Source of the DNA: Chitinilyticum aquatile DSM 21506
Lineage (GTDB): Bacteria > Pseudomonadota > Gammaproteobacteria > Burkholderiales > Chitinibacteraceae
Reading direction: 5' to 3'
Assembly (NCBI RefSeq): GCF_000430805.1
Contig: NZ_AUMS01000001.1
Coordinates: 310,001-374,000 of the forward strand
DNA length: 64,000 bases
Position numbers and translations under genes: made by a program. Below are positions 1 to 64,000 of the stretch, in pieces. Below the pieces are notes generated by a model. It had not been told where the DNA came from and ran no database searches. It worked only from the letters and a program-made list of their open reading frames with translations. Numbering within the stretch: the stretch's first letter is position 1; each line of letters starts with the position of its first letter.

Positions 1-2
1 CG

Positions 3-509
3 GTAAACAACTATGACCGGCGCGTGGCCGTGCAGGACGGGCTCGGCATTTCGGGCGACGGCAACAGCGTCGATATGTCGAACAACAGCACCAACACACT
101 GACGCAGACAACGACCGATCATGGCGCAATCGCGGGCGCAATCGACATTACCAAGGAAGCGCTGCAGTCGAATAGCGCATCACTGCAGGCCGCACTGGAT
201 GCCGCTGCCAAGTCGCAGCAGTCCAGCTACCAGTTTTCAACCAAGATCGCGGATAACGCCTTTTCCGCCATCGGTGATGCACAGCACATCACCGCCACGA
301 TGGGCAAGAACGTGATTGACGCGGTAATGGCCGCGAATAACAAGGTCACATCGGCCACACAGGAAGTAAACCGCCTCGCCGTCAGCGAAGTGGCAAACGC
401 TTGGAACAACGCAAAAGCCGCAGCGGATGGTAAATCGCTGGGCGACTTCAAATATCTGATTTGGGCCGGGGCCGCACTGGTGCTGCTGATGGTCTGGAAA
501 AAGGGCTGA
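3..509 (+). CDS. Phage virion-type protein with C-terminal membrane anchor (5' partial)
   Basis: The frame is open from the left edge, so the true start is probably outside the window; a GTG at 24 is only a fallback with no ribosome binding site. The visible part (about 168 residues) begins with a GDGNSVDM-type stretch and a TDHGAIAGAID motif. A long alanine/asparagine/serine-rich, probably helical middle follows, and it ends in one hydrophobic segment (LIWAGAALVLLMVW) and KKG. Small phage virion proteins often have this form, with a C-terminal anchor. The next gene starts two bases after its stop, so it belongs to the same late phage operon. Exact function is not recognised. Confidence 0.55.
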   Translation, partial: VNNYDRRVAVQDGLGISGDGNSVDMSNNSTNTLTQTTTDHGAIAGAIDITKEALQSNSASLQAALDAAAKSQQSSYQFSTKIADNAFSAIGDAQHITATMGKNVIDAVMAANNKVTSATQEVNRLAVSEVANAWNNAKAAADGKSLGDFKYLIWAGAALVLLMVWKKG

Positions 510-510
510 T

Positions 511-1086
511 ATGCGCACAATCAAGGCAAGCATTCTGGCCGGCGAATCGGTCAACTACCACATTGCCGGCAAATACTTCCGCATTCTCGAGCTCGCCTAC
601 CCGGTAGACGTGAAAATCTACCAACTTGGCCGCGTCGTAGAAGAGGCGCAGGGCATTGAATCCGGGTTTTATACCCTGCCGGAAGGCGGATTCGACCGGG
701 TTGAAATCGTCAGCGCCAGTACGCAAAACGTCAAGATCGCCATCACATCAGGCGGAGGCGGCTATGACCGCGCCGTGGGCAGCATCAGCGTCACGGGCGG
801 CATCCAGATCGCGCTCGACCAGAGTATCGGCCACTTCCCGGAAGCGACCATCAACACCGGGGCCGCCCAGCAGATCGCCGCGGGCGACGCAGGCCGGCGC
901 GGGCTGCGCATCTACAACGCGGGCGGCACCACACTCTACATCGGCGGTGCCGGCGTCACGGCGGCCAACGCGGTAATGCAAATTGGGCCGGGTGGCTACA
1001 TTGACGAAACGCAGGTGCCAACGTGCGCGTGGTACGCGACAAGCGACGTGGCAGGCGGCAAATGCCGCGTCATGGAGGTGCGCTGA
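511..1086 (+). CDS. Phage structural protein, unknown function
   Basis: A 191-residue protein whose ATG follows the previous stop by one base. It is rich in glycine, valine and isoleucine and probably beta-rich. The N-terminus (MRTIKASILAGESVNYHIAG) leads to a jelly-roll-like first half with a 'FRILELAYPVDVKIYQLGR' stretch. The C-terminal half resembles the small beta domains on phage surface proteins (GLRIYNAGGTTLYIGG). No signal peptide or membrane segment is visible. Position between the anchored protein and the smaller fibre-like genes suggests a virion surface component (inference). Codon use matches the neighbouring phage genes. Confidence 0.5.
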   Translation: MRTIKASILAGESVNYHIAGKYFRILELAYPVDVKIYQLGRVVEEAQGIESGFYTLPEGGFDRVEIVSASTQNVKIAITSGGGGYDRAVGSISVTGGIQIALDQSIGHFPEATINTGAAQQIAAGDAGRRGLRIYNAGGTTLYIGGAGVTAANAVMQIGPGGYIDETQVPTCAWYATSDVAGGKCRVMEVR

Positions 1087-1430
1087 TGGGATACCTCAGT
1101 CAGGGCCGGCTGCAGAGCCGCAAGGCCATGAGCCAGCTCATTACCGCATCGGGCGTCTGGAATGCACCCGCTACCCTGATTCGCGGCAGTGCCGTGGTCA
1201 CGCTCTGCGGTGGCGGCACAGCCTATTCGCCGCTTGGCGTGCGCATCAAGCGCCGCATGGATTTACTGCCGGGGCAGGCCTATCCGGCTGCAATCGGCGC
1301 AGTAAACGGTAATACCGTTTTCAACGGCATCAGTGCCGGCAGTGACACCGTAGGCGATTTGACGTTTGAAGGCTATGGCAAGCAAAACGTCGGCGGTGCC
1401 TTACTTATCGAATGGGACGAATTTCTATGA
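1086..1430 (+). CDS. Small phage protein, unknown function
   Basis: A 114-residue protein starting MGYLSQGRLQSRKAMSQLI. I chose the ATG at 1086 because it overlaps the upstream stop (TGATG) and has a good ribosome binding site, GGAGGT, at 1074-1079; a longer in-frame start at 1023 lies inside the preceding gene. The body is glycine/alanine/valine rich and predicted beta-rich, without Cys pairs, membrane segments or known motifs. It is translationally coupled to both neighbours, consistent with a virion operon. Function is not recognised. Confidence 0.5.
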   Translation: MGYLSQGRLQSRKAMSQLITASGVWNAPATLIRGSAVVTLCGGGTAYSPLGVRIKRRMDLLPGQAYPAAIGAVNGNTVFNGISAGSDTVGDLTFEGYGKQNVGGALLIEWDEFL

Positions 1431-1612
1431 TCTACGCAATGCTGAAGGGCAACAAAGTTGACAACCTGATCGTAGCCGACGCGGCCACGGCATCGCTGTT
1501 TGTTGACGTCTACAAAATGTGGGACGGCGCAGTGCTGGCAGACGGCAAAGCCAATGCCGTCATTGGTGCCACGTACAACAACGTCACAAAAGCATTCACG
1601 GCGCCGCAGTAA
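1427..1612 (+). CDS. Small phage fibre-associated-type protein
   Basis: A 61-residue protein (MIYAMLKGNKVDNLIVADAA...) whose ATG at 1427 overlaps the preceding stop (ATGA). The pattern is a short opening strand, a 'void of detail' middle and a C-terminal 'IGATYNNVTKAFTAP' ending. This resembles the small phage proteins that end in G-x-x-YDGxTFTxP, often found next to tail-fibre or host-binding genes. That family likeness is by eye only. It is followed without a gap by the lysozyme gene (stop and ATG overlap at 1612). Confidence 0.5.
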   Translation: MIYAMLKGNKVDNLIVADAATASLFVDVYKMWDGAVLADGKANAVIGATYNNVTKAFTAPQ

Positions 1613-2565
1613 TGACCAGCGCTGCTGACCCGTTCGGGCTGTATGACTGGTTCAAGCCAGACGAAAAAAGCCCGTCCAGTTATGACGCCGGCAGCGGTAC
1701 CAAGGTAGCGCCGACTGGCATTTATGAATGGTTCACCGAAGCAATGAACAAATCCATTGTCGCGCCGGACGGCCTCTATCCGTGGCTGGATGAACGCACG
1801 CAACAGGTCAAGCAGGACTGGTCGAACTGGTCGACCGTCGTGGCTATGCCGACGGAAATCCTGCAGAAGTTCTACGAATGGTTCAAGGGCATCGCGCAAA
1901 CCGTGTGGGCCGAAGTGCAGCGCATCGCGGCGATGTTCGCAACAGCAGCCGGGGGGCTGGTTGGGGGTGGGGTAAATATGAGATCAACAAAATCATTAGC
2001 TCGGGCTATCACAATTTGGGAAGCGGCAGGGCCGGAATCGCCAAAGCTGAAACCGTATATTCGTCCTGAAAGCAAGACTGGCGCAGCAGGTGGTTATGCA
2101 ATCGGATTTGGGCACAATATCCGTGGAACGAAAGCGGGCGAGCAGAAGCTTGATATGTGGATGATGAATGGAATCACCACAGAACAGGCGTGGGAATGGC
2201 TTTATAAGGATTTGGAGTTTTTCAACGATTGGGTAAATGAGCGCCTGCGAAATAAAAACCTGAATCAAGCGCAGTATGACGCACTGATTAACCTTGCATT
2301 CGGTCTTGGGGAGGTGAACAGGGCGAAAGCAATTGCAATTGCAAATTCGGGCGACACTGAAAAAATGCTGCGGTTTATGGCATTCAGGACAGGGCCGAGC
2401 GCAGCAAATCCGATGGGTGGGCTGATCAAGCGCAGGTCGATTGATATTGCCGCATGGATTTCTGGCGGGGATTTTCAGTGGCCTAAGGATGCGGCAGAAA
2501 TGGAAGCGATGGCGGTGAGCTACCGCCATCTTTGGAACAAATACAGAGCAATGGGCGACGTTTAG
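1612..2565 (+). CDS. Phage lysozyme (GH24-like) with N-terminal GLYxWF repeats
   Basis: A 317-residue muralytic protein. The ATG at 1612 overlaps the preceding stop (TAATG); an upstream in-frame ATG at 1519 would run through the previous gene. Residues 1-115 carry three copies of a motif (PFGLYDWF, PTGIYEWF, PDGLYPWL) and a related FYEWF. Residues about 122-317 look like a T4-type lysozyme: a WEAAGPES segment supplies the likely catalytic Glu and is followed by GGYAIGFGHNI, where family members usually have G-x-x-TIGYGH. The usual Thr is therefore Ala, which makes activity less certain. From about 1970 on the DNA is clearly AT-richer than the first part, suggesting a mosaic joint. An in-frame ATG at 1978 behind a G-rich stretch could give a free lysozyme. 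Confidence 0.75.
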   Translation: MTSAADPFGLYDWFKPDEKSPSSYDAGSGTKVAPTGIYEWFTEAMNKSIVAPDGLYPWLDERTQQVKQDWSNWSTVVAMPTEILQKFYEWFKGIAQTVWAEVQRIAAMFATAAGGLVGGGVNMRSTKSLARAITIWEAAGPESPKLKPYIRPESKTGAAGGYAIGFGHNIRGTKAGEQKLDMWMMNGITTEQAWEWLYKDLEFFNDWVNERLRNKNLNQAQYDALINLAFGLGEVNRAKAIAIANSGDTEKMLRFMAFRTGPSAANPMGGLIKRRSIDIAAWISGGDFQWPKDAAEMEAMAVSYRHLWNKYRAMGDV

Positions 2566-2951
2566 AAAAGCGGTTTGCCCGCTTTGTCCTCAAGGGCGAG
2601 GCAATATGCCTGCTCAACGATGCCGATGCCATCAATACCGGCATCGCCTTCACTGCGAAGGACGTCAATTGATTTTAGGTATTGATATGCACGCTTCATT
2701 TCAGAATCTATTTGCTGATTTGTAAGGCCGAGTTTTTTTGCCCTTTTCTTCATTGGGGCGATTGCTTGAGAGGATTCGGCATTGAAGCATGTATGGCTGG
2801 AACACTTATCCATTGCTGGCGTGTAAATGATCTTGTCGCAGCTGGTGGTAATCGTTTGAGCTTCAAAGTTGGCAAGCGTGATGGTCTGTTCAAGCTTGCC
2901 AGCAAAAGCAGGGGCCGAAAGCAGGGCCAGGACAAGGAAAAGGGTTTTCAT
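2562..2951 (-). CDS. Small exported protein, probable prophage cargo gene
   Basis: A 129-residue protein on the strand opposite to the phage operon. It starts MKTLFLVLALLSAPAFAG, a clear Sec signal peptide with a likely cut after AFA. The mature part has four cysteines, a TTSCDKIIYTP segment and a charged helical middle (KKRAKKLGLTNQQIDSEMKRA). I chose the start at 2951 because of the signal peptide. The stop overlaps the lysozyme stop (convergent, sharing bases 2563-2564). The gene is AT-richer than its neighbours and inserted between lysis genes in reverse, typical of a phage moron. Function is not recognised. Confidence 0.6.
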   Translation of the reverse strand: MKTLFLVLALLSAPAFAGKLEQTITLANFEAQTITTSCDKIIYTPAMDKCSSHTCFNAESSQAIAPMKKRAKKLGLTNQQIDSEMKRAYQYLKSIDVLRSEGDAGIDGIGIVEQAYCLALEDKAGKPLF

Positions 2952-3011
2952 GGTTGCACCGTTCGCGGTTGTGGTCTTGTTTGAGCGAAGTATAGGGCCG
3001 GGGAGGCTGAA

Positions 3012-3581
3012 TTGACGATGAACGCGGGGCGCATTGTGTCTGGTATCACACGCGCCAATCCGATCATGCTGGCCGCTGTGGCCGGAGCCGGCTGGCTGGC
3101 GTGGGTGTGGCTGAACAAGAAGCCGGGCGAAACGCTGGGCAAGGCACTGGTCACGCAAACCGGAGAGGCCGCGATTGAAGTTGTGAAGGCAACAGGCGGC
3201 GTGGTGTACGAGGGGGCCGAAATGTGGCTGCAGGACATCAAGACCGCAGCCGGCCAGCAGAACCGCAAAGCCTTCCTGCTCGACGTGCAGGCACTGGCCG
3301 GCGTGGTGCCGCAGTCGCCAATCGAGGAAAACATCATCCTGTCCTACATGCCAGCCGCAATGATGGCGCTAGACGGCTTCCCCATTCTGGAAGCCTACCC
3401 GGCAATCAAGGCAGTGATGGCAGGGCGAGCAGTACACGAATACCGGCAGGCCGTCGGCATTGAGCCGAAGCCGCCAACAAAAACGCCGACCTACCGGGAG
3501 CCGGAAACCGGCATCGGTGGCACAGGTGATTACGGGCCGTGGTGGCTCAAAACAAAAGACTCGGGGAGGGTCAACACATGA
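3012..3581 (+). CDS. Phage membrane protein, unknown function
   Basis: About 187-189 residues with one hydrophobic segment near residues 14-31 (PIMLAAVAGAGWLAWVWL). An amphipathic region and a proline-rich tail follow (KPPTKTPTYREPE). The Shine-Dalgarno GGGAGG (about 3000-3005) sits best for the TTG at 3012; an ATG at 3018 is the alternative. The stop overlaps the holin-like ATG at 3578. The domain is not recognised; a lysis or virion-membrane role is plausible from position only. Confidence 0.5.
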   Translation: MTMNAGRIVSGITRANPIMLAAVAGAGWLAWVWLNKKPGETLGKALVTQTGEAAIEVVKATGGVVYEGAEMWLQDIKTAAGQQNRKAFLLDVQALAGVVPQSPIEENIILSYMPAAMMALDGFPILEAYPAIKAVMAGRAVHEYRQAVGIEPKPPTKTPTYREPETGIGGTGDYGPWWLKTKDSGRVNT

Positions 3582-3766
3582 AGAAGTCTCTGCAATTCCT
3601 GCTCGCACGCTTGCGCGAGCCGTCTACTTGGGCCGGCGCTGCCGCCGCTGGGGTCGCTTTCGGTATGTCCGGCGACAAGGCCAACGCACTGATCAATCTC
3701 GGCCCGGTGGTGGCCGGCGTGGTGGCCTGCTTTCTTCCCGACCCGTCGTCGCCGTCGCAGGAATAA
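3578..3766 (+). CDS. Holin-like small membrane protein
   Basis: A 62-residue protein (MKKSLQFLLARLREPSTWAG...) with a strong ribosome binding site (GGGGAGGG, 3563-3570) and an ATG overlapping the previous stop. The N-terminal basic helix with the phrase RLREPSTWAG, a small Ala/Gly-rich membrane segment and a C-terminal hydrophobic stretch (GPVVAGVVACFLP) are typical of the small holins of tailed-phage and related lysis cassettes. In such a cassette it would permeabilise the inner membrane and release the lysozyme. Confidence 0.65.
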   Translation: MKKSLQFLLARLREPSTWAGAAAAGVAFGMSGDKANALINLGPVVAGVVACFLPDPSSPSQE

Positions 3767-3769
3767 GCC

Positions 3770-3859
3770 ATGCGACTGCGACAGATCGTGATTGCCGTAG
3801 GAACGGGCGTGGCGGCAATGCTGGTCTATGACTGGCTCAAGAACCACGTATTCAAGTAG
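3770..3859 (+). CDS. 29-residue single-span membrane peptide
   Basis: Reading from the ATG at 3770 gives MRLRQIVIAVGTGVAAMLVY followed by DWLKNHVFK and a TAG at 3857. It is three bases downstream of the holin-like gene. It has a basic N-terminus, one Gly/Ala-rich membrane segment and a basic C-terminus. It ends one base before the stop of the convergent gene at 3860. Small spanin- or holin-accessory peptides occupy this place in lysis cassettes (inference); the sequence itself is not recognised. Confidence 0.45.
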   Translation: MRLRQIVIAVGTGVAAMLVYDWLKNHVFK

Positions 3860-4279
3860 TCAGGGTTTTCTCAGGTAAGTCGGGGGCCGCCATTTCGCAA
3901 GAATGGCGGCTTTTGCGTAATCGGGGTACACAGCCAGGAACCACGGCAGCACCTGATGATTACGGCGCGGCTCTGGCGGCCACTCGCCAGCGGCCTTTGA
4001 TCGTGCAATTTTGCTATCTACCTGCCATGACTTCAGAATGGAGGCCGTGTGGTCAGGTCTTGCATTGATTGCATCATGGCCATGAATGAAGATCAGCCAA
4101 TACAGACGGTCAGAATCACGCAATTGCTGGCTTGTAGCCAGTTGCCAGCCTGCGAGCAACGCGTCTGACTTGGCGCGGCCAGTCCGGTAGATCAGATCGA
4201 AGCGGGCATTCAGGCGGCGAGCGCCTGCAGATTGTGGCTTAGAGGGAACACTTTTAGATGACTTTTTCATTTTTTGCAC
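3860..4279 (-). CDS. Hypothetical prophage-edge protein
   Basis: A 139-residue protein with a lysine/serine-rich start (MQKMKKSSKSVPSKPQ from a GTG at 4279; an ATG at 4270 would drop three residues). A compact, mostly helical body with several tryptophans follows (LLAGWQLATSQQLRDSDRLYWLIFIHGHD; LPWFLAVYPDYAKAAI). There is no signal peptide, membrane segment or known motif. It is convergent with the lysis cassette and lies between it and adhE, where integrases or regulators of prophages often sit, but it is not a recognisable integrase. Two small palindromes (4304-4316 and 4351-4366) lie upstream and could be operators for it. Confidence 0.5.
   Translation of the reverse strand: MQKMKKSSKSVPSKPQSAGARRLNARFDLIYRTGRAKSDALLAGWQLATSQQLRDSDRLYWLIFIHGHDAINARPDHTASILKSWQVDSKIARSKAAGEWPPEPRRNHQVLPWFLAVYPDYAKAAILAKWRPPTYLRKP
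3886..3916 (+). terminator. Intrinsic terminator of the phage lysis operon
   Basis: GCCGCCATT and AATGGCGGC form a 9-bp stem (3886-3910) followed by TTTTGCG. It lies just after the last small lysis gene. The same bases are coding for the C-terminus of the convergent gene on the other strand. Confidence 0.6.
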
Positions 4280-4303
4280 CAGCCGACGAACGGTCGAAAG
4301 GTC

Positions 4304-4366
4304 GTAGTAATACTACAAGTCGCCAACGTATTTTGTAAGCATTAACTTGACATAATATACATTATG
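4304..4366. promoter_or_regulatory. Two short palindromes between prophage edge and adhE
   Basis: GTAGTAATACTAC at 4304-4316 is a 6+1+6 palindrome, and CATAATATACATTATG at 4351-4366 is a 6-bp inverted repeat with a 4-base spacer. The second one directly overlaps a TTGACA hexamer (4347-4352). Together they look like operators of a phage-type regulator or promoter region for the reverse-strand gene ending at 3860. No repressor gene is visible in the window. Confidence 0.35.
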
Positions 4367-4395
4367 CGATGTAGTAAATAAGTCACTTGCTACCT

Positions 4396-4444
4396 CTGAG
4401 ATATATCAAATAATGTGGTGACACGCAGGACTATGCTGCTGTCA
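4396..4444 (+). promoter_or_regulatory. Candidate FNR-type anaerobic promoter of adhE
   Basis: CTGAG-ATAT-ATCAA at 4396-4409 matches the FNR/ANR consensus TTGAT-N4-ATCAA in 8 of 10 positions (one perfect half-site). TATGCT at 4432-4437 lies where a -10 box would be if the site is centred about 41.5 bases upstream of a start near 4444, the class II FNR arrangement. The resulting leader of about 90 bases contains the hairpin GCGCGC-N6-GCGCGC (4500-4517) just before AAGGAGA and the adhE ATG. Confidence 0.4.
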
Positions 4445-4533
4445 AAGGTTAAGCAAAACCGCGGTTAGCTATAGCGGTTCCGTTTCAGGTTTCAAAACTG
4501 CGCGCCACGTAGCGCGCAAGCAAGGAGAAAACG

Positions 4534-7161
4534 ATGGCTGTCACCAATGTTCAAGAACTCGATGCTCTGGTAGCTCGCGTCAAGAAAGCTCAACAACTTT
4601 TCGCCAGCTATTCGCAGGAACAGGTTGACGAGATTTTCCGTGTAGCTGCACTGGCCGCATCCGATGCGCGCCTGCCGCTGTCCAAGATGGCCGTTGCCGA
4701 AACCGGCATGGGTATTGTTGAAGACAAGGTAATCAAGAACCACTTTGCTTCCGAGTATATCTACAACGCCTACAAGGATGAAAAGACCTGCGGCGTTCTG
4801 TCGGAAGACAAGACCTTCGGTACCATCACCATCGCCGAGCCAGTGGGCATCATTTGCGGCATCGTACCGACCACCAACCCGACCTCCACTGCGATCTTCA
4901 AGGCACTGATTGCACTGAAGACCCGTAACGGCATTATTTTCTCCCCGCACCCGCGCGCTCGCAAATCAACCTGTGAAGCTGCCCGTCTGGTTCTGGAAGC
5001 TGCCGTTTCCGCTGGTGCACCGCGCGACATCATCGGCTGGATCGACGAGCCGACCGTTGAGCTGTCGAACCACCTGATGCGCCACCCGGATCTGAACCTG
5101 ATCCTGGCAACCGGCGGCCCGGGCATGGTGCGTGCAGCATACTCCTCCGGCAAGCCCGCCATTGGTGTAGGTGCCGGTAACACGCCGGTCGTGATCGACG
5201 AAACCGCTGACATCAAGCGTGCTGTTGCATCGATTCTGATGTCGAAGACCTTCGACAACGGTGTCGTCTGCGCATCCGAACAGTCTGTCATCATCGTTGA
5301 CAGCATCTACGAGCAGGTGAAGGAACGTTTCAACAGCACCGGTGGCTACATCCTGAACAAGAAGGAAACCGAGGCCGTTCGCAAGGTCATCCTGGTCAAT
5401 GGCGGCCTGAATGCTGAAATCGTCGGCCAGTCTGCGGTCAAGATTGCCGAAATGGCCGGCATCAAGGTTCCGGCCTACACCAAGGTGCTGGTAGGTGAAG
5501 TGACTTCCGTTGGCGAAGAAGAAGCCTTTGCCCACGAAAAGCTGTCCCCGACGCTGGCCATGTACCGCGCCAAGGATTTCTTCGACGCCGTTACCAAGGC
5601 CGAAGCACTGGTGGCGCTCGGCGGTATCGGCCACACCTCGTCGCTGTACACCGACCAGGATCTGCAGGGTGAACGCATCGCCTACTTCGGCGACAAGATG
5701 AAAACCGCCCGTATCCTGATCAACACCCCCTCCTCGCAAGGCGGTATCGGTGACTTGTACAACTTCAAGCTGGCGCCGTCGCTGACGCTGGGTTGCGGTT
5801 CTTGGGGCGGCAACTCGATTTCCGAGAACGTCGGTCCGAAGCACCTGATCAACAAGAAGACCGTTGCCAAGAGGGCCGAGAACATGTTGTGGCACAAACT
5901 GCCGAAGAGCATCTACTTCCGTCGCGGCAGCCTGTCCGTTGCCCTTGAAGAACTGGCTGGCAAAAAGCGCGCCGCGATCGTGACTGACCGCTACCTGTTC
6001 AACAACGGCTATGTGGATGAAACCATCCGCATCCTGAAGAATCAGGGCATTGAAGTCGAAGTATTTTATGAGGTTGAAGCCGACCCGACTCTGGCCGTGG
6101 TGCGCAAGGGCGTGGCCATGCTCAACAGCTTTAAGCCGGACGTGATTGTTGCCCTGGGTGGCGGCTCGCCGATGGATGCCGCGAAGATCATGTGGGTGAT
6201 GTACGAGCATCCGGAAGTTCACTTCGAAGATCTGGCGCTGCGCTTCATGGATATCCGCAAGCGCATCTACACCTTCCCGAAAATGGGTATCAAGGCCGAG
6301 CTGATCGCGATCCCGACCACATCCGGCACCGGCTCCGAAGTCACTCCGTTCGCCGTCGTGACTGATGAAAAGAGCGGCATGAAGTACCCGATTGCCGATT
6401 ACGAACTCACCCCGAACATGGCCATCATTGATGCCAACCTGGTGATGAACATGCCGAAGAGCCTGACCGCCTTCGGTGGTATCGACGCGGTGACTCACGC
6501 ACTGGAAGCTTACGTTTCGGTAATGGCCAACGAGTTTTCCGATCCGCAAGCCTTGCAGGCACTGAAGCTGCTGAAGCAACACCTGCCCTCCTCCTACCTC
6601 AACGGTGCGAAGGATCCGAAGGCTCGTGAAGGCGTACACAACGCAGCGACGATTGCCGGCGTGGCCTTTGCCAACGCCTTCCTCGGTGTGTGTCACTCGA
6701 TGGCGCACAAGATCGGTGCCGAATTCCACTTGGCTCACGGCTTGGCCAATGCCCTGCTGATCTCGAACGTGATCCGCTACAACGCGGTTGACATCCCGAC
6801 CAAGCAAACTGCATTCAGCCAGTATGACCGTCCGCAAGCCAAGTGCCGTTACGCCGACATTGCCGAACACCTCGGTCTGCCGGGCAAGAATGACGACCAG
6901 AAGGTTGAGGCACTGGTGGCCTGGGTCGACGAGCTGAAGAAGACTCTGAACATTCCGGCTTCCATCAAGGATGCTGGTGTGAACGAAGAAGAATTCCTCG
7001 CCAAGGTGGATCGCATTGCCGAAGAAGCCTTCGATGATCAGTGTACCGGCGCCAACCCGCGCTTCCCGCTGATCTCGGAACTGAAGCAGATCCTGATCGA
7101 CACCTACTACGGCCGTCCGTATGTCGAGGCTTACCAGCGTGAAGAAGTGAAGGCCAAGTAA
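4534..7161 (+). CDS. adhE: Bifunctional aldehyde-alcohol dehydrogenase AdhE
   Basis: 875 residues, the normal AdhE length. It reduces acetyl-CoA to acetaldehyde and then ethanol using NADH in mixed-acid fermentation, forming cytosolic spirosomes in known cases. Residues 1-440 are the acylating aldehyde dehydrogenase domain, with the catalytic Cys at about residue 246 in NGVVCASEQS and a GVGAGNTP nucleotide loop. Residues about 450-870 are the iron-dependent alcohol dehydrogenase, with GGGSPMDAAK near 542 and iron-ligand segments GGIDAVTHALEAY and CHSMAHKIGAEFHLAHG. The start has AAGGAG 6 bases upstream. It stands alone between a prophage and a strong terminator. An FNR-like site upstream suggests induction without oxygen. 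Confidence 0.97.
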   Translation: MAVTNVQELDALVARVKKAQQLFASYSQEQVDEIFRVAALAASDARLPLSKMAVAETGMGIVEDKVIKNHFASEYIYNAYKDEKTCGVLSEDKTFGTITIAEPVGIICGIVPTTNPTSTAIFKALIALKTRNGIIFSPHPRARKSTCEAARLVLEAAVSAGAPRDIIGWIDEPTVELSNHLMRHPDLNLILATGGPGMVRAAYSSGKPAIGVGAGNTPVVIDETADIKRAVASILMSKTFDNGVVCASEQSVIIVDSIYEQVKERFNSTGGYILNKKETEAVRKVILVNGGLNAEIVGQSAVKIAEMAGIKVPAYTKVLVGEVTSVGEEEAFAHEKLSPTLAMYRAKDFFDAVTKAEALVALGGIGHTSSLYTDQDLQGERIAYFGDKMKTARILINTPSSQGGIGDLYNFKLAPSLTLGCGSWGGNSISENVGPKHLINKKTVAKRAENMLWHKLPKSIYFRRGSLSVALEELAGKKRAAIVTDRYLFNNGYVDETIRILKNQGIEVEVFYEVEADPTLAVVRKGVAMLNSFKPDVIVALGGGSPMDAAKIMWVMYEHPEVHFEDLALRFMDIRKRIYTFPKMGIKAELIAIPTTSGTGSEVTPFAVVTDEKSGMKYPIADYELTPNMAIIDANLVMNMPKSLTAFGGIDAVTHALEAYVSVMANEFSDPQALQALKLLKQHLPSSYLNGAKDPKAREGVHNAATIAGVAFANAFLGVCHSMAHKIGAEFHLAHGLANALLISNVIRYNAVDIPTKQTAFSQYDRPQAKCRYADIAEHLGLPGKNDDQKVEALVAWVDELKKTLNIPASIKDAGVNEEEFLAKVDRIAEEAFDDQCTGANPRFPLISELKQILIDTYYGRPYVEAYQREEVKAK

Positions 7162-7179
7162 TCCGCCTGCATTTCCTCT

Positions 7180-7217
7180 GCAAACAAAAACCCCGCATTT
7201 GCGGGGTTTTTGTTTGC
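7180..7217 (+). terminator. Intrinsic terminator after adhE
   Basis: A perfect inverted repeat, GCAAACAAAAACCCCGCA and its complement around a TT loop, begins 18 bases after the adhE stop. The GC core is followed by TTTTT on the forward strand and by an equal T run on the reverse strand, so it can also stop transcripts of the convergent gene ending at 7232. Confidence 0.85.
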
Positions 7218-7231
7218 TTGTCCGGCGGAAA

Positions 7232-7522
7232 CTAACCAGATCGCTTGAACCATCGCTTTATGGCAAGCCAGACCATTGGCAGTGCAATGCTTGGATCAAG
7301 CAAGAGAAACGCAACCGCAAACCAGCCGGCATGCTCCTGCCAGACCCACAGGCTGGCACCGGCACCAGCCAGGCCACAAAGAAATGGTGGTGCAAATGAA
7401 AACGCCCCCTTATCCCGGCGCAGAACGAACGCAAGCAGCATGATCCAGTTCAAAACGATGAGCAGAGCCGCCAGCGCAGCGACCGTGATGCAGAGCCAGT
7501 AAAGGATTCCACCGGTGAACAT
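7232..7522 (-). CDS. Small inner-membrane protein, unknown
   Basis: A 96-residue, very hydrophobic protein (MFTGGILYWLCITVAALAAL...) with about three membrane segments and a basic C-terminal tail (AIKRWFKRSG). It is separated by 5 bases from the DUF2237 gene upstream, so the two are probably co-transcribed. There are no known catalytic motifs, and the family is not recognised. Confidence 0.5.
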   Translation of the reverse strand: MFTGGILYWLCITVAALAALLIVLNWIMLLAFVLRRDKGAFSFAPPFLCGLAGAGASLWVWQEHAGWFAVAFLLLDPSIALPMVWLAIKRWFKRSG

Positions 7523-7527
7523 GTTGC

Positions 7528-7905
7528 CTAGCCGGCAGCTGGCCGGTCGATGGCGTACTCGACCAGCGTTTCCAGTGATACATGATCGAGCAGCTGTTCG
7601 TCACTGGCAGCCAGAAAAATCGGCGGTGCCACGCCGGCCTGCAGTGCTTCCACCCAGCGCAGGGCGCACAGGCACCAGCGGTCACCCGCTTGCAAGCCCG
7701 GAAAACCGTATTCGGGGCGTGGCGTACTCAGGTCATTGCCTCTCGAACGGGAAAAGTTCAGGAATTCGGCACTCACCTGCACACAGACCGTATGCTGGCC
7801 GGGGTCGGAATCAAGGCTGCGGCAGCAGCCATCGCGAAGATAACCCGTGAGCGGCGCCATGCTGCAAGCTTGCAGCGGCTGGCCAAGGATGTTGCGTGCC
7901 GGCAT
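7528..7905 (-). CDS. DUF2237 family protein
   Basis: A 125-residue protein starting MPARNILGQPLQACSMAPLT. I chose the start at 7905 because an AAGGAG ribosome binding site lies 7 bases before it; a start at 7947 would add 14 residues and lacks one. Family-typical phrases are visible: TGYLRDGCC, HTVCVQVSAEFL, GNDLSTPRPEYGFPGL, GDRWCLCALRW. The conserved Cys and Trp residues are intact. The family is widespread in bacteria but its function is unknown. It precedes the small membrane protein gene. Confidence 0.8.
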   Translation of the reverse strand: MPARNILGQPLQACSMAPLTGYLRDGCCRSLDSDPGQHTVCVQVSAEFLNFSRSRGNDLSTPRPEYGFPGLQAGDRWCLCALRWVEALQAGVAPPIFLAASDEQLLDHVSLETLVEYAIDRPAAG

Positions 7906-7923
7906 TGCAGACTCCTTATACTT

Positions 7924-7976
7924 GGTAATGTATATGTCCAAAGCCATTTACAGGCAATGGATTAATCCAAATACCC
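7924..7976. repeat. Degraded copy of the GGGTAT palindrome family
   Basis: It lies between two reverse-strand genes. The right end reads ATACCC (7971-7976), and the reverse complement of the right arm (GGGTATTTGGATTAATCCAT) partly matches the left arm GTATATGTCCAAAGCCAT. Spacing and AAGCCATTTA core agree with better copies at 9169 and 14029, but the arms have diverged. Confidence 0.45.
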
Positions 7977-7985
7977 AACCGGTAC

Positions 7986-8639
7986 TTATTTTTGACCCAG
8001 CAGGCATTGCAGATAAGGGCGGTAAGAAGTCTGCTCAGACTTGCCCACCGGAAGGAAAGCGCTGACGAGACTGGTGCCCGCTCCCGCTGACTCACTGAGC
8101 ACCCATTCTTCCCGCCGTGCGGCCAGCAGCAGTCTGATGCTCTGTGAAAAGGTGTACAGCACAAAGCCTGCCACACTCAGGCCCGCAAGCCACCAGGCAG
8201 CACTCCCCGCCTCGACCAGAATGCGCTTGCCATGCACGATGCCTTGCCAGAACTGATGGGCAGCAAACACGATGATCCAGCAATCACACATCACGCGCAC
8301 CATCGCCAGCTGGGTCAGTTTTTCGACGAGTGCTTTCCGGCTGAGGAAAAAGACATTGCTGAGCGCGCTCCCATCGTGGCTGAGCGGAATGCCATTCAGC
8401 TCGGTCTTGAAGCGGACCTGCACCGTTTCACGCCGCGCCAGCCCGCGGTTTTCCCATTGCTGCAATTGCATGCCAACCCAGACCGGATATGCCACTTTCA
8501 GGAGCAGGATATAGGCCAGCGCGGCCGGATGACCCATCAAGGCAGCCAGTGCGGCCAGTACGATCAGGACATGAGGCAGATGGCGCGCCAGCATGTAGCC
8601 GAAAACGGTTTGCGGGATAGGTTGATCGGCGTTGCTCAT
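7986..8639 (-). CDS. Predicted membrane protein, unknown
   Basis: 217 residues from MSNADQPIPQTVFGYMLARH. The start at 8639 is preceded by GGAGC; an upstream in-frame start at 8699 would overlap the neighbouring protease gene. Two to four membrane segments are visible: LPHVLIVLAALAALMG, ALAYILLLKVAYPVWVGM, a pair near CDCWIIVFAA, and WWLAGLSVAGFVLYTF. A long soluble loop lies between. It probably forms a unit with the aspartic protease gene 28 bases upstream. Function is not recognised. Confidence 0.55.
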   Translation of the reverse strand: MSNADQPIPQTVFGYMLARHLPHVLIVLAALAALMGHPAALAYILLLKVAYPVWVGMQLQQWENRGLARRETVQVRFKTELNGIPLSHDGSALSNVFFLSRKALVEKLTQLAMVRVMCDCWIIVFAAHQFWQGIVHGKRILVEAGSAAWWLAGLSVAGFVLYTFSQSIRLLLAARREEWVLSESAGAGTSLVSAFLPVGKSEQTSYRPYLQCLLGQK

Positions 8640-8667
8640 GTTTGCTCCATCATCGGCGATGCCACTT

Positions 8668-9153
8668 TCATTTGCGCTGCTCCAGCACCATGGCGCCATC
8701 GCGCAGCAGGATGTCGAAGCGGTTCAGTACATTCATTCCCAGCAGCGCTTCATCGCCCAGCTGAGGCACGACAACAGCGCGCACCTGCTGCAGGGAAAAG
8801 GGCGGAATATCGAGCTGCGGCAGCACGGTTTCGTAGCCTTCAACCGTGCCATTGGCTGTCTGGGTGCTGACCGTCGCACCGCGCGGCAGGGCCAGCCGGT
8901 CGGCCAGTTGCTGGTCCAGCGTGACGGTGCTCGCGCCCGTATCAAGCATGAACATCACCTGCTGACCGTTGATGCTGCCGCTGGTGCGGTAATGTCCGTC
9001 CGCCGCACGCGGCAGGCTCAGGCTGCCGCTGCCGGAAATCTGCGCGGCTGGTGCCTGCCGGCTGACGAGAAAGTCACTGAAAACCAGGTAGCCGCCGCCG
9101 AAAACGGCGAGCCAGAGTACAACCAGAAATGGCGTCGAGCGCAACAGTCCCAT
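8668..9153 (-). CDS. Membrane-anchored retropepsin-like aspartic protease
   Basis: 161 residues. The N-terminal signal anchor is near residues 7-25 (TPFLVVLWLAVFGGGYLVF). The periplasmic domain has the single active-site motif MLDTGAS near residue 70 and a second hydrophobic glycine-containing strand ending LLGMNVLNRF near 140, the hallmark of the TIGR02281-type clan AA proteases. Such enzymes act as homodimers; their substrates in most bacteria are unknown. It is followed by the polytopic membrane protein gene at 7986-8639, which could be a partner or substrate (inference). Confidence 0.8.
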   Translation of the reverse strand: MGLLRSTPFLVVLWLAVFGGGYLVFSDFLVSRQAPAAQISGSGSLSLPRAADGHYRTSGSINGQQVMFMLDTGASTVTLDQQLADRLALPRGATVSTQTANGTVEGYETVLPQLDIPPFSLQQVRAVVVPQLGDEALLGMNVLNRFDILLRDGAMVLEQRK

Positions 9154-9168
9154 TCTAATACCTTGTTA

Positions 9169-9216
9169 TGTATTGACTTGTAGCCATTTCTCCTGAATGC
9201 CTACAATGGAATACCC
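9169..9216. repeat. GGGTAT palindrome family, copy between protease and metallo-hydrolase genes
   Basis: Left arm TATTGACTTGTAGCCATT (9171-9188) pairs with right arm AATGCCTACAATGGAATACCC (9196-9216), whose reverse complement begins GGGTATTCCATTGTAGGCATT. It occupies most of the 65-base gap between the start of the protease gene (9153) and the stop of the next gene (9219), both on the reverse strand. Confidence 0.7.
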
Positions 9217-9218
9217 TG

Positions 9219-10010
9219 TTATTCACCACTCCCAGAAACCAGCTGCATGCCATCAAAGCCGACGCACACACCTTCCGGCAGGCGACGGCCCAGTTCATGG
9301 TATTCCAGTTCGTGTGTCATGTGGATCAGCACCGTCTGGCGTGCGGCAACCCGGCCAGCCCATTCCAGCGATTGTGCAACCGAGAGGTGCGTCGGATGCG
9401 GGCGTTCGCGCAGGCAATCCAGCAGCAGGATATCCAGTCCCTGCAGCAGGGCGAGGCTTTCGTCGGAAATGTCGGACACGTCGGTCAGGTAAGCCACATT
9501 GCCGATGCGCCAGCCCAGAATCGGCCATTTGCCGTGCAGCAGCGGGATGGGCTGCACCGTCACGCCGGCAAATTCGAATGGCTCTGCGTGCACCTCGGTA
9601 AAATCGAGTACCGGCTTGTCCCACATCGCGGTGGGCTGCAGCAGCGTATAGGGAAAGCGTTCGCGGATGTGCGTGAACATCAGGCGGTTGCCAAACACCG
9701 GCAGCGGTGCTTTCTGCAGCCAGCAGAACGCACGCAGATCGTCGATGCCGTTCAGGTGATCGGCATGCGGATGGGTGTACAGCACGGCATCCACACGCAG
9801 CAGTTGCTCGCGCAGGCTTTGCTGCCGCAGGTCAGGGCCGGTGTCGATCAGGAAAGTCTGGCCGCCGGCCCGTAATACGGCTGACGCCCGCGTGCGCACA
9901 TTGCGCGGGTCAGGTGATGTGCAGGTCGGGCAGGTGCAGCCCAGTGCAGGCGTGCCGCCGCTGGATCCGACACCGAGCACCAGCACTTCGACACGAGGCG
10001 CCGCGCTCAT
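9219..10010 (-). CDS. MBL-fold metallo-hydrolase (PhnP-like)
   Basis: 263 residues. After the opening beta strand (VEVLVLGVGSSGGTP) comes a CTCPTC Cys cluster, which binds a structural zinc in PhnP relatives. The dinuclear metal motif THPHADHLNGIDDLR follows near residue 80, with later ligands around LTDVSD and HMTHE. PhnP itself is a cyclic phosphodiesterase in phosphonate metabolism, but no phn genes are here, and many relatives sit next to tatD as in this window. The ATG overlaps the tatD stop by four bases, so the two are translationally coupled. Confidence 0.85.
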   Translation of the reverse strand: MSAAPRVEVLVLGVGSSGGTPALGCTCPTCTSPDPRNVRTRASAVLRAGGQTFLIDTGPDLRQQSLREQLLRVDAVLYTHPHADHLNGIDDLRAFCWLQKAPLPVFGNRLMFTHIRERFPYTLLQPTAMWDKPVLDFTEVHAEPFEFAGVTVQPIPLLHGKWPILGWRIGNVAYLTDVSDISDESLALLQGLDILLLDCLRERPHPTHLSVAQSLEWAGRVAARQTVLIHMTHELEYHELGRRLPEGVCVGFDGMQLVSGSGE

Positions 10011-10792
10011 GCCGGGCCGGCCTTGGCAAACAACCGGAAGAAATTGGCAGTAGTCGTGGCGGCAACTTCCTCGACGCTGACCCCCTTCAGTTCGGCAATG
10101 AATTCACCGACATGACGCACCCAGGCCGGACGGTTGAGCTTGCCGCGATGCGGCACCGGCGCCAGATAAGGGCTGTCGGTTTCAATCAGCAGCCGCTCCA
10201 GCGGCACATGGCGCGCTACATCCTGCAACTCCACCGCTTTCTTGAAGGTGACGATGCCGGAGAGCGAAATGTAGAAGCCCTGCTCCATCGCGGCATCGGC
10301 TACAGCAATCGATTCGGTAAAGCAGTGCATTACCCCGCCCGCCGCGCTGGCGCCTTCCTCGCGCATCAGTCGCAGCGTGTCTTCGCTGGCGGCGCGGGTG
10401 TGGATGATCAGCGGAAGGCCGGCTTCGCGTGCGGCGCGGATGTGCACGCGAAACCGCTCGCGCTGCCATTCCATGTCGGCAATGCTGCGCCCTTCGAGGC
10501 GATAGTAATCGAGCCCGGTTTCTCCGATGGCCACTACACGCGGATGGCGTGCCTCGGCAATCAGTTGCGCAATCGTGGGTTCGGGCGTGTCCTCGTAATC
10601 GGGATGTACGCCGACCGAGGCAAAGAATTGCGGATGGGCTTCGGCCAGCGCGAGCACTTGCGGATATTCGGGCAGGTTGACCGAGACACACAGCGCATGG
10701 CTCACCTGGGCCGCCTGCATGTCGGCCAGGTGCTGCGGCAGGTCTTTGCTGAGCTCGGGAAAATTCAGATGGCAATGGGAATCGACAAACAT
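10007..10792 (-). CDS. tatD: TatD family metal-dependent DNase
   Basis: 261 residues, standard length. It begins MFVDSHCHLNF, with the first metal-binding HxH motif. GETGLDYY, IIHTRAA and the ETDSPYLAPVPHRGK motif follow in the family order. TatD proteins are cytosolic 3'-5' exonucleases linked to DNA repair and quality control. It is the last but one gene of the tmk-holB-pilZ-tatD set and shares four bases with the metallo-hydrolase downstream. Confidence 0.93.
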   Translation of the reverse strand: MFVDSHCHLNFPELSKDLPQHLADMQAAQVSHALCVSVNLPEYPQVLALAEAHPQFFASVGVHPDYEDTPEPTIAQLIAEARHPRVVAIGETGLDYYRLEGRSIADMEWQRERFRVHIRAAREAGLPLIIHTRAASEDTLRLMREEGASAAGGVMHCFTESIAVADAAMEQGFYISLSGIVTFKKAVELQDVARHVPLERLLIETDSPYLAPVPHRGKLNRPAWVRHVGEFIAELKGVSVEEVAATTTANFFRLFAKAGPA

Positions 10793-10820
10793 GGGTACTC
10801 TGGGGCTGCTCTGACAATGG

Positions 10821-10846
10821 AAAAGGCCGCATCGTTGCGGCCTTCG
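10821..10846 (-). terminator. Candidate terminator between pilZ and tatD
   Basis: AAAGGCCGC and GCGGCCTT flank a short AACGAT-type loop. On the reverse strand the stem is followed by TTTTCC. It lies in the 84-base gap after the pilZ stop and could separate tatD from the upstream operon or attenuate read-through. Confidence 0.5.
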
Positions 10847-10876
10847 GGGTACGTCTGAAGGCGCGAAGCGCCCAGT

Positions 10877-11242
10877 TTACATCGTATGCGTGGTGCGGCC
10901 CGAATTCAGATAGCCGCCCAGCAGGTTTTCGATCTTCACCCGCGCCTGGGCGCCGGCTTCATTATTCGAAAACTGCACGCCGATGCCCTGCTGGTGATTA
11001 TTGTGTGCGCCCTGCGGCGTGATCCAGATGACATGCCCCGAAACGGCGATCTTGGCCGGATCATCCAGCAAGGAAAGCAGCATGAAGACCTCGTCACCGA
11101 GGTTGTAGCTCTTGTTGGTGGGAATGAAAATTCCGCCGCCCTTGATGAAGGGCATGTAGGACGCATACAGCGCCGCTTTTTCCTTGATGTTCAGCGACAG
11201 TACACCGGGGCGGGTGACGGGCTGACGGGTCGGTTCACTCAT
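10877..11242 (-). CDS. pilZ: PilZ domain protein, type IV pilus biogenesis
   Basis: 121 residues (MSEPTRQPVTRPGVLSLNIKE...). A single PilZ domain with FIPTNKSYNLGDEVFMLL and GHVIWITPQGAH and GIGVQF, as in the pilus protein PilZ. The canonical c-di-GMP motif RxxxR ... DxSxxG is absent, typical of the pilus-type PilZ, which does not bind c-di-GMP but partners the pilus ATPase and FimX-like proteins in known systems. Its place directly after holB is the conserved one. Confidence 0.88.
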   Translation of the reverse strand: MSEPTRQPVTRPGVLSLNIKEKAALYASYMPFIKGGGIFIPTNKSYNLGDEVFMLLSLLDDPAKIAVSGHVIWITPQGAHNNHQQGIGVQFSNNEAGAQARVKIENLLGGYLNSGRTTHTM

Positions 11243-11280
11243 GGTTTTGTCTCACTGCGCATGCGCGGCCGTGGTTATTG

Positions 11281-12288
11281 TCACTGCGGTTTTACTGCGC
11301 GCGTGCGCAGTGCGTCCAGATAGGCAAACAGCAGGGATTCATAAACCAGCCTGGGGTTCAGCGGGTGATGCGCCGCCTTGCGGGCAGACAGCAGGGTTTT
11401 CTGCCACTCCAGCAAGGGCACTGCACGCACACTCAGGCGCTGCAGATCATCCCGCCAGTCCGGATAATAGCGAATATTGCCGCTTAAACCCAAGCTGACA
11501 ATGTCATGTCCCCATTTCTGTAACCAATCCACGACCAGCGCCACATCCAGCCGGGTTTTCTCCAGGGTCTGGGCTATGCCGATCACATCGAGTGCTGCCG
11601 GGTTGGCCAGATGCTGCAGCAGTTCGTTGCGCTGGGCAAGCCACGGCGCGCTGGCATCTTCCAGTGCCGCCAGTGGCGCGCCGCCCATGTGCGCCAGATG
11701 CAACTGCGGATTGACCACGCCTTCTGCCGCCAGCCAGCTTTCTGCAGCGTGGTGGTCAGGCAGGCTGAGCGGGAATTGCCGGCAGCGGCTGCGTATGGTC
11801 GGCAGCAGACGCCGCCAGTGATGCGCCACCAGAATGAAGACGGCACCGGCCGGCGGTTCTTCCAGCGTCTTCAGAAAAGCGTTGGCAGCTGCTACATTCA
11901 TGGTTTCGGCAGGAGCCACGACCGTCACCCGCACGCCACGGCGGTGCGAGGTGAGGTTCACGAAGTCTTCCAGTTCGCGCACGGCATCGACCGGGATCAC
12001 CGGTTGCTTGCGCTTGGTCTTGCCGTCTTCATCCTCTTCGGCCTCGGCCGGAGTCAGCAGGCGATAATCGGGGTGATTGCCGGCGGCAAACCAGCGGCAG
12101 CCTTCGCACTCGCCACATGGTTCAGCGGAGCCCGGGGTTTCGCACAGCAGAAGATTGGCCAGACGCTCGGCAAAACGCAGCTTGCCGATGCCGGCAGGGC
12201 CGGTCAGCAGCAGCGCATGCGGCAGGCGTTCACGCTCCCGCAGCAGCGCCTGCCAGTCCTTCTTTTGCCAGGGATAGAGCGCGTTCAT
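11281..12288 (-). CDS. holB: DNA polymerase III delta' subunit
   Basis: 335 residues. The ATG at 12288 overlaps the tmk stop (ATGA), preferred to the GTG two codons upstream. An AAA+ clamp-loader protein: Walker-A-like [12 protein letters not shown] near 33, zinc-type Cys set in [16 protein letters not shown], sensor region FLKTLEEPP and SRC arginine-finger motif (TIRSRCRQF). It helps the gamma complex load the beta clamp during replication. A charged, lysine/glutamate-rich insert near residue 85 is not a motif. Confidence 0.93.
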
Positions 12289-12914
12289 GCCCACCCCAGC
12301 CCGGCAAACAATTCGGCCAGTTCGGACTGGATGACGTCCAGCGGGCGATTGGCGTTGATCACGCGAATGCGCTGTGGCGCCGCAGCGGCACGGGCCAGAT
12401 AGGCCTCCCGCACGCGGGCATGAAAATCAAGCGCTTCCCGTTCGAAGCGATCCAGCACGCGCCCATTGGCCATCCGCGCCTGGCTGACTTCAAGTGGTAC
12501 ATCGAACAGCAGCGTGAGATCCGGCTCGATACGCGCAGCGCCCTCACCCTGCACCCAGTTTTCCAGTGCGGCAAAGCGCGCGTCAGACAGGCCGCGTCCG
12601 CCACCCTGATAGGCAAAAGTGGCATCACTGAAGCGGTCGCACAGCACCCACTGTCCGCGCGCCAGCGCTGGGCAGATCACCTGCTGCAGGTGCTCGCTGC
12701 GCGCGGCAAACATCAGCAGTGTTTCGGTATCGAGCGCCATTGCCTCGCTCAGCAACAATCCGCGCAACGCTTCACCCAGCGGCGTGCCGCCGGGCTCGCG
12801 CGTCTGCAGCAGCGGCACACCGGCGGCGGTCAGGTGCTCAGCCAGCCAGGCCAGATGGGTGCTCTTGCCGGCACCATCGACACCCTCGACAGAAATAAAA
12901 CGGCCACGCTGCAT
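12285..12914 (-). CDS. tmk: Thymidylate kinase
   Basis: 209 residues starting [21 protein letters not shown] chose the start at 12914 because it gives the standard N-terminus just before the P-loop; a longer frame reaches 13004 without family likeness. The TREPGGT motif, [16 protein letters not shown] (DRY/lid region) and substrate residues are intact. It phosphorylates dTMP to dTDP. The gene mltG, usual upstream neighbour, is replaced here by a divergent smr gene. Confidence 0.95.
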
Positions 12915-13021
12915 GCAATCAGGTCCGGAATATTGGAAAACAAGCAGCGATTGTCGCACAGTCGCCCTTGCCGCGTACAAGCCTTGCCTGTGTGACGAGC
13001 GCACTTTAGACTCGCCGCACC

Positions 13022-13678
13022 ATGGCCAAGCCCAGCAAAACCTCTCCGTTTACCGATGCCCTCAAGCCACTGGCCCGGGCGATGCGCAGCCATCAGCGCG
13101 AAACGCTGGAGGCCAGGCTTGTCGCCTATCGCGAACTGCCACCGCCTCCCAAGAGCGATCGTGAGCTATTCCTTGAGGCAATGCAGGGGGTATTGCCCCA
13201 TAAAAACGATTACTTCGAGCACCCGGCCAAATACCCGTCACCCCATCCTGTCCAGCGCTGGCGAGATGAAGCGCGAGTGATGCGCGACGCAATGACCGAT
13301 TTCTGGCCGTGGGATGAACTCGAAACCGGTGAGGAACTGCTCTATTTGCGCCCCGGCGTGCGCCCCGACTCACTGAAAAAGCTGCGGCGCGGCGAATGGG
13401 TCGTCCAGGGCGAACTCGATCTGCACGGACTGACCAGCGAATATGCGCGCCCGGTCGTCGGTGAATTCCTGCACCGCTGCCGCGTGGAAAACCGCCGCTG
13501 CGTGCGCATCGTGCACGGCAAGGGTCTGGGCTCGAAAAACAAGGAGCCGGTGCTCAAGCTCAAACTGAAAAACTGGCTGGCGCAACGCGACGAAGTGCTG
13601 GCCTTCTGCCAGGCACGCCCCTTTGATGGTGGCAGCGGCGCGGTGCTGGTCCTGCTCAAGGGAAATCATGAGCGCTGA
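13022..13678 (+). CDS. Smr domain protein
   Basis: 218 residues. An N-terminal charged helical region is followed by a C-terminal Smr domain (about 130-215). It has the LDLHGLT signature, a later [13 protein letters not shown] (HGxG) and the ending [11 protein letters not shown]. Stand-alone Smr proteins of this length (YdaL/SmrA/SmrB type) are nucleases; SmrB cleaves mRNA at collided ribosomes, but which branch this belongs to cannot be told by eye. It is divergent from tmk and overlaps the VanZ-like gene by 11 bases. Confidence 0.85.
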
Positions 13679-14021
13679 ATCCGTCTCTCTGCCGCCCCTA
13701 CTACGGCGTGGCCTGCTGGTTTGTTGTCCTGTGATGATATGTCTTGGTTCGCTGTGGCCGCTGACCGGCCCGGTCGTCCCCGGTGGCGACAAGCTGCAGC
13801 ATTTTGCCGGTTACGGCGTGCTTGCCCTGCTGGCGATGTGGAATGCTGCCCGCCCCCTGCCCGTCTGGCTCTGCTGCACGCTGGTGGGCGTGGTGATCGA
13901 ATTCCTGCAGGGGCTGAGTGGCTACCGCGCATTCGAGCTGGCCGACATGCTCGCCAATGGCGCAGGTGCGCTGGCCGGCGTGTTGCTGATGCAATCAGTC
14001 AGCCGACTGCGCCGAAGATAG
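13668..14021 (+). CDS. VanZ-like membrane protein
   Basis: 117 residues from [21 protein letters not shown] chose the ATG at 13668, inside the end of the Smr gene, because it places the first membrane segment at the N-terminus. About four membrane segments, with the family phrases GGDKLQHFAGYGVLALL, VVIEFLQGLSGYRAFELADMLANGAGALAG. The small VanZ-like family has no established biochemical role outside glycopeptide resistance clusters. It ends just before a palindromic repeat. Confidence 0.78.
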   Translation: MSAESVSLPPLLRRGLLVCCPVMICLGSLWPLTGPVVPGGDKLQHFAGYGVLALLAMWNAARPLPVWLCCTLVGVVIEFLQGLSGYRAFELADMLANGAGALAGVLLMQSVSRLRRR

Positions 14022-14028
14022 ATTGCCA

Positions 14029-14076
14029 GGTATTGCATCTCAGCCATTTATCTTAAAGGGCTGCAGAGCAATACCC
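14029..14076. repeat. GGGTAT palindrome family, copy between convergent vanZ-like and rmuC
   Basis: Left arm GGTATTGCATCTCAGCCATT and right arm GGGCTGCAGAGCAATACCC are inverted repeats around ATCTTAAA. It fills nearly all of the 62-base gap between the convergent stops at 14021 and 14084. It may serve as a bidirectional terminator there. Confidence 0.75.
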
Positions 14077-14083
14077 ACCAACC

Positions 14084-15667
14084 TTACTCAGCCAGCGCCT
14101 GCGGAGCAGGAGTAGTCAGGTCATCCAGCTTCACCTGCTCGATTTCGATAAAGCGTTTTGAAATCTTTTCGCTGGTGATGCTGACTTCCTGCGCATCGTC
14201 ATGCGCCATGCGGATGTGATCGGCGAGTTTCTTCATCCGCTTGTCGAAGCGGCCGAATTCGGCGGACAGCTTGCCCAGCGCTTCCTGGATGATGTGCACC
14301 TGCTTGCGCGTTTCCACGTCCTTGATCACCGCGCGCGCGGTGTTGAGCACGGCCATCAGCGTCGTCGGCGACACGATCCACACGCGCTTGCCCATCGCGT
14401 ACTGCACCAGCTCCGGATGGTAGGCGTGGATTTCGGCGAACACCGCTTCGGCCGGAACGAACATCACCGCACCGTCTGCCGTGACATTGGGAATGATGTA
14501 TTTGCTGCTGATGTCATCGATGTGTTTCTTCACATCCGCCTTGAAGGCACGCTGCGCGACGCTGCGGTCTTCGCCGGCGGCGAACATGCGGTGGTAGTTT
14601 TCCAGCGGGAATTTCGCATCCACGGCAACCGTGCCGGTCGGCTCCGGCAGGCGCAGCAGGCAGTCGGCGCGCGTGCCGTTGGGTAGCGAGGCCTGCAGTT
14701 CGTACACCTGCTGGGGCAGTACATTGCTGATCAGGTGCTCCAGCTGCACCTCGCCAAAGGCGCCGCGGCTGCGCTTGTCACCCAGCAGCTCCTGCAGGCT
14801 GACCACATTGGTGGTCAGCCCGTCGATTTTCTTCTGTGCTTCATCAATGGTGGCCAGCCGCGCCATCACATTGGCGAAGGTTTCGTTGGTTTTCTTGAAG
14901 CCGTCGTCAAGCCGCTCATTCACCTTGCCGGAAATTTCTGCCAGGCGCCCGTCGGCGGTCTTGGTGAGTTCACCCACGCTGGCCGTGAGCTGCTGCGTGG
15001 AGGTGGTCAGCATGCTTTGCAGCATGTCCATCTCGCGCTTGGCCTGCTCGGAGAGCATGGTCGAGAGCTTGAGCAGCACATCCTCGCGCAGCGCATCCTG
15101 TTTGGCCTGCAGGCTGGCGGCGATGTCGGCAAGCTGTTTCAACACCAGTTCGCGCGTTTCGCCCAGGCTGGTGTTGAGTGCCAGGCGCAGGTTTTCCTGG
15201 CGTGACTGGGTCTCAGCTGCCATGTCGGCGAGTTTCTGCATCTGCTGCTCGCGGCTGTCCGCCAGTGTGGATGTCAATGCCAGCTGCAGCGATTGCATGG
15301 TTTCAGCCTGCAGCTGCGCCATGCGCTGCTGGTTTTCGCGTGACTGGTTAAGCTCGGTGCCGACTCCGCTGCGCAGGCGCTCGAAGGACTGGTTGAGACC
15401 GTCGCGCAGGCGTTCTGCCGAGCTGTTGACGGCGTTGTTCAGTACCGCGCCATGCTGGGTGAGCGCGGCGTGGTTTGCTTCGGTCTGGCGTGCCAGCCCC
15501 TGCGCCAGTTCGCCCTGCAGTTCGCGATGACGCGCATCCATTTCTGCCAGCAGCTGGTCCAGCACGTTTCTTTGCGTCTGGCGCAATTGCTGCAGGCTGA
15601 ATACCGAGAGCGCACCGGCAATCAGCACCACGATGGTGGACAGGGCAAACAGCATTTCGATCGACAT
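14084..15667 (-). CDS. rmuC: DNA recombination protein RmuC
   Basis: 527 residues from MSIEMLFALSTIVVLIAG. The start at 15667 gives the N-terminal membrane anchor at the right place. A very long coiled-coil region (about 30-270) with many Gln/Leu heptads is followed by the nuclease-like RmuC domain, with phrases LGDKRSRGAFGEVQLE, DAKFPLENY, PNVTADGAVMFVPAEAVFAEI. RmuC limits recombination at short inverted repeats and acts in anti-transposon defence in some reports. It is transcribed divergently from flgA. Confidence 0.93.
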   Translation of the reverse strand: MSIEMLFALSTIVVLIAGALSVFSLQQLRQTQRNVLDQLLAEMDARHRELQGELAQGLARQTEANHAALTQHGAVLNNAVNSSAERLRDGLNQSFERLRSGVGTELNQSRENQQRMAQLQAETMQSLQLALTSTLADSREQQMQKLADMAAETQSRQENLRLALNTSLGETRELVLKQLADIAASLQAKQDALREDVLLKLSTMLSEQAKREMDMLQSMLTTSTQQLTASVGELTKTADGRLAEISGKVNERLDDGFKKTNETFANVMARLATIDEAQKKIDGLTTNVVSLQELLGDKRSRGAFGEVQLEHLISNVLPQQVYELQASLPNGTRADCLLRLPEPTGTVAVDAKFPLENYHRMFAAGEDRSVAQRAFKADVKKHIDDISSKYIIPNVTADGAVMFVPAEAVFAEIHAYHPELVQYAMGKRVWIVSPTTLMAVLNTARAVIKDVETRKQVHIIQEALGKLSAEFGRFDKRMKKLADHIRMAHDDAQEVSITSEKISKRFIEIEQVKLDDLTTPAPQALAE

Positions 15668-15742
15668 GGCGGTCCTTGCGGTTGAAGGCATTCAAGGGCG
15701 CGATTGTAGGCGAAGCAGTCACCAAAGCCTATAATCGCCGGC

Positions 15743-16438
15743 ATGAAACGATTCCTCGCCCCGCTGCTTCTGATTCTGCTGATTTCGCCACTGTGCCGTG
15801 CCGCGTCGCCTGCGACCCAGGAGATGTCACAGGTGCTGCGCACGGTGGCGCAGTGGCTGGATGCCTCGCTTGCCAACGCCCAGGGGCAAAGCTCCTACAG
15901 TGTCGGCAAGGTGGATTCGCGCCTGCGGCTCGATCCCTGCCAGCAGATGGAAGTCAGCCTGCCCTCCGGCCAGAAACTCATCGGCAATGTGCTGCTGCGG
16001 GTACGCTGCACAGCGGGCGCGACCTGGAGCCTGAACGTGCCGGTACAGGTCAGCCTTGTGATGACCTATTACACGGCAGCTCGCCCGCTAGCGGCCAATC
16101 AGACCATCCAGGATCAGGATCTGCTCCCGCAGCAGGGCGATCTGGCCAACCTGCCCGGCTCGGTGATTCTCGACCCGGCAATGGCCATTGGCCGCACGCT
16201 GAATTCGGCTGTTGCGGCCGGCCAGCCGGTGCGTCGTGAAATGCTGCGCGCGGCCATGGTAATCCAGCAGAACCAGAAGGTGCGTGTGGTTTACCGTCAG
16301 GACGGTGTCGAGATCGTGAATGACGGCATTGCGCAAGCAGCGGCGACGGAAGGCAGCCCGGTGCGCGTCCGTGTCAGCAATGGCACGATCGTGACCGGCA
16401 TAGCGCGTGCCAGCGGCGAAGTCGAAGTCGGTCGCTGA
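15743..16438 (+). CDS. flgA: Flagellar P-ring assembly chaperone FlgA
   Basis: 231 residues with a signal peptide (MKRFLAPLLLILLISPLCRA). The SAF-type C-terminal domain has ARPLAANQTIQDQDL, GRTLNSAVAAGQPVRREML and the ending GIARASGEVEVG. FlgA is a periplasmic chaperone for the flagellar P ring. It stands alone: no other flagellar gene is in the window, although it normally sits beside flgB or flgM. TATAAT at 15730-15735 ends only 7 bases before the ATG, so a transcript from it would be nearly leaderless. Confidence 0.9.
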   Translation: MKRFLAPLLLILLISPLCRAASPATQEMSQVLRTVAQWLDASLANAQGQSSYSVGKVDSRLRLDPCQQMEVSLPSGQKLIGNVLLRVRCTAGATWSLNVPVQVSLVMTYYTAARPLAANQTIQDQDLLPQQGDLANLPGSVILDPAMAIGRTLNSAVAAGQPVRREMLRAAMVIQQNQKVRVVYRQDGVEIVNDGIAQAAATEGSPVRVRVSNGTIVTGIARASGEVEVGR

Positions 16439-16494
16439 GTTCCTGTCCGGCGCCTCGCCTGAGGCCGTTTCAAGACAAATCGGCGCGCTGGCGC

Positions 16495-16500
16495 TACAAT
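16495..16500 (+). promoter_or_regulatory. Candidate -10 box for the ribF-ileS-lspA-ispH operon
   Basis: TACAAT at 16495-16500 lies 24 bases before the ribF ATG. The -35 region is weak, with no clear TTGACA at the right distance. It is the best promoter-like element in the 86-base gap after flgA. Confidence 0.35.
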
Positions 16501-16524
16501 CGGCGGTTTGAATAAATCGGCAGC

Positions 16525-17466
16525 ATGTCATTGATGCGCGTGGTCCGCGGCGCTACCGGCGCCAACCTCCCTCCCTGTGTTCTGGCAATCGGCAATTTTG
16601 ACGGGCTGCACCTCGGCCATCAGGCCCTGCTGCGCCAGTTGCGCGGTGAGGCACAGTCGCGGGGCCTGCCTGCCGCAGTGCTTACCTTCGAACCGCACCC
16701 GCGCGAACTGTTCGCGCCCGAGCAGGCTCCTGCCCGCCTGACCAGCCTGCGCGAGAAAATAGAGCTATTGGCTGCTGCGGGTGTTGATTATCTGGTCGTA
16801 CAGCGCTTCGATCGCCGCTTTGCCGCAGTCGAAGCCGAAGCCTTCCGCGATGATGTGCTTGTCAGTCATCTGAATGCCCGGTATGTGCTGGTCGGCGACG
16901 ATTTTCGCTTTGGCCGCCAGCGCCGTGGAGATATCTCACTTCTGCAGGCCTCTCCAGCACTTGCAGTGCATGGTCTGCCGGAAATCCAGCATCGTGATGA
17001 GCGCATTTCCTCGACGGCCGTGCGCGCGGCGCTGGCTGCCGGCGAGCTGGATCACGCCGCCCGACTGCTTGGCCGCCCCTATTCGATTTCTGGGCGCGTG
17101 GTTGGCGGCGATCGTATCGGCCGCGAGCTCGGCTTCCCGACCGCCAACATCCAGCTCAAGCACAACCGCCCGCCCTTGCTGGGCATTTTCGTGGTGGAAG
17201 TACATGGGCTGGGCGGCGTACGGCAGGGTGTCGCCAGCCTGGGCTTTCGTCCGACCATCCGTGGCGGCGACCTGCTGCCCAAACTTGAAGTTCACCTGTT
17301 CGATTTCAACGAGGAGATATACCGCCGCCATTTGCGCGTCGATTTCCTCGTCAAATTGCGTGACGAAGAGAAGTACCCCGATCTGGATGCGCTCAAAGCC
17401 CAGATCGCGAGGGATTGCGAAGCGGCCAGAGCATGGTTCGCAGCGAAAGAACCCTTGATCGTATAG
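16525..17466 (+). CDS. ribF: Bifunctional riboflavin kinase/FAD synthetase
   Basis: 313 residues. The N-terminal FAD synthetase domain has the nucleotidyltransferase HxGH-type motif in [12 protein letters not shown] near residue 25 and a late IS-STAVR motif ([13 protein letters not shown]). The C-terminal riboflavin kinase domain has [13 protein letters not shown] and [11 protein letters not shown]. It makes FMN and FAD. It opens the conserved ribF-ileS-lspA-ispH order. Its TAG stop lies inside the left end of a palindromic repeat. Confidence 0.95.
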
Positions 17467-17506
17467 ACACGCAACCCAACATATTCAAAGCATACAGACC
17501 AATACC
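17461..17506. repeat. Degraded palindrome copy overlapping the ribF stop
   Basis: The right arm CATACAGACCAATACCC (17490-17506) is a good match to the family; its reverse complement begins GGGTATTGGTCTGTATG. The left arm (GTATAGACACGCAACCC, 17461-17477) is degraded but starts GTATAG and holds the ribF stop codon. It sits within the 58-base gap before ileS. Confidence 0.5.
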
Positions 17507-17524
17507 CTGCATACCGGAACAGCC

Positions 17525-20428
17525 ATGACCGACAAGACCAGCAACAAGTACCCCGTCAACCTGCTCGACACGCCGTTTCCGATGCGTGGCGATCTGGCCA
17601 AGCGCGAGCCCGGTTTCCTGAAAGCATGGCAGGACCAGCAGCTCTACAAAAAGCTGCGCGAAAAGGCCCGCACGGAAAACCGCCCGCAATTCCTGCTGCA
17701 TGACGGCCCGCCCTATGCCAACGGCGATATCCATATCGGTCACGCGGTCAACAAGATCCTGAAGGACATCATCATCAAGTCGAAGTCGCTGGCTGGTTTT
17801 GATGCGCCCTATGTGCCGGGCTGGGATTGCCACGGCCTGCCGATCGAACACCAGATCGAGAAGATCGTCAAAAGCGACAAGGATGCGGTAAAGAACAACC
17901 CCGACATCCACGCGCGCATTGTCGAATACCGCAAGGTCAACGGCCTGGATGAGAAGGAAACCAAGCTGCCGGCGTCCTTCACCCGCGAACTGTGCCGCGA
18001 ATATGCCGCCAAGCAAATCGAGCGCCAGAAAGTCGATTTCATCCGCCTGGGCGTGTGGGGTGACTGGGAAAATCCCTACCGCACCATGGATTTCAAGACC
18101 GAGGCCGAAATTGTCCGCACACTGGGCAAAATCAACGCCAACGGCTACATGACGCGCGGGCAGAAGCCAGTGCACTGGTGCGTGGATTGCGGCTCGGCGC
18201 TGGCCGAAGCGGAAGTCGAATACGAAGACAAAACCTCGCCGGCCATCGATGTGGGCTTCCGTGTTGTGGATAGCACGGCCCTGTCCAAAGCCTTCGGCGG
18301 CGTGAATGTGGGCGACCAGCAGGCCTTTGCCGTGATCTGGACCACCACGCCGTGGACGCTGCCCGCCAATCAGGCCGTGTGTGTTTCTGCTGATCTGGAT
18401 TACGACCTGATCGCGACTGAAAAGGGCCTGCTGATTCTGGCGCGCGATCTGGCCGAAGCGGCCATCAAGCGCTATGGCCTGGATGCCAATGAAGTGATTG
18501 CGCAAGCCAAGGGCGCGGCGCTGGAAGGCCTGCAGCTGCAGCACCCCTTCTTTGCCCGCCAGGTGCCGGTGATTGTCGGCGAGCACGTTACCACCGACGC
18601 GGGTACCGGCCTCGTGCACACGGCCCCCGCGCACGGTGTCGAGGATTACCAGGTTGGTCTGCACTACAAGCTGCCGGTCGACAATCCGGTTGGCAACGAT
18701 GGCCGCTACATCAGCAACACGCCGGCGATGAATGCCCAAGGTAATCAAGCATCCGTTGAACTGGCCGGCCTCACCGTCTGGAAGGCCAACCCGCTGGTGC
18801 TGGAAGTGCTGGAAGCCAACGGTAACCTGCTGGCAAACGAAAAACTGCTGCACAGCTACCCGCACTGCTGGCGCCACAAGACGCCGATCATCTTCCGCGC
18901 GACCAGCCAGTGGTTCATCGCCATGGAGCATGCCGCGCATGACGGCAGCGTACTGCGCGACAAGGCCAACAAGGCCGTCGACGACACCGCCTTCTTCCCG
19001 AGCTGGGGCCGCGCACGCCTGGAAGCGATGATCAAGAACCGCCCGGACTGGTGTATTTCGCGCCAGCGCAACTGGGGCGTGCCGATGACCTTCTTCGTGC
19101 ACAAGGAAACCGGCGAGTTGCACCCGCGCTCTGCCGAACTGCTGGAACAGGTCGCCCAACGCATCGAAAAAGCAGGCATCGAAGCCTGGTTCAGTCTGGA
19201 TGCCAGCGAGCTGCTGGGCGCAGAGGCCGAGACCTATGAAAAACTGAAAGACACACTGGACGTGTGGTTCGATTCCGGCTCAACCCACTTTGCCGTGCTG
19301 CGCGCGCGCGAAGGACTGAAGTGGCCGGCCGACCTGTATCTGGAAGGCTCCGACCAGCACCGCGGCTGGTTCCAGTCCTCGTTGCTGACAGCCTGCGCGA
19401 CCGAAGGGCGTGCACCGTACGACCAGCTGCTCACCCACGGCTTTGTGGTGGACGGCAAGGGCATGAAGATGTCCAAGTCCAAGGGCAATGTGATCGCGCC
19501 GCAGACCGTCATCAACCAGATGGGCGCCGACATGCTGCGCCTGTGGACCGCCAGCACGGATTACTCGGGCGAGCTGTCGATTTCCGACGAAATCCTCAAG
19601 CGCACCACTGATTCCTATCGCCGCATCCGCAATACGCTGCGCTTCCTGCTGGCCAACCTGTCTGACTTCAAGGCTGAAAATGCCCTGCCCGTCGAACAGC
19701 TGACGACACTGGATCGCTATGCGCTGGTGCAACTGGGCGAATTCCAGCAGCGCGTACTGGCCTGCTATGACAAGTACGAGTTCCATGTGGCCGTGCAGGA
19801 CATTACGGCCTACGCCTCGGAAGAACTGGGCTCCTTCTATCTGGACATCATCAAGGACCGCCTCTACACGATGGGCGCAGACAGCGCCGGCCGCCGCTCG
19901 GCGCAGACCGTGCTGTGGCACATCACGCAGGCGCTGGTGCGTCTGCTGGCACCGATCACCTCGTTTACCGCGCATGAAGTCTGGGAAGTGCTCAATGGCA
20001 CGAGCGACAGCGTCTTCCTTGACCGCTGGCACGTCGTCCCGACCGTTGCCGATGCGGCTGCGCTGAATGCGCAATTTGCGCTGGCGCGTGAAATCCGCGC
20101 GCAGGCCCAGAAAGACATCGAAGTACTGCGTGCCGACGGCAAGCTGGGCTCCAGCCTGCAGGCCGAGGTCATCATCACGACCAACGGTGACACACATGCG
20201 GCACTGGCAGCCCTTGGTGACGAGCTGAAATTCCTGCTCATCGTCTCGAAGGCCGAGTTGCAGCAAGGCAGTGAGACCGCGATCAGCGTGAAGGTCGCGG
20301 AAGCCGAGAAGTGCGAACGCTGCTGGCACTACCACCCCACGGTGGGCACCGTAGATGGACACCCGACGCTGTGCGCGCGCTGCGACGACAATCTGCACGG
20401 CGCCGGCGAGGTACGCCAGCATGCTTAA
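17525..20428 (+). CDS. ileS: Isoleucyl-tRNA synthetase
   Basis: 967 residues, slightly longer than the E. coli enzyme. Class I motifs are present: [10 protein letters not shown] near 72 and KMSKSKGN near 650. The editing domain lies between ([11 protein letters not shown] at the start of CP1), and a [16 protein letters not shown] stretch is typical. The C-terminal zinc-binding region has CERCWHYHP ... LCARCDDN. It charges tRNA-Ile. It overlaps lspA by eight bases. Confidence 0.97.
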
Positions 20429-20918
20429 GCGACTGGCCGGTTTCGGCCTGAAACAGTGGCTGCTGCTGGCACTGGGCGTGCTGGCGCTCGACCAGATTAC
20501 CAAGCACGGTATCGAGCTGTACTTCAACAAGGGCGAGAGCCTGACGGTGATACCTGGCTTTTTCAATCTGACCCTGGCCTACAACCCCGGCGCAGCCTTT
20601 TCCTTCCTGGCCGACGCCGGTGGCTGGCAGCGGCATTTCTTCACCGTGCTTGCCTTGGCGGTCTCCGGCTATATCGTGCATCTGCTCAAGCGCCACCAGC
20701 ACGAAACCCGCTTCGCCCTGGCCCTGGCCCTGATTCTGGGCGGGGCCATCGGCAATGCGATTGATCGGATTGTTTTCGGGCATGTCATCGATTTTCTGGA
20801 TTTCTACATCCGGAACAGCCATTATCCGGCCTTCAACCTGGCTGACTCCGCCATTGTCGGTGGAGCTGGCCTGATCATTCTGGATAGCTTCAAACGCGAG
20901 AAGGAAAAAGCCGCATGA
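20421..20918 (+). CDS. lspA: Lipoprotein signal peptidase (signal peptidase II)
   Basis: 165 residues from [19 protein letters not shown]. Four membrane helices. The catalytic aspartates are in [19 protein letters not shown] and [13 protein letters not shown]. Also typical is [10 protein letters not shown] near residue 25. It cleaves prolipoproteins at the lipobox. The start at 20421 lies within the end of ileS, and the stop overlaps the ispH ATG (ATGA), so the three genes are coupled. Confidence 0.96.
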
Positions 20919-21835
20919 ACATCATCCTGGCCCAGCCGCGCGGCTTCTGTGCCGGCGTTGACCGCGCCATTGCCATCGTTGAAAAAGCGCTGGAGAAATA
21001 TGGCGCGCCGATCTATGTGCGCCACGAAGTCGTGCACAACAAATTCGTGATCGAAGACCTGAAAGCCAAGGGCGCGATCTTTATCGAGGATCTGGCCGAC
21101 GTTCCTGCCGGCAATACGGTGATCTTTTCGGCGCACGGTGTTTCGCAGGCAGTACGCAGCGAGGCTGAAGCTCGAGGATTGAATGTATTCGATGCCACCT
21201 GCCCGCTGGTAACGAAAGTGCATCTCGAAGTTCGTCGCCTGCAGCAGCAGGGTTTTGCCATCATCATGATCGGCCACAAGGGCCACCCGGAAGTCGAGGG
21301 CACCATGGGTCAGGGCGACGGTCCTATGTACCTGGTTGAAGAGCCTGCCGATGTGGCAACACTGGAAGTAGCTGACCCGCACAAGCTGGCCTATGTGACG
21401 CAGACAACCCTGTCGGTCGATGATGCCCAGGTCGTGATCAATGCCCTGCGCGAACGTTTCCCGGATATCGTTGGTCCGAAAAAGGACGATATCTGCTACG
21501 CCACCCAAAACCGGCAGGATGCGGTGAAGCAGCTCGCTCGCGATGTCGATGTGCTGATCGTGGTTGGCTCGCCCAACAGCTCGAATTCCAACCGCTTGCG
21601 TGAAGTCGGTGCCAGCCTCGGCATCTCATCCTACATGGTCGACAATGCCGGCGAACTGAAGGCCGAGTGGTTTGCCAGCGATGCCAGGGTCGGCATCACT
21701 GCAGGTGCATCGGCCCCGGAAATACTGGTGCAGCAAGTGATCGACCGCATTCGCGGTTTTGGAGCACTGGATGTCACCCCCATGTCCGGCATCGAGGAAA
21801 ACGTCGTATTCAGCCTGCCCAAGGGCCTTGCCTGA
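20915..21835 (+). CDS. ispH: 4-hydroxy-3-methylbut-2-enyl diphosphate reductase
   Basis: 306 residues. Last step of the MEP isoprenoid pathway. The three iron-sulfur cysteines are in [11 protein letters not shown] (near 12), [12 protein letters not shown] (near 96) and [10 protein letters not shown] (near 197). The catalytic-loop phrase [13 protein letters not shown] and the C-terminal [13 protein letters not shown] are intact. The family usually has ICYATTNRQ; here one Thr is Gln. It ends the ribF-ileS-lspA-ispH operon. Confidence 0.96.
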
Positions 21836-21927
21836 CCGGCAGGACTCAAGCAGAAAAGGCTGCCTCTGGCGGCCTTTCCCTTTTGTGGCAGGCGCATATA
21901 CTTGCAGTTGTCAGCCCTATTCCATGA

Positions 21928-23760
21928 ATGGCCATGAACCCTCCATCCCCGCCCAGCAATCCAACCGTCATCGCTCGTGAAACGCTGAAGCAGCTCGCAG
22001 TTCGGCGCGTGGCACCGACTCCGGATCACTATGAGGCGATATTCCATGAAATTGCCGGCACCCCGGAAAGCGAGCGCCTGCACCCTGCCCTGCGTGAGCT
22101 GATCGCTGCGCTGGATGCGCAACCCAGGCAGTCCGCCGAATTCCAGCGCCAGCTGACCCAGCTAAGGCGCACGGCACAGACAGAGAAATGGGGCGACTTC
22201 CCGGATTTGCTGTTCCGATGTGTCCAGGGTCTTGGTAATCAGGGTGAGCTGAGTCGCTCCTGGGCAGATCTGATCCGGGATCTGATCCGGCAATGGGATC
22301 TGCGAAATCCCTTCTACACGCCCAGCCGCAAGCAGGAAAGCCTGGAAAAAGTGCTGATCAATTTTGGCGGCAACTCGGCTGAGCTCAATGAAAAACTGGC
22401 CTCGCTGGTTCGGGCCTGGAGCGAGGGCGGAGCAGAAGGCGGTGGCGTTCTGGAAGGCGACCTGACTTCGACTGATTCTGCCGAAGCTACCAGCCAAGTA
22501 CCGACTGTCGGCATGGTTTTCCCCGCCACATCTGCAGGTAGCATCTCCCACGCATCCTGGGCCAATGCCCTGTCCACCACACTGCAGATCGGCGTCAGGG
22601 CGCGGCTGGCGCACAGTCCGGATCTCCAGCAAGATGCGGCCTCGCTCGCCGAAGAAGCGGCCGTGGTCCAGGATGAGGCCGGCTTAGAGAAACTGCTGCC
22701 ACGCCTGCGCAAATTCTGGCTGCGGCTTGAGCTGCAGAATGACCAGGAACTGCGGCTTTGCGATGCACTGATGAATCTGCTGCGTCTGCTCACGGATAAT
22801 ATGGCGGAAATCGTCATTGACGACGAATGGGTGCGCGGGCAGATTGCCGTCGTCCAGCACATCATGGCGCAGCCACTCGACATGCGCGTGCTCTACGATG
22901 CCGAATCCGGCCTGAAAGAGGTGCTGTTCAAGCAAAGCCAGCTCAAGCACTCACTGGTCGAGGCACAGGAAGCGCTTAAGCAGATGCTGACTTCGTTCAT
23001 CGACCGTCTGGGTAATATGTCGGTCAGTACCGACCGCTATCACGACAAGATCAGTGGTTATGCCGAGCAGATCGAAAAGGCCAGGGATCTGGGCAGCATT
23101 CGCGATGTGATGGAAGGCCTGCTGCAGGATACGCGCAGCATGCAGCTGGACGTGCAGCGCTCCAGGGATGAGCTGAATGAAGCACGCAGTCGCGCTGATG
23201 AAGCGCATGAGCGCGTGCTGGAGCTGGAAAAAGAGCTGACCGAGATGAGCCAGCGCATTCGTGAAGACCAGCTTACCGGAGCACTCAACCGGCGCGGCAT
23301 GGAAGAAGCGATGGAAACCGAGATGGCCCGGGCGCAGCGCAATGGCAGCACGCTGTCACTGGCGCTGCTGGATATCGACAATTTCAAAAAGCTCAATGAT
23401 TCCCGTGGCCACGGTGCCGGTGATGATGCTCTGCGCCATCTGGTTGGCGTCATCAAATCCATCATCCGGCCGATGGATTCGGTCGCCCGTTATGGCGGCG
23501 AGGAATTTGTGCTGATCATGCCGGAAACCGACACGGACAATGCCATCGTGGCGATGCAGCGGGTACAGCGCGAGCTGACGCGCCGTTTCTTCCTGCACAA
23601 TAACGAGAAATTGCTGATCACCTTCAGTGCCGGAGTAACCGAGGTGATTCCCGGTGAAAGCGCTCAGGCTGCGCTGGAACGCGCTGACCATGCCATGTAT
23701 CTGGCCAAGAAGCATGGCAAGAATAGGGTCGAGGCCTATACATACCCGGGTACTGACTAA
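21928..23760 (+). CDS. Diguanylate cyclase with large N-terminal sensor-like region
   Basis: 610 residues. About 430 residues of mostly helical, Gln/Glu-rich region (with a coiled coil at about 350-440) precede a C-terminal GGDEF domain. The active-site motif is RYGGEEFVL near residue 522. The inhibitory RxxD site is present as RPMD, five residues upstream. It should make cyclic di-GMP under product inhibition. No membrane segment is visible, so input is probably cytosolic. Start choice is between ATGs at 21928 and 21934. Confidence 0.88.
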   Translation: MAMNPPSPPSNPTVIARETLKQLAVRRVAPTPDHYEAIFHEIAGTPESERLHPALRELIAALDAQPRQSAEFQRQLTQLRRTAQTEKWGDFPDLLFRCVQGLGNQGELSRSWADLIRDLIRQWDLRNPFYTPSRKQESLEKVLINFGGNSAELNEKLASLVRAWSEGGAEGGGVLEGDLTSTDSAEATSQVPTVGMVFPATSAGSISHASWANALSTTLQIGVRARLAHSPDLQQDAASLAEEAAVVQDEAGLEKLLPRLRKFWLRLELQNDQELRLCDALMNLLRLLTDNMAEIVIDDEWVRGQIAVVQHIMAQPLDMRVLYDAESGLKEVLFKQSQLKHSLVEAQEALKQMLTSFIDRLGNMSVSTDRYHDKISGYAEQIEKARDLGSIRDVMEGLLQDTRSMQLDVQRSRDELNEARSRADEAHERVLELEKELTEMSQRIREDQLTGALNRRGMEEAMETEMARAQRNGSTLSLALLDIDNFKKLNDSRGHGAGDDALRHLVGVIKSIIRPMDSVARYGGEEFVLIMPETDTDNAIVAMQRVQRELTRRFFLHNNEKLLITFSAGVTEVIPGESAQAALERADHAMYLAKKHGKNRVEAYTYPGTD

Positions 23761-23849
23761 AGTTGCTCCCAAAAGCAGGCTGCACCGCACTATTCAGGAT
23801 GGTGCCTGGACAATGCGGCACAGTTCGAGCTACTTAACCCGCCCCCCCT

Positions 23850-24785
23850 TCACTCACTATCGCCGAACAGCTCTTCGGGATGAACCACGGCCGTACCAAG
23901 CTTGCCGACCACAATGCCGGCGGCACGATTGGACCATTCCATCGCCTGCGGCAGCGTAAGCCCAGCTGCCAGCATGAGACCAAGCGTGCCGATCACCGTA
24001 TCACCGGCACCGGAAACATCAAACACTTCCTGTGCCTGCGTCGGCTGGTGGACAATTTCAGAAGCGGCAAACAGCGTCATTCCTTCTTCGCTGCGCGTCA
24101 CCAGTAGCGCGTCGAGATCCAGTTTTTCGCGCAACTGGCAGGCCTTGGCACACAATTCATCTTCCGATGCCCAGCGCCCGGCCACCTGCCTGAATTCGCT
24201 GCGGTTCGGAGTAAGCAGCGTCGCGCCACGGTAGCGATCATAGTCATCGCCCTTGGGATCAACCAGCGTCGGCTTGCCATGCGCCTTAGCGATCTCGATC
24301 ATGCGCTGGACATGCCGCAAACCACCCTTGCCGTAGTCGGATAGAATGACAACATCGACTTGCGGCAGCATTGCTTCGAATTCATCCAGTTTCGCTGCCA
24401 AGACTTCGTGACTCGGCTCGTTTTCGAAATCGATGCGCAGCAATTGCTGCTGGCGCGCCAGAACACGCAATTTCACGGTGGTGGCTATGTCGGGATCGCG
24501 ATGCAGCGAAGCCTTTACGCCATGAGCGGTCAGCAGGCGTTCCAGTGCGCTGCCGGCCTCATCATCACCTACCACAGCGAGCAAATGAGCCTGCCCACCC
24601 AGTGCGGCAATATTGCGTGCAACGTTTGCGGCGCCACCAGCGCGCTCGTCAGTCTTCTGGATACGAGCCACCGGAACCGGTGCCTCCGGCGAAATTCGTT
24701 CTACATCGCCAAACCAGTAACGGTCCAGCATCACGTCACCCACTACCAGTACACGGGCCGCAGCCAGTCGTTTCAACCAGTCCAT
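23850..24785 (-). CDS. rfaE1: D-glycero-beta-D-manno-heptose-7-phosphate kinase
   Basis: 311 residues, the kinase half only (HldA/RfaE1 type); no nucleotidyltransferase domain is fused as in E. coli HldE. A ribokinase-family protein: GDVMLDRYWFGDVERISPEAP at the start, AGGAANVARNIAALGG, SDYGKGG, and the ATP/catalytic motif DVSGAGDTVIG near residue 255. It makes the bisphosphate used for LPS heptose. It is 30 bases downstream of pyrF on the same strand. Confidence 0.93.
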   Translation of the reverse strand: MDWLKRLAAARVLVVGDVMLDRYWFGDVERISPEAPVPVARIQKTDERAGGAANVARNIAALGGQAHLLAVVGDDEAGSALERLLTAHGVKASLHRDPDIATTVKLRVLARQQQLLRIDFENEPSHEVLAAKLDEFEAMLPQVDVVILSDYGKGGLRHVQRMIEIAKAHGKPTLVDPKGDDYDRYRGATLLTPNRSEFRQVAGRWASEDELCAKACQLREKLDLDALLVTRSEEGMTLFAASEIVHQPTQAQEVFDVSGAGDTVIGTLGLMLAAGLTLPQAMEWSNRAAGIVVGKLGTAVVHPEELFGDSE

Positions 24786-24815
24786 TTATAACCTCAATAT
24801 CGAATAGTCCGGCAA

Positions 24816-25508
24816 TCAGGCTGCCAGGCTGGCATTGATCTCAGCCAGCGTCTGCATCGGATCGACGCTTTGCGTGATTGGCCGGCCGATGACCAGATAA
24901 TCGGAACCAGCCGCAATGGCAGCCTGCGGTGTCATGATCCGGTTCTGGTCATCCGCGCTGCTGTTGGCCGGGCGGATGCCGGGAGTAACCAGCTTGAACG
25001 ACTGGCCGCAGGCATTTTTGATGAGGCTGGCCTCCTGGGCGGAACACACCACGCCATCCGCCCCGCTGGAACTTGCCAGCCTCGCGAGGCGCTCAACTTG
25101 CTGGGCTGCAGGCGGCAGCCCCAGTTCGGCCAAGTCAGCATCACCCATGCTGGTCAGAACCGTCACGGCAATCAGGAGAGGCCGCTTCGGCAGCGCATCA
25201 AGGGCATCGCGGCTTGCTTCCATCATCTTGCGACCGCCAGAAGCATGGACATTGACCATCCAGACCCCGAGTTTCGCTGCAGCAACGCAGGCGTGAGCCG
25301 TCGTATTCGGAATATCGTGAAATTTCAGATCAAGAAAGACGTCGAAGCCCATTCCAGCCAGTTCCTCGACCAACCGCGGCCCCGCCGAGGTAAAGAGTTC
25401 CTTGCCCACTTTCAACCGGCATTGCGCGGGCGAAACACGGGCAGCAAAGGCAAGGGCGGGCTCGGCGGCCGGAAAATCCAGCGCCACAATGATTCTTGGA
25501 TCGGACAT
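24816..25508 (-). CDS. pyrF: Orotidine 5'-phosphate decarboxylase
   Basis: 230 residues, normal length. The VALDFP start, the catalytic [10 protein letters not shown] motif near residue 60 and the later TPGIRP and [12 protein letters not shown] phosphate-binding parts are intact. Final step of UMP synthesis. It starts 10 bases after the lapB stop, in the conserved lapB-pyrF order. Confidence 0.96.
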
Positions 25509-25517
25509 GCTTTCCTC

Positions 25518-26690
25518 TTAATGGCCTAACCGGCGCTGGCCACGAACCGGGGGATAGGATTCCCATTCGTTGCAGGCCGGGCAATGCCAGAAATATTGGC
25601 GCGTGCGGAAGCCGCAGGCCTTACAGTAATAAACCGTGTTTTCGCGCGTTTCTTCGTGGATGAGGCGCACGATGATTTCAAGATCGGGTTGCTGATCTGC
25701 CGGTGCCTGCAGCAGATACGCTTCCAGCACCTTGCGCAGGCCGGACATCGTCGGGTGCTCGCGCAGCCGCTCGCGTACAAATGCGCTTACCGCATCCGGG
25801 CCATTTCGCGCCAGAATGCGCTCGTAGAGCACATCCAGCACATCCAGATCGGGATTCTGTCTGAGCAGACCCATCAGGTAACGCTCGCCTTCTTCAGCTC
25901 GTCCGAGCTGATCGTAGGCGGCCAGCAGCTGACGTGCGACCAGAGCCAGGTAGAGGATGTCCTGCTTTTCCATCCCCAGCCACTCGCCGATGGCCAGTTC
26001 ATGCTTCTCGCATCTGGCGGCCAGTTCGCCCAGCATGACCCGTGCACGCGCACATTGCCGATTGGCCTGGAGTGCGGCCCTCAATTCATTCTCGGCTTCA
26101 TCTTCACGCGAATGCAGCATGGCATGGGCCGCCAGCTCACAGTGGAAATGGGCAATTTCGTGCTGATAGCTGTGGCTGTCATCCCGCAGGTGCTGTGCCA
26201 GCTCGATGGCTTTCTTCCATTCGTGCTCCTGCTGATAGATGCCGAGCAGCTCAACCCGGGCTTGCCGTGAGTAATCGGTGTCGGCAAGGTTATGCAGCAG
26301 GTATTCGGCACGGTCGAACAGGCCCGATTTCATGAAATCGATGGCCAGCTCCAGTTGTGCCTGCTGGCGCTGATTATCGGAAAGATCCTTGCGATCCAGC
26401 AGGCGCTGATGCATGCGGATTGCTCGCTCGAGCTCACCCCGCCGGCGGAACAGATGTCCGAGCGTAAACTGCAGCTCGCTGGTCTCCGCATGCAACTTCG
26501 CAATGTCGACATACACGTCGACCGCACGGTTGGTTTCACCGTTGAGCAGGTGATTCAGCCCCTGGAAATACTGGGCCGGCAGTGAGCGACTCTCGGAGAG
26601 GACGTGTTTGATGTCGATGCGGGCGGCAAGCCAGCCCAGCCCGAAAAAGACGGGCAGGATAATCAGCCACCACAGCTGGATTTCTATCAT
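25518..26690 (-). CDS. lapB: LPS assembly protein LapB (YciM)
   Basis: 390 residues. The N-terminal membrane anchor (IQLWWLIILPVFFGLGWLAARID) is followed by a TPR array (about 35-330) with repeated LGHLFRRRGELERAIRMH-type helices. The C-terminal rubredoxin-like zinc domain has CKACG ... CPACNEW. In E. coli LapB adapts LpxC for FtsH proteolysis and so sets LPS level. It follows the lapA-like gene in the conserved order. Confidence 0.95.
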   Translation of the reverse strand: MIEIQLWWLIILPVFFGLGWLAARIDIKHVLSESRSLPAQYFQGLNHLLNGETNRAVDVYVDIAKLHAETSELQFTLGHLFRRRGELERAIRMHQRLLDRKDLSDNQRQQAQLELAIDFMKSGLFDRAEYLLHNLADTDYSRQARVELLGIYQQEHEWKKAIELAQHLRDDSHSYQHEIAHFHCELAAHAMLHSREDEAENELRAALQANRQCARARVMLGELAARCEKHELAIGEWLGMEKQDILYLALVARQLLAAYDQLGRAEEGERYLMGLLRQNPDLDVLDVLYERILARNGPDAVSAFVRERLREHPTMSGLRKVLEAYLLQAPADQQPDLEIIVRLIHEETRENTVYYCKACGFRTRQYFWHCPACNEWESYPPVRGQRRLGH

Positions 26691-26729
26691 GGGAAAAACC
26701 GGAAAATGGAAAGCGGATGAATAGTGCGG

Positions 26730-27035
26730 TCAGGCCGGGTCGCGGGATGCATCAGCCGTAATACCCTGCAGCGGTGTTGTGGTTTGTTCGAAACGCGCCT
26801 TTCTTTCCTTGCGCAGCAGCAGGACTTCCCGGCGCAGACGGATGCGCTGTCCAAGGCCGGCCAGTACGCCCAGCGCAGCCCCCAGGGCTAGTGTAATCAG
26901 CAGCAACAGCGCAAGCGGTGCTTCCCAATAGTAGCCAAGGAAGAAATGCAGGCGGACGGGGTCAGCGTTATGCATCGCAAAAACAAACAGAATGCAGAAC
27001 AGCAGTAGTTTGATGGCCCACATCAGGTATCGCAT
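26730..27035 (-). CDS. LapA-like small membrane protein (DUF1049)
   Basis: 101 residues. Two membrane helices (IKLLLFCILFVFAMHNADPVRLHF and a second Leu-rich one around LALLLLITLALGAALGVLAGL), then a basic cytosolic tail (RIRLRREVLLLRKERKARFE). This matches the YciS/LapA family that partners LapB in LPS control. It is 39 bases from lapB on the same strand. Confidence 0.85.
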   Translation of the reverse strand: MRYLMWAIKLLLFCILFVFAMHNADPVRLHFFLGYYWEAPLALLLLITLALGAALGVLAGLGQRIRLRREVLLLRKERKARFEQTTTPLQGITADASRDPA

Positions 27036-27108
27036 GGCAAATCCATAAATGGCAGTCAGATGGGTATTGTAGCGGAAAACCGCCGGTTTATTTCATGGCG
27101 GAATGCGC

Positions 27109-27147
27109 AAAAAAGGCGGCATTCTTGCAAATGCCGCCTTTCTCTTG
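27109..27147 (-). terminator. Intrinsic terminator after ihfB
   Basis: AAGGCGGCATT and AATGCCGCCTT form an 11-bp stem; on the reverse strand it is followed by TTTTTT. It lies 14 bases beyond the ihfB stop and should end the cmk-rpsA-ihfB transcript before the lapA-like gene. Confidence 0.8.
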
Positions 27148-27160
27148 TTGCCGGAATGCG

Positions 27161-27445
27161 TTACGCGTTTACATCAACGCGCTCACGCAGCTCCTTGCCA
27201 GCCTTGAAGTGAGGAACAAACTTCTCCGGAACCTCGACTTTGGTGCCGGATTTCGGATTGCGCCCCATTCTTGGCGGACGATAGTTCAGGTCGAAGCTGC
27301 CAAAGCCACGAATCTCGATACGCTGACCTTGCGAAAGGCTTTTGGCCATCGCATCGAGTATCGTCTTCACGGCCAACTCCGCATCCTTCGCCACCAGCTG
27401 CGGATAGCGGGCGGTGAGTTTTGCGATGAGTTCGGATTTGGTCAT
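27161..27445 (-). CDS. ihfB: Integration host factor beta subunit
   Basis: 94 residues from [20 protein letters not shown]. The start at 27445 gives the standard IHF-beta N-terminus; a GTG three codons upstream is the alternative. The DNA-bending arm ([20 protein letters not shown]) and the GFGSF motif are intact. With IhfA it bends DNA at specific sites. It follows rpsA by 20 bases, as in most proteobacteria. Confidence 0.96.
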
Positions 27446-27465
27446 GCCAGTCACAATCCCAAACC

Positions 27466-29160
27466 TTATTCCTGACCGGACAACTTGGCCTTCAGCAGTG
27501 CGCCGAGGTTGGTTGTACCAGCGCTGGCATCGGAAGTGAGCTGGCTGATGGCAGCCTTCTCTTCGCCGGCATCCTTGGCCTTGATCGACAGGTTGATCGA
27601 ACGGTTCTTGCGATCAACGTTGATGATCATGGCTTCGACTTCCTCGCCATCCTTCAGGACGGTACGGATGTCTTCAACGCGGTCACGCGATACTTCGGTG
27701 GCGCGCAGATAGCCTTCAACATCGTCGGCCAGCTGGATGGTTGCGCCCTTGGCATCCATGGACTTCACGGTACCCTTGACGATTGCACCCTTGTCGCTGC
27801 TTGCTACGTAGTTGTTGAACGGATCACCTTCGAGCTGCTTGATGCCGAGGCTGATGCGTTCCTTTTCCATATCGATGGACAGAACCACGGCTTCGACTTC
27901 ATCGCCCTTCTTGTAGTTGCGAACGGCTTCTTCGCCGGCAACGTGCCAGGACAGGTCGGACAGGTGAACCAGGCCATCGATGCCGCCCGGCAGACCAACG
28001 AACACACCGAAATCGGTGATGGACTTGATCGCGCCTTGCAGCTTGTCGCCCTTCTTGAAGTTCTGACCGAACTCTTCCCACGGATTGGCCAGGCATTGCT
28101 TCATGCCGAGGCTGATACGACGCTTTTCTTCGTCGATGTCGAGGATCATGACTTCGACTTCGTCGCCCAGCTGAACAACCTTGGACGGGTGAACGTTCTT
28201 GTTGGTCCAGTCCATTTCGGACACGTGTACCAGACCTTCGATACCTTGTTCGATTTCAACGAACGCGCCGTAGTCGGTCAGGTTGGTCACCTTGCCGAAC
28301 AGACGGGTGCCTTGCGGATAACGACGGGACAGGCCCACCCACGGATCTTCACCCAGTTGCTTCAGACCCAGGGATACGCGGTTCTTCTCTTGATCGAACT
28401 TCAGAACCTTGGCTTCAACTTCATCACCCACAGCCAGAACTTCGCTCGGGTGCTTGACACGGCGCCATGCCAGATCGGTGATGTGCAGCAGACCATCGAT
28501 ACCACCCAGATCAACGAACGCACCGTAGTCGGTGATGTTCTTGACGATACCCTTGATGATCGCGCCTTCCTTCAGGGTTTCGAGCAGCTTCTGACGCTCT
28601 TCGCCCAGGGATTCTTCCAGTACGGCACGACGGGAAACAACCACGTTGTTGCGCTTGCGATCGAGCTTGATAACCTTGAACTCAACCAGCTTGCCTTCGA
28701 ACGGAGTGGTGTCCTTGATCGGGCGGGTGTCAACCAGCGAACCCGGCAGGAATGCGCGCAGACCGTTGACCATGACAGTCAGGCCGCCCTTGACCTTGCC
28801 CGAAATAACGCCGGACATGATCGCACCCTTTTCCAGAGCATCTTCCAGCTCGATCCACGAAGCCAGGCGCTTGGCTTTTTCACGGGAGAGCTTAGTTTCG
28901 CCGTAGCCGTTTTCCAGGCTATCGATAGCAACGGTCACGAAATCGCCGATCTTGACGTCAACGTCGCCGTTGTCGTTCTTGAATTCTTCGAGGGCAATCA
29001 GGGACTCGGACTTCAGACCGGCGTTGACAGTTACCCAGTTCTGGTCGATGCCAACAACCTCGGCGGTGATCACTTCACCGGAGCGCATTTCCTGGCTCTT
29101 GAGGCTTTCTTCAAACAGGGCGGCAAAACTGTCCATACCGGACAAAGTAGCTGTAGTCAT
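27466..29160 (-). CDS. rpsA: 30S ribosomal protein S1
   Basis: 564 residues with six S1 RNA-binding repeats, seen as recurrent units such as [35 protein letters not shown] and [19 protein letters not shown]1 unfolds and docks mRNA on the ribosome and regulates its own gene by binding its leader in E. coli. Codon use is typical of highly expressed genes here, with a clear preference for a few codons. Confidence 0.97.
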
Positions 29161-29345
29161 ATTGGGATAGGATCCAAATACTCGCCAGACAGACGTCTGC
29201 GAGCGGGGTTAGTTGGACAAAAGGCCGGAAAGCGTTGCGCATCCGGCCAGCAAACACCCCTTGCGGGGCACATCCGCCACCGGAACAACCAGCAGCGAAG
29301 GCAGTATTTTAAAGAAATCCTTTTTTCCGATCAAGCCTTTAGTGA
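29161..29345 (-). promoter_or_regulatory. rpsA leader region with hairpins
   Basis: The 185 bases between the cmk stop and rpsA ATG can form several hairpins on the rpsA mRNA. One is GGCCGGAA ... ATCCGGCC (about 29222-29247) and another CCCC-TTGC-GGGG (29257-29268). S1 binding to such structured rpsA leaders is known in gammaproteobacteria; whether the structure here is equivalent cannot be told by eye. Confidence 0.35.
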
Positions 29346-29999
29346 TTATTTCTCCCGCCACCAGCGCAATATCGTTGCAACCGCCTCATCGATTCCCATT
29401 GCGGTGGTATCGAGCAGCTTCGCATCCGGCAACTGCCGCAGCGGTGCAACGAGCCGATTGCGGTCACGCTCGTCGCGTGCGGCCAGGTCGGCCGTGATGG
29501 CGGCAAGGTCGGCCGCCTCACCGCGAGCGATCAGCTGCTTGTAGCGGCGCTCGGCGCGGGCTTCGGGCGTTGCGGTCAGAAATACCTTCAGCTCAGCCTG
29601 CGGAAAGATGACCTCACCCATGTCGCGACCATCACCAAGCAGGCCAGGTGCGCGGGCAAAGTCGCGCTGACGTTGCAACAGTGCGCTACGCACCGCCGGC
29701 AGGGCGGCCACTTTCGACGCTCCGACGCCGATGTGTTCGCTGCGGATTTCTGTGCTGACATCTTCACCGGCCAGCAAAACGACGTCACCATCGAATACCA
29801 CATCCAGCGCGGCAGCCACGCGGGCAACGGCGGCCTCGTCATCCCAGCCGGCACCCGCTTTTTCCGCGGCCAGTGCCGTCAGGCGGTAGAGTGCGCCGGA
29901 ATCCAGATAGTGAAAACCCAGCTCGGCGGCAACGCGCTGCGCGACCGTACCCTTGCCGGAGGCCGACGGACCATCAATGGCGATAACAGGAATATTCAT
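29346..29999 (-). CDS. cmk: Cytidylate kinase
   Basis: 217 residues from MNIPVIAIDGPSASGKGTVA. The start at 29999 puts the P-loop (GPSASGKG) at residue 10 as usual; a longer frame reaches 30038 but runs into the repeat. The DGRDMGEVIFP and SAGARRYKQ-like lid regions (LTATPEARAERRYKQL) are intact. It phosphorylates CMP and dCMP. Together with rpsA and ihfB it forms the conserved block. Confidence 0.95.
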   Translation of the reverse strand: MNIPVIAIDGPSASGKGTVAQRVAAELGFHYLDSGALYRLTALAAEKAGAGWDDEAAVARVAAALDVVFDGDVVLLAGEDVSTEIRSEHIGVGASKVAALPAVRSALLQRQRDFARAPGLLGDGRDMGEVIFPQAELKVFLTATPEARAERRYKQLIARGEAADLAAITADLAARDERDRNRLVAPLRQLPDAKLLDTTAMGIDEAVATILRWWREK

Positions 30000-30047
30000 G
30001 GGTATAGCCCCTGAACCTTTTAAAAACGAAAGGCGCAAGCCTATACA
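30000..30047. repeat. GGGTAT palindrome family, copy between cmk and the aldo/keto reductase
   Basis: Left arm GGGTATAGCCCCTGAACCTTT (30000-30020, starting at the base next to the cmk ATG) pairs with right arm AAAGGCGCAAGCCTATACAG (30029-30048). It contains the TAG stop of the upstream reductase gene (30041-30043, reverse strand), so it spans the whole 41-base gap. Confidence 0.7.
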
Positions 30048-31030
30048 GTTGCCAGTATTTCTTCAATGCGTGCCAGCTCGCCGGCCGTGAAATCCAGCTT
30101 GCGCACTGCACCCAGATTTTCCTCGATCTGACTGACGCGACTCGCGCCGATAATGACCGAGGTCACTGTTTGCAGCGCCCAGGCCAGCGACATCTGTGCC
30201 AGTGTCTGCCCGCGCGCTTCGGCCAGAGCATTGAGGGCCCGCACCTGCGCAAGTCTCGCCTCGACTTTTTCCGGCGTCAGGAAGGGGTTGTCGACTGAGC
30301 CGGCACGGGAATCCTCTGGGATACCATTCAGATAACGACTGGTCAGCAAACCCTGCGCCAGCGGGCAAAAGGCAATCGAGCCGATGCCCTGCTCGTCCAG
30401 CACACGGGTCAGGCCGTTTTCGATCCAGCGGTCGAACATTGAAAAACTTGGCTGGTGGATCAGACAAGGGGTACCCAGCTGCTTCAGGATGCGAGCAGCC
30501 TCGGCGGTCTGCTCGGCGGAATAGGACGAGATGCCCACATACAGCGCCTTGCCCTGCCGCACGATGGCATCAAGCGCCCCCATGGTTTCTTCCATCGGTG
30601 TTTCCGGATCGGGACGGTGCGAATAGAAAATATCCACATAATCGAGGCCCATGCGCTTGAGGCTCTGGTCAAGGCTCGCCATCAGGTATTTGCGGCTACC
30701 CCACTCGCCATACGGCCCCTCCCACATCTGCCAGCCAGCCTTGGTGGAGACGATCAGCTCGTCGCGATACGGCCGCAGATCCTGCGCCAGTACCCGCCCG
30801 AAGGTTTCCTCTGCCGCACCGGGACGCGGGCCGTAGTTGTTGGCCAGATCAAAATGCGTCACGCCGTGATCGAAAGCGTGCAGCAGCATCGCGCGGCTGT
30901 TGTCGTAGGGCCGGTTCTCGCCAAAGTTGTGCCACAGGCCCAGCGAAATCGCCGGCAGCTTGAGGCCGCTGCGGCCACAGCGTCGGTAAGGCATCGGTTC
31001 ATAACGGTTTGCAGCTGCCTGATAGACCAT
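30041..31030 (-). CDS. Aldo/keto reductase, YghZ/Gpr-type
   Basis: 329 residues. A TIM-barrel NADPH-dependent oxidoreductase. Tetrad residues are seen in FDLANNYGP (Asp, Tyr), STKAGWQMWEGPYG (Lys) and FYSHRPDPETP (His). The C-terminal NADP phrase VIIGASRVSQIEENLGA is typical. The WxxPYG and GGSRKYLM-like loop resemble E. coli YghZ (L-glyceraldehyde 3-phosphate reductase), which detoxifies methylglyoxal-type compounds; substrate here is not proven. The stop codon lies in the palindrome. Confidence 0.85.
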   Translation of the reverse strand: MVYQAAANRYEPMPYRRCGRSGLKLPAISLGLWHNFGENRPYDNSRAMLLHAFDHGVTHFDLANNYGPRPGAAEETFGRVLAQDLRPYRDELIVSTKAGWQMWEGPYGEWGSRKYLMASLDQSLKRMGLDYVDIFYSHRPDPETPMEETMGALDAIVRQGKALYVGISSYSAEQTAEAARILKQLGTPCLIHQPSFSMFDRWIENGLTRVLDEQGIGSIAFCPLAQGLLTSRYLNGIPEDSRAGSVDNPFLTPEKVEARLAQVRALNALAEARGQTLAQMSLAWALQTVTSVIIGASRVSQIEENLGAVRKLDFTAGELARIEEILATV

Positions 31031-31336
31031 CTGGACTACTCCTGCTGGTGAGCGAATGGGCAGAGTCTGGCCGAAGAAATGCCGGCCGGATATACCTGCA
31101 AGCCATTATGGCAAGAGCGGATAAAAATGCGCTGCCTTGCGGGATGTTCGCAGCTTCATCGTGCACCAGTTGCCAGTGCCTGCCGGCGCAGCCTGGCGTG
31201 GCGGGCAGGCCTTGCACATGGCAGTAACAAGGGTATGCAACCACAACCCTTTCATTATAATCGCTGAACGGGCATACGGGTCCACGTATCGGCCAGAGGC
31301 AATGTCTGCCGTGCGCAGACACAGCCGGCCGCGTCT
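31031..31336. other. Gap between the reductase and tyrA
   Basis: 306 bases without a convincing gene; short open frames on both strands lack ribosome binding sites and family likeness. It contains GGGTATGCAACC ... GGGCATACGG (31230-31279), perhaps a badly decayed palindrome copy, and CATTATAAT near 31252-31260, a possible -10 region. Confidence 0.4.
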
Positions 31337-32221
31337 TCAGCCCCCGGGCTTGCCCCACTTGCTGCGCGCCTTGCTGGCGCGATCAATGAAGGTAGTCAAC
31401 GCGTCAGCATCGGTACTTTCAACCAGCGCGATCAGTTCATCCAGCCGCGCGCGGTTGGCGTTCAGGTCACGCAGGATGGCGTCGCGGTTGGCCAGCGTGA
31501 TGTCGCGCCACATTTCGGGGTGCGAGCCGGCGATGCGAGTGAAGTCGCGAAAGCCCGTGGCGGCAAAATCGAGGCAACGATCGGCATTGTCACGATCCAG
31601 TACGGCATTCATGTAGGAAAACGCCAGCAGATGCGGCACATGGCTGACGCAGGCGAAAATGCCGTCGTGTTCTTCCGCACTCAGTTCATGTACCACCGCG
31701 CCGCAGGCTTCCCACAGCGCGCGCACGCGCGCAATACTCTCCTGGGTATTCTCCGGCAAGGCAGTCAGCACAACACGTCTACCTTCATACAGGCCATATT
31801 GCGCCGCCGAAGCACCACTCAGGTCCGAGCCGGCAATCGGATGACCCGGTATGCAGTGCGCCAATTGCTGCGGCAGATGCTGGCGGTAGAGCGCGACGAC
31901 ATCCTGTTTGGTCGAGCCACCGTCAGTCACGATGCAATCCGGAGCAAGATGCGGGGCAATCTGCTGCATCAGCGCGCCCATCTGGCCGACCGGCGTTCCC
32001 AGCATGACCAGATCAGCACCCTGTACGGCGCTGGCCGCATCCAGGCTGGCCGAATCGATCACCTTCAGTTCGATCGCACGCTCGAGGTTGGACATGCTGC
32101 GGCCGACGCCGACCACTTCGTTCACCAGGCGGGCGCGCTTCAAGGCCAGCGCAAAGGAGCCGCCAATCAGCCCGGTGCCCAGCAGCACCAGTTTGTTTAC
32201 AGGATTCATTGCCAGGTCCAT
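31337..32221 (-). CDS. tyrA: Prephenate dehydrogenase
   Basis: About 290-294 residues (start at 32221 or, four codons later, at 32209). The NAD-binding motif GTGLIGGSFA lies near residue 15. Catalytic and substrate regions GHPIAGSDLSGA and SHVPHLLAFSYMNAV follow. The C-terminal helical dimer domain is complete. It makes hydroxyphenylpyruvate for tyrosine. It follows the DAHP synthase gene by three bases, an aromatic pathway pair. Confidence 0.93.
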   Translation of the reverse strand: MDLAMNPVNKLVLLGTGLIGGSFALALKRARLVNEVVGVGRSMSNLERAIELKVIDSASLDAASAVQGADLVMLGTPVGQMGALMQQIAPHLAPDCIVTDGGSTKQDVVALYRQHLPQQLAHCIPGHPIAGSDLSGASAAQYGLYEGRRVVLTALPENTQESIARVRALWEACGAVVHELSAEEHDGIFACVSHVPHLLAFSYMNAVLDRDNADRCLDFAATGFRDFTRIAGSHPEMWRDITLANRDAILRDLNANRARLDELIALVESTDADALTTFIDRASKARSKWGKPGG

Positions 32222-32224
32222 GTC

Positions 32225-33241
32225 TTACAAGATTCGCCCCACCGCGGCAGCAATGGCTTTCAGTGTGGCCATCAGCTGCTTGAGTTCGTCCGGCGACAGC
32301 GCCTGATCGGCATCGCACCAGGCTTCGCACGGGTTCGGGTGCATTTCGACCAGGAGGCCGTCAGCACCGGCGGCAATTGCCGCCTGCGACAGCGAGGCGA
32401 CCATCCATGCCTTGCCGCCGGCATGGCTCGGGTCGACGATCACCGGCAGATGGGTTTCGCGCTTGAGAACCGGAATCGCAGTCACGTCGAGCACGTTGCG
32501 ATACGCGGTCTCAAAAGTGCGGATACCGCGCTCACAGAAAATGATGTTGTGGTTGCCGCCGGCAGCGATGTATTCGGCGGCCATCAGCCATTCGCTGATC
32601 GTGGCCGACAGGCCGCGCTTGAGGATTACCGGCTTGTTCACGCGCCCCACTTCTTTCAGCAGATCGAAATTCTGCATATTGCGCGCGCCGATCTGGATGA
32701 CGTCGACGTCGTATTCCATGAAGGTGTCGAGCATGCGCACATCCATCAGCTCGGTAACGATGGGCAGATTGTGACGGCCAGCGGCTTCCTTCAGGTATTC
32801 CAGCCCCTGCACACCGAGGCCCTGGAAGGCATACGGGCTGGTGCGCGGCTTGAAGGCGCCACCGCGCATCATGCGGCAGCCGGCATCCACCACACCTTGA
32901 GCGGCCAGCGCCATCTGCTCCGGCGTTTCAACCGAGCACGGACCGCCAATCACCTGGATCTGCTCGCCACCCAGCGGAATGCCGCGAATCTTGATGATGG
33001 AGCCATCCGGATGCGTTACACGCGAAACGATCTTGTACTGCTTGGCCACCCGGGTCACGCGATCCACGCCGTCCAGGCGCTCGAAACGCGGCATGTCCAG
33101 CTTGTCCTCGTCGCCAATGGCGCCGATGATGGTCAGCTCCGCCCCGCGCGAAACATGCTCTTGCAACCCCGCTTCGCGGATGTGGTCAACAACATTGGCA
33201 ATCTGCGCGTCGGTGGCGTGGTACTGCATGACGATGATCAT
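32225..33241 (-). CDS. aroF: DAHP synthase, type I-beta (aromatic pathway first step)
   Basis: 338 residues. The N-terminal 70-residue ferredoxin-like regulatory domain (MIIVMQYHATDAQIANVVDH...) is fused to the TIM-barrel catalytic domain, with VIGGPCSVETPEQ, GGAFKPRTSPYAFQG and VIVDPSHAGGK. This is the Thermotoga/Bacillus-like I-beta type, not the E. coli AroFGH type. The N-terminal domain gives feedback inhibition by aromatic amino acids in known relatives. It is followed directly by tyrA. Confidence 0.93.
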   Translation of the reverse strand: MIIVMQYHATDAQIANVVDHIREAGLQEHVSRGAELTIIGAIGDEDKLDMPRFERLDGVDRVTRVAKQYKIVSRVTHPDGSIIKIRGIPLGGEQIQVIGGPCSVETPEQMALAAQGVVDAGCRMMRGGAFKPRTSPYAFQGLGVQGLEYLKEAAGRHNLPIVTELMDVRMLDTFMEYDVDVIQIGARNMQNFDLLKEVGRVNKPVILKRGLSATISEWLMAAEYIAAGGNHNIIFCERGIRTFETAYRNVLDVTAIPVLKRETHLPVIVDPSHAGGKAWMVASLSQAAIAAGADGLLVEMHPNPCEAWCDADQALSPDELKQLMATLKAIAAAVGRIL

Positions 33242-33329
33242 GGGGCGGCTTCCTGCTCTGAACTGAAATATGGCCGCTACTTTAGCAGAAGCCCGCCCTC
33301 TGCGCCTTGCGAGGCCACTTCAGCGACAA

Positions 33330-34022
33330 TCAGGGTGCAAGCCGGTAGCCGACACCGGTTTCGGTCTGGATATGCCGTGGCAGCGCCGGGTCGTCCTCCA
33401 GCTTCTGCCGCAGGTGTCCCATGTAGACACGCAGATATTGGCTGGATTCGCTATGGTTCGGCCCCCAGACTTCGCGCAGCAGCTCGCGGTGCGTCATCAC
33501 CTTGCCGGCGTGGCGGATCAGCGTGGTCAGCAGGCGGTATTCGATGGGCGTGAGGTGGATGGACTGGCTGTTTTTGCTGACCTGTCGCTGCACCAGATCC
33601 ACCTGCACCGAGCCGAACACGAACACCTGCTCGTTCTTCGCGCTGCTGCCGGCATGCCTGCGCAGCAGCACGCGGATGCGCGCAAGGCATTCGTCCACCC
33701 CGAAAGGCTTGGTCAGATAATCATCAGCCCCTGCATCCAGTGCGGCCACTTTTTCCGCCTCCTGTGCGCGCGCCGAGAGCACGAGGATCGGCAGCGCCGT
33801 CCAGTCGCGCAGTTGGCGGATAACTTCAACACCGTCCATGTCCGGCAGGCCGAGATCGAGTATCACCAGATCGGGCTTGCGGCTGGCCACCGCCAACAGG
33901 CCGCGCTGCCCGTTCTCAGCCTCGAAAACCTGCATGCCGGCGTGCTCCAGCGTGGTCCGCAGAAAGCGCCGGATCGGCGCTTCGTCTTCGATAAACACCA
34001 CGGTGATGGTCAGGTCGTTCAT
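33330..34022 (-). CDS. kdpE: KDP operon response regulator KdpE
   Basis: 230 residues. Receiver domain with phospho-acceptor Asp in VILDLGLPDMDGV near 55 and the switch Lys region (LTKPFGVDE). The C-terminal OmpR-type winged helix has HLTPIEYRLLTTLIRHAGK and the recognition end TETGVGYRLAP. It activates kdp genes under potassium limitation or high salt. It overlaps kdpD by four bases (ATGA). Confidence 0.96.
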   Translation of the reverse strand: MNDLTITVVFIEDEAPIRRFLRTTLEHAGMQVFEAENGQRGLLAVASRKPDLVILDLGLPDMDGVEVIRQLRDWTALPILVLSARAQEAEKVAALDAGADDYLTKPFGVDECLARIRVLLRRHAGSSAKNEQVFVFGSVQVDLVQRQVSKNSQSIHLTPIEYRLLTTLIRHAGKVMTHRELLREVWGPNHSESSQYLRVYMGHLRQKLEDDPALPRHIQTETGVGYRLAP

Positions 34023-36724
34023 TCGGCATCCAGGGACAGCGCCGGCGGCGTACCGCGCGGCAGGGTAAAGGTAAAGGCAGCGCCGTGCGGCTGGCGGTTT
34101 TCCGCGTGGATGCCGCCGCCGTGCGCAGCGATGATCGTGCGGCAGATGGCCAGACCCAGCCCTACGCCCGGGGTGGATGACTCAGTGGTACCGCGGGTGA
34201 ATTTGTCGAATAGCCGCTCGGCAGCACCGGCCGGCAGTCCCGGACCATCATCGCAGACACTCACGGCGACCTGCTCGCCCTCAATGCGGGCACTGATCAC
34301 GATTTCCGACCCGGCCGGGGTGTATTTGGCCGCATTTTCCAGCAGATTGACCAGCACGCGCTCGATCAGAACCGCATCGTACTCGATCATGGGCAGATCG
34401 CGCGGCAACTCGACCCGCAAGCGGTGCTGCTGCAACTGGCCGGCGCAGCCACGCGCGGCACTGCCGATCACTTCTTCCAGCAACTGCCATTCACGCTTGA
34501 GCTTCACGCCCGACTGCAGGCTGGCCATATCCAGCAGATTGGTAACCAGACTGTTCATGCGCAGGATTTCATCATTCATCGCGCCAAGTGCTGAGCGCTG
34601 CTCGCCGGCATCGAGCTTTTCCGACTGCAGCAGACTGAGCATGCCGATCAGGCTGGTCAAGGGCGTACGCAAATCGTGCGATACGGCAGAGAGCACACTG
34701 TTGCGCAGACGTTCGGATTCCATCGCAACAATGGCATCCTGGGCAACCTCGACGTAATGAACGCGCTCAAGCGACAGCGCAATCTGGCTGGCGCAGGTTT
34801 CCAGCAGGCGCTGTTGCTCGGGCGTGGCGATCAGGGCGTGATCGTCGATCACCAGCGCCAGCACACCACGCAGCCGCATTGGTGCCTTCAGGGGTATGTA
34901 GAGCGCACCGGCAGCCGGCAGGGTTTGCGTACCCATGCCTGCCGGCTCGGCATGATCGAACACCCACTGGGCCAGCCCGAGATCGAAGCTGCCCAGCTCG
35001 CCGGCAGCCTGCAGCTTGTCTTGGGCATCCGGCAACAGCAACAACAGACGGGCCGCAAACAGCTCTTCCAGCTTGCGCAAGCCGATTTCAACCACACTGG
35101 CCGCCGTCAGCGCCCCGGCCAGATCCCGGCCAAGTTCGTAGAGTGCCCGCGTGCGCCGTTCGCGGTAGGTGGCAATCCGGGCTTCAAACTGCAGCCGCGC
35201 GGCGAGCTGGCTGATGATCAGGGCCACCCCCAGCATCAAGACAAAGGTGAACAGATACTGGGTGTCATTGACCGTGAGTGATAATTGCGGTGGTACAAAA
35301 AACAGGTCGAATGCCAGCACGCTGAGAAACGAGGCGGCGATCCCCGGCCCCCTGCCGAAGCGGATGGCAACCAGCACCACCGTCAGCAGAAATACAATCA
35401 CCACATTGGCCGGGTCAAACACATTCAGGAGTGCCGCTGCCAATGCGGATGTCAGGCCGCAGGCAAAGACTGCGGCCAGATACCCTTGCCAGCGCTGCGA
35501 GGGCTTCTCGTCGCCAAAAAACAGGCTGCTGGCCGAACGCCGCGACGGCGGTGCTTCGTCACCGGCCAGTTCGTGCGCGACCACATACACATCGACATCC
35601 TGCGCGCGCTGCGCCAGCCGTTCCGACAAAGGCTGACGCCAGAGGCGGGAGATGCCACTGCGCAGCGATTTGCCGACCACCAGCTTGGAAACATTGCGGC
35701 TGCGGGCAAAAGCCAGCAGTGTCACGGTCAGCTCCGCGCCGGCCAGCACACTGGTCTCGGCGCCCATTTCCTGCGCCAGCCGCAGGTTTGCAATTACCCG
35801 TTCGCGCTGCTGCTTGACTTGTCGCTGCAGGGCCGGCGTTTCGACGTAGACCGCCAGCCAGTCGGCATGCAGGCTGGCAGCGAGCCGTGCCGCGCTGCGG
35901 ATCAGTTTTTCCGCATCGGCACCTGGGCCGACACACACCAGCAAACGCTCGCGTGCCTGCCAGACCGGCTGGATGGATTGATCGGCGCGGTAGGCGCGCA
36001 TCTGCGCATCGACACGGTCAGCCGTGCGACGCAGGGCGAGTTCCCGCAGCGCCAGCAGATTGCCCTTGCGAAAAAAATGCTGTGCAGCGCGCCCCGCCTG
36101 CTCGCCCAGATAGACCTTGCCCTGACTGAGACGATCAAGCAGCTCCTCGGGTGGCAAATCGACCAGCGTCACTTCGTCGGCCGCATCGAACATGTGGTCA
36201 GGCACGGTTTCGCGCACGATGATGCCGGTAATCTGACCGACGATGTCGTTCAGGCTTTCCAGATGCTGCACATTCAGTGTCGTATAGACGTCGATGCCAG
36301 CCGCCAGCAATTCATCGACATCCTGCCAGCGCTTCACATGCCGGCTGCCAGGCACATTGCTGTGCGCGAACTCATCCACCAGCACGAGTACCGGCCGGCG
36401 CAGCAGTGCCGCATCAAGGTCGAATTCCGGCAGCGTGCGTCCGCGGTATTCCTGCGCCCGTGCGGGCAGGACTTCGAGACCCTGCAGCATTTTCTGCGTT
36501 TCGGCGCGGCCATGCGTTTCCACCACCCCGACCAGCACTTCGACTCCTTCGCGCAGCCTGGCCTGTGCTGCCGCCAGCATGGCATAGGTTTTCCCAACAC
36601 CAGCGCAGGCGCCGAAGAAGATCTTGAGCTTGCCCCGGCTGGATCTGGCTTCTTCGCGCTGCAGCTCGGCGAGCAGCGCATCGGGGTCAGGTCGCGCCGA
36701 GTCGGTGCGGTTGTTTTCGCTCAT
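34019..36724 (-). CDS. kdpD: KdpD sensor histidine kinase
   Basis: 901 residues. In order: KdpD N-terminal domain with Walker A-like [14 protein letters not shown] near 40; a USP-like domain (about 240-370); four membrane helices (about 400-500) including a [17 protein letters not shown] region; a GAF-type part; phospho-His in [15 protein letters not shown] near 683; and an ATPase domain with [11 protein letters not shown] and DDGPGLPAG. It senses potassium and turgor and phosphorylates KdpE. It overlaps kdpC and kdpE by four bases each. Confidence 0.96.
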
Positions 36725-37296
36725 CGTTGCAGCGCATCCAGTGCCAGATTGAGTTCAAGTACATTGACGACCGGGTCGCCCAGAATGCCGAATTGTGCGC
36801 CATCCGTGTGCTCGCTGACCAGTTTCCGCACCTGCTCCACCGGCAGATTGCGGGCCGTGGCCACACGCTCCAGCTGGTAAGTGGCCGCAGCCGGGCTGAT
36901 GTGCGGATCGAGGCCACTGGCCGAGGTGGTCACCAGATCGGTGGGCACGACGCCCTTCTCTCCGGGGTGCGCCGCTTTCAGCGCCTCGACACGCCCCTTG
37001 ATGCCATCCAGCAGCGCGGGATTGGTCGGACCAAGATTGGAGCCACCCGATGCGCCGCCGTTATACGGCATCGGCCCGGTCGCGGACGGACGCCCCCAGA
37101 AATAGTGATCTCCCGTGAAGGATTGCCCGATCAGGCTTGAGCCGACCGTCTTGCCGTCATGCTCGATCAGGCTGCCGCCGGCCTGATACGGGAAAAGGAC
37201 TTTGGCAAGGCCTGTCGTTGCCAGCGGATAAGCCACGCCGGTCAAGAAAGTCAGCAGGGCAAAAATGTTCAGTGCGGGGCGAAGGTGTTGCAGCAT
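36721..37296 (-). CDS. kdpC: KdpC subunit of K+-transporting ATPase
   Basis: 191 residues with one N-terminal membrane helix ([22 protein letters not shown]) and a soluble domain with [16 protein letters not shown] and [17 protein letters not shown]. These are the family signatures. It assists ATP binding to KdpB. It is separated from kdpB by 126 bases that hold a palindrome copy, unlike the tight spacing elsewhere in the operon. Confidence 0.95.
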
Positions 37297-37355
37297 GGCA
37301 ATCTCCTTGATTGTGTGGCGGGCGCGCCGGATGGCGCAACCCTGCCATTACCTTA

Positions 37356-37407
37356 TGGGTATATCTCTGTAGCTATTTCATTTATTTGGCTGCAGACCTA
37401 TACCCAT
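37356..37407. repeat. GGGTAT palindrome copy inside the kdp operon
   Basis: ATGGGTATATCTCTGTAGC and GCTGCAGACCTATACCCAT are near-perfect inverted arms around a short AT-rich centre. It lies between kdpB and kdpC, inside one operon, so it must be tolerated as mRNA; it could set relative expression of kdpC and kdpDE. Confidence 0.75.
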
Positions 37408-37422
37408 CATTATTTATGGGAA

Positions 37423-39489
<2,067 letters not shown>

Positions 39490-39556
39490 TTTGAATCCTC
39501 TCCGGTGGCAGGCACGGCCCGCCACCACATATTCAGGACAGAATCGCCAGTCAGCC

Positions 39557-41341
39557 TCAATGGCCCAGCATCTGCAGATGTTCGACGATCGGGCCCAGCG
39601 CCAGCGCGGGGATGTAGTTCAGCATTCCCACCAGCAGCACGGCGCCCACCAGCAGCGTCACGAACAGTGGGCCGTGCGTGGGCAGCGTGCCGGCATTGAC
39701 CGGCAGGCGGTTCTTGGCCGCCAGTGCGCCAGCCATCGCCAGCACTGGCACGATGATGGCAAAGCGCCCGAACCACATCGCCAGCCCCAGCAGCACGTTG
39801 TAGAACGGCGTATTGGCAGACAGGCCGGCAAACGCGGAGCCGTTGTTATTAGTCGCGCTTGACAGCGCATACAGCACCTCGCTGAAACCGTGCGCTCCCG
39901 GGTTGAAGATCCCGGCGCGCCCGGAGGCTACCGACACGGCCAGCGCCGTACCCAGCAGCACCAGCAAGGGCGTGACCAGAATGACCAGTGCGGTCATCTT
40001 CATTTCGAACGTCTCGATCTTCTTGCCGAGGTATTCCGGCGTACGCCCGACCATCAGCCCGGCGATGAACACCGCCAGGATGGCGAAGACCAGCATGCCA
40101 TAGAGGCCCGAACCCACGCCGCCGAACACCACCTCGCCCAGCTGCATCAACAAGGTCGGAACCATGCCGCCCAGCGGTGTCAGCGAGTCGTGCATGGCAT
40201 TGACCGCGCCGCACGATGCCGCCGTGGTGATGGTGGCAAACAGGCTGGATGCGACAATCCCGAAGCGGGCCTCCTTTCCTTCCAGATTGGCCACGCTATC
40301 GAGACCCAGCTTCGCAAAGGCAGGGTTGCCGGCGGTTTCGGCACTGACCAGCACACCATACGCCAGCACGAAGAGCACGGTCATCGCGGCCAGAATCGCC
40401 CAGCCCTGCCGGCGGTCGCCAACCATGCTGCCGAAGGTGAAGCACAGGGCCGCCGGAATCAGGAAAATCGCCAGCATTTCAATCAGATTGCTCAGCGGCG
40501 TGGGGTTTTCATACGGATGCGCTGAATTGGCATTGAAGAAACCGCCACCGTTGGTACCCAGCAGCTTGATGGCTTCCTGCGAAGCGACCGGCCCCATCGG
40601 CAGGGTTTGCGTCTGGGTAGTCACGGTTTCCATCACCGTCTGGCCCTGTTCATCCTTCATCGGCTGGCCGGCCGCGTCGAGCTTCGCCTGCTGGAAACTC
40701 ACCGCTTCAACCGTGCTTGCTTCCTGATAAGGCCTGAAGTTCTGAAGCACGCCCTGGCTGACCAGCAGCAGCGCAATCACCAACGCAATCGGCAGCAGGA
40801 TGTAGAGCGTGATTCGCGTCAGATCGGCCCAGACGTTGCCGATGGTGTTCGCCGTCTTGCGCGCAAAACCACGGATCAGCGCGATGGCAACCACAATGCC
40901 GGTCGCTGCCGACAGGAAATTCTGCACCGACAGCCCCAGCATCTGGGTCAGATAGCTCATGGTCGATTCACCGCTGTAGCCCTGCCAGTTGGTATTGCTG
41001 ACAAAGGAAATGGCCGTATTGAAGGCCGAATCCGGCGATACGCCGCCAAAACCCTGCGGATTGAGCGGCAAGGCACCCTGCAGGCGCTGCAGGCCGTAAA
41101 GTGCGACAGCGCCGATGAAATTGAACAGCAGCAGGCCCAGTGCATAGTTGCGCCAGCCCTGCTCTTCAGCAGGCTGCACACCGGCCAGGCGATAAAAACC
41201 GCGCTCAAGCGGTCGCAGGAAACGCAGCCACACCGGCGGCGCTCCCGCCATCACCCGGCTGATCAGCAGGCCAAGCGGCCAGCCCAGAACAAGCAACAGG
41301 CCCAGATAGAGCCCCAGTTGCAAAACAGCATTGGCAGTCAT
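39557..41341 (-). CDS. kdpA: KdpA K+-channel-like subunit
   Basis: 594 residues, a little longer than E. coli KdpA (557). About ten membrane helices. The selectivity-filter segments are seen as [46 protein letters not shown]-like and [14 protein letters not shown]. It binds and passes K+ to KdpB. It starts two bases after kdpF. Confidence 0.96.
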
Positions 41342-41343
41342 GA

Positions 41344-41433
41344 TCAGAAACGCTCCGGTTTGAACAGCGCATAAAATAGGTAAACCAGCAGTACCAGCGC
41401 GAGTAATGCAGCAAGTAGTTCGATCAGGTTCAT
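41344..41433 (-). CDS. kdpF: KdpF small stabilising peptide
   Basis: 29 residues: [20 protein letters not shown] then YALFKPERF and TGA. A single membrane helix with a C-terminal KPERF, the classic KdpF form. In E. coli it stabilises the KdpFABC complex. It begins within the stop of the peptide gene upstream and ends two bases before kdpA. Confidence 0.9.
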
Positions 41434-41525
41434 GGCTGGCCTCCGCTACGGATGCAAAGCGTCACCAGTAGTGGCATCAGAATCAGCAGAACCAGCAACA
41501 GGCCCAGATAGGCAATATCAGTCAT
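41430..41525 (-). CDS. Second KdpF-like 31-residue membrane peptide
   Basis: Reverse-strand reading from the ATG at 41525 gives [20 protein letters not shown] then [11 protein letters not shown] and TGA, which overlaps the kdpF ATG. A GGAG lies 8 bases before the start. One membrane helix and a short C-terminal LC-basic tail. Several kdp operons are known to carry an extra tiny hydrophobic frame ahead of kdpF; this has that form. Function is not established. Confidence 0.6.
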
Positions 41526-41605
41526 CGTTGTGCTCCAAAGGGCGATCTCGCCCACACCCAGACTGTAAAAATTCGGGCCTAAAGCTGCTGCAAAGATCAC
41601 GACGG

Positions 41606-41630
41606 CACATATAAAAAACGCATAAAAATG
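41606..41630 (-). promoter_or_regulatory. Candidate KdpE operator upstream of the kdp operon
   Basis: On the reverse strand CATTTTTATGCGTTTTTTAT, followed by ATGTG, closely follows the E. coli KdpE site, which reads CATTTTTATACTTTTTTTAC. It lies about 80 bases before the first small kdp frame. A TTGCAG ... TACAGT pair downstream could be the promoter. Confidence 0.6.
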
Positions 41631-41754
41631 GCCTGCCAGCCCAGGAGTTCATGCGCGCCTTTATGCCTTCTTGACAGAAGCGCCCTCTTTTTTTGCAGTG
41701 TTTTGTGCTGCGGATTTCTAGTCTTGCCCTGTCTTCACCGCACAGGACTGACTC

Positions 41755-42549
41755 ATGAAACCGATCGCCATCTGCCAGCACGAAGCCACTCAGGGGCCCG
41801 GCTATCTGCTGACCGTACTTGAGCGTCATGCCCTTCCCCATCGCGTGTTCGCGATTCATGCCGGGGAAACTCCTCCCAACCGTGCCAGCGAATATGGCGG
41901 CATCGTGATTCTTGGCTCCAATGCGAGCGCCAACGACGGCACGGCCTGGATGCGGCGCGAAGATGCCCTGCTGCAGGATGCCCTGCGGCTCTCCTGCCCG
42001 ATTCTCGGGCACTGCTTCGGCGGGCAGATGCTGGCACGCGCCCTGGGTGGCAAGGTGCGCCGCAACAGCGTGCCGCAGATCGGCTGGGGCAAGGTGCTTG
42101 GCACCGTGTTTCCCGAAGCCCGGCACTGGCTGGGCCCGCAGCGTGAGCTGGAGCTGTTTCACTGGCACTTCGATACCTTCGAGATTCCGCGTGGCGCCAA
42201 GCGCATCCTGTTTGGCCACTACTGCATGAACAAGGCCTTTGCTTGCGGCCCGCACATTGGCCTGCAATCACACCTGGAAGTCACGGTCGAGAGCATCCGC
42301 GACTGGTGCCGGGAAGACGCAGCCACACTGCAGCACTGGCAACACCTGCCGTCGGTGCAGTCCGCCGCTGAAATTCTGGGTAATGCATCCGTCAAAACTG
42401 CCCGCCTGCACCGCTTGGCCGATCATCTATATCTGCGCTGGCTGGCACAGATTCCCGGCGCGCTACAGGACCTGCGGACGACAGGCTCCTGCGACCTGCG
42501 GCCGCGCGGCGGCAGCAGCTGGGGCGCACTGCTCGGCAGCACCACCTGA
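41755..42549 (+). CDS. Class I glutamine amidotransferase-like protein
   Basis: 264 residues. A Rossmann-like GATase1 domain with nucleophile Cys in ILGHCFGGQMLA near 85, GLY-like start MKPIAICQHEATQGPGYLL and the later HWHFDTFEIP that should provide the catalytic His. It resembles the GMP-synthase-like GATase proteins (YfeJ type) that act on unknown substrates. It is divergent from kdp. Confidence 0.78.
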   Translation: MKPIAICQHEATQGPGYLLTVLERHALPHRVFAIHAGETPPNRASEYGGIVILGSNASANDGTAWMRREDALLQDALRLSCPILGHCFGGQMLARALGGKVRRNSVPQIGWGKVLGTVFPEARHWLGPQRELELFHWHFDTFEIPRGAKRILFGHYCMNKAFACGPHIGLQSHLEVTVESIRDWCREDAATLQHWQHLPSVQSAAEILGNASVKTARLHRLADHLYLRWLAQIPGALQDLRTTGSCDLRPRGGSSWGALLGSTT

Positions 42550-42635
42550 AAGCGTTGTGCTGCTCATCTGTCGCCAGAGGTCTGCCTCGCCTATGCTCAA
42601 GGAGCATCAACGACTGCCATACGGCAAGGACCATC

Positions 42636-43508
42636 ATGCCCAGCCCGCTGCTCACCCATCTGCTGCAAAGCCTGCACACCGTCGCCATGCTCGTCGAGGC
42701 GCGCGATGCGTATACCGGCGGCCACCTCTGGCGTGTTTCGCAATTCGCGCGCCTGCTGGCCGAGGATGCCGGTCTGGATGAGCATGAAACCGCCAGGGTT
42801 GCGCTGGGCGGCTTCATGCATGACTTCGGCAAGGTCGGCATTCCCGATGCCATTCTCAACAAGCCGGACAAGCTCGACGAGGCCGAGTGGGCCATCATGC
42901 AGCGCCACCCCGGCATCGGCGAAAAGATGATTGCGCAGCATCCGCTCGCGCCGCTGATCCGCGGTGCGATTGCCTGGCATCACGAGCGCCCGGACGGGCG
43001 CGGCTACCCCTACCAGCTCAGTGATGAGGCGATACCGGTCGAAGCACGGATCGTCGCGCTGGCCGATGCCTTTGATGCGATGACGTCAAACCGCCCTTAC
43101 CGCAAGGGCATGCCGATTGCCGCTGCGCTCGCAGAAATCGAGCGCAACCTCGGCACGCAGTTCGACCGTGAATGGGGAGAACGGCTGCTGCAGCTGGGGC
43201 GCGCCGGCAGGCTGCACCACATCGTCGGCCACAGCGAACCCGGCATTCCGCTGCAGAATTGCCCGAGCTGCGGCCCCACGGTGGCACTGACACGCCGTGC
43301 ACGCTCGGGTGATCGCGCCTGGTGCCCGGCCTGCCATGGCGAGCTGCGCGTGCTGGGGCGTGATGGCGACTGGTTGCTGAGTGCAACCGGCCGCAAGCTG
43401 CCCTTTCAGGCCCCGGTCGTTGATGAGGAACTGGTGGGCGATTTCAGCCGCAGCATCAGCGCCGGGCTGAATCTGCGCATCATCGAGGCAATAGGTATAC
43501 CGATCTAG
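42636..43508 (+). CDS. HD-GYP domain phosphodiesterase with C-terminal zinc-ribbon-like tail
   Basis: 290 residues from MPSPLLTHLLQSLHTVAMLV. The HD-GYP domain fills about residues 10-180, with GGHLWRVSQFARLL, the HD pair in FMHDFGKVGIP and the HHERPDGRGYP motif. It is complete, so it probably hydrolyses c-di-GMP. The C-terminal part has paired cysteines (NCPSCGP ... WCPACHGEL) suggesting a zinc ribbon, and ends in a short region around VVDEELVGDFSRS. Its stop lies in a palindrome copy. Confidence 0.88.
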   Translation: MPSPLLTHLLQSLHTVAMLVEARDAYTGGHLWRVSQFARLLAEDAGLDEHETARVALGGFMHDFGKVGIPDAILNKPDKLDEAEWAIMQRHPGIGEKMIAQHPLAPLIRGAIAWHHERPDGRGYPYQLSDEAIPVEARIVALADAFDAMTSNRPYRKGMPIAAALAEIERNLGTQFDREWGERLLQLGRAGRLHHIVGHSEPGIPLQNCPSCGPTVALTRRARSGDRAWCPACHGELRVLGRDGDWLLSATGRKLPFQAPVVDEELVGDFSRSISAGLNLRIIEAIGIPI

Positions 43509-43543
43509 CCTTTTTCAGAAAAGGGCCTGCGATCAATACCCAT
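43493..43543. repeat. GGGTAT palindrome copy holding two overlapping stop codons
   Basis: AGGTATACCGATCTAGCC and its partner GGGCCTGCGATCAATACCC are inverted arms around TTTTTCAGAAAA. Its CTAG (43505-43508) gives the TAG stop of the HD-GYP gene on one strand and of the transporter gene on the other, so the two convergent genes end inside the element. Confidence 0.75.
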
Positions 43544-44668
43544 CCATGTAATTGCCGCGCCGGCGAGAGCGGCCAATGCTGCCGCGCTGAATACCCAGGC
43601 GCCGCCCCAGTACGGCCAGAGCCAGCCGGCCAGCATGCCGCCGGCACTGCCGCCCAGGCCGAAGGAAAACGCGATATTGAGCGCTTGGCCCTTGGCCTGA
43701 TGGCGCCCCTGGAAATGGCGGTGGATGTAGGCCATGGTCACCGCGTGATGACTGCCGAAGGTCATGCCGTGCCCGAGCTGTGCCAGCAACAGCAGCACGG
43801 GGTGGCTAACGCCCCAGGCAATCAGCAGGAAGCGCAGCATCGCCACCAGCAACCCCGCCAGCATGATGGCGCGCAGCGAGAAACGTCGCGTCAGCGCCGG
43901 CATCAGCCAGAAGACGCCGATTTCGGCGACCACGCCCAGCGTCCACAACCAGCCGATCGCACTCTTGCTCCAGCCATGATCGGCAACATAGATCGAATAA
44001 AAGCTGTAGTAAGGCCCGTGCGCGAACGCCATCAGGAAGCAACTGGCGAGCAGCGCCTGCACTTCGCGCCGGCGCAGGATGTCGCCAAAGCCGGCGTCGC
44101 CGGCCTGGTCCGTGGCTGAGTGCGGTGCCTGCGGCACCATGAAGCTGTAGACCGCCAGCCCGCTCATCACGCTGATGACGGCCCAGGGCAGGACCATGGT
44201 GCCGAAGGACTGGATCAGATAACCCGCCACGACGCTGGCGACGACAAAGCCGATCGAGCCCCAGATGCGCAGTCGCGCATACGCGCCGCCATTGCCGCGC
44301 AGCAGGGTCATCGACGTGGCTTCGACCAGCGGCAGCGCCGCGCTCCAGAAGAAACTCGCCAGCAGCACACCGATCAGCAGCGGCCAGAAGGATTTGCTCA
44401 CCAGCAGCGTGGTAAATCCGAGCAGGGCCATCACGCCGGCCAGCCGCAGGATGCTGCGCTGGCGGCCGCTGCGGTCGGCCAGCCAGCCCCAGATGGTGGG
44501 CGCGTAGATGCGGTTGATCTGGGTGAGCGAGGTCAGGATGCCGATCTGCCAGGCCGGAAACGACAGCGCGGCCAGGTACAGCCCCCAATAGGGCGAGAAC
44601 AGGCCGTTGAAGGCGAAGTAGCAGAAATAGAAACCGGCTATCGCCAGCAAGGCCGAGCGCTGTGGCAT
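43505..44668 (-). CDS. MFS transporter, HcaT-like
   Basis: 387 residues with about 12 membrane helices (MPQRSALLAIAGFYFCYFAFNGLFSPYWGLYL...). It resembles the small MFS group of PF12832 (3-phenylpropionate transporter HcaT and nucleoside H+ symporter relatives), with GWLADRSGRQRS as the loop 2-3 motif and FGSHHAVTMAYIHRHFQGRHQAKGQ near the end. Substrate is not predictable. Confidence 0.8.
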   Translation of the reverse strand: MPQRSALLAIAGFYFCYFAFNGLFSPYWGLYLAALSFPAWQIGILTSLTQINRIYAPTIWGWLADRSGRQRSILRLAGVMALLGFTTLLVSKSFWPLLIGVLLASFFWSAALPLVEATSMTLLRGNGGAYARLRIWGSIGFVVASVVAGYLIQSFGTMVLPWAVISVMSGLAVYSFMVPQAPHSATDQAGDAGFGDILRRREVQALLASCFLMAFAHGPYYSFYSIYVADHGWSKSAIGWLWTLGVVAEIGVFWLMPALTRRFSLRAIMLAGLLVAMLRFLLIAWGVSHPVLLLLAQLGHGMTFGSHHAVTMAYIHRHFQGRHQAKGQALNIAFSFGLGGSAGGMLAGWLWPYWGGAWVFSAAALAALAGAAITWMGIDRRPFSEKG

Positions 44669-44692
44669 GGGAGGGTGTGTTACTGGTCAATA

Positions 44693-44743
44693 GGGGTATA
44701 TGACTGTAGCCCTTTTTTAAAAAGGGCCACACAGTCATACCCA
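44693..44743. repeat. GGGTAT palindrome family, best-preserved copy
   Basis: GGGTATATGACTGTAGCCC and GGGCCACACAGTCATACCC are inverted arms, joined by TTTTTTAAAAA. Only 2-3 positions are unpaired. It lies between the transporter start (44668) and the pgsA stop (44754), both reverse strand, so it may end the pgsA transcript. Confidence 0.8.
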
Positions 44744-44753
44744 CTGCATTGCT

Positions 44754-45326
44754 TTATCTGTTTTCGCGAAACTGCTCGGCGGCCACGCGCAGGTAATAGA
44801 ACATCGACACGATGGTCAGCACACCGGCAATGTAGAGCGCCACCAGACCGATGATGCTGGTTTTGATGCCCGGAATGATCGGATCCCACCACAGCAGCAG
44901 CAGGATGGCGATCATCTGCGCGGTCGTCTTGAACTTGCCGATGGTCGCCACCGCGACGCTCTTGGATTTGCCGATCTGCGCCATCCATTCGCGCAAGGCG
45001 GAAATGGTGATTTCGCGGCCGATGATGATGACGGCCAGCCAGGACGGTGCCCGCGCAAGCTCGACCAGCAGGATCAGCGCCGCTGCGACCATCAGCTTGT
45101 CGGCCACCGGATCGAGAAAGGCACCGAAGCTCGATGTCTGGTTCCAGCGCCGCGCCAGAAAGCCGTCAAACCAGTCGGTCACGGCTGCCAGCGCAAACAC
45201 CACCGCGCCCAGCAGGTTCTGCAGATGCAGCGGCAGGATGGATTCGGGCAGATAGAAAATGCCGACAATGATCGGAATCAGCGCGACGCGCAGCCAGGTC
45301 AGGATGATGGGGAGATTGAGCGGCAT
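44754..45326 (-). CDS. pgsA: CDP-diacylglycerol-glycerol-3-phosphate phosphatidyltransferase
   Basis: 190 residues from MPLNLPIILTWLRVALIPII. The start at 45326 gives the usual N-terminus; longer frames run up to 45452 with no likeness. The CDP-alcohol phosphotransferase motif is seen in TDWFDGFLARRWNQ and GAFLDPVADKL. About five membrane helices. First committed step to phosphatidylglycerol. Confidence 0.95.
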   Translation of the reverse strand: MPLNLPIILTWLRVALIPIIVGIFYLPESILPLHLQNLLGAVVFALAAVTDWFDGFLARRWNQTSSFGAFLDPVADKLMVAAALILLVELARAPSWLAVIIIGREITISALREWMAQIGKSKSVAVATIGKFKTTAQMIAILLLLWWDPIIPGIKTSIIGLVALYIAGVLTIVSMFYYLRVAAEQFRENR

Positions 45327-45518
45327 TCGAATTTGCCCGTTTGCAGAGTTGCCGCATTCTAGCAGAGATGGGCGCCCGGCCTGCGGCAAATGCGTAAGGC
45401 AAGCTCTGGCCTGGCAAGGTGCTGAAAAAGTCGGCCTATCGGCCGGCATCAAGCACCGGGCAAAGCCCGGCGCAAATTATTGGCTGCAAAATCAAGCTCT
45501 TGTTTTCTTGTTTTCATA

Positions 45519-45547
45519 CATTTTTTACCGAAAAACCGTAAAAAATG
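45519..45547 (-). terminator. AT-rich hairpin after argP
   Basis: CATTTTTTAC and GTAAAAAATG are perfect 10-bp arms around 9 bases (45519-45547), directly after the argP stop on the reverse strand. It lacks a GC core, so it could be a weak terminator or a protein site instead. Two GC hairpins (45430-45446 and 45456-45470) lie further on. Confidence 0.4.
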
Positions 45548-45549
45548 GG

Positions 45550-46476
45550 TCACAGCCTGTTTTCAACAGCCTGCTGGAGGTTTTCCGCTGGCTGGAGCAG
45601 TACCGCGCGCGCCGCTGCCACGGCCACGCGGGAGAGGCGCTCCAGCCTGGGCGACTGCACTTTCCAGCGGTGCCAGTAGAGATGGACATCCACCGGTGCT
45701 GCCGGCGCCAGGTCGACCACCCGTCCGGCAGCCAGTGCCGGCCCGGATTGCAGATCGGGCACCATGCCGTAGCCCAGTCCGTGCTCGATGGCGGACAGAA
45801 ACGGTTCGGTTGCCGGCACATGGTGACAGGGATAACCACCAGCCAGGCCGAAGTGGCGGCGCAGGAAATCGGCCTGCAGCGCATCCTTGCGGTTGAAAAC
45901 CAAGAGCGGCGCCACCCGTGCGGCGTCGCGCGTGAAACCGGCGGCAAACCAGCGTGCCACATAGGCGGGCGACGCCAGCATGCGGTAACGCATGATGCCC
46001 AGCGGCTCGGCCACGCAGCCGCGCATCGCCTGCGGCTCGGTGCTCACGCAGGCCAGTGCCTGCCCACCGGCCAGCAGCGCATAGGTGTGGTCCTGATCAT
46101 CGACGGTGAGGTCGATCATCACGTGCTCGGCGATCAGGAATGGTGCCAATGCTGGCAGCAGCCAGGTGCCCAGCGTATCGGCATTCACAGCCAGGGGCAC
46201 ATTGATGGCGCCGCCTTCGCTGCCGGCCAGTTCCTTGAGGAAATCGTCCTCCAGCAGGCGGGCACGGCGCAGGTATTGCAGCACCTTCTGCCCGGCCAGC
46301 GTGGCGCGACAGGGACGCGAGCGCACGATCAGCGGCGTGCCGAGCTGGGTTTCCAGCGCCCGCACCCGCAGCGATACCGCAGAAGAAGTCAGGTGCAGCT
46401 GCACGGCGGCCTGCTCGAAACTGCCGGTATCAATGACGGCCAGAAAGGCTTCGCCGTGGCGATGATCGAATTGCAT
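45550..46476 (-). CDS. argP: LysR-type regulator ArgP
   Basis: 308 residues. The N-terminal HTH (residues 1-60) has RHGEAFLAVIDTGSFEQAAV and HLTSSAVSLRVRALE. The ligand domain follows. ArgP (IciA/LysG group) activates a neighbouring LysE/ArgO exporter when lysine or arginine accumulates. Here it is divergent from exactly such an exporter. It lacks an extra domain. Confidence 0.88.
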   Translation of the reverse strand: MQFDHRHGEAFLAVIDTGSFEQAAVQLHLTSSAVSLRVRALETQLGTPLIVRSRPCRATLAGQKVLQYLRRARLLEDDFLKELAGSEGGAINVPLAVNADTLGTWLLPALAPFLIAEHVMIDLTVDDQDHTYALLAGGQALACVSTEPQAMRGCVAEPLGIMRYRMLASPAYVARWFAAGFTRDAARVAPLLVFNRKDALQADFLRRHFGLAGGYPCHHVPATEPFLSAIEHGLGYGMVPDLQSGPALAAGRVVDLAPAAPVDVHLYWHRWKVQSPRLERLSRVAVAAARAVLLQPAENLQQAVENRL

Positions 46477-46594
46477 GGGGCACCATAGATCAAGTTTTAT
46501 TCAGCTATCCGGAGAAATATTAATCCTGCTTCATCTGGAAGGCGAGCATGGGCATGCTTGCGGCATTGTTTGTCGCAAGCGGATCGAGAAAAGA

Positions 46595-47200
46595 ATGAAT
46601 GCCACCGTTTTCCTGCAAGGGCTGGGCCTGTGTGCCAGCCTGATCATGGCCATCGGCGCCCAGAACGCGCACGTGCTGCGCATGGGGCTGGCGCGCCAGC
46701 ATGTGCAGCCGACGATTGCCATCTGCATCGTGCTCGATGGCCTGCTGATCGCGCTCGGCGTGGCCGGCATGGGCAAGCTGATCGAAGACACACCTGTCCT
46801 GCTGGCGCTCACGCGCTGGGGCGGCGCGGCCTTCCTGATCTGGTACGGCCTGCGCGCCTGGCGCAGTGCGCTCGCCAGCAACAGCATGAGCCACGGCGGC
46901 GCACCGCAGCTCGACCGCCGCACGGCCATCATCACGGTACTGAGCCTGTCACTGCTCAATCCGCACGTGTATCTGGATACCGTGCTGCTGGTCGGCAGCA
47001 TCGGTGGCCAGCAGGCACCCGAACTGCGTCCGACCTTCGTGCTGGGCGCGTGGACAGCGTCGATCCTCTGGTTCATCAGCCTGGGCTTCGGCGCACGCCT
47101 GCTCGCGCCACTCTTCGCCCGGCCGCTGGCCTGGCGGATTCTGGATGGCCTGATCGGTGCGGTGATGCTGCTGATTGCCGGCATTCTGCTGGCGAATTGA
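46595..47200 (+). CDS. LysE/ArgO-family amino acid exporter
   Basis: 201 residues from MNATVFLQGLGLCASLIMAI. The start at 46595 gives the family N-terminus; a longer frame begins at 46475 with no likeness. Six membrane helices, with AIGAQNAHVLRMGL and the SLLNPHVYLDTVLLVGSIG motif typical of LysE and ArgO. It exports basic amino acids (lysine and/or arginine). Its regulator ArgP is divergent. It ends before a repeat copy. Confidence 0.9.
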   Translation: MNATVFLQGLGLCASLIMAIGAQNAHVLRMGLARQHVQPTIAICIVLDGLLIALGVAGMGKLIEDTPVLLALTRWGGAAFLIWYGLRAWRSALASNSMSHGGAPQLDRRTAIITVLSLSLLNPHVYLDTVLLVGSIGGQQAPELRPTFVLGAWTASILWFISLGFGARLLAPLFARPLAWRILDGLIGAVMLLIAGILLAN

Positions 47201-47212
47201 ATGCCACGACCC

Positions 47213-47262
47213 GGGTATGTGTCTGCAGCCCTTTGCGCAAAATGGCTGGCCGGATAGGCCCT
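47213..47262. repeat. Degraded GGGTAT palindrome copy before the mscS-like gene
   Basis: Left arm GGGTATGTGTCTGCAGCCC is intact (47213-47231). The right arm, AATGGCTGGCCGGATAGGCCC (about 47241-47261), is altered from the expected sequence. It lies in the 123-base gap between exporter and channel genes. Confidence 0.5.
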
Positions 47263-47323
47263 GCCGGGTATTATTTACCCGCCCTGCGGTGAACTACGCG
47301 GCAGGCAGGCTACACTAAGGAGA

Positions 47324-48205
47324 ATGAACATCCCTCCTGCATTGCTTGCCATGCTGAAAAACTATCTGCCCGATTTTGTAGACAAGGCGCTCTTGCACGA
47401 CCTGATCGCATCGCTGGTGCTGATCGGCCTGTTGCTGCTGCTGCGCAGCTCGGCACGTCACGCCATCCTGCGGCGCGAAGACCTGCACCCGGACGTAAAA
47501 CGGCGCTGGCTGATCACCCTGCGCAACAGCGTGCTGCTGCTGCTGCTCATCGGACTCGCGCTGATCTGGGCCAACGAGATCGAGGCCGTCGCCGTGTCGA
47601 TGGTGGCGATTGCCGCCGCCATCGTGATTGCCAACAAGGAACTGATCATGTGCATGCTGGGTTCGATCTATCGCACCAGCACGCACGCCTACCAGGCCGG
47701 TGACCGCATTGAGCTGCGCGGCCTGAAGGGGCAGGTGCTCGACACCTCGCTGCTGTCGACGACCCTGCTGGAATCCAGCCATGCCGGCAGCAGCAAGGGT
47801 ACGGTCGGGCGTACCATCACCATTCCCAATAGCGTGCTGCTTACCGAGCCGGTGTTCAATGAAACCAAGCTCGGCAGCTATGTGATCCACACCATCCACG
47901 TGGCCCTGCCGCGCGATGCCGACTGGGAAAAAGGCGAGACGGTGCTGCTGGATGCTGCCAACCTGCTGGTCGCCACGTATCAGGAGGATCTCGAACGCCA
48001 TCGCCGCGACATCGAGCAGAGTTTCGCGCTGGAAAGCCCTTCGCTCACGCCGCGCGTGCGGCTGACGCTGGATGATCATGAGACGATCACCCTGCACCTG
48101 CAGATGCCCGTCGCGCTCGGCGACCGCTCCCGCACCGAGCAGGAAATCCTGCGGCATTTTCTGCGCGAAACAAGCACAACTCAAACACGCTGCACAGAAA
48201 AATAA
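47324..48205 (+). CDS. MscS-family mechanosensitive channel
   Basis: 293 residues. Three membrane helices (about 20-45, 65-85 and the pore helix region ISMVAIAAAIVIANKELIMC), then the beta domain with AYQAGDRIELRGLKGQVLDT and ITIPNSVLLTEPVFNET, and an alpha/beta C-terminal domain. It should open under membrane tension and release solutes. The short C-terminus (TTQTRCTEK) is unusual. Family assignment is clear, subtype is not. Confidence 0.85.
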   Translation: MNIPPALLAMLKNYLPDFVDKALLHDLIASLVLIGLLLLLRSSARHAILRREDLHPDVKRRWLITLRNSVLLLLLIGLALIWANEIEAVAVSMVAIAAAIVIANKELIMCMLGSIYRTSTHAYQAGDRIELRGLKGQVLDTSLLSTTLLESSHAGSSKGTVGRTITIPNSVLLTEPVFNETKLGSYVIHTIHVALPRDADWEKGETVLLDAANLLVATYQEDLERHRRDIEQSFALESPSLTPRVRLTLDDHETITLHLQMPVALGDRSRTEQEILRHFLRETSTTQTRCTEK

Positions 48206-48213
48206 GATAGCTG

Positions 48214-48242
48214 TTGCGTTTCGCGCCACACTTTGCAATAAT
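48214..48242 (+). promoter_or_regulatory. Promoter of the DEAD-box helicase gene
   Basis: TTGCGT (48214-48219), a 17-base spacer and AATAAT (48237-48242) form a good housekeeping promoter. The start would be near 48249, giving a leader of about 190 bases. Long leaders are typical of cold-regulated helicase mRNAs (inference). Confidence 0.5.
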
Positions 48243-48255
48243 GCATCCGATTCCG

Positions 48256-48287
48256 AAGCCCGCCAGCTGCGCGGGCTTGTTTGTTTG
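48256..48287 (+). terminator. GC hairpin in the helicase leader / channel-gene terminator
   Basis: AAGCCCGC and GCGGGCTT pair around CAGCTGC-like bases and are followed by GTTTGTTT. It lies about 50 bases after the channel stop, but also within the first 40 bases of the presumed helicase transcript. It could end the upstream transcript or attenuate the downstream one. Confidence 0.5.
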
Positions 48288-48437
48288 CATCGATCCTGAC
48301 CTCAGGCATGTGTCAATGACGTAGCGCACCATCGCGCTGCAGCAGATACAGCCCTTCCCGCTTTGCGGTGTGACGTGGTTGGCGCCGATGTTTATCTCGC
48401 ACCTTTCGCGAGCCAACCTCCCTAATCAGGACACACC

Positions 48438-50225
48438 ATGACGCACTCTCTCGCAGACAATGCATTTGTCGCGCTCGGCCTCGACCCCGTTCTGGCAAAA
48501 ATGCTTGCCGATCAGGACATTACCGAACCCACCCCGGTTCAGGCTGCCACCATCCCCGCCCTGCTGGAAGGCAACGACGTCCTTGCGTCGGCCCAGACCG
48601 GCACCGGCAAGACCGCCGCCTTCCTGCTGCCGGCACTGCAAAAACTGATGCACCCGGCCAAGACCCAGGCTCGCGGCCCGCGCATCCTCATTCTGACCCC
48701 GACTCGCGAACTGGCCGAGCAGGTTTCCAAGGTGGCAATTTCCTTCTGCCGCCCGATTCCGCGCTGCAAGGTTGTCTGCGTGGTCGGTGGCGTACCGTAT
48801 CCGGTGCAGAACCGCCAGATTTCCCAACCCTATGAAGTGCTGGTTGCCACTCCGGGCCGCCTGCAGGATCTGATGGCATCCGGCCGCATCGACTTCCGCC
48901 GTCTCGAAACCTTCATTCTGGACGAAGCCGACCGCATGCTGGACATGGGCTTCATCGAAGAAGTCGAAGCCATTGCTGCCGCGTTGCCTTCCGAACGCCA
49001 GAATGCGCTGTTCTCGGCGACCATTTCCGCATCGGTTGAAGACTTCGCCGCACCGATCCTGCGTGACCCGCAGCGCATCACCGTGGCTCCGGCCGAACGC
49101 GAGCCGATTGCCCAGGCCCTGCACTACGCCGATGGTTACGACCACAAGCTGAAGCTGGCTGCGTCTTTCCTGAAGAGCCACAGCACCCAGCAGGCCGTGA
49201 TGTTCACCGCCACCAAGGCTGATGCCGACCAGGTCGCCGACTGGCTGAAGCTCGAAGGCATCCGCGCCGCCGCCATGCACGGCGATCTGCCGCAGACCGC
49301 ACGCCGCCGCACGCTGGATCGCGTTCGCCGCGGTGACGTCGATGTACTCGTCGCCACCGATGTGGCCGCCCGCGGTATCGACGTGGCCGGTATCGATCTG
49401 GTGATCAACTTCGACCTGCCGCGCGCTGCGGAAGATTACATTCACCGCATTGGCCGTACCGGCCGTGCCGGTCGCACCGGTCAGGCGATTTCGCTGATCG
49501 GCCGCAACGATGCCGTGCCGCTGATCCGCATCCGCAGCACTTACAAGATCGATTTCGAAGAATTGAGCGTTGAAGGCCTCGAAGCCAACTTCCGTCCGCA
49601 GCAACGCGGTGGCAAGTCCGGTGGCGGTGCCGGTCGCGGTCGTCCTCACGGTGGCAACGGCGGTGGCCGTCGCTATGAGGGCAACGGTGGCGGTCGCCGT
49701 TTCGAAGGTAGCGGCGAAGGCCGTCGTACCGAAGGCGGCAACCGTTTCGATTCCGGCAAGCGCTTCGAAGGCGGCCAGCGTTTTGATGGTGCCAATACCC
49801 GTTTTGACGGCAGCCGCAGCGAAGGTGGCCAGCAGGAAGGCCGTCGTCAGACCGAAGGTGCAGCCCGTCACCACGAAACCCGCGGCTTTACCGATACGCA
49901 CACCACCCGCAAGCCGCAAGCCGCACGTGAAGGCTATGGTGATCGTGCAGCCCGCGGCGGTGAAAACCGCTTCGATGGCAATCGCAGCGAAGGCGCGGCA
50001 CGCCGCGAACACGCGCCGCGTCGTGAAGGTGGCGCAGCTCGCTTCGATGGCGGCGCCCGTCGCAGCGAAGGTGATCGTACCGCTGGTGCTGCACAAGGTC
50101 AGCGCCGTGAAGGCGGCTATGGCGCTGCCCGTCAGGGTGAAGGCCGCAGCCAGGGCCGTGAAGGTGGCGAACGCCGCCCGAGCAGCTTCGGCAGCAACAA
50201 GCCGCGCGCCCCCCGCTTCGGCTGA
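48438..50225 (+). CDS. DEAD-box RNA helicase (RhlE-like) with long Gly/Arg/Glu tail
   Basis: 595 residues. The helicase core (1-380) has AQTGTGKTAA, TPTRELAEQV, LDEADRMLDMGF, SATI and HRIGRTGRAGR. The C-terminal 200 residues are low complexity, with recurring short units such as RRYEGNGGG, RRFEG, RFDG and SEGAARRE. Such RGG-type tails bind RNA and help phase separation in other helicases. RhlE-type helicases act in ribosome assembly and RNA decay, especially in cold. A 20-bp terminator hairpin follows. Confidence 0.92.
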   Translation: MTHSLADNAFVALGLDPVLAKMLADQDITEPTPVQAATIPALLEGNDVLASAQTGTGKTAAFLLPALQKLMHPAKTQARGPRILILTPTRELAEQVSKVAISFCRPIPRCKVVCVVGGVPYPVQNRQISQPYEVLVATPGRLQDLMASGRIDFRRLETFILDEADRMLDMGFIEEVEAIAAALPSERQNALFSATISASVEDFAAPILRDPQRITVAPAEREPIAQALHYADGYDHKLKLAASFLKSHSTQQAVMFTATKADADQVADWLKLEGIRAAAMHGDLPQTARRRTLDRVRRGDVDVLVATDVAARGIDVAGIDLVINFDLPRAAEDYIHRIGRTGRAGRTGQAISLIGRNDAVPLIRIRSTYKIDFEELSVEGLEANFRPQQRGGKSGGGAGRGRPHGGNGGGRRYEGNGGGRRFEGSGEGRRTEGGNRFDSGKRFEGGQRFDGANTRFDGSRSEGGQQEGRRQTEGAARHHETRGFTDTHTTRKPQAAREGYGDRAARGGENRFDGNRSEGAARREHAPRREGGAARFDGGARRSEGDRTAGAAQGQRREGGYGAARQGEGRSQGREGGERRPSSFGSNKPRAPRFG

Positions 50226-50259
50226 TCGGTCCGGGCTGACCCCGCTGGCGCAAGCCGGC

Positions 50260-50303
50260 GGGCAATAAAAAAGGATACCTGCGGGTATCCTTTTTTATTG
50301 CCC
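50260..50303. terminator. Very strong bidirectional terminator
   Basis: A perfect 20-bp inverted repeat, GGGCAATAAAAAAGGATACC and its complement around the four bases TGCG. It has a T run on each strand and lies between the convergent helicase and rquA stops. Confidence 0.85.
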
Positions 50304-50354
50304 GGGATTATTGGGCCAGCAGCGCATACATCCCGATGTATTTCATTGCCACGC

Positions 50355-51059
50355 TTATTTGCGGGTGACGATGACCCGCTGGTAGACGCCACCGAAGAAC
50401 GTCTGCTTTTTCCACTCGAAGCGGTCGGCATCATGGGCATAGCTGCTGATCTCGCGATCCCACAGTGCCTTGGCGAACGGCTCCAGCCAGGCATTCACGC
50501 CACGCAGAATCCAGCCGACCGGATGCAGCGGATGCGGGCGGTGGTAATCGACGAACACCGCCTTTCCGTGCGCGGGCAGCTGGTCGAGGATGTTGTTCAC
50601 GATCTGCTCCTTGCGGTCTTCCGGCACTTCGTGCAGCAGGAAGAAGCTGCAGATCAGGTCGTACGGCGTATCGTCGTTGTACCAGTTGGCCGCATCGGCA
50701 CGGATCACGCGGCTCCAGTGCTTGCCGGCCAGCTTCTTGCTGCCGTGCTCGACCTGGATGGGAGTGACGTCGGTGAGGTGGAACACGCCGGCCGGGCCGA
50801 CTTTCTCCGCAGCGCGCGCAACCAGGTCACCGTACACGTGCGCCACTTGCCACACGCGCATGCCCGGCTCGATCTCGGCCAGGTAGGATTTCATCAGCCG
50901 CTGGTCATTCCCGAACAGCAAGGTGGTCACAACGATGTTGCGATCAAGAAACTTCACCCAGTCCGGATCGACATAGGCCCAGTCATACACCTCGGTCATG
51001 TAATCGGGCACGCCCTCGTAATATGGATTCTCGGTGAGTTTGGGGTGATTTCGGGTCAT
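50355..51059 (-). CDS. rquA: Probable rhodoquinone biosynthesis methyltransferase-like protein RquA
   Basis: 234 residues. A class I methyltransferase-like fold, but with the glycine motif altered to WQVAHVYGDLVAR. The later LTDVTPIQVE, CSFFLLHEVPEDRKEQ and FVDYHRPHPLHP stretches are the RquA signature. RquA replaces a ubiquinone methoxy group by an amino group, making rhodoquinone, an electron carrier for fumarate reduction without oxygen. The family likeness is by eye; ordinary ubiquinone methyltransferases differ in these positions. It stands alone, with the strong terminator after it. Confidence 0.75.
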   Translation of the reverse strand: MTRNHPKLTENPYYEGVPDYMTEVYDWAYVDPDWVKFLDRNIVVTTLLFGNDQRLMKSYLAEIEPGMRVWQVAHVYGDLVARAAEKVGPAGVFHLTDVTPIQVEHGSKKLAGKHWSRVIRADAANWYNDDTPYDLICSFFLLHEVPEDRKEQIVNNILDQLPAHGKAVFVDYHRPHPLHPVGWILRGVNAWLEPFAKALWDREISSYAHDADRFEWKKQTFFGGVYQRVIVTRK

Positions 51060-51271
51060 GCGGCCGTCCTCGTTTTGAGATTGGTTATCAGCTTAACGCG
51101 ACTATAACCTTGTTTCTTTGCGCTGCACCAAAAATCCTTACGTTTCCCCCGATTGCCAGGATATCCGGTTCGTGATGGTGCCGAAAAGACAGCAAAGCCC
51201 GCATTCCGGCATGATGGTTTGCACCACCGACCGGGCATGCGGGCCCTTGCCTTTTCACATACATTGGCAAT

Positions 51272-51318
51272 GTATTGCTACACGACCATTACAGATTAAT
51301 GGCTACATGGCAATACCC
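51272..51318. repeat. GGGTAT palindrome copy after the sugar-binding protein gene
   Basis: GTATTGCTACACGACCATTA and TAATGGCTACATGGCAATACCC (51297-51318) are imperfect inverted arms. It sits 10 bases beyond the reverse-strand stop at 51329, where a terminator would be. A larger GC hairpin follows on that strand at 51195-51244. Confidence 0.65.
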
Positions 51319-51328
51319 TGCCAGCGGC

Positions 51329-52603
51329 TTACTTCTTGACCAGACGCTTGTTCCAGTCGGTCACCGCAGCATCCAGTGCTGCCTTCGCCGATTTGCGACC
51401 GGTGATGGCCTGCTGCATTTCATCATTGAACTTGCGCATCATCGTGGTTTCATCCGGCAGCGTGCCCGGCTCCAGCGTGATGGTCTTGGCACCGGCCATC
51501 GAACCGGCCGCCACCGCACGCGCCTTCTCGACCGGGTCCTGGCTGTTGGCACCCGCCATGAAGAAAGCATCCTTCGCGGCCAGCTTGGTCGACGGGAAGG
51601 TGGTGCTGGTTGCCTTGGAGAAGGCCAGCTGGTTCGCGTCATTCGCCAGGAACATGCCCAGCTTGCCGGCCGCCTCCGGATTCTTGACGCCCTTCGGAAT
51701 CACATAGGTCATCAGCCAGCCACCCCAGGCCATCTGGCCGTTGGCGACCGGGAACGGCGCAACGTCGGTTTTGGCATACACGGCCTTGGCATCAGACTGC
51801 GTGCGCTTGAGCGCCTGCGGTGCCGTGGTCATCATGGCCAGCTTGCCGGCGTTATACGCTGCGATTTCCTGCTCGAATTCCAGCTTGAACACATCGCGCG
51901 GAATCACGCCTTGCTTGTACATGTCGGCAAACTGCTGGAGCATGGCAACGTGCTGCGGCGAATTGAACACAGCCTTGCCATCCTTGATGACCGGCAGGCC
52001 GGCGTAATAGAACCAGCCCAGCATGCCGCCACCACTGCCCGGGGCCAGCTTCGGCGCGAACGCCGGAACGCCGGTTTTCTGCTTGACGGCGCGCGCCTGG
52101 CTCAGCAGCTCATCAAAGCTCTTGGGCTGACCATTTACGCCAGCCTTGGCAAAGAGTTCCTTGTTGTAGGCAATGACGGATACCGAGTTGTACCACGGGA
52201 AGGCGTAGGTCTTGCCGTTGACGGTCACATCCTTGATGGCATTGGCTTCAAACTTGGCCTTGTCGGCACCCATATAGGCATCGACCGGCAGGATGTTGCC
52301 CTGGCGGGCAAACTCATGCGTCCAGGGTACATTGAAGTTGACCAGCGCCGGAGGGGTGCCAGCTGCCAGCGCGGCAATCAGCTTGGGCTGGATCTGATCC
52401 CAGTTCATGTCGACCCAGACGGCTTCCAGCCCCGGGTTCTGCTTGTTGAAATCCGCGGTCAACGCGGTGAAGTAATCCTTGAATGCCGGTGCCATGTTCA
52501 TGGTCCAGTATTCCAGGCGTTCGGCGGCGCTGGCCTGGCCTGCAGCGGCCAGTCCGATCACCGCCATGCTGCCGGCGAGTAAACTGCGTTTGAATGTGAA
52601 CAT
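51329..52603 (-). CDS. ABC sugar-type solute-binding protein
   Basis: 424 residues with signal peptide (MFTFKRSLLAGSMAVIGLAA ... ASA). Type I extracellular binding protein fold: AERLEYWTMNMAPAFKDYFT, PALVNFNVPWTHEFA, GKTYAFPWYNSVSVIAYNKELF. It resembles the carbohydrate-binding (CUT1) proteins for maltose or glycerol-phosphate. No permease or ATPase gene is beside it, so the rest of the transporter must be elsewhere. Confidence 0.88.
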   Translation of the reverse strand: MFTFKRSLLAGSMAVIGLAAAGQASAAERLEYWTMNMAPAFKDYFTALTADFNKQNPGLEAVWVDMNWDQIQPKLIAALAAGTPPALVNFNVPWTHEFARQGNILPVDAYMGADKAKFEANAIKDVTVNGKTYAFPWYNSVSVIAYNKELFAKAGVNGQPKSFDELLSQARAVKQKTGVPAFAPKLAPGSGGGMLGWFYYAGLPVIKDGKAVFNSPQHVAMLQQFADMYKQGVIPRDVFKLEFEQEIAAYNAGKLAMMTTAPQALKRTQSDAKAVYAKTDVAPFPVANGQMAWGGWLMTYVIPKGVKNPEAAGKLGMFLANDANQLAFSKATSTTFPSTKLAAKDAFFMAGANSQDPVEKARAVAAGSMAGAKTITLEPGTLPDETTMMRKFNDEMQQAITGRKSAKAALDAAVTDWNKRLVKK

Positions 52604-53034
52604 TGATTGATCCCCTGTGTGTAATTGGTCGGAAAGTCACTACGACAGAGCTATTGTTCACCGATGAATGGCAGGCAGCGCGGCACTATTTCCTGCTGCA
52701 TCTGGTACTTTTTCACATCGTCTTGGCCGGATTAATGCCCTTGAGCGGTAAAAATACCGGCGTCATTCGCGCAGGCAGAAATTGGGCGCCACGCAATGCA
52801 GGCCTTGCCCAGGTCGCTGGATTTCCGGCTGTAGCATTCACGGTGCAGAGCGCCAAGATGCGGCATTCAGCACACATTCAGCCGGCAATGGCCATACTGG
52901 GGAAACAGCGGTAATGCAAAGGACCTTTCAGGTAACCGCCCGCAATCAGGGTATTGCCTGTTCCCGTTTCGCCATTGCCGGCCCGAACGGCGCAATCCGC
53001 GCTTTCCCCCTCTTCTAAAAACAAGGAGCCAGCC
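52604..53034. other. Gap before the DUF2799 lipoprotein gene
   Basis: 431 bases with no convincing gene. A forward open frame at 52603-52914 lacks a ribosome binding site and known likeness. A half-arm GGGTATTGCCTG near 52949-52960 resembles one end of the palindrome family but has no partner. The sugar-binding protein promoter should be at the left. Confidence 0.4.
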
Positions 53035-53595
53035 ATGAAAACCGCCCTCCTCGTCCTGTCGGCGCTGTGTCTGTCCGGCTGTGCCGCACTCACCGAGAGC
53101 GAATGCCGCGTGGGTGACTGGTATGGGCTGGGATTGCGTGACGGCCAGCAGGGACGCACTTCGCAGATTGCGGCCTATTACGAAGCCTGCCGCGATCTGG
53201 GCGTGAAACCGCTGCTGGCCGATTACAATCGCGGACGCAACCAGGGCCTGCTGGCCTACTGCACCCCGGAAAACGGCTATCGCGTCGGGCTGGCCGGCGA
53301 CAGCGACAATGCCGTCTGCCCGGCCGCGCTGCAGCCGGCTTTCCAGCGCGCCCATGAGCGCGGGCGTCAGCGCTATCTGATCGTCAGCGAAATCAGCTCG
53401 CTGGAATATGAGCAGGACCGGCTGGATCGCGAACGCTGGAAACTCGAAGAGCGCATTGCCCGCGCGGATAAGGAAGACGAGCGGCGCCACCTGCTCAGCC
53501 GCCTGCGCAGCATCCAGGACGAACAGCGGCGTGACCAGCGTCGTATGGAATCGCTGCGCTACCAGCTCGACAACCTGCAATACTATGCCGAGTGA
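53035..53595 (+). CDS. DUF2799 lipoprotein
   Basis: 186 residues. The lipobox LSGC ends a signal peptide (MKTALLVLSALCLSGC). The ATG at 53035 has AAGGAG 8 bases upstream. The mature part has ECRVGDWYGLGLRDGQQGRTS, then a long charged coiled coil from about residue 110 (EYEQDRLDRERWKLEERIARAD). This is the DUF2799 layout. Function is unknown; it should be outer-membrane anchored. Confidence 0.8.
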   Translation: MKTALLVLSALCLSGCAALTESECRVGDWYGLGLRDGQQGRTSQIAAYYEACRDLGVKPLLADYNRGRNQGLLAYCTPENGYRVGLAGDSDNAVCPAALQPAFQRAHERGRQRYLIVSEISSLEYEQDRLDRERWKLEERIARADKEDERRHLLSRLRSIQDEQRRDQRRMESLRYQLDNLQYYAE

Positions 53596-53603
53596 TGATT
53601 TAC

Positions 53604-53656
53604 ATAGGTATTGGCCTACAACCTTTTTATTAAAAAGGCTACAGGTCAATACATAG
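53604..53656. repeat. GGGTAT palindrome copy between convergent genes
   Basis: CATAGGTATTGGCCTACAACC and GGCTACAGGTCAATACATAGG are inverted arms joined by TTTTTATTAAAAA. It starts 9 bases after the DUF2799 stop. The convergent helicase gene ends at 53781. Confidence 0.75.
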
Positions 53657-53780
53657 GCAAGTTTATTTGCAAACCTGGCAAACAATGCTCCCCAAACTGG
53701 TAAGCAACACGCAGACCTGATCCACCCGATCTGGCCGTGAGGTGCACCTGACGAAGGACGTTTCCGGACTGACGGCTGAT

Positions 53781-55022
53781 TTACTGCCCGTTCCCGGGAT
53801 CATCGCTTTCCGCTGCAGCAGCCGCCGCTGCACGCAATTTGTCCTTTTTGCTCATGCGCGCGCCCTTGACGCCACCGGTATTGGCCACGGCCAGCGGCAC
53901 TGCCACCGGCTCGAAACCGGCGATCTGCTCGCGCGGCACGCGCATGCTCAGCCGGTTTTCGATCAGGCGGAAATGCGCTTCGCAACCGGTGCCGATCAGG
54001 CTGATCGCCGTGCCGCTCAAACCGGCACGTGCGGTACGGCCGATGCGGTGCGTGTAGTCGACCGGCGAACGGGGCAGATCGTAATTCACCACCAGCGGCA
54101 AGCCATCAATATCAATGCCGCGACCAGCCAGATCAGTCGCCACCAGCACCCGCAGCTTGCCCGCCTTGAAACCATCGAGCACCTGATTGCGCCGACCCTG
54201 GCTCAGCTCGCCATGAAATGGCGCAGCCGGTGCCCCTGCGGCAGAAAGCTCACGCGCCAGCTGCTCGCAGCCCTGCTTGCTCGCTGCAAACACCAGGGCT
54301 CGCGCATCACCGGCATCTGCCAGCAGCTGCAGCAGCAAGGCGGTACGGCGCGCCGTATCGACATTGATCGCGCGCTGCCGGATTTGCGGTCTCGTTTCCG
54401 GCGCGGATGCAATCTCGATACATGCCGGCTCCCGCAGCAGACCTTGCGCGAGCAGGTTCACCGCTGGCGGAAAGGTCGCCGAAAACAGCAGGCTTTGCCG
54501 GTGCGCCGGCAGCAAATCCAGGATCGCCGCCAGTTCGGCACTGAACCCCAAATCCAGCAGCCGGTCGGCTTCGTCAAGCACCAGCGTGGAAAACGTTGCG
54601 GCACGCACGGCATTCTTGCCGATCAGGTCAAGCAGGCGGCCCGGCGTTGCCACCAGCACATCAACCACGCCACGCAAATCCTGCATCTGCGCATTGACCG
54701 ATGCACCACCGTACACCGCGCGAACCTTGGGTTTTCGCGACAGGGCACTGGCCAGCTGCACAAAGGTATCAGCGACCTGCATGGCCAGCTCGCGCGTGGG
54801 CACCAGCACCAGAACACGTTCGCCCTGCTCCTGCCAGCGCTGCAGCAAAGGCAGTGCAAACGCCCCTGTTTTGCCGGAGCCAGTCTGCGCGCAAGCACGC
54901 ACATCAGCGCCGCGCAGAACCAGCGGAACCACGGCAGACTGTATGGGTGTGGGCGCAAGCCAGGCTTGCAGGCTGGCCGCAGTGGCCAGTTCGGGCGCAA
55001 GGCCCAGTGAGAGAAACGACAT
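53781..55022 (-). CDS. Second DEAD-box RNA helicase (RhlE-like)
   Basis: 413 residues. LAPTPIQSAVVPLVLRG (Q motif), AQTGSGKTGAF, VPTRELAMQV, LDEADRLLDLGF, SATF and HRIGRTARAGL. Short basic C-terminal tail (KKDKLRAAAA). It is much shorter than the one at 48438 and has no RGG tail. Related helicases act in ribosome assembly and RNA decay. A perfect 11-bp hairpin lies just upstream. Confidence 0.9.
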   Translation of the reverse strand: MSFLSLGLAPELATAASLQAWLAPTPIQSAVVPLVLRGADVRACAQTGSGKTGAFALPLLQRWQEQGERVLVLVPTRELAMQVADTFVQLASALSRKPKVRAVYGGASVNAQMQDLRGVVDVLVATPGRLLDLIGKNAVRAATFSTLVLDEADRLLDLGFSAELAAILDLLPAHRQSLLFSATFPPAVNLLAQGLLREPACIEIASAPETRPQIRQRAINVDTARRTALLLQLLADAGDARALVFAASKQGCEQLARELSAAGAPAAPFHGELSQGRRNQVLDGFKAGKLRVLVATDLAGRGIDIDGLPLVVNYDLPRSPVDYTHRIGRTARAGLSGTAISLIGTGCEAHFRLIENRLSMRVPREQIAGFEPVAVPLAVANTGGVKGARMSKKDKLRAAAAAAAESDDPGNGQ

Positions 55023-55050
55023 GGATCAACCTGAGCAGCGGAATGGGCGA

Positions 55051-55079
55051 CCGTGCAGATCACTGAGAGATCTGCACGG
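55051..55079 (-). promoter_or_regulatory. Perfect 11-bp inverted repeat in the helicase leader
   Basis: CCGTGCAGATC and GATCTGCACGG flank seven bases, 29 bases before the helicase ATG. No T run follows, so it is more likely an mRNA leader structure or an operator than a terminator. Confidence 0.55.
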
Positions 55080-55294
55080 CACGGCTGCGCAGTATAGGCG
55101 GCGGGCTGCGATATGTCGCCACGAACTGCCGAGGCTCATCGGGAGGTAGGAAAAGCAGGCAGTCCCTTATCACTCCCAATGGCCGCGGTCGGGCAAGCGC
55201 TCAAAGCATCACATGCCAGGCCCTGCCTCCTGCGATGCAGTACCCTGCCTGAATGGCAGGCTATCCATCGAGCACAGAATACGCCCAGCGCAAT

Positions 55295-56194
55295 TCAGCC
55301 GGCAGATGCTGGAGCAGTGAGTCGAAGCAAACCGGCCAGCAGCACTCCGGCAGCAGCAACAAGCATTACCCCCGCAAGCCCTGCCAGAGCGGTCGAGAGG
55401 CTGGAATCACCCAGCGCTGGCACGGCATAGTCGGCCAGCGGTGCGACAAACAGCGGAGCACCTTCTTTCAGGAAGCCGTATTGCTGAGCGACCCATTCCA
55501 GCCCGTCAGGATGACTGCTGGCAAAGGGGCTGAGCAGCGCAGCGATCAGCAATGCGCCCAGAAGCGGGACCGCTACATCCATTCGGCCGGACGTGCTGCG
55601 CGCACTACTCAGTGCAGTAACCAGAACCAGCGTAATCAGGGCTTCGCCCACACCAATGAGGGCATGTACACCCAGCATCGCCGGCAGCACCTTGCCGGCA
55701 GTGATGGTGCCGCTGAATGCGAGTTCGATGCTGCAGGCCGAGGCTGCCAGCATGATCGAAGTCCAGCCTGCCAGCAGCAGCGCAAGGCTACGGTGCATGC
55801 CGCGCTGCGCCAGATATCTGTTCAGCAAGCCGCCCGCGCCTGCGCCGAGCAGGGCCATGTTGAATACATTGGCGCCCAGCACAAGCAGACCGCCGTCGGC
55901 AAACACCAGGGACTGCACCGTCACGACCAGCGCCAGCGCCAGCACGCCAAAGGGTACACCCAGGAGTGCCGCGGCCAGTACGCCACCGAGCAAGTGGCCC
56001 GATGTTCCATCCTGCACAGGGAAGTTGATCATCTGCGCGGCAAAAATCAGGGCAGAAACCGCCGCAAAGCGCAGTGCTCCCGGCTTGTCGGGCGACCTCA
56101 TCGCTGCACGGCTAGCCAGCGCGATGCCTGCGACAGCGACGGTCGCACTGAGGGGACAGATGCTGCCATTAAGCATTTCATTTGGAATGTGCAT
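55295..56194 (-). CDS. Energy-coupling-factor nickel/cobalt importer, CbiM/NikM-type with PDGLE part
   Basis: 299 residues. N-terminus MHIPNEMLNG (family: MHIPDGFL, with His2 a metal ligand), then DGTSGHLLGGVLAAALLG, which gives another metal-binding His. About eight membrane helices. Near residue 230 is SSHPDGLEWVAQQYGF, the PDGLE mark of the CbiN/NikN domain, here fused. ATPase and T-component genes (cbiO, cbiQ) are not next to it. It is divergent from a [NiFe] hydrogenase operon, so nickel is the likely substrate (inference). Confidence 0.87.
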   Translation of the reverse strand: MHIPNEMLNGSICPLSATVAVAGIALASRAAMRSPDKPGALRFAAVSALIFAAQMINFPVQDGTSGHLLGGVLAAALLGVPFGVLALALVVTVQSLVFADGGLLVLGANVFNMALLGAGAGGLLNRYLAQRGMHRSLALLLAGWTSIMLAASACSIELAFSGTITAGKVLPAMLGVHALIGVGEALITLVLVTALSSARSTSGRMDVAVPLLGALLIAALLSPFASSHPDGLEWVAQQYGFLKEGAPLFVAPLADYAVPALGDSSLSTALAGLAGVMLVAAAGVLLAGLLRLTAPASAG

Positions 56195-56480
56195 CGATAA
56201 TTCTCCGGAGAGCCGATCAGGGTGTTTCCATTTTTATCGTTCAGCCGTGCGGGCTGTTTGACCTCGCGCAACGTTAGCACCAAACGGAGCGTTAAACTTC
56301 TTTACAAAAGGCAAGCAGCGGAAAAAATCAGTAACACCCTGTCATGGGGCAAAGCCGCGTTTGCAAAAAAGAAAGACAGTGAGAAGAGCGCAAAATGCTG
56401 TACGACGGGGAAATGAGCCAGCCGGATACGATTGCCGGCGACCAATAAATGGCCAGGGTCCTGTTCGGGTGATTGCCACC
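56195..56480. other. Divergent region of importer and hydrogenase operon, left part
   Basis: 286 bases. CGGAGA before the importer ATG acts as ribosome binding site. A short hairpin (CAGCC-GTGC-GGGCTG, 56243-56258) lies near it. GCCGG ... CCGGC (about 56430-56446) is another. I found no clear sigma-54 (GG-N10-GC) or NikR site by eye. Confidence 0.4.
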
Positions 56481-56836
56481 CCTCTGGTTTAGCAGAGGTG
56501 TATCAATTCCGCGACGCTTTTCCTGCTGCGCAACATCTTGATCAATTGGCATTTTTCAGGAGTTGATTCATGCGGGGGAATCAGGAAAAGCGGCGCGTCA
56601 ACGCTTGCATGCGCCGCTGCATTGCAACAGAAGGGGCTGCCTGGCCGGTCGATACCGGTGCATCCCATCAGTCTGCATTTGCGCCCGCACTCTCCAGCCT
56701 GGAGTTCCTGCCCGGAGTCTTCCGGGCGGCCACCACTTCATTCATCTGGCTGCGCCGATCAATCGGCATCCGCTGCGATGCACTCACCAAAAACAATTCC
56801 GAAGGCGGCGATTTTTCGTCCGCCTTTTTTTATTTC
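56481..56836 (+). promoter_or_regulatory. Structured leader with hairpin ladder and intrinsic terminator before the hydrogenase operon
   Basis: Successive perfect or near-perfect hairpins: CCTCTG/CAGAGG (56481-56498), AGCGGCGC/GCGCCGCT (56589-56618), GCCCGGA/TCCGGGC (56710-56727), GCCGAT/ATCGGC (56753-56766). The final one is AAGGCGGCGA-TTTT-TCGTCCGCCTT (56802-56827) with one bulged base, followed by TTTTTTTATTT. Only about 40 bases remain to the first operon ATG, with no obvious promoter there. This looks like a transcription attenuator or riboswitch, perhaps Moco- or metal-responsive (inference). A frame at 56570-56845 with an AGGAG may be a leader peptide but runs through the terminator. 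Confidence 0.55.
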
Positions 56837-56874
56837 CGGCAATGACTCTGCGTGATGCAAAAGGCTCGTGACTT

Positions 56875-58785
56875 ATGCAACTCATGAACTATAAGACGTG
56901 CGTGTGCAATCTATGCGGCACAGGGTGCGGACAGTTTCTGAAGACGGATGGCAGGCAAGTCTTCGGCGTGGCTCCGCTCATCGCTCACCCGGTCAGCAAG
57001 GGCAAGCTCTGCATTCGCGGCTGGCATGCCAACGAACTGCTGAACACGAACGAACGGATCACGCAGCCAATGATCCGCGAGAACGGCCAGCTGCGACCGG
57101 CAAGTTATGAAGAAGCGATCGCCCTTGTTGCCAGCCGAATGCAGCAATTTGATGGCGCAAAGGGTGAGATCGGCATTCTCGCCTCGGCACGTTCTTCCAA
57201 TGAAGATGGCTACACGCTGGGGCGGCTGGCGCATGAAGTGTTCGGCACCCGCCTGCAGGGCATCGGTGCCGAAGCCGGCCACCGCAAGAGCATGGCATCA
57301 CTCGAGCATGCATTCGGTTACCCCGGCGCTCATGGCAGCCTGACCAGCATCGACCATGCTGACTATATCCTGGTGGTCGGCACCGACATCACGCGGCAAA
57401 ACCCGATCATCGGCGGCAATATCCACGCGGCCCAGCGCCGTGGCGCGCGTGTGGTGACGCTATCAAGCTCACGCACGCAGATTGCCAAGCTCTCGACCAA
57501 ACACTTCCAGCAAAAGCCTGGCACCAAGGGACTGCTGGTCAATGCGCTGGCCAAGGCGCTGCTGGGTATCCGCACCGCCAATCGCGAGCGCAAGGCCAAC
57601 ATCGACCAGATGCCGGGTTACTCCGACTACGTCGCCTCGCTGCGCAGCATTTCGTCGGTGGCACTGGAGCGTGCCAGCGGCATCCGCTACGAGGAAATCG
57701 AGGAAGAAGCCAAATATCTGGAACAGGCCAAATCCATTGTCATCCTGTTCTCCAGCGGCATTTCCGGGCTGGATCGCCCGACAATTGACGCCATCACCAA
57801 TCTGGCTCTGCTGACCGATCGCATGGACCACGAGCATTCCGCCGTCATTCCGGTGGCCGGCATCAGCAATCTGCAGGGCAGCTTCGACATGGGCGTGTCC
57901 GGCGAGCCCGGCAACAGCGTTTTCAAGGCGCTCGCCAGCCCCGATTCAGCCATTCGCGCGCTGTTCGTGATCGACCACGATGACGGCATCATCCGCGACA
58001 GGGAACGCATCGCCAGCCTGGATTTCGTCGTGTATTCCTGTGCGTACAAGAGCGCCTTCATGGATCTGGCGCATGTGGTCTTCCCGCTGCCGGCGTTCAA
58101 TGAAACCGACGGCACCTACACCGCCTCGGACCGCCGCGTACAGATTACCCGCAAGAATGTCGACAACCCGCATAAGGTGCTGCCTGGCTGGGCGCTCTTC
58201 CAGAAAATCGCCGCTGCTGCAGGGCATCAATGGGGGTATGCAAATGCAGCCGATGTCTTTATTGAGCTGGCAAACAATACCCCTGGTTATGCTGGCTTGA
58301 GCCATCAGCAGCTCAGCCAGGGTTTCGGTCAGCACTGGAATCCCCAAGCCTTTCCGAATTCGCGCAGGCGCAAATTTAACGCGATCAACATCGAATACTG
58401 GGAATCACCGACGACCCCCGAATTCCCCTTCGCGCTGATGATCGGCAAGGCGCAGCACTACTGGCACCAGAACAACCTGATGCGCAAGACGATCGTGCCG
58501 CGCCGCGAGTATGACCAGACGTTGTGGCTCTACCCGCACGGCTATATCGAGATTTCGCCCGACGACGCCACGCGCCTGAAAGTAAAGGACAAGTGGCTGG
58601 TCAATGTGCGCTCCAGCATCGGCACGCACATGAAGATCGCCGTGAAGATCTCGCCCGATGTACAGAGCGGTACCGCCTACATCCCCTACTTCATCAAGAA
58701 CATGATTTCCGACTTCCTGCTGCCGTATGAAAACGCCTATGCAGCTGGCGAGGAAAGCGTGATTCCGATCCAGATCCAAGAATAA
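56875..58785 (+). CDS. Formate-dehydrogenase-like/NuoG-like subunit lacking the catalytic Cys/Sec
   Basis: 636 residues (start at 56875; the ATG at 56884 is an alternative). The N-terminal [4Fe-4S] domain has Cys 11, 14, 18 and 46 (CNLCGTGCG ... KLCIRG). The molybdopterin-oxidoreductase body follows, with NEDGYTLGRLAHEVFG and LVVGTDITRQNP; the C-terminal dinucleotide-binding domain has WHQNNLMRKTI and ISPDDATRLKVKD. Where FdhF has Sec/Cys-His (near 140), this has EAGHRKS: Gly135-His136. The redox ligand is missing but the rest is kept. It probably conducts electrons as NuoG does, or binds a cofactor without formate oxidation. First gene of the operon. Confidence 0.87.
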   Translation: MQLMNYKTCVCNLCGTGCGQFLKTDGRQVFGVAPLIAHPVSKGKLCIRGWHANELLNTNERITQPMIRENGQLRPASYEEAIALVASRMQQFDGAKGEIGILASARSSNEDGYTLGRLAHEVFGTRLQGIGAEAGHRKSMASLEHAFGYPGAHGSLTSIDHADYILVVGTDITRQNPIIGGNIHAAQRRGARVVTLSSSRTQIAKLSTKHFQQKPGTKGLLVNALAKALLGIRTANRERKANIDQMPGYSDYVASLRSISSVALERASGIRYEEIEEEAKYLEQAKSIVILFSSGISGLDRPTIDAITNLALLTDRMDHEHSAVIPVAGISNLQGSFDMGVSGEPGNSVFKALASPDSAIRALFVIDHDDGIIRDRERIASLDFVVYSCAYKSAFMDLAHVVFPLPAFNETDGTYTASDRRVQITRKNVDNPHKVLPGWALFQKIAAAAGHQWGYANAADVFIELANNTPGYAGLSHQQLSQGFGQHWNPQAFPNSRRRKFNAINIEYWESPTTPEFPFALMIGKAQHYWHQNNLMRKTIVPRREYDQTLWLYPHGYIEISPDDATRLKVKDKWLVNVRSSIGTHMKIAVKISPDVQSGTAYIPYFIKNMISDFLLPYENAYAAGEESVIPIQIQE

Positions 58786-58965
58786 CGGGGGCATCAGACG
58801 CGATGGCGACAACTCCAGTGGCAGCAAGCGCCAGGCCTAGCCTGCCGCAACACGGCTGCATGCCAATCAACGGCTTTTTGTTTGCAATGCATTTTTCCCG
58901 GCCGAGCCGGGAAAAACGGAACGCAGACTGTCTTTTGACAGCCTGCTAAGGCGAGGAACCTCTCC
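58786..58965 (+). promoter_or_regulatory. Two hairpins between the first and second operon genes
   Basis: TTTTTCCCGGC and GCCGGGAAAAA form an 11-bp perfect stem around CGA (58892-58916). GCAGACTGTC and GACAGCCTGC follow (58923-58946) around TTTT. The first is not followed by a T run on the forward strand, so it looks like an mRNA processing or stability element more than a terminator. The second gene's GAGGAA lies just beyond. Confidence 0.5.
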
Positions 58966-60036
58966 ATGTCCATGTACATCCTGTCCTCAGACGAAATCAG
59001 CCAGCTGGTCACCGAACTGCAGGCAAGCTATGCCGTCTACGGCCCGCAGGTCGAGCCGCAGACCCGGCAGGTTTTCTTTGACCTGATCAACGATGCGACT
59101 GCGCTTGATCTCGAAGCGCCGATTCCATCGATGCCGGTCAAGGAAATCCTGTTCCCGCAGATGGAACGCATCCTGAAATACAAGTACGACGCCGAAACAC
59201 AGAGCGTCGAGATGGCCCGGCAGTATTTCGAACAGCCCAAAGTGCTGTTCGGCTTGCGGCCATGCGATCTGGCCGGCATCCAGGCGCTCGACCGCTTTTT
59301 CCTTGGCCAGGAATTCGTCGACGACGTCTACCTCACCCATCGTCGCCAGTGCCTGCTGATCAGCAATACCTGTCTGCATCCCTTCCCGCAGTGCTTCTGC
59401 GTCTGTACGCACTCGGGGCCGGATGCCGATGAAGGCTTCGATCTTGACCTGACCAAACTGGCAGACGGTTACCTGGTGAAAGTAGGCAGCGAAAAAGGCC
59501 GGGCACTGGCCGACGCCCACAACTGGACGCCAGCCAAGCCACAACAGCTGAGCGAACAGAAAGCGGTCGTCGACAAGTGCATCGACCTGTTCCCGGACAT
59601 GGCCACCGACAACAAGGCCTGGGTCTCACGCGTGATGAACCGCATCACCACCGGCTTCATCAAAAGCGAAACCTGGGAATACATCGGCGACCAGTGTCTC
59701 GAATGCGGTGCCTGTTCCTTCGTTTGTCCGACCTGTAGCTGCTTCAACATCGAAGACGCCCAGACGGAATGCGGCGAATGCGAGCGTCTGCGCACGCGCG
59801 ACTCCTGTTCCTTCGAAGGCTATGCCCGCATGGCCGGTGACCACAACCCGCGCCAGCCAGTGGAAGACCGTCGCAACAAGCGTTTCTTCTGCAAGTTGTC
59901 CTATTCCCAGTCGAAAAAATACCTGCGCCCCGGCTGCGTCGGCTGCGGCCGCTGCCAGTGGGTCTGCCCAGGCGACATCGGCCTGCCGAACGTCGTGCAG
60001 TACATCCGCAGAGAGATCACCGGAGGAGAAGCCTGA
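58966..60036 (+). CDS. Sulfhydrogenase-type beta subunit, [4Fe-4S] electron carrier
   Basis: 356 residues, GAGGAA 7 bases before the ATG at 58966. The N-terminal half is the HydB/AsrA-type domain with LFGLRPCDLAGIQALDRFFLG. Two 4Fe-4S motifs follow: CLECGACSFVCPTC near 244 and CVGCGRCQWVCP near 324. In Pyrococcus sulfhydrogenases and in anaerobic sulfite reductase the equivalent subunit carries electrons between the flavin subunit and the catalytic one. It overlaps the next gene by one base (TGATG). Confidence 0.88.
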   Translation: MSMYILSSDEISQLVTELQASYAVYGPQVEPQTRQVFFDLINDATALDLEAPIPSMPVKEILFPQMERILKYKYDAETQSVEMARQYFEQPKVLFGLRPCDLAGIQALDRFFLGQEFVDDVYLTHRRQCLLISNTCLHPFPQCFCVCTHSGPDADEGFDLDLTKLADGYLVKVGSEKGRALADAHNWTPAKPQQLSEQKAVVDKCIDLFPDMATDNKAWVSRVMNRITTGFIKSETWEYIGDQCLECGACSFVCPTCSCFNIEDAQTECGECERLRTRDSCSFEGYARMAGDHNPRQPVEDRRNKRFFCKLSYSQSKKYLRPGCVGCGRCQWVCPGDIGLPNVVQYIRREITGGEA

Positions 60037-60914
60037 TGTCCAATTGTCACGGCAATCACGAGCACGGCAACTGCAAGACCACCGGCCTGTGCCCGATTGT
60101 GACCTTCCCCGAAGTGGTGAACATTGACGAGATTCGCGATGAAATCCCCGAGGTGAAGACCTTCTACCTGTCCTTTCCCAACAAGGACGTCGAGCGCGAA
60201 TTCCGCATCAGATCGGGGCAGTTCATCATGTGCACCGTATTTGGTGCCGGGGAATTTGCAGTTTCGCTGCCGCCCAGCCCTGAAAACGACCGTTTCCACA
60301 TCTCGGTACGCGCTGTAGGCAAGGTCACCCACGCGCTGCATGCCCTCAAGCCCGGCGACAAGCTCGGCGTGCGCGGCCCGTTTGGCAACGGCTTCCCCTT
60401 TGACGAGATCAAGGGCAAGAACATCATCTACGTGGCCGGCGGTATCGGCCTGATTCCGCTCCGAAGCTCCATCGTGCATGCGCTGCAGCACCGCGAAGAC
60501 TTCGGCCGCATCATCCTCTTGTACGGTGCTCGCAGCAGCAAGGACCTGATGTACCAGCCGGACATCAAGGTGTGGCAGGAAAACGCCGGCTTCGAGACCT
60601 TCATCACCATCGACCGCGCAGAAGAAGGCTGGCATGGCGAAACAGGCTATGTGAACCAGCTGATCGAAAAAGCCAAGGTGCCGGTCGACAATAGCGTGGC
60701 CTTCGTCTGCGGCCCGCCGGTCATGTTCAACAGCGTGATCGGTGAATTCCTGAAGCGCGGCATGAGCGAGGACGCGATCATCTCGACACTGGAGCGGCAG
60801 ATGAAATGCGGCATCGGCAAATGCCAGCACTGCGCGGTGGGGAGAACACTCGTCTGTACTGACGGGCCCGTTTACACCTATCGGCAGATCAAGACACTGG
60901 GCGAACAGATATGA
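60036..60914 (+). CDS. Sulfhydrogenase-type gamma subunit, FAD/NAD(P)-binding reductase
   Basis: 292 residues from MSNCHGNHEHGNCKTTGLCP; the ATG at 60036 overlaps the previous stop and has GGAGGAG upstream. Flavin domain (about 20-120) with HISVRAVGKVTHALHALKPG; nucleotide domain with VAGGIGLIPLRSS near 145; C-terminal [2Fe-2S] motif CGIGKCQHC ... C as in HydG/PyrK. The first 19 residues are unusually rich in Cys and His (Cys4, His5, His8, His10, Cys13, Cys19) and may bind a metal. It should pass electrons between NAD(P)(H) and the beta subunit. Confidence 0.9.
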   Translation: MSNCHGNHEHGNCKTTGLCPIVTFPEVVNIDEIRDEIPEVKTFYLSFPNKDVEREFRIRSGQFIMCTVFGAGEFAVSLPPSPENDRFHISVRAVGKVTHALHALKPGDKLGVRGPFGNGFPFDEIKGKNIIYVAGGIGLIPLRSSIVHALQHREDFGRIILLYGARSSKDLMYQPDIKVWQENAGFETFITIDRAEEGWHGETGYVNQLIEKAKVPVDNSVAFVCGPPVMFNSVIGEFLKRGMSEDAIISTLERQMKCGIGKCQHCAVGRTLVCTDGPVYTYRQIKTLGEQI

Positions 60915-61399
60915 GCTTCGCTTCTGAACTTGCGGATATTCTCGCCACCCCCACCAGCATCGTCGGCATCGGCAATGCCCTGCGCAGCGATGATGCCGTC
61001 GGCTGTTACATCGCCGAACGGCTGGAGGCCTCGCTGCCTGCACACAGCCCCCACCGGGTGATCAACGCCGAGGATGTGATCGAGAACCATGTTTTCCGCC
61101 TCGCCGACAGCGCGCCTGAGCACGTGCTGCTCATCGACGCCATTCAGGGCAGCGGCCAGGCTCCGGGTTCGCTGGTGCTCGGCCGGCTGGCCGAGCTTGA
61201 AACCGGTGGTGGCTATTCAACCCACAAACTGGCGCTGACCATGGCCGGCGATTTGCTTGAGCGTCACGGCAAGCAGGTTTACCTGCTCGGCGTAGCCGCT
61301 GAGAACATCGATTTCGGGATGAGCATGAGCAAGGAAATACAGACCAGTGCCGACGCGGTGATCGATATGCTCGCCGGGCATGCAGGAAGGAGTCATTAA
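60911..61399 (+). CDS. [NiFe] hydrogenase maturation protease
   Basis: 162 residues. The family motif GIGNALRSDDAVG lies at 20-32, then LIDAIQGSG and GGGYSTHKLALTMAGDLL. The nickel-sensing Glu/Asp and His positions of HycI/HyaD proteins appear kept. It would cut the C-terminal tail of the large subunit after nickel insertion. It overlaps the gamma subunit by four bases and precedes the membrane gene by two, so it is in the operon. Confidence 0.93.
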   Translation: MSFASELADILATPTSIVGIGNALRSDDAVGCYIAERLEASLPAHSPHRVINAEDVIENHVFRLADSAPEHVLLIDAIQGSGQAPGSLVLGRLAELETGGGYSTHKLALTMAGDLLERHGKQVYLLGVAAENIDFGMSMSKEIQTSADAVIDMLAGHAGRSH

Positions 61400-61401
61400 A
61401 A

Positions 61402-63279
61402 ATGGACCACAGTATCTACACCAGCCTGCAGACCGGCATCCTGCTGCTGCTGGCCTCGGCGCTCATCACGCCCCTGCTGGCGGGCAAGCGCAAATGGGCG
61501 GGCAGCCTGAATTTCCTCGCCACACTTGCCGCCGCAGTCGTTTTCACCGGCATTGCCGTCAAGGTACTCGGCGGCAGTGCGGCACCGGCGACGTTTGACC
61601 TGCACGTGGATCTGGTATGGGGCAGCCTGGCAATCCCGCTGATGATTGACGGTTTTTCGGCTGTATTCATGGTGCTGATTTCATCCGTCGCTGCGGTGAC
61701 CGCGTTCTACTGCATCGATTACATGGAGATGGATCACTATCGCCATTACAGCCTGCGCAGCTTCTTCTTCTGCTATCCGGTCTTCATCGCCGGCATGATC
61801 GCGCTGGTGACGGTTGATGACCTTACCACCGGCTTTACGATTGCGTGGCAGATGATGACCATCGCGTCCTTCTTCCTGATCCGTTTCGATTACAGGGATG
61901 AAGTGATTGTCCGCAGCGCGAACAAATACCTGATCCTGATGGAACTCGCCTGGGCTGCGGTGCTGGCCGCGGGGCTGATGCTGCCGGGCTGTACCTGGGG
62001 GACGCCGCTGCACCAGATTGCGGAGCATCTGGGCATGGCCGATGCAGGCCTGCGCACACTGGTACTCACGCTCACGCTGCTGGGCTTCGGCATGAAGGCC
62101 GGTATGTTCCCACTGGGCCAGCTCTGGCTGCCTGATGCCCACTCGGTTGCTCCCTCGCCGATCAGTGCCCTGCTGTCAGGTGTGATGCTCAAAACCGGCA
62201 TCTACGGCATGATCCGCACGCTGTTCTGGATGATGCCCGACACCCTGCCGGCACAGGAAGTGCAGTACTGGGGGCTGGTGGTTGCGATCATTGGCGTGGT
62301 CACACTCTTCATCGGGACATCCCAGTCACTCAAGCAGGTCGATGCCAAGCGCCTGAATGCCTACAGCTCGATCGGCCAGATCGGCTACATCATTCTGGCT
62401 GTCGGTGCTGCGCGCTACTACCTCGGCGCCAATGCCGCACTGCATGCGCTGGCACTGCTGGCCATCCTCGGTGCCTTCCTGCATGTGCTCAATCACGCCA
62501 TCTTCAAGAGCCTGCTGTTCCTCTGCGTAGGCAGCGTGCAGTTCACTACCGGCACCAAGGACCTGGACAAGCTGGGCGGTCTTTTCGCGCTGATGCCCGT
62601 CACTGCCATCATTGCCGGCATTGCCGCGATAGCAGTCTCCGGCGTGCCGGCCTTCTCGGGCTTCACCAGCAAGTGGGCCATCGTCGGCTCGACGCTGCTC
62701 TCCGGCAAAACCGCCGGCATCTTCGTGATCTTCGGCGTGATTGCACTGGTGACCAGCGCGATGACACTGGCCACCTACGTGAAACTCTACGGCATGACCT
62801 TTACCTCGGTCGGCGTCGAGTGGAACGACAAGAACAATGTGCACGAAGTCAGCAAGGTGATGCTGGCGCCCAAGCTGGTACTGGCGGCCGTCTGCCTGGT
62901 GCAGGGCTTCTTCCCCTGGCTTTTCGTCGCACTGTTCGGTCGCGTGCTCGCCACTTCGGAAGGCGTGCTGACGCAGACACTGGGGACACCCGAAGTGCTC
63001 GCTTCGCTGTCGCAAAACTATGCCGGCGTGAGCTTTGCTGCTGCCAATGGGTCACCTGTCGCCTTCTCCCTGCCGCTGGTGATGATCGCCATGCTGGTGG
63101 TGGCGCTGCTCGCCGCACTGTGGCTGCGCCGCGCCGGTGGCGCAGAAGAGCGCACCGCACCCGTGTGGCTGTGCGGCTACCAGACGCTGAACAATGCCAA
63201 CCGTTACCTAAGCAGTCACATCTTCGACGCCTTCAAGAAGTTCATGAAATGGACTGGCGGCAATGTGCGCGGCGCCTGA
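61402..63279 (+). CDS. NuoL/HyfB-type ion-translocating membrane subunit
   Basis: 625 residues with AAGGAG before the ATG. About 14-16 membrane helices. Complex-I antiporter-like segments are clear: GFGMKAGMFPLGQLWLPDAH near 230-250 (conserved Lys and Pro), SAVSLLS-type helix and KQVDAKRLNAYSSIGQIGYI near 315-335, and LNHAIFKSLLFLCVGSV. It probably pumps protons or sodium in a group 4 hydrogenase. The long C-terminal part (WNDKNNVHEVSKVMLAPK...) is hydrogenase-4 subunit B-like. Confidence 0.9.
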   Translation: MDHSIYTSLQTGILLLLASALITPLLAGKRKWAGSLNFLATLAAAVVFTGIAVKVLGGSAAPATFDLHVDLVWGSLAIPLMIDGFSAVFMVLISSVAAVTAFYCIDYMEMDHYRHYSLRSFFFCYPVFIAGMIALVTVDDLTTGFTIAWQMMTIASFFLIRFDYRDEVIVRSANKYLILMELAWAAVLAAGLMLPGCTWGTPLHQIAEHLGMADAGLRTLVLTLTLLGFGMKAGMFPLGQLWLPDAHSVAPSPISALLSGVMLKTGIYGMIRTLFWMMPDTLPAQEVQYWGLVVAIIGVVTLFIGTSQSLKQVDAKRLNAYSSIGQIGYIILAVGAARYYLGANAALHALALLAILGAFLHVLNHAIFKSLLFLCVGSVQFTTGTKDLDKLGGLFALMPVTAIIAGIAAIAVSGVPAFSGFTSKWAIVGSTLLSGKTAGIFVIFGVIALVTSAMTLATYVKLYGMTFTSVGVEWNDKNNVHEVSKVMLAPKLVLAAVCLVQGFFPWLFVALFGRVLATSEGVLTQTLGTPEVLASLSQNYAGVSFAAANGSPVAFSLPLVMIAMLVVALLAALWLRRAGGAEERTAPVWLCGYQTLNNANRYLSSHIFDAFKKFMKWTGGNVRGA

Positions 63280-63297
63280 TTTTCCGGAGTTACCACC

Positions 63298-64000
63298 ATG
63301 TCGATAAGAAAAGAACTGGAAGCCAAACTGATCGCCCGCCTGCGTGACGATGTGGTGTGCGTCGAGAAAACTGACGAACGCACCATCTACATCGATGTCA
63401 AGCGCGCCGGCTTTCGCGAAGCAAGCCAGATCATCACCGCCTCCGGCGCCCGCTACCTGTGCAGCATCGGCTATGACAACATCGAGCGCGACGGCACGCT
63501 GGCGATGGTGCACACCTATGCACTGGACGACAGCAACCGCTTTGTCTGCTGCCGCGCCTCGGCCCCCGTTGATGATCCGGTGCTCGAATCCATCACGCCC
63601 GACCTGCCGTCTGCCGGCTGGTCGGAGCGCGAAGTCACCGACCTGCTGGGGCTGCGCTTTGCCGGTCACCCGAAGCCGAAAAAGCTGGTACTGGCGGACG
63701 ACTGGCCCGAAGGCATCTACCCGCTCCGAAAGGAAGTACCGCACGATTTCGTGCCGCAAGGTGCCGAAGACGTCGCCTACCAGCTCGACGAAGCACCACC
63801 GGGAACCAAGATTGTTCCGGTCGGGCCATTTCACCCCAGCCTGCACGAGCCCGAGCACTTTGCCGTGTATGTCGATGGTGAAACCATCAAGGGCTGTGAC
63901 TACCGCGGCTTCATGACGCACCGCGGCATCGAAAAACTGTGCCAGACGCAGGTCAGCTACAACGAAGTTCCCTTCATTGCCGAGCGCATCTGCGGCATCT
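63298..64000 (+). CDS. [NiFe] hydrogenase large subunit, HycE/HyfG type (3' partial)
   Basis: Frame from the ATG at 63298 (CCGGAG 9 bases before) to the window edge, 234 residues. The first 150 are the NuoC-like domain (MSIRKELEAKLIARLRDDVV ... EREVTDLLGLRFAGHPKPKK ... GIYPLRKEVP). Then comes the large-subunit start: VGPFHPSLHEPEHFAVYVDG, THRGIEKLCQ and ERICGI, the first half of the L1 nickel motif RxCGxC, cut at the last base. This makes it a group 4 enzyme. The small subunit and remaining membrane parts should lie beyond the right edge. Confidence 0.9.
   Translation, partial: MSIRKELEAKLIARLRDDVVCVEKTDERTIYIDVKRAGFREASQIITASGARYLCSIGYDNIERDGTLAMVHTYALDDSNRFVCCRASAPVDDPVLESITPDLPSAGWSEREVTDLLGLRFAGHPKPKKLVLADDWPEGIYPLRKEVPHDFVPQGAEDVAYQLDEAPPGTKIVPVGPFHPSLHEPEHFAVYVDGETIKGCDYRGFMTHRGIEKLCQTQVSYNEVPFIAERICGI

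Follow-up and report, generated by a model that had tools for sequence, protein, structure and literature searches.

The right-hand end of the window (the whole stretch of 64,000 nucleotides of the Chitinilyticum aquatile genome that was analysed) enters a ten-gene operon that probably, at roughly six chances in ten, encodes a membrane-anchored group 4 [NiFe]-hydrogenase exchanging electrons with NAD(P)(H), whose HydB/HydG-type (HydBG) arm would be joined to the hydrogenase via a NuoG-like relic of a formate dehydrogenase (FDH). The combination of a group 4 membrane hydrogenase and a HydB/HydG-type NAD(P)H module in one operon was the central idea of the original prediction, and it gains support from a gene order shared across phyla, intact Fe-S cysteines, a Rex-type gene at five operons and the loss of the FDH active site; that interpretation as a whole is partly supported.

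Operon Structure and Hydrogenase Class

The operon comprises, in this order, genes for FdhF-like, HydB-like, HydG-like, HycI, HyfB-like, HycE, NuoH, NuoI and NuoB proteins and a receiver protein (Table 1). The six genes inside the window were confirmed at the predicted positions, in the predicted order and on the plus strand by ORF coordinates and by family matches far beyond chance. The operon runs past the window end (64000), to the right of which NuoB- and NuoH-like genes were to be looked for; reading on into the right-hand genome sequence (L002) completed the large subunit and added four genes, among them homologues of NuoH, NuoI and NuoB. The hyp genes follow 3' of the receiver gene on the opposite strand, and a CbiM/NikM-type protein, likely an accessory for nickel supply, is encoded on the other side of the operon. 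The presence of the hyp genes and of the CbiM-type transporter next to the operon, together with the match of the HydB/HydG-like proteins to Pyrococcus sulfhydrogenase I, supports an NAD(P)H hydrogenase.

Table 1. Features of the operon and its surroundings (positions in the window unless given for L002, which lies outside it).
Feature	Position	Strand	Evidence or remark
CbiM/NikM-type Co/Ni uptake transmembrane protein with PDGLE domain	55295..56194	-	divergent from operon
Intrinsic-terminator-like hairpin	56800..56835	+	~40 nt 5' of first ATG
FdhF-derived NuoG-like subunit (Molybdopterin/Fdh-alpha-like)	56875..58785	+	profile matches, residues, predicted fold
HydB/ShyB/AsrA-type iron-sulfur subunit (sulfhydrogenase beta-like)	58966..60036	+	ShyB E=5e-49
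HydG/ShyC/AsrB-type FAD and [2Fe-2S] NAD(P)H-binding subunit (gamma-like)	60033..60914	+	PRK08345 E=3e-70
HycI-family hydrogenase maturation protease	60911..61399	+	family matches
HyfB/NuoL/MbhH-like antiporter subunit	61402..63279	+	family matches, residue alignment
HycE/HyfG-like [NiFe]-hydrogenase large subunit with fused NuoC-like domain	63298..64000 (window end); whole gene L002:7299-8999	+	
NuoH-like	L002:8996-9919		outside window
NuoI/HyfH-like	L002:9939-10481		outside window
NuoB/HycG-like	L002:10485-11012		outside window
Receiver protein	L002:11028-11432		outside window

The completed large subunit (566 aa) contains both nickel-cysteine motifs (RICGICGSVH and DPCFSCTDR), and with them the C-terminal nickel cysteines on which the original prediction depended. 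Both NiFe-binding CxxC pairs are found in the window genome and in the equivalents of every complete relative, and with the NuoB, NuoH, NuoI and NuoL/M/N-like partners they identify the enzyme as a group 4 [NiFe]-hydrogenase; a standard formate hydrogenlyase, the alternative named at the outset, was not found in the downstream genes. The closest solved large subunit is E. coli HycE. In the phylogenetic trees the large subunits form one clade (support 99/100 and 100/100), separate from E. coli HycE/HyfG and from the CO-dehydrogenase-linked Thermococcus enzyme (L029), the latter being the nearest outgroup in one tree (95/92).

Conservation Across Genomes

A search of gene neighbourhoods recovered the same order in several phyla. 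The full gene order is kept in all sufficiently complete named loci (Chitinibacteraceae, Rhodocyclaceae, Oligoflexia, Spirochaetes, Acidobacteria, Aminicenantes), all 15 of the further genomes whose HycE is 60% or more identical have the identical gene set and order, and the order is thus common to Pseudomonadota, Spirochaetota, Acidobacteriota and Aminicenantes. The cysteines of all five Fe-S subunits of the operon are invariant in the alignment. In five carriers a Rex-type gene (NADH/NAD+ sensor) lies directly upstream of the operon; no Rex gene was found in the window's own genome, which counts against the NAD(P)H reading. Gene neighbourhood does not prove that the products form one complex.

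The HydB/HydG-Type Module

The HydG-like subunit contains the Pfam domains NAD_binding_1, FAD_binding_6 and DHODB_Fe-S_bind, matches the gamma chain of Pyrococcus sulfhydrogenase I (9nez_C, E=1e-54) and has four invariant [2Fe-2S] cysteines (C259, C264, C267, C275); we propose that it is the NAD(P)H site. The HydB-like subunit has 17 invariant cysteines and matches the beta chain of the same enzyme (SH1, 9nez_B, E=7e-38), and it may transfer electrons between the flavin subunit and the remainder of the complex. Both proteins are under the NCBIfam cutoffs (the ShyB match of the HydB-like protein reached 167 bits vs a cutoff of 690), and an AlphaFold prediction for the HydB-like protein, with a mean pLDDT of 60, was left out of the analysis.

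It is unlikely that the operon encodes a ferredoxin-linked, Mbh-like ion-pumping hydrogenase, with the FdhF-, HydB- and HydG-like proteins forming a generic oxidoreductase module or a ferredoxin-NAD(P)H connector (confurcation). The many clusters of the HydB-like subunit could accept electrons from ferredoxin, and an Mbh-like role has been proposed for a similar gene set in Saganbacteria (Matheus Carnevali et al. 2019, PMC6349859), but the flavin/NAD(P) subunit is present in every complete operon, the Pfam matches of the operon genes include neither NuoE nor a NuoF-like subunit, and the compact clade has lost the TM5 Glu, a residue expected of an ion pump (see below).

The Antiporter-Like Subunit

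The original prediction included ion pumping, and this part is now less supported. Of the residue set for pumping (TM5 Glu, TM7 Lys, TM12 Lys/Glu), the two Lys are present (TM7 Lys232 and TM12 Lys424) and the Glu is missing: the TM5 position, which is Glu in HycC, HyfB, MbhH and NuoL, is Gln150 here and Gln throughout the compact clade, whereas two outer relatives (L033 and L096) have several antiporter-like subunits and retain the TM5 Glu. This replacement argues against ordinary proton pumping, and because it affects the sole antiporter-like subunit of the window operon, ion pumping cannot safely be assumed. The same two features (Gln at TM5 in the whole compact clade and a single antiporter-like subunit) would fit an enzyme of the same NAD(P)H:H+ chemistry in which the membrane arm is an anchor and moves no ions. 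We consider this improbable, as the TM7 and TM12 Lys, the His pair of the subunit and the acidic residues of the NuoH-like subunit are all invariant, a conservation not easily understood if nothing is transported.

The FdhF-Derived Subunit

By profile the first gene product is FdhF-like (TIGR01591 308 bits vs NuoG 120 bits), and its predicted fold is closest to E. coli FDH-H; the earlier label “FdhF/NuoG-like” is inexact in that the protein is by sequence an FDH homologue, one that has lost the FDH active-site residues. The Sec/Cys140 ligand is Gly in all 24 of the 24 core members, and of 14 extra clade sequences, 12 have Gly at this position, one has Thr and one has Trp. Arg333 is replaced by Ala or Thr in core members, Lys44 and Gln335 are also lost, and FDH/NapA-invariant residues are missing at positions 44, 134, 138, 181, 301, 335, 429 and 679. 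The protein has a single N-terminal [4Fe-4S] cluster (ligands C11, C14, C18 and C46). Judged by these residues it is not a formate dehydrogenase, formate is disfavoured as a substrate of the complex, and we propose a role as electron conduit or scaffold. Since the FDH active-site ligand is lost in all tested members, NAD(P)H is the sole recognisable electron entry.

The Moco-family proteins of the host genome are limited to NarG, NuoG, a YdeP-family protein and the operon's FdhF-like protein, a canonical formate dehydrogenase being absent from this genome, and in several carriers the operon gene itself is the best Fdh-alpha match. Moco-synthesis genes occur in 14 of the 15 carriers (several of which also hold other Moco enzymes), so that the FdhF-like subunit could still carry a cofactor. 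These genes, the predicted retention of an FDH-like fold and conserved residues peculiar to this protein (e.g. W530-H531-Q532) would agree with a subunit that binds Mo/W-pterin without a protein ligand (cf. arsenite oxidase) and oxidises another substrate, its electrons passing to H2 and/or NAD(P), but the losses at the FDH/NapA-invariant positions and the lack of both MoeA and MoaA matches in carrier G420 make this quite improbable. A formate hydrogenlyase, in which this subunit oxidises formate and HydBG adds an NAD(P) link, is very improbable despite the FDH profile and fold and HycE as the nearest solved large subunit, and was rejected because of the active-site substitutions and because the rest of the host genome has no canonical FDH, with the operon gene as top Fdh-alpha match in several carriers also against it.

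Proposed Electron Path

In the proposed NAD(P)H:H+ oxidoreductase, NAD(P)H would donate a hydride to the FAD of the HydG-like subunit, from which electrons would pass through its [2Fe-2S] cluster and the clusters of the HydB-like subunit to the one [4Fe-4S] cluster in the FdhF-derived subunit (which would take the role held by NuoG in complex I). They would then cross both clusters of the NuoI-like subunit and the proximal cluster of the NuoB-like subunit to reach the NiFe site of HycE; there protons would be reduced to H2, or the whole path would run in reverse. Where the host ferments, the enzyme would likely serve, on balance, to dispose of NADH as H2. Under standard conditions the step from NADH to H2 is uphill by ~94 mV, which counts against this reading; it would be downhill only at low H2, which would allow no more than a small coupled flow of ions outward, unless the ions move inward.

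Comparison with Known Systems

We tentatively consider, as a possibility that falls short of even odds, that these operons represent a widespread unrecognised class of energy-converting hydrogenases in which the plan of complex I was reached once more, with an FDH relic devoid of cofactor standing in for NuoG, HydBG for NuoEF and a modified ion channel of the Gln type adapted to the very small NADH/H2 driving force. Like respiratory complex I, the operon encodes NuoB/C-D/H/I/L homologues, with the NuoG-like subunit proposed between the NADH arm and NuoI, but it has a NiFe site for the quinone site, a HydBG-type flavin arm for NuoEF and one antiporter-like subunit. With E. coli Hyc/Hyf (group 4a) it shares the HycE-like subunit with fused NuoC-like domain, the HycD/HycF/HycG homologues and HycI, and it differs in its separate clade, the FDH-like subunit without catalytic residues and the added NAD(P)H arm; no HycB/HyfA-type ferredoxin-like linker is among its ten genes. 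The Thermococcus enzyme (L029) has similar five membrane/hydrogenase subunits but CooS/CooF-like electron input and the TM5 Glu. In group 3b sulfhydrogenase (Pyrococcus SH1, 9nez) the beta and gamma subunits are homologous, whereas the operon lacks HydA/HydD and its hydrogenase part is of group 4.

The idea that nothing of such a make-up is known is less supported in view of two published cases. In Saganbacteria RX5A, group 4 hydrogenase genes lie near AsrA/AsrB (HydB/HydG-type) genes and one for a molybdopterin oxidoreductase that could not be classified, a set described with plural Mrp-like subunits and a cooF gene and read as Mbh-like, the main text being without residue analysis (PMC6349859). 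Going by its description, it is resembled by L033 and L096, the outer relatives that have more than one antiporter-like subunit and keep the TM5 Glu; the window operon has one such subunit, with Gln at TM5. Bfu (HydABC-type) modules with group 4 hydrogenases are likewise predicted NAD(H)-linked membrane hydrogenases, but have BfuABC (NuoF-like) instead of HydBG and are predicted to bifurcate (PMC9304861). Our literature search on Chitinibacter, Saccharicenans and NADH-linked group 4 hydrogenases found nothing on the operon.

If the proposed enzyme exists, it would directly link the NADH pool and H2 at the membrane in fermenting bacteria of several phyla, and with a potential difference of only ~0.1 V this link could either draw on an ion gradient or generate one. 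It would be a second, independently assembled route to an NADH arm on a complex-I-like enzyme and, from different parts, a living analogue of a step proposed for how complex I arose, the gain of an NADH arm by a hydrogenase. It would also offer a natural experiment on the part played by the TM5 Glu/TM7 Lys pair in pumping.

Regulatory Sequences

A scan of the window for Rex operators gave four weak matches (a chance number), none close to the operon, and a sigma-54 site scan gave 109 weak matches vs 117 expected. An Rfam search of the operon leader returned a sub-threshold match only. The terminator-like hairpin before the operon is kept in several Chitinibacteraceae and is possibly an attenuator.

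Organization of the hydrogenase operon

Six head-to-tail genes start at window position 56875 (the window corresponds to G000:C1:310001-374000 of a complete-looking host genome of 3.69 Mb), which confirms the order originally noted from the FdhF-like to the HycE-like gene. Beyond position 64000, the host genome supplies the remainder of the set, including the NuoB- and NuoH-like genes for which a search there had been advised, together with a NuoI/HyfH-like and a receiver gene.

Genes of the putative NAD(P)H-linked group 4 [NiFe]-hydrogenase operon and its neighbors
Feature	Position	Length (aa)	Basis
Gene 1, FdhF-like	from 56875	636	family matches
Gene 2, HydB-like		356	family matches
Gene 3, HydG-like		293	family matches
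Gene 4, HycI protease		162	family matches
Gene 5, HyfB/NuoL-like		625	family matches
Gene 6, HycE-like large subunit with fused NuoC-like domain		566	family matches
Gene 7, NuoH-like		307	family matches
Gene 8, NuoI/HyfH-like		180	family matches
Gene 9, NuoB/HycG-like		175	family matches
Gene 10, single-domain receiver protein	L002:11028-11432	134	family matches
hypE, hypD, hypC, hypF, hypB, hypA	after operon, opposite strand		named from their sequences
CbiM/NikM-type metal transporter	5' of operon, divergent		

A terminator-like hairpin (56800-56835, about 40 nt 5' of the first ATG) is kept in several Chitinibacteraceae, and the 411-nt leader folds better than shuffled sequences (z = -3.1); attenuation is possible. 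The receiver protein and its relatives share a conserved ETDTAGFE motif. The window genome has Glu at the phospho-acceptor position, as do other Chitinibacteraceae and Rhodocyclus purpureus; elsewhere this residue is Asp. Sensor histidine kinases with Cache-3-type domains lie directly 3' of the operon in a Saccharicenans (L017:14139-17169) and a Spirochaete (L013:14274-16250), and the former also encodes a 170-aa protein without any Pfam match, located between a receiver gene and the FdhF-like gene (L017:3065-3577).

Conservation and phylogeny

A HycE scan with one genome per species yielded 35 loci, 26 of which have the same gene order wherever the contig was long enough to show it (Chitinibacteraceae, Rhodocyclaceae, one Oligoflexia MAG, Spirochaetes, Acidobacteria and Aminicenantes); at one locus, L010, the FdhF-like reading frame is broken. 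The same neighborhood recurred in 15 additional genomes, taken from searches of two phyla for large subunits at least 60% identical and not chosen by neighborhood: within contig limits, all 15 have the FdhF-, HydB- and HydG-like genes directly 5' of the hydrogenase genes and the receiver 3' (HycI was undetected by tblastn in two). This input module is also present in more distant relatives (L095, 52% identity; L096, 48%) and on the partial contig L033. At the same threshold (at least 60% large-subunit identity), carriers made up 8 of the 43 host-family genomes and 1 of 369 genomes sampled in the host class; the Saccharicenans phylum had about 14 among 396, and that of the Spirochaetes 32 among 393.

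The 27 large subunits (window and 26 loci) formed one clade with a long stem (support 99/100), with E. coli HycE and HyfG outside; the closest named sequences are from Chitinibacteraceae (e.g., Chitiniphilus eburneus and Deefgea chitinilytica, 93% identity). A second tree gave a Thermococcus large subunit as the nearest outgroup (95/92); the operon of this subunit carries CooS-, CooF- and CooC-like genes as read from their sequences. The outgroup order is provisional because long branches are involved.

The FdhF-like subunit

In an alignment that included E. coli FdhF and two formate dehydrogenases (FDHs) from Spirochaetes, all 24 core members have Gly at the Sec/Cys140 position, Ala or Thr for Arg333 and Arg for Lys44. 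In 14 additional clade sequences the Sec/Cys140 site is Gly (12), Thr (1) or Trp (1), and in the outer relatives it is Tyr (L033, with Gly for Arg333), His (L095) or Ala (L096). Six FDH/NapA sequences share 64 invariant positions; of these, positions 44, 134, 138, 181, 301, 335, 429 and 679, several of which we take to be pterin contacts in FDH-H, were lost in all 23 members compared. An FDH identity was rejected on the loss of these residues.

No variation occurs at the four cysteine ligands of the N-terminal [4Fe-4S] cluster. In a fold comparison, the predicted structure (mean pLDDT 72) came nearest to FDH-H, and NuoG of complex I ranked lower. Apart from this subunit, the superfamily is represented in the host genome by just three proteins: one that is NarG-like, one of the YdeP family and the NuoG encoded in a complex I operon. 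In Chitinibacter and the two Saccharicenans genomes, no Fdh-alpha match scores higher than that of the operon gene or attains the cutoff, and true FDHs are present in two Spirochaete genomes. Taken together, the residues lost and kept, the fold, the host census and the Fdh-alpha matches lead us to read the subunit as a probable FDH relic with a role like that of NuoG in complex I. In one carrier genome (G420, locus L014) neither MoeA nor MoaA was matched; provided that the assembly is complete, this would agree with an FdhF-like subunit that lacks the cofactor. Away from the operon, a Saccharicenans encodes a second NuoG-like protein (839 aa, L077:533-3887) followed by a HydG-looking reductase.

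The proposed NAD(P)H arm

The HydB- and HydG-like subunits match the beta (E=7e-38) and gamma (E=1e-54) subunits of Pyrococcus sulfhydrogenase I, and across 26 sequences 17 cysteines in the former, and in the latter all four that belong to the [2Fe-2S] cluster, are invariant. The YGAR motif of the HydG-like subunit is like that of NqrF, an NADH enzyme, and is taken as a hint only. Rex proteins sense NADH/NAD+, and Rex-type genes lie directly 5' of the operon at five loci (L009, L010, L012, L027 and L089; that of L009, 2605-3738, is fused to a receiver domain), which fits an NADH-balancing role; a genome search found no Rex in the window genome. A weak 88-aa Rex match at the equivalent place in L004 may be a remnant. 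We infer that the enzyme acts on NAD(P)H and that the operon products assemble as one complex.

Membrane arm and energetics

The operon has one antiporter-like subunit, in which Lys232 of TM7, the His361/His365 pair and Lys424 of TM12 are invariant. The compact clade (close relatives with one such subunit) has Gln in place of the TM5 Glu that is found in E. coli HycC, HyfB and HyfF, host NuoL and NuoM and the Thermococcus relative; outer relatives with several such subunits (L033, L096) retain Glu. This Glu is important for proton transport in complex I; it is therefore fair to say that the ion pumping originally suggested is not to be assumed, and that coupling may be altered or weak.

Electron transfer from NADH (about -320 mV) to H2 (-414 mV) is uphill under standard conditions and close to level at H2 pressures around 10-100 Pa. 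As for direction and coupling, the complex might release H2 at low H2 partial pressure, draw on the ion gradient for this when the pressure is higher, or, when oxidizing H2, save a little energy.

Precedents and a second host hydrogenase

An Mbh-like role was suggested for a similar gene set in Saganbacteria by Matheus Carnevali et al. 2019 (PMC6349859), and Bfu-linked group 4 hydrogenases, whose NAD(H) arm differs from that of the window operon, have been predicted (PMC9304861). We found no experimental study of either type in the open-licence literature. The gene combination is not wholly new, because the former set is very likely a relative. The host genome also encodes a second, Hox-like [NiFe] hydrogenase (L046:6337-11909, on G000:C5), whose genes specify a HoxE/NuoF fusion, a HoxU-like protein, the small and the large subunit and a protease.
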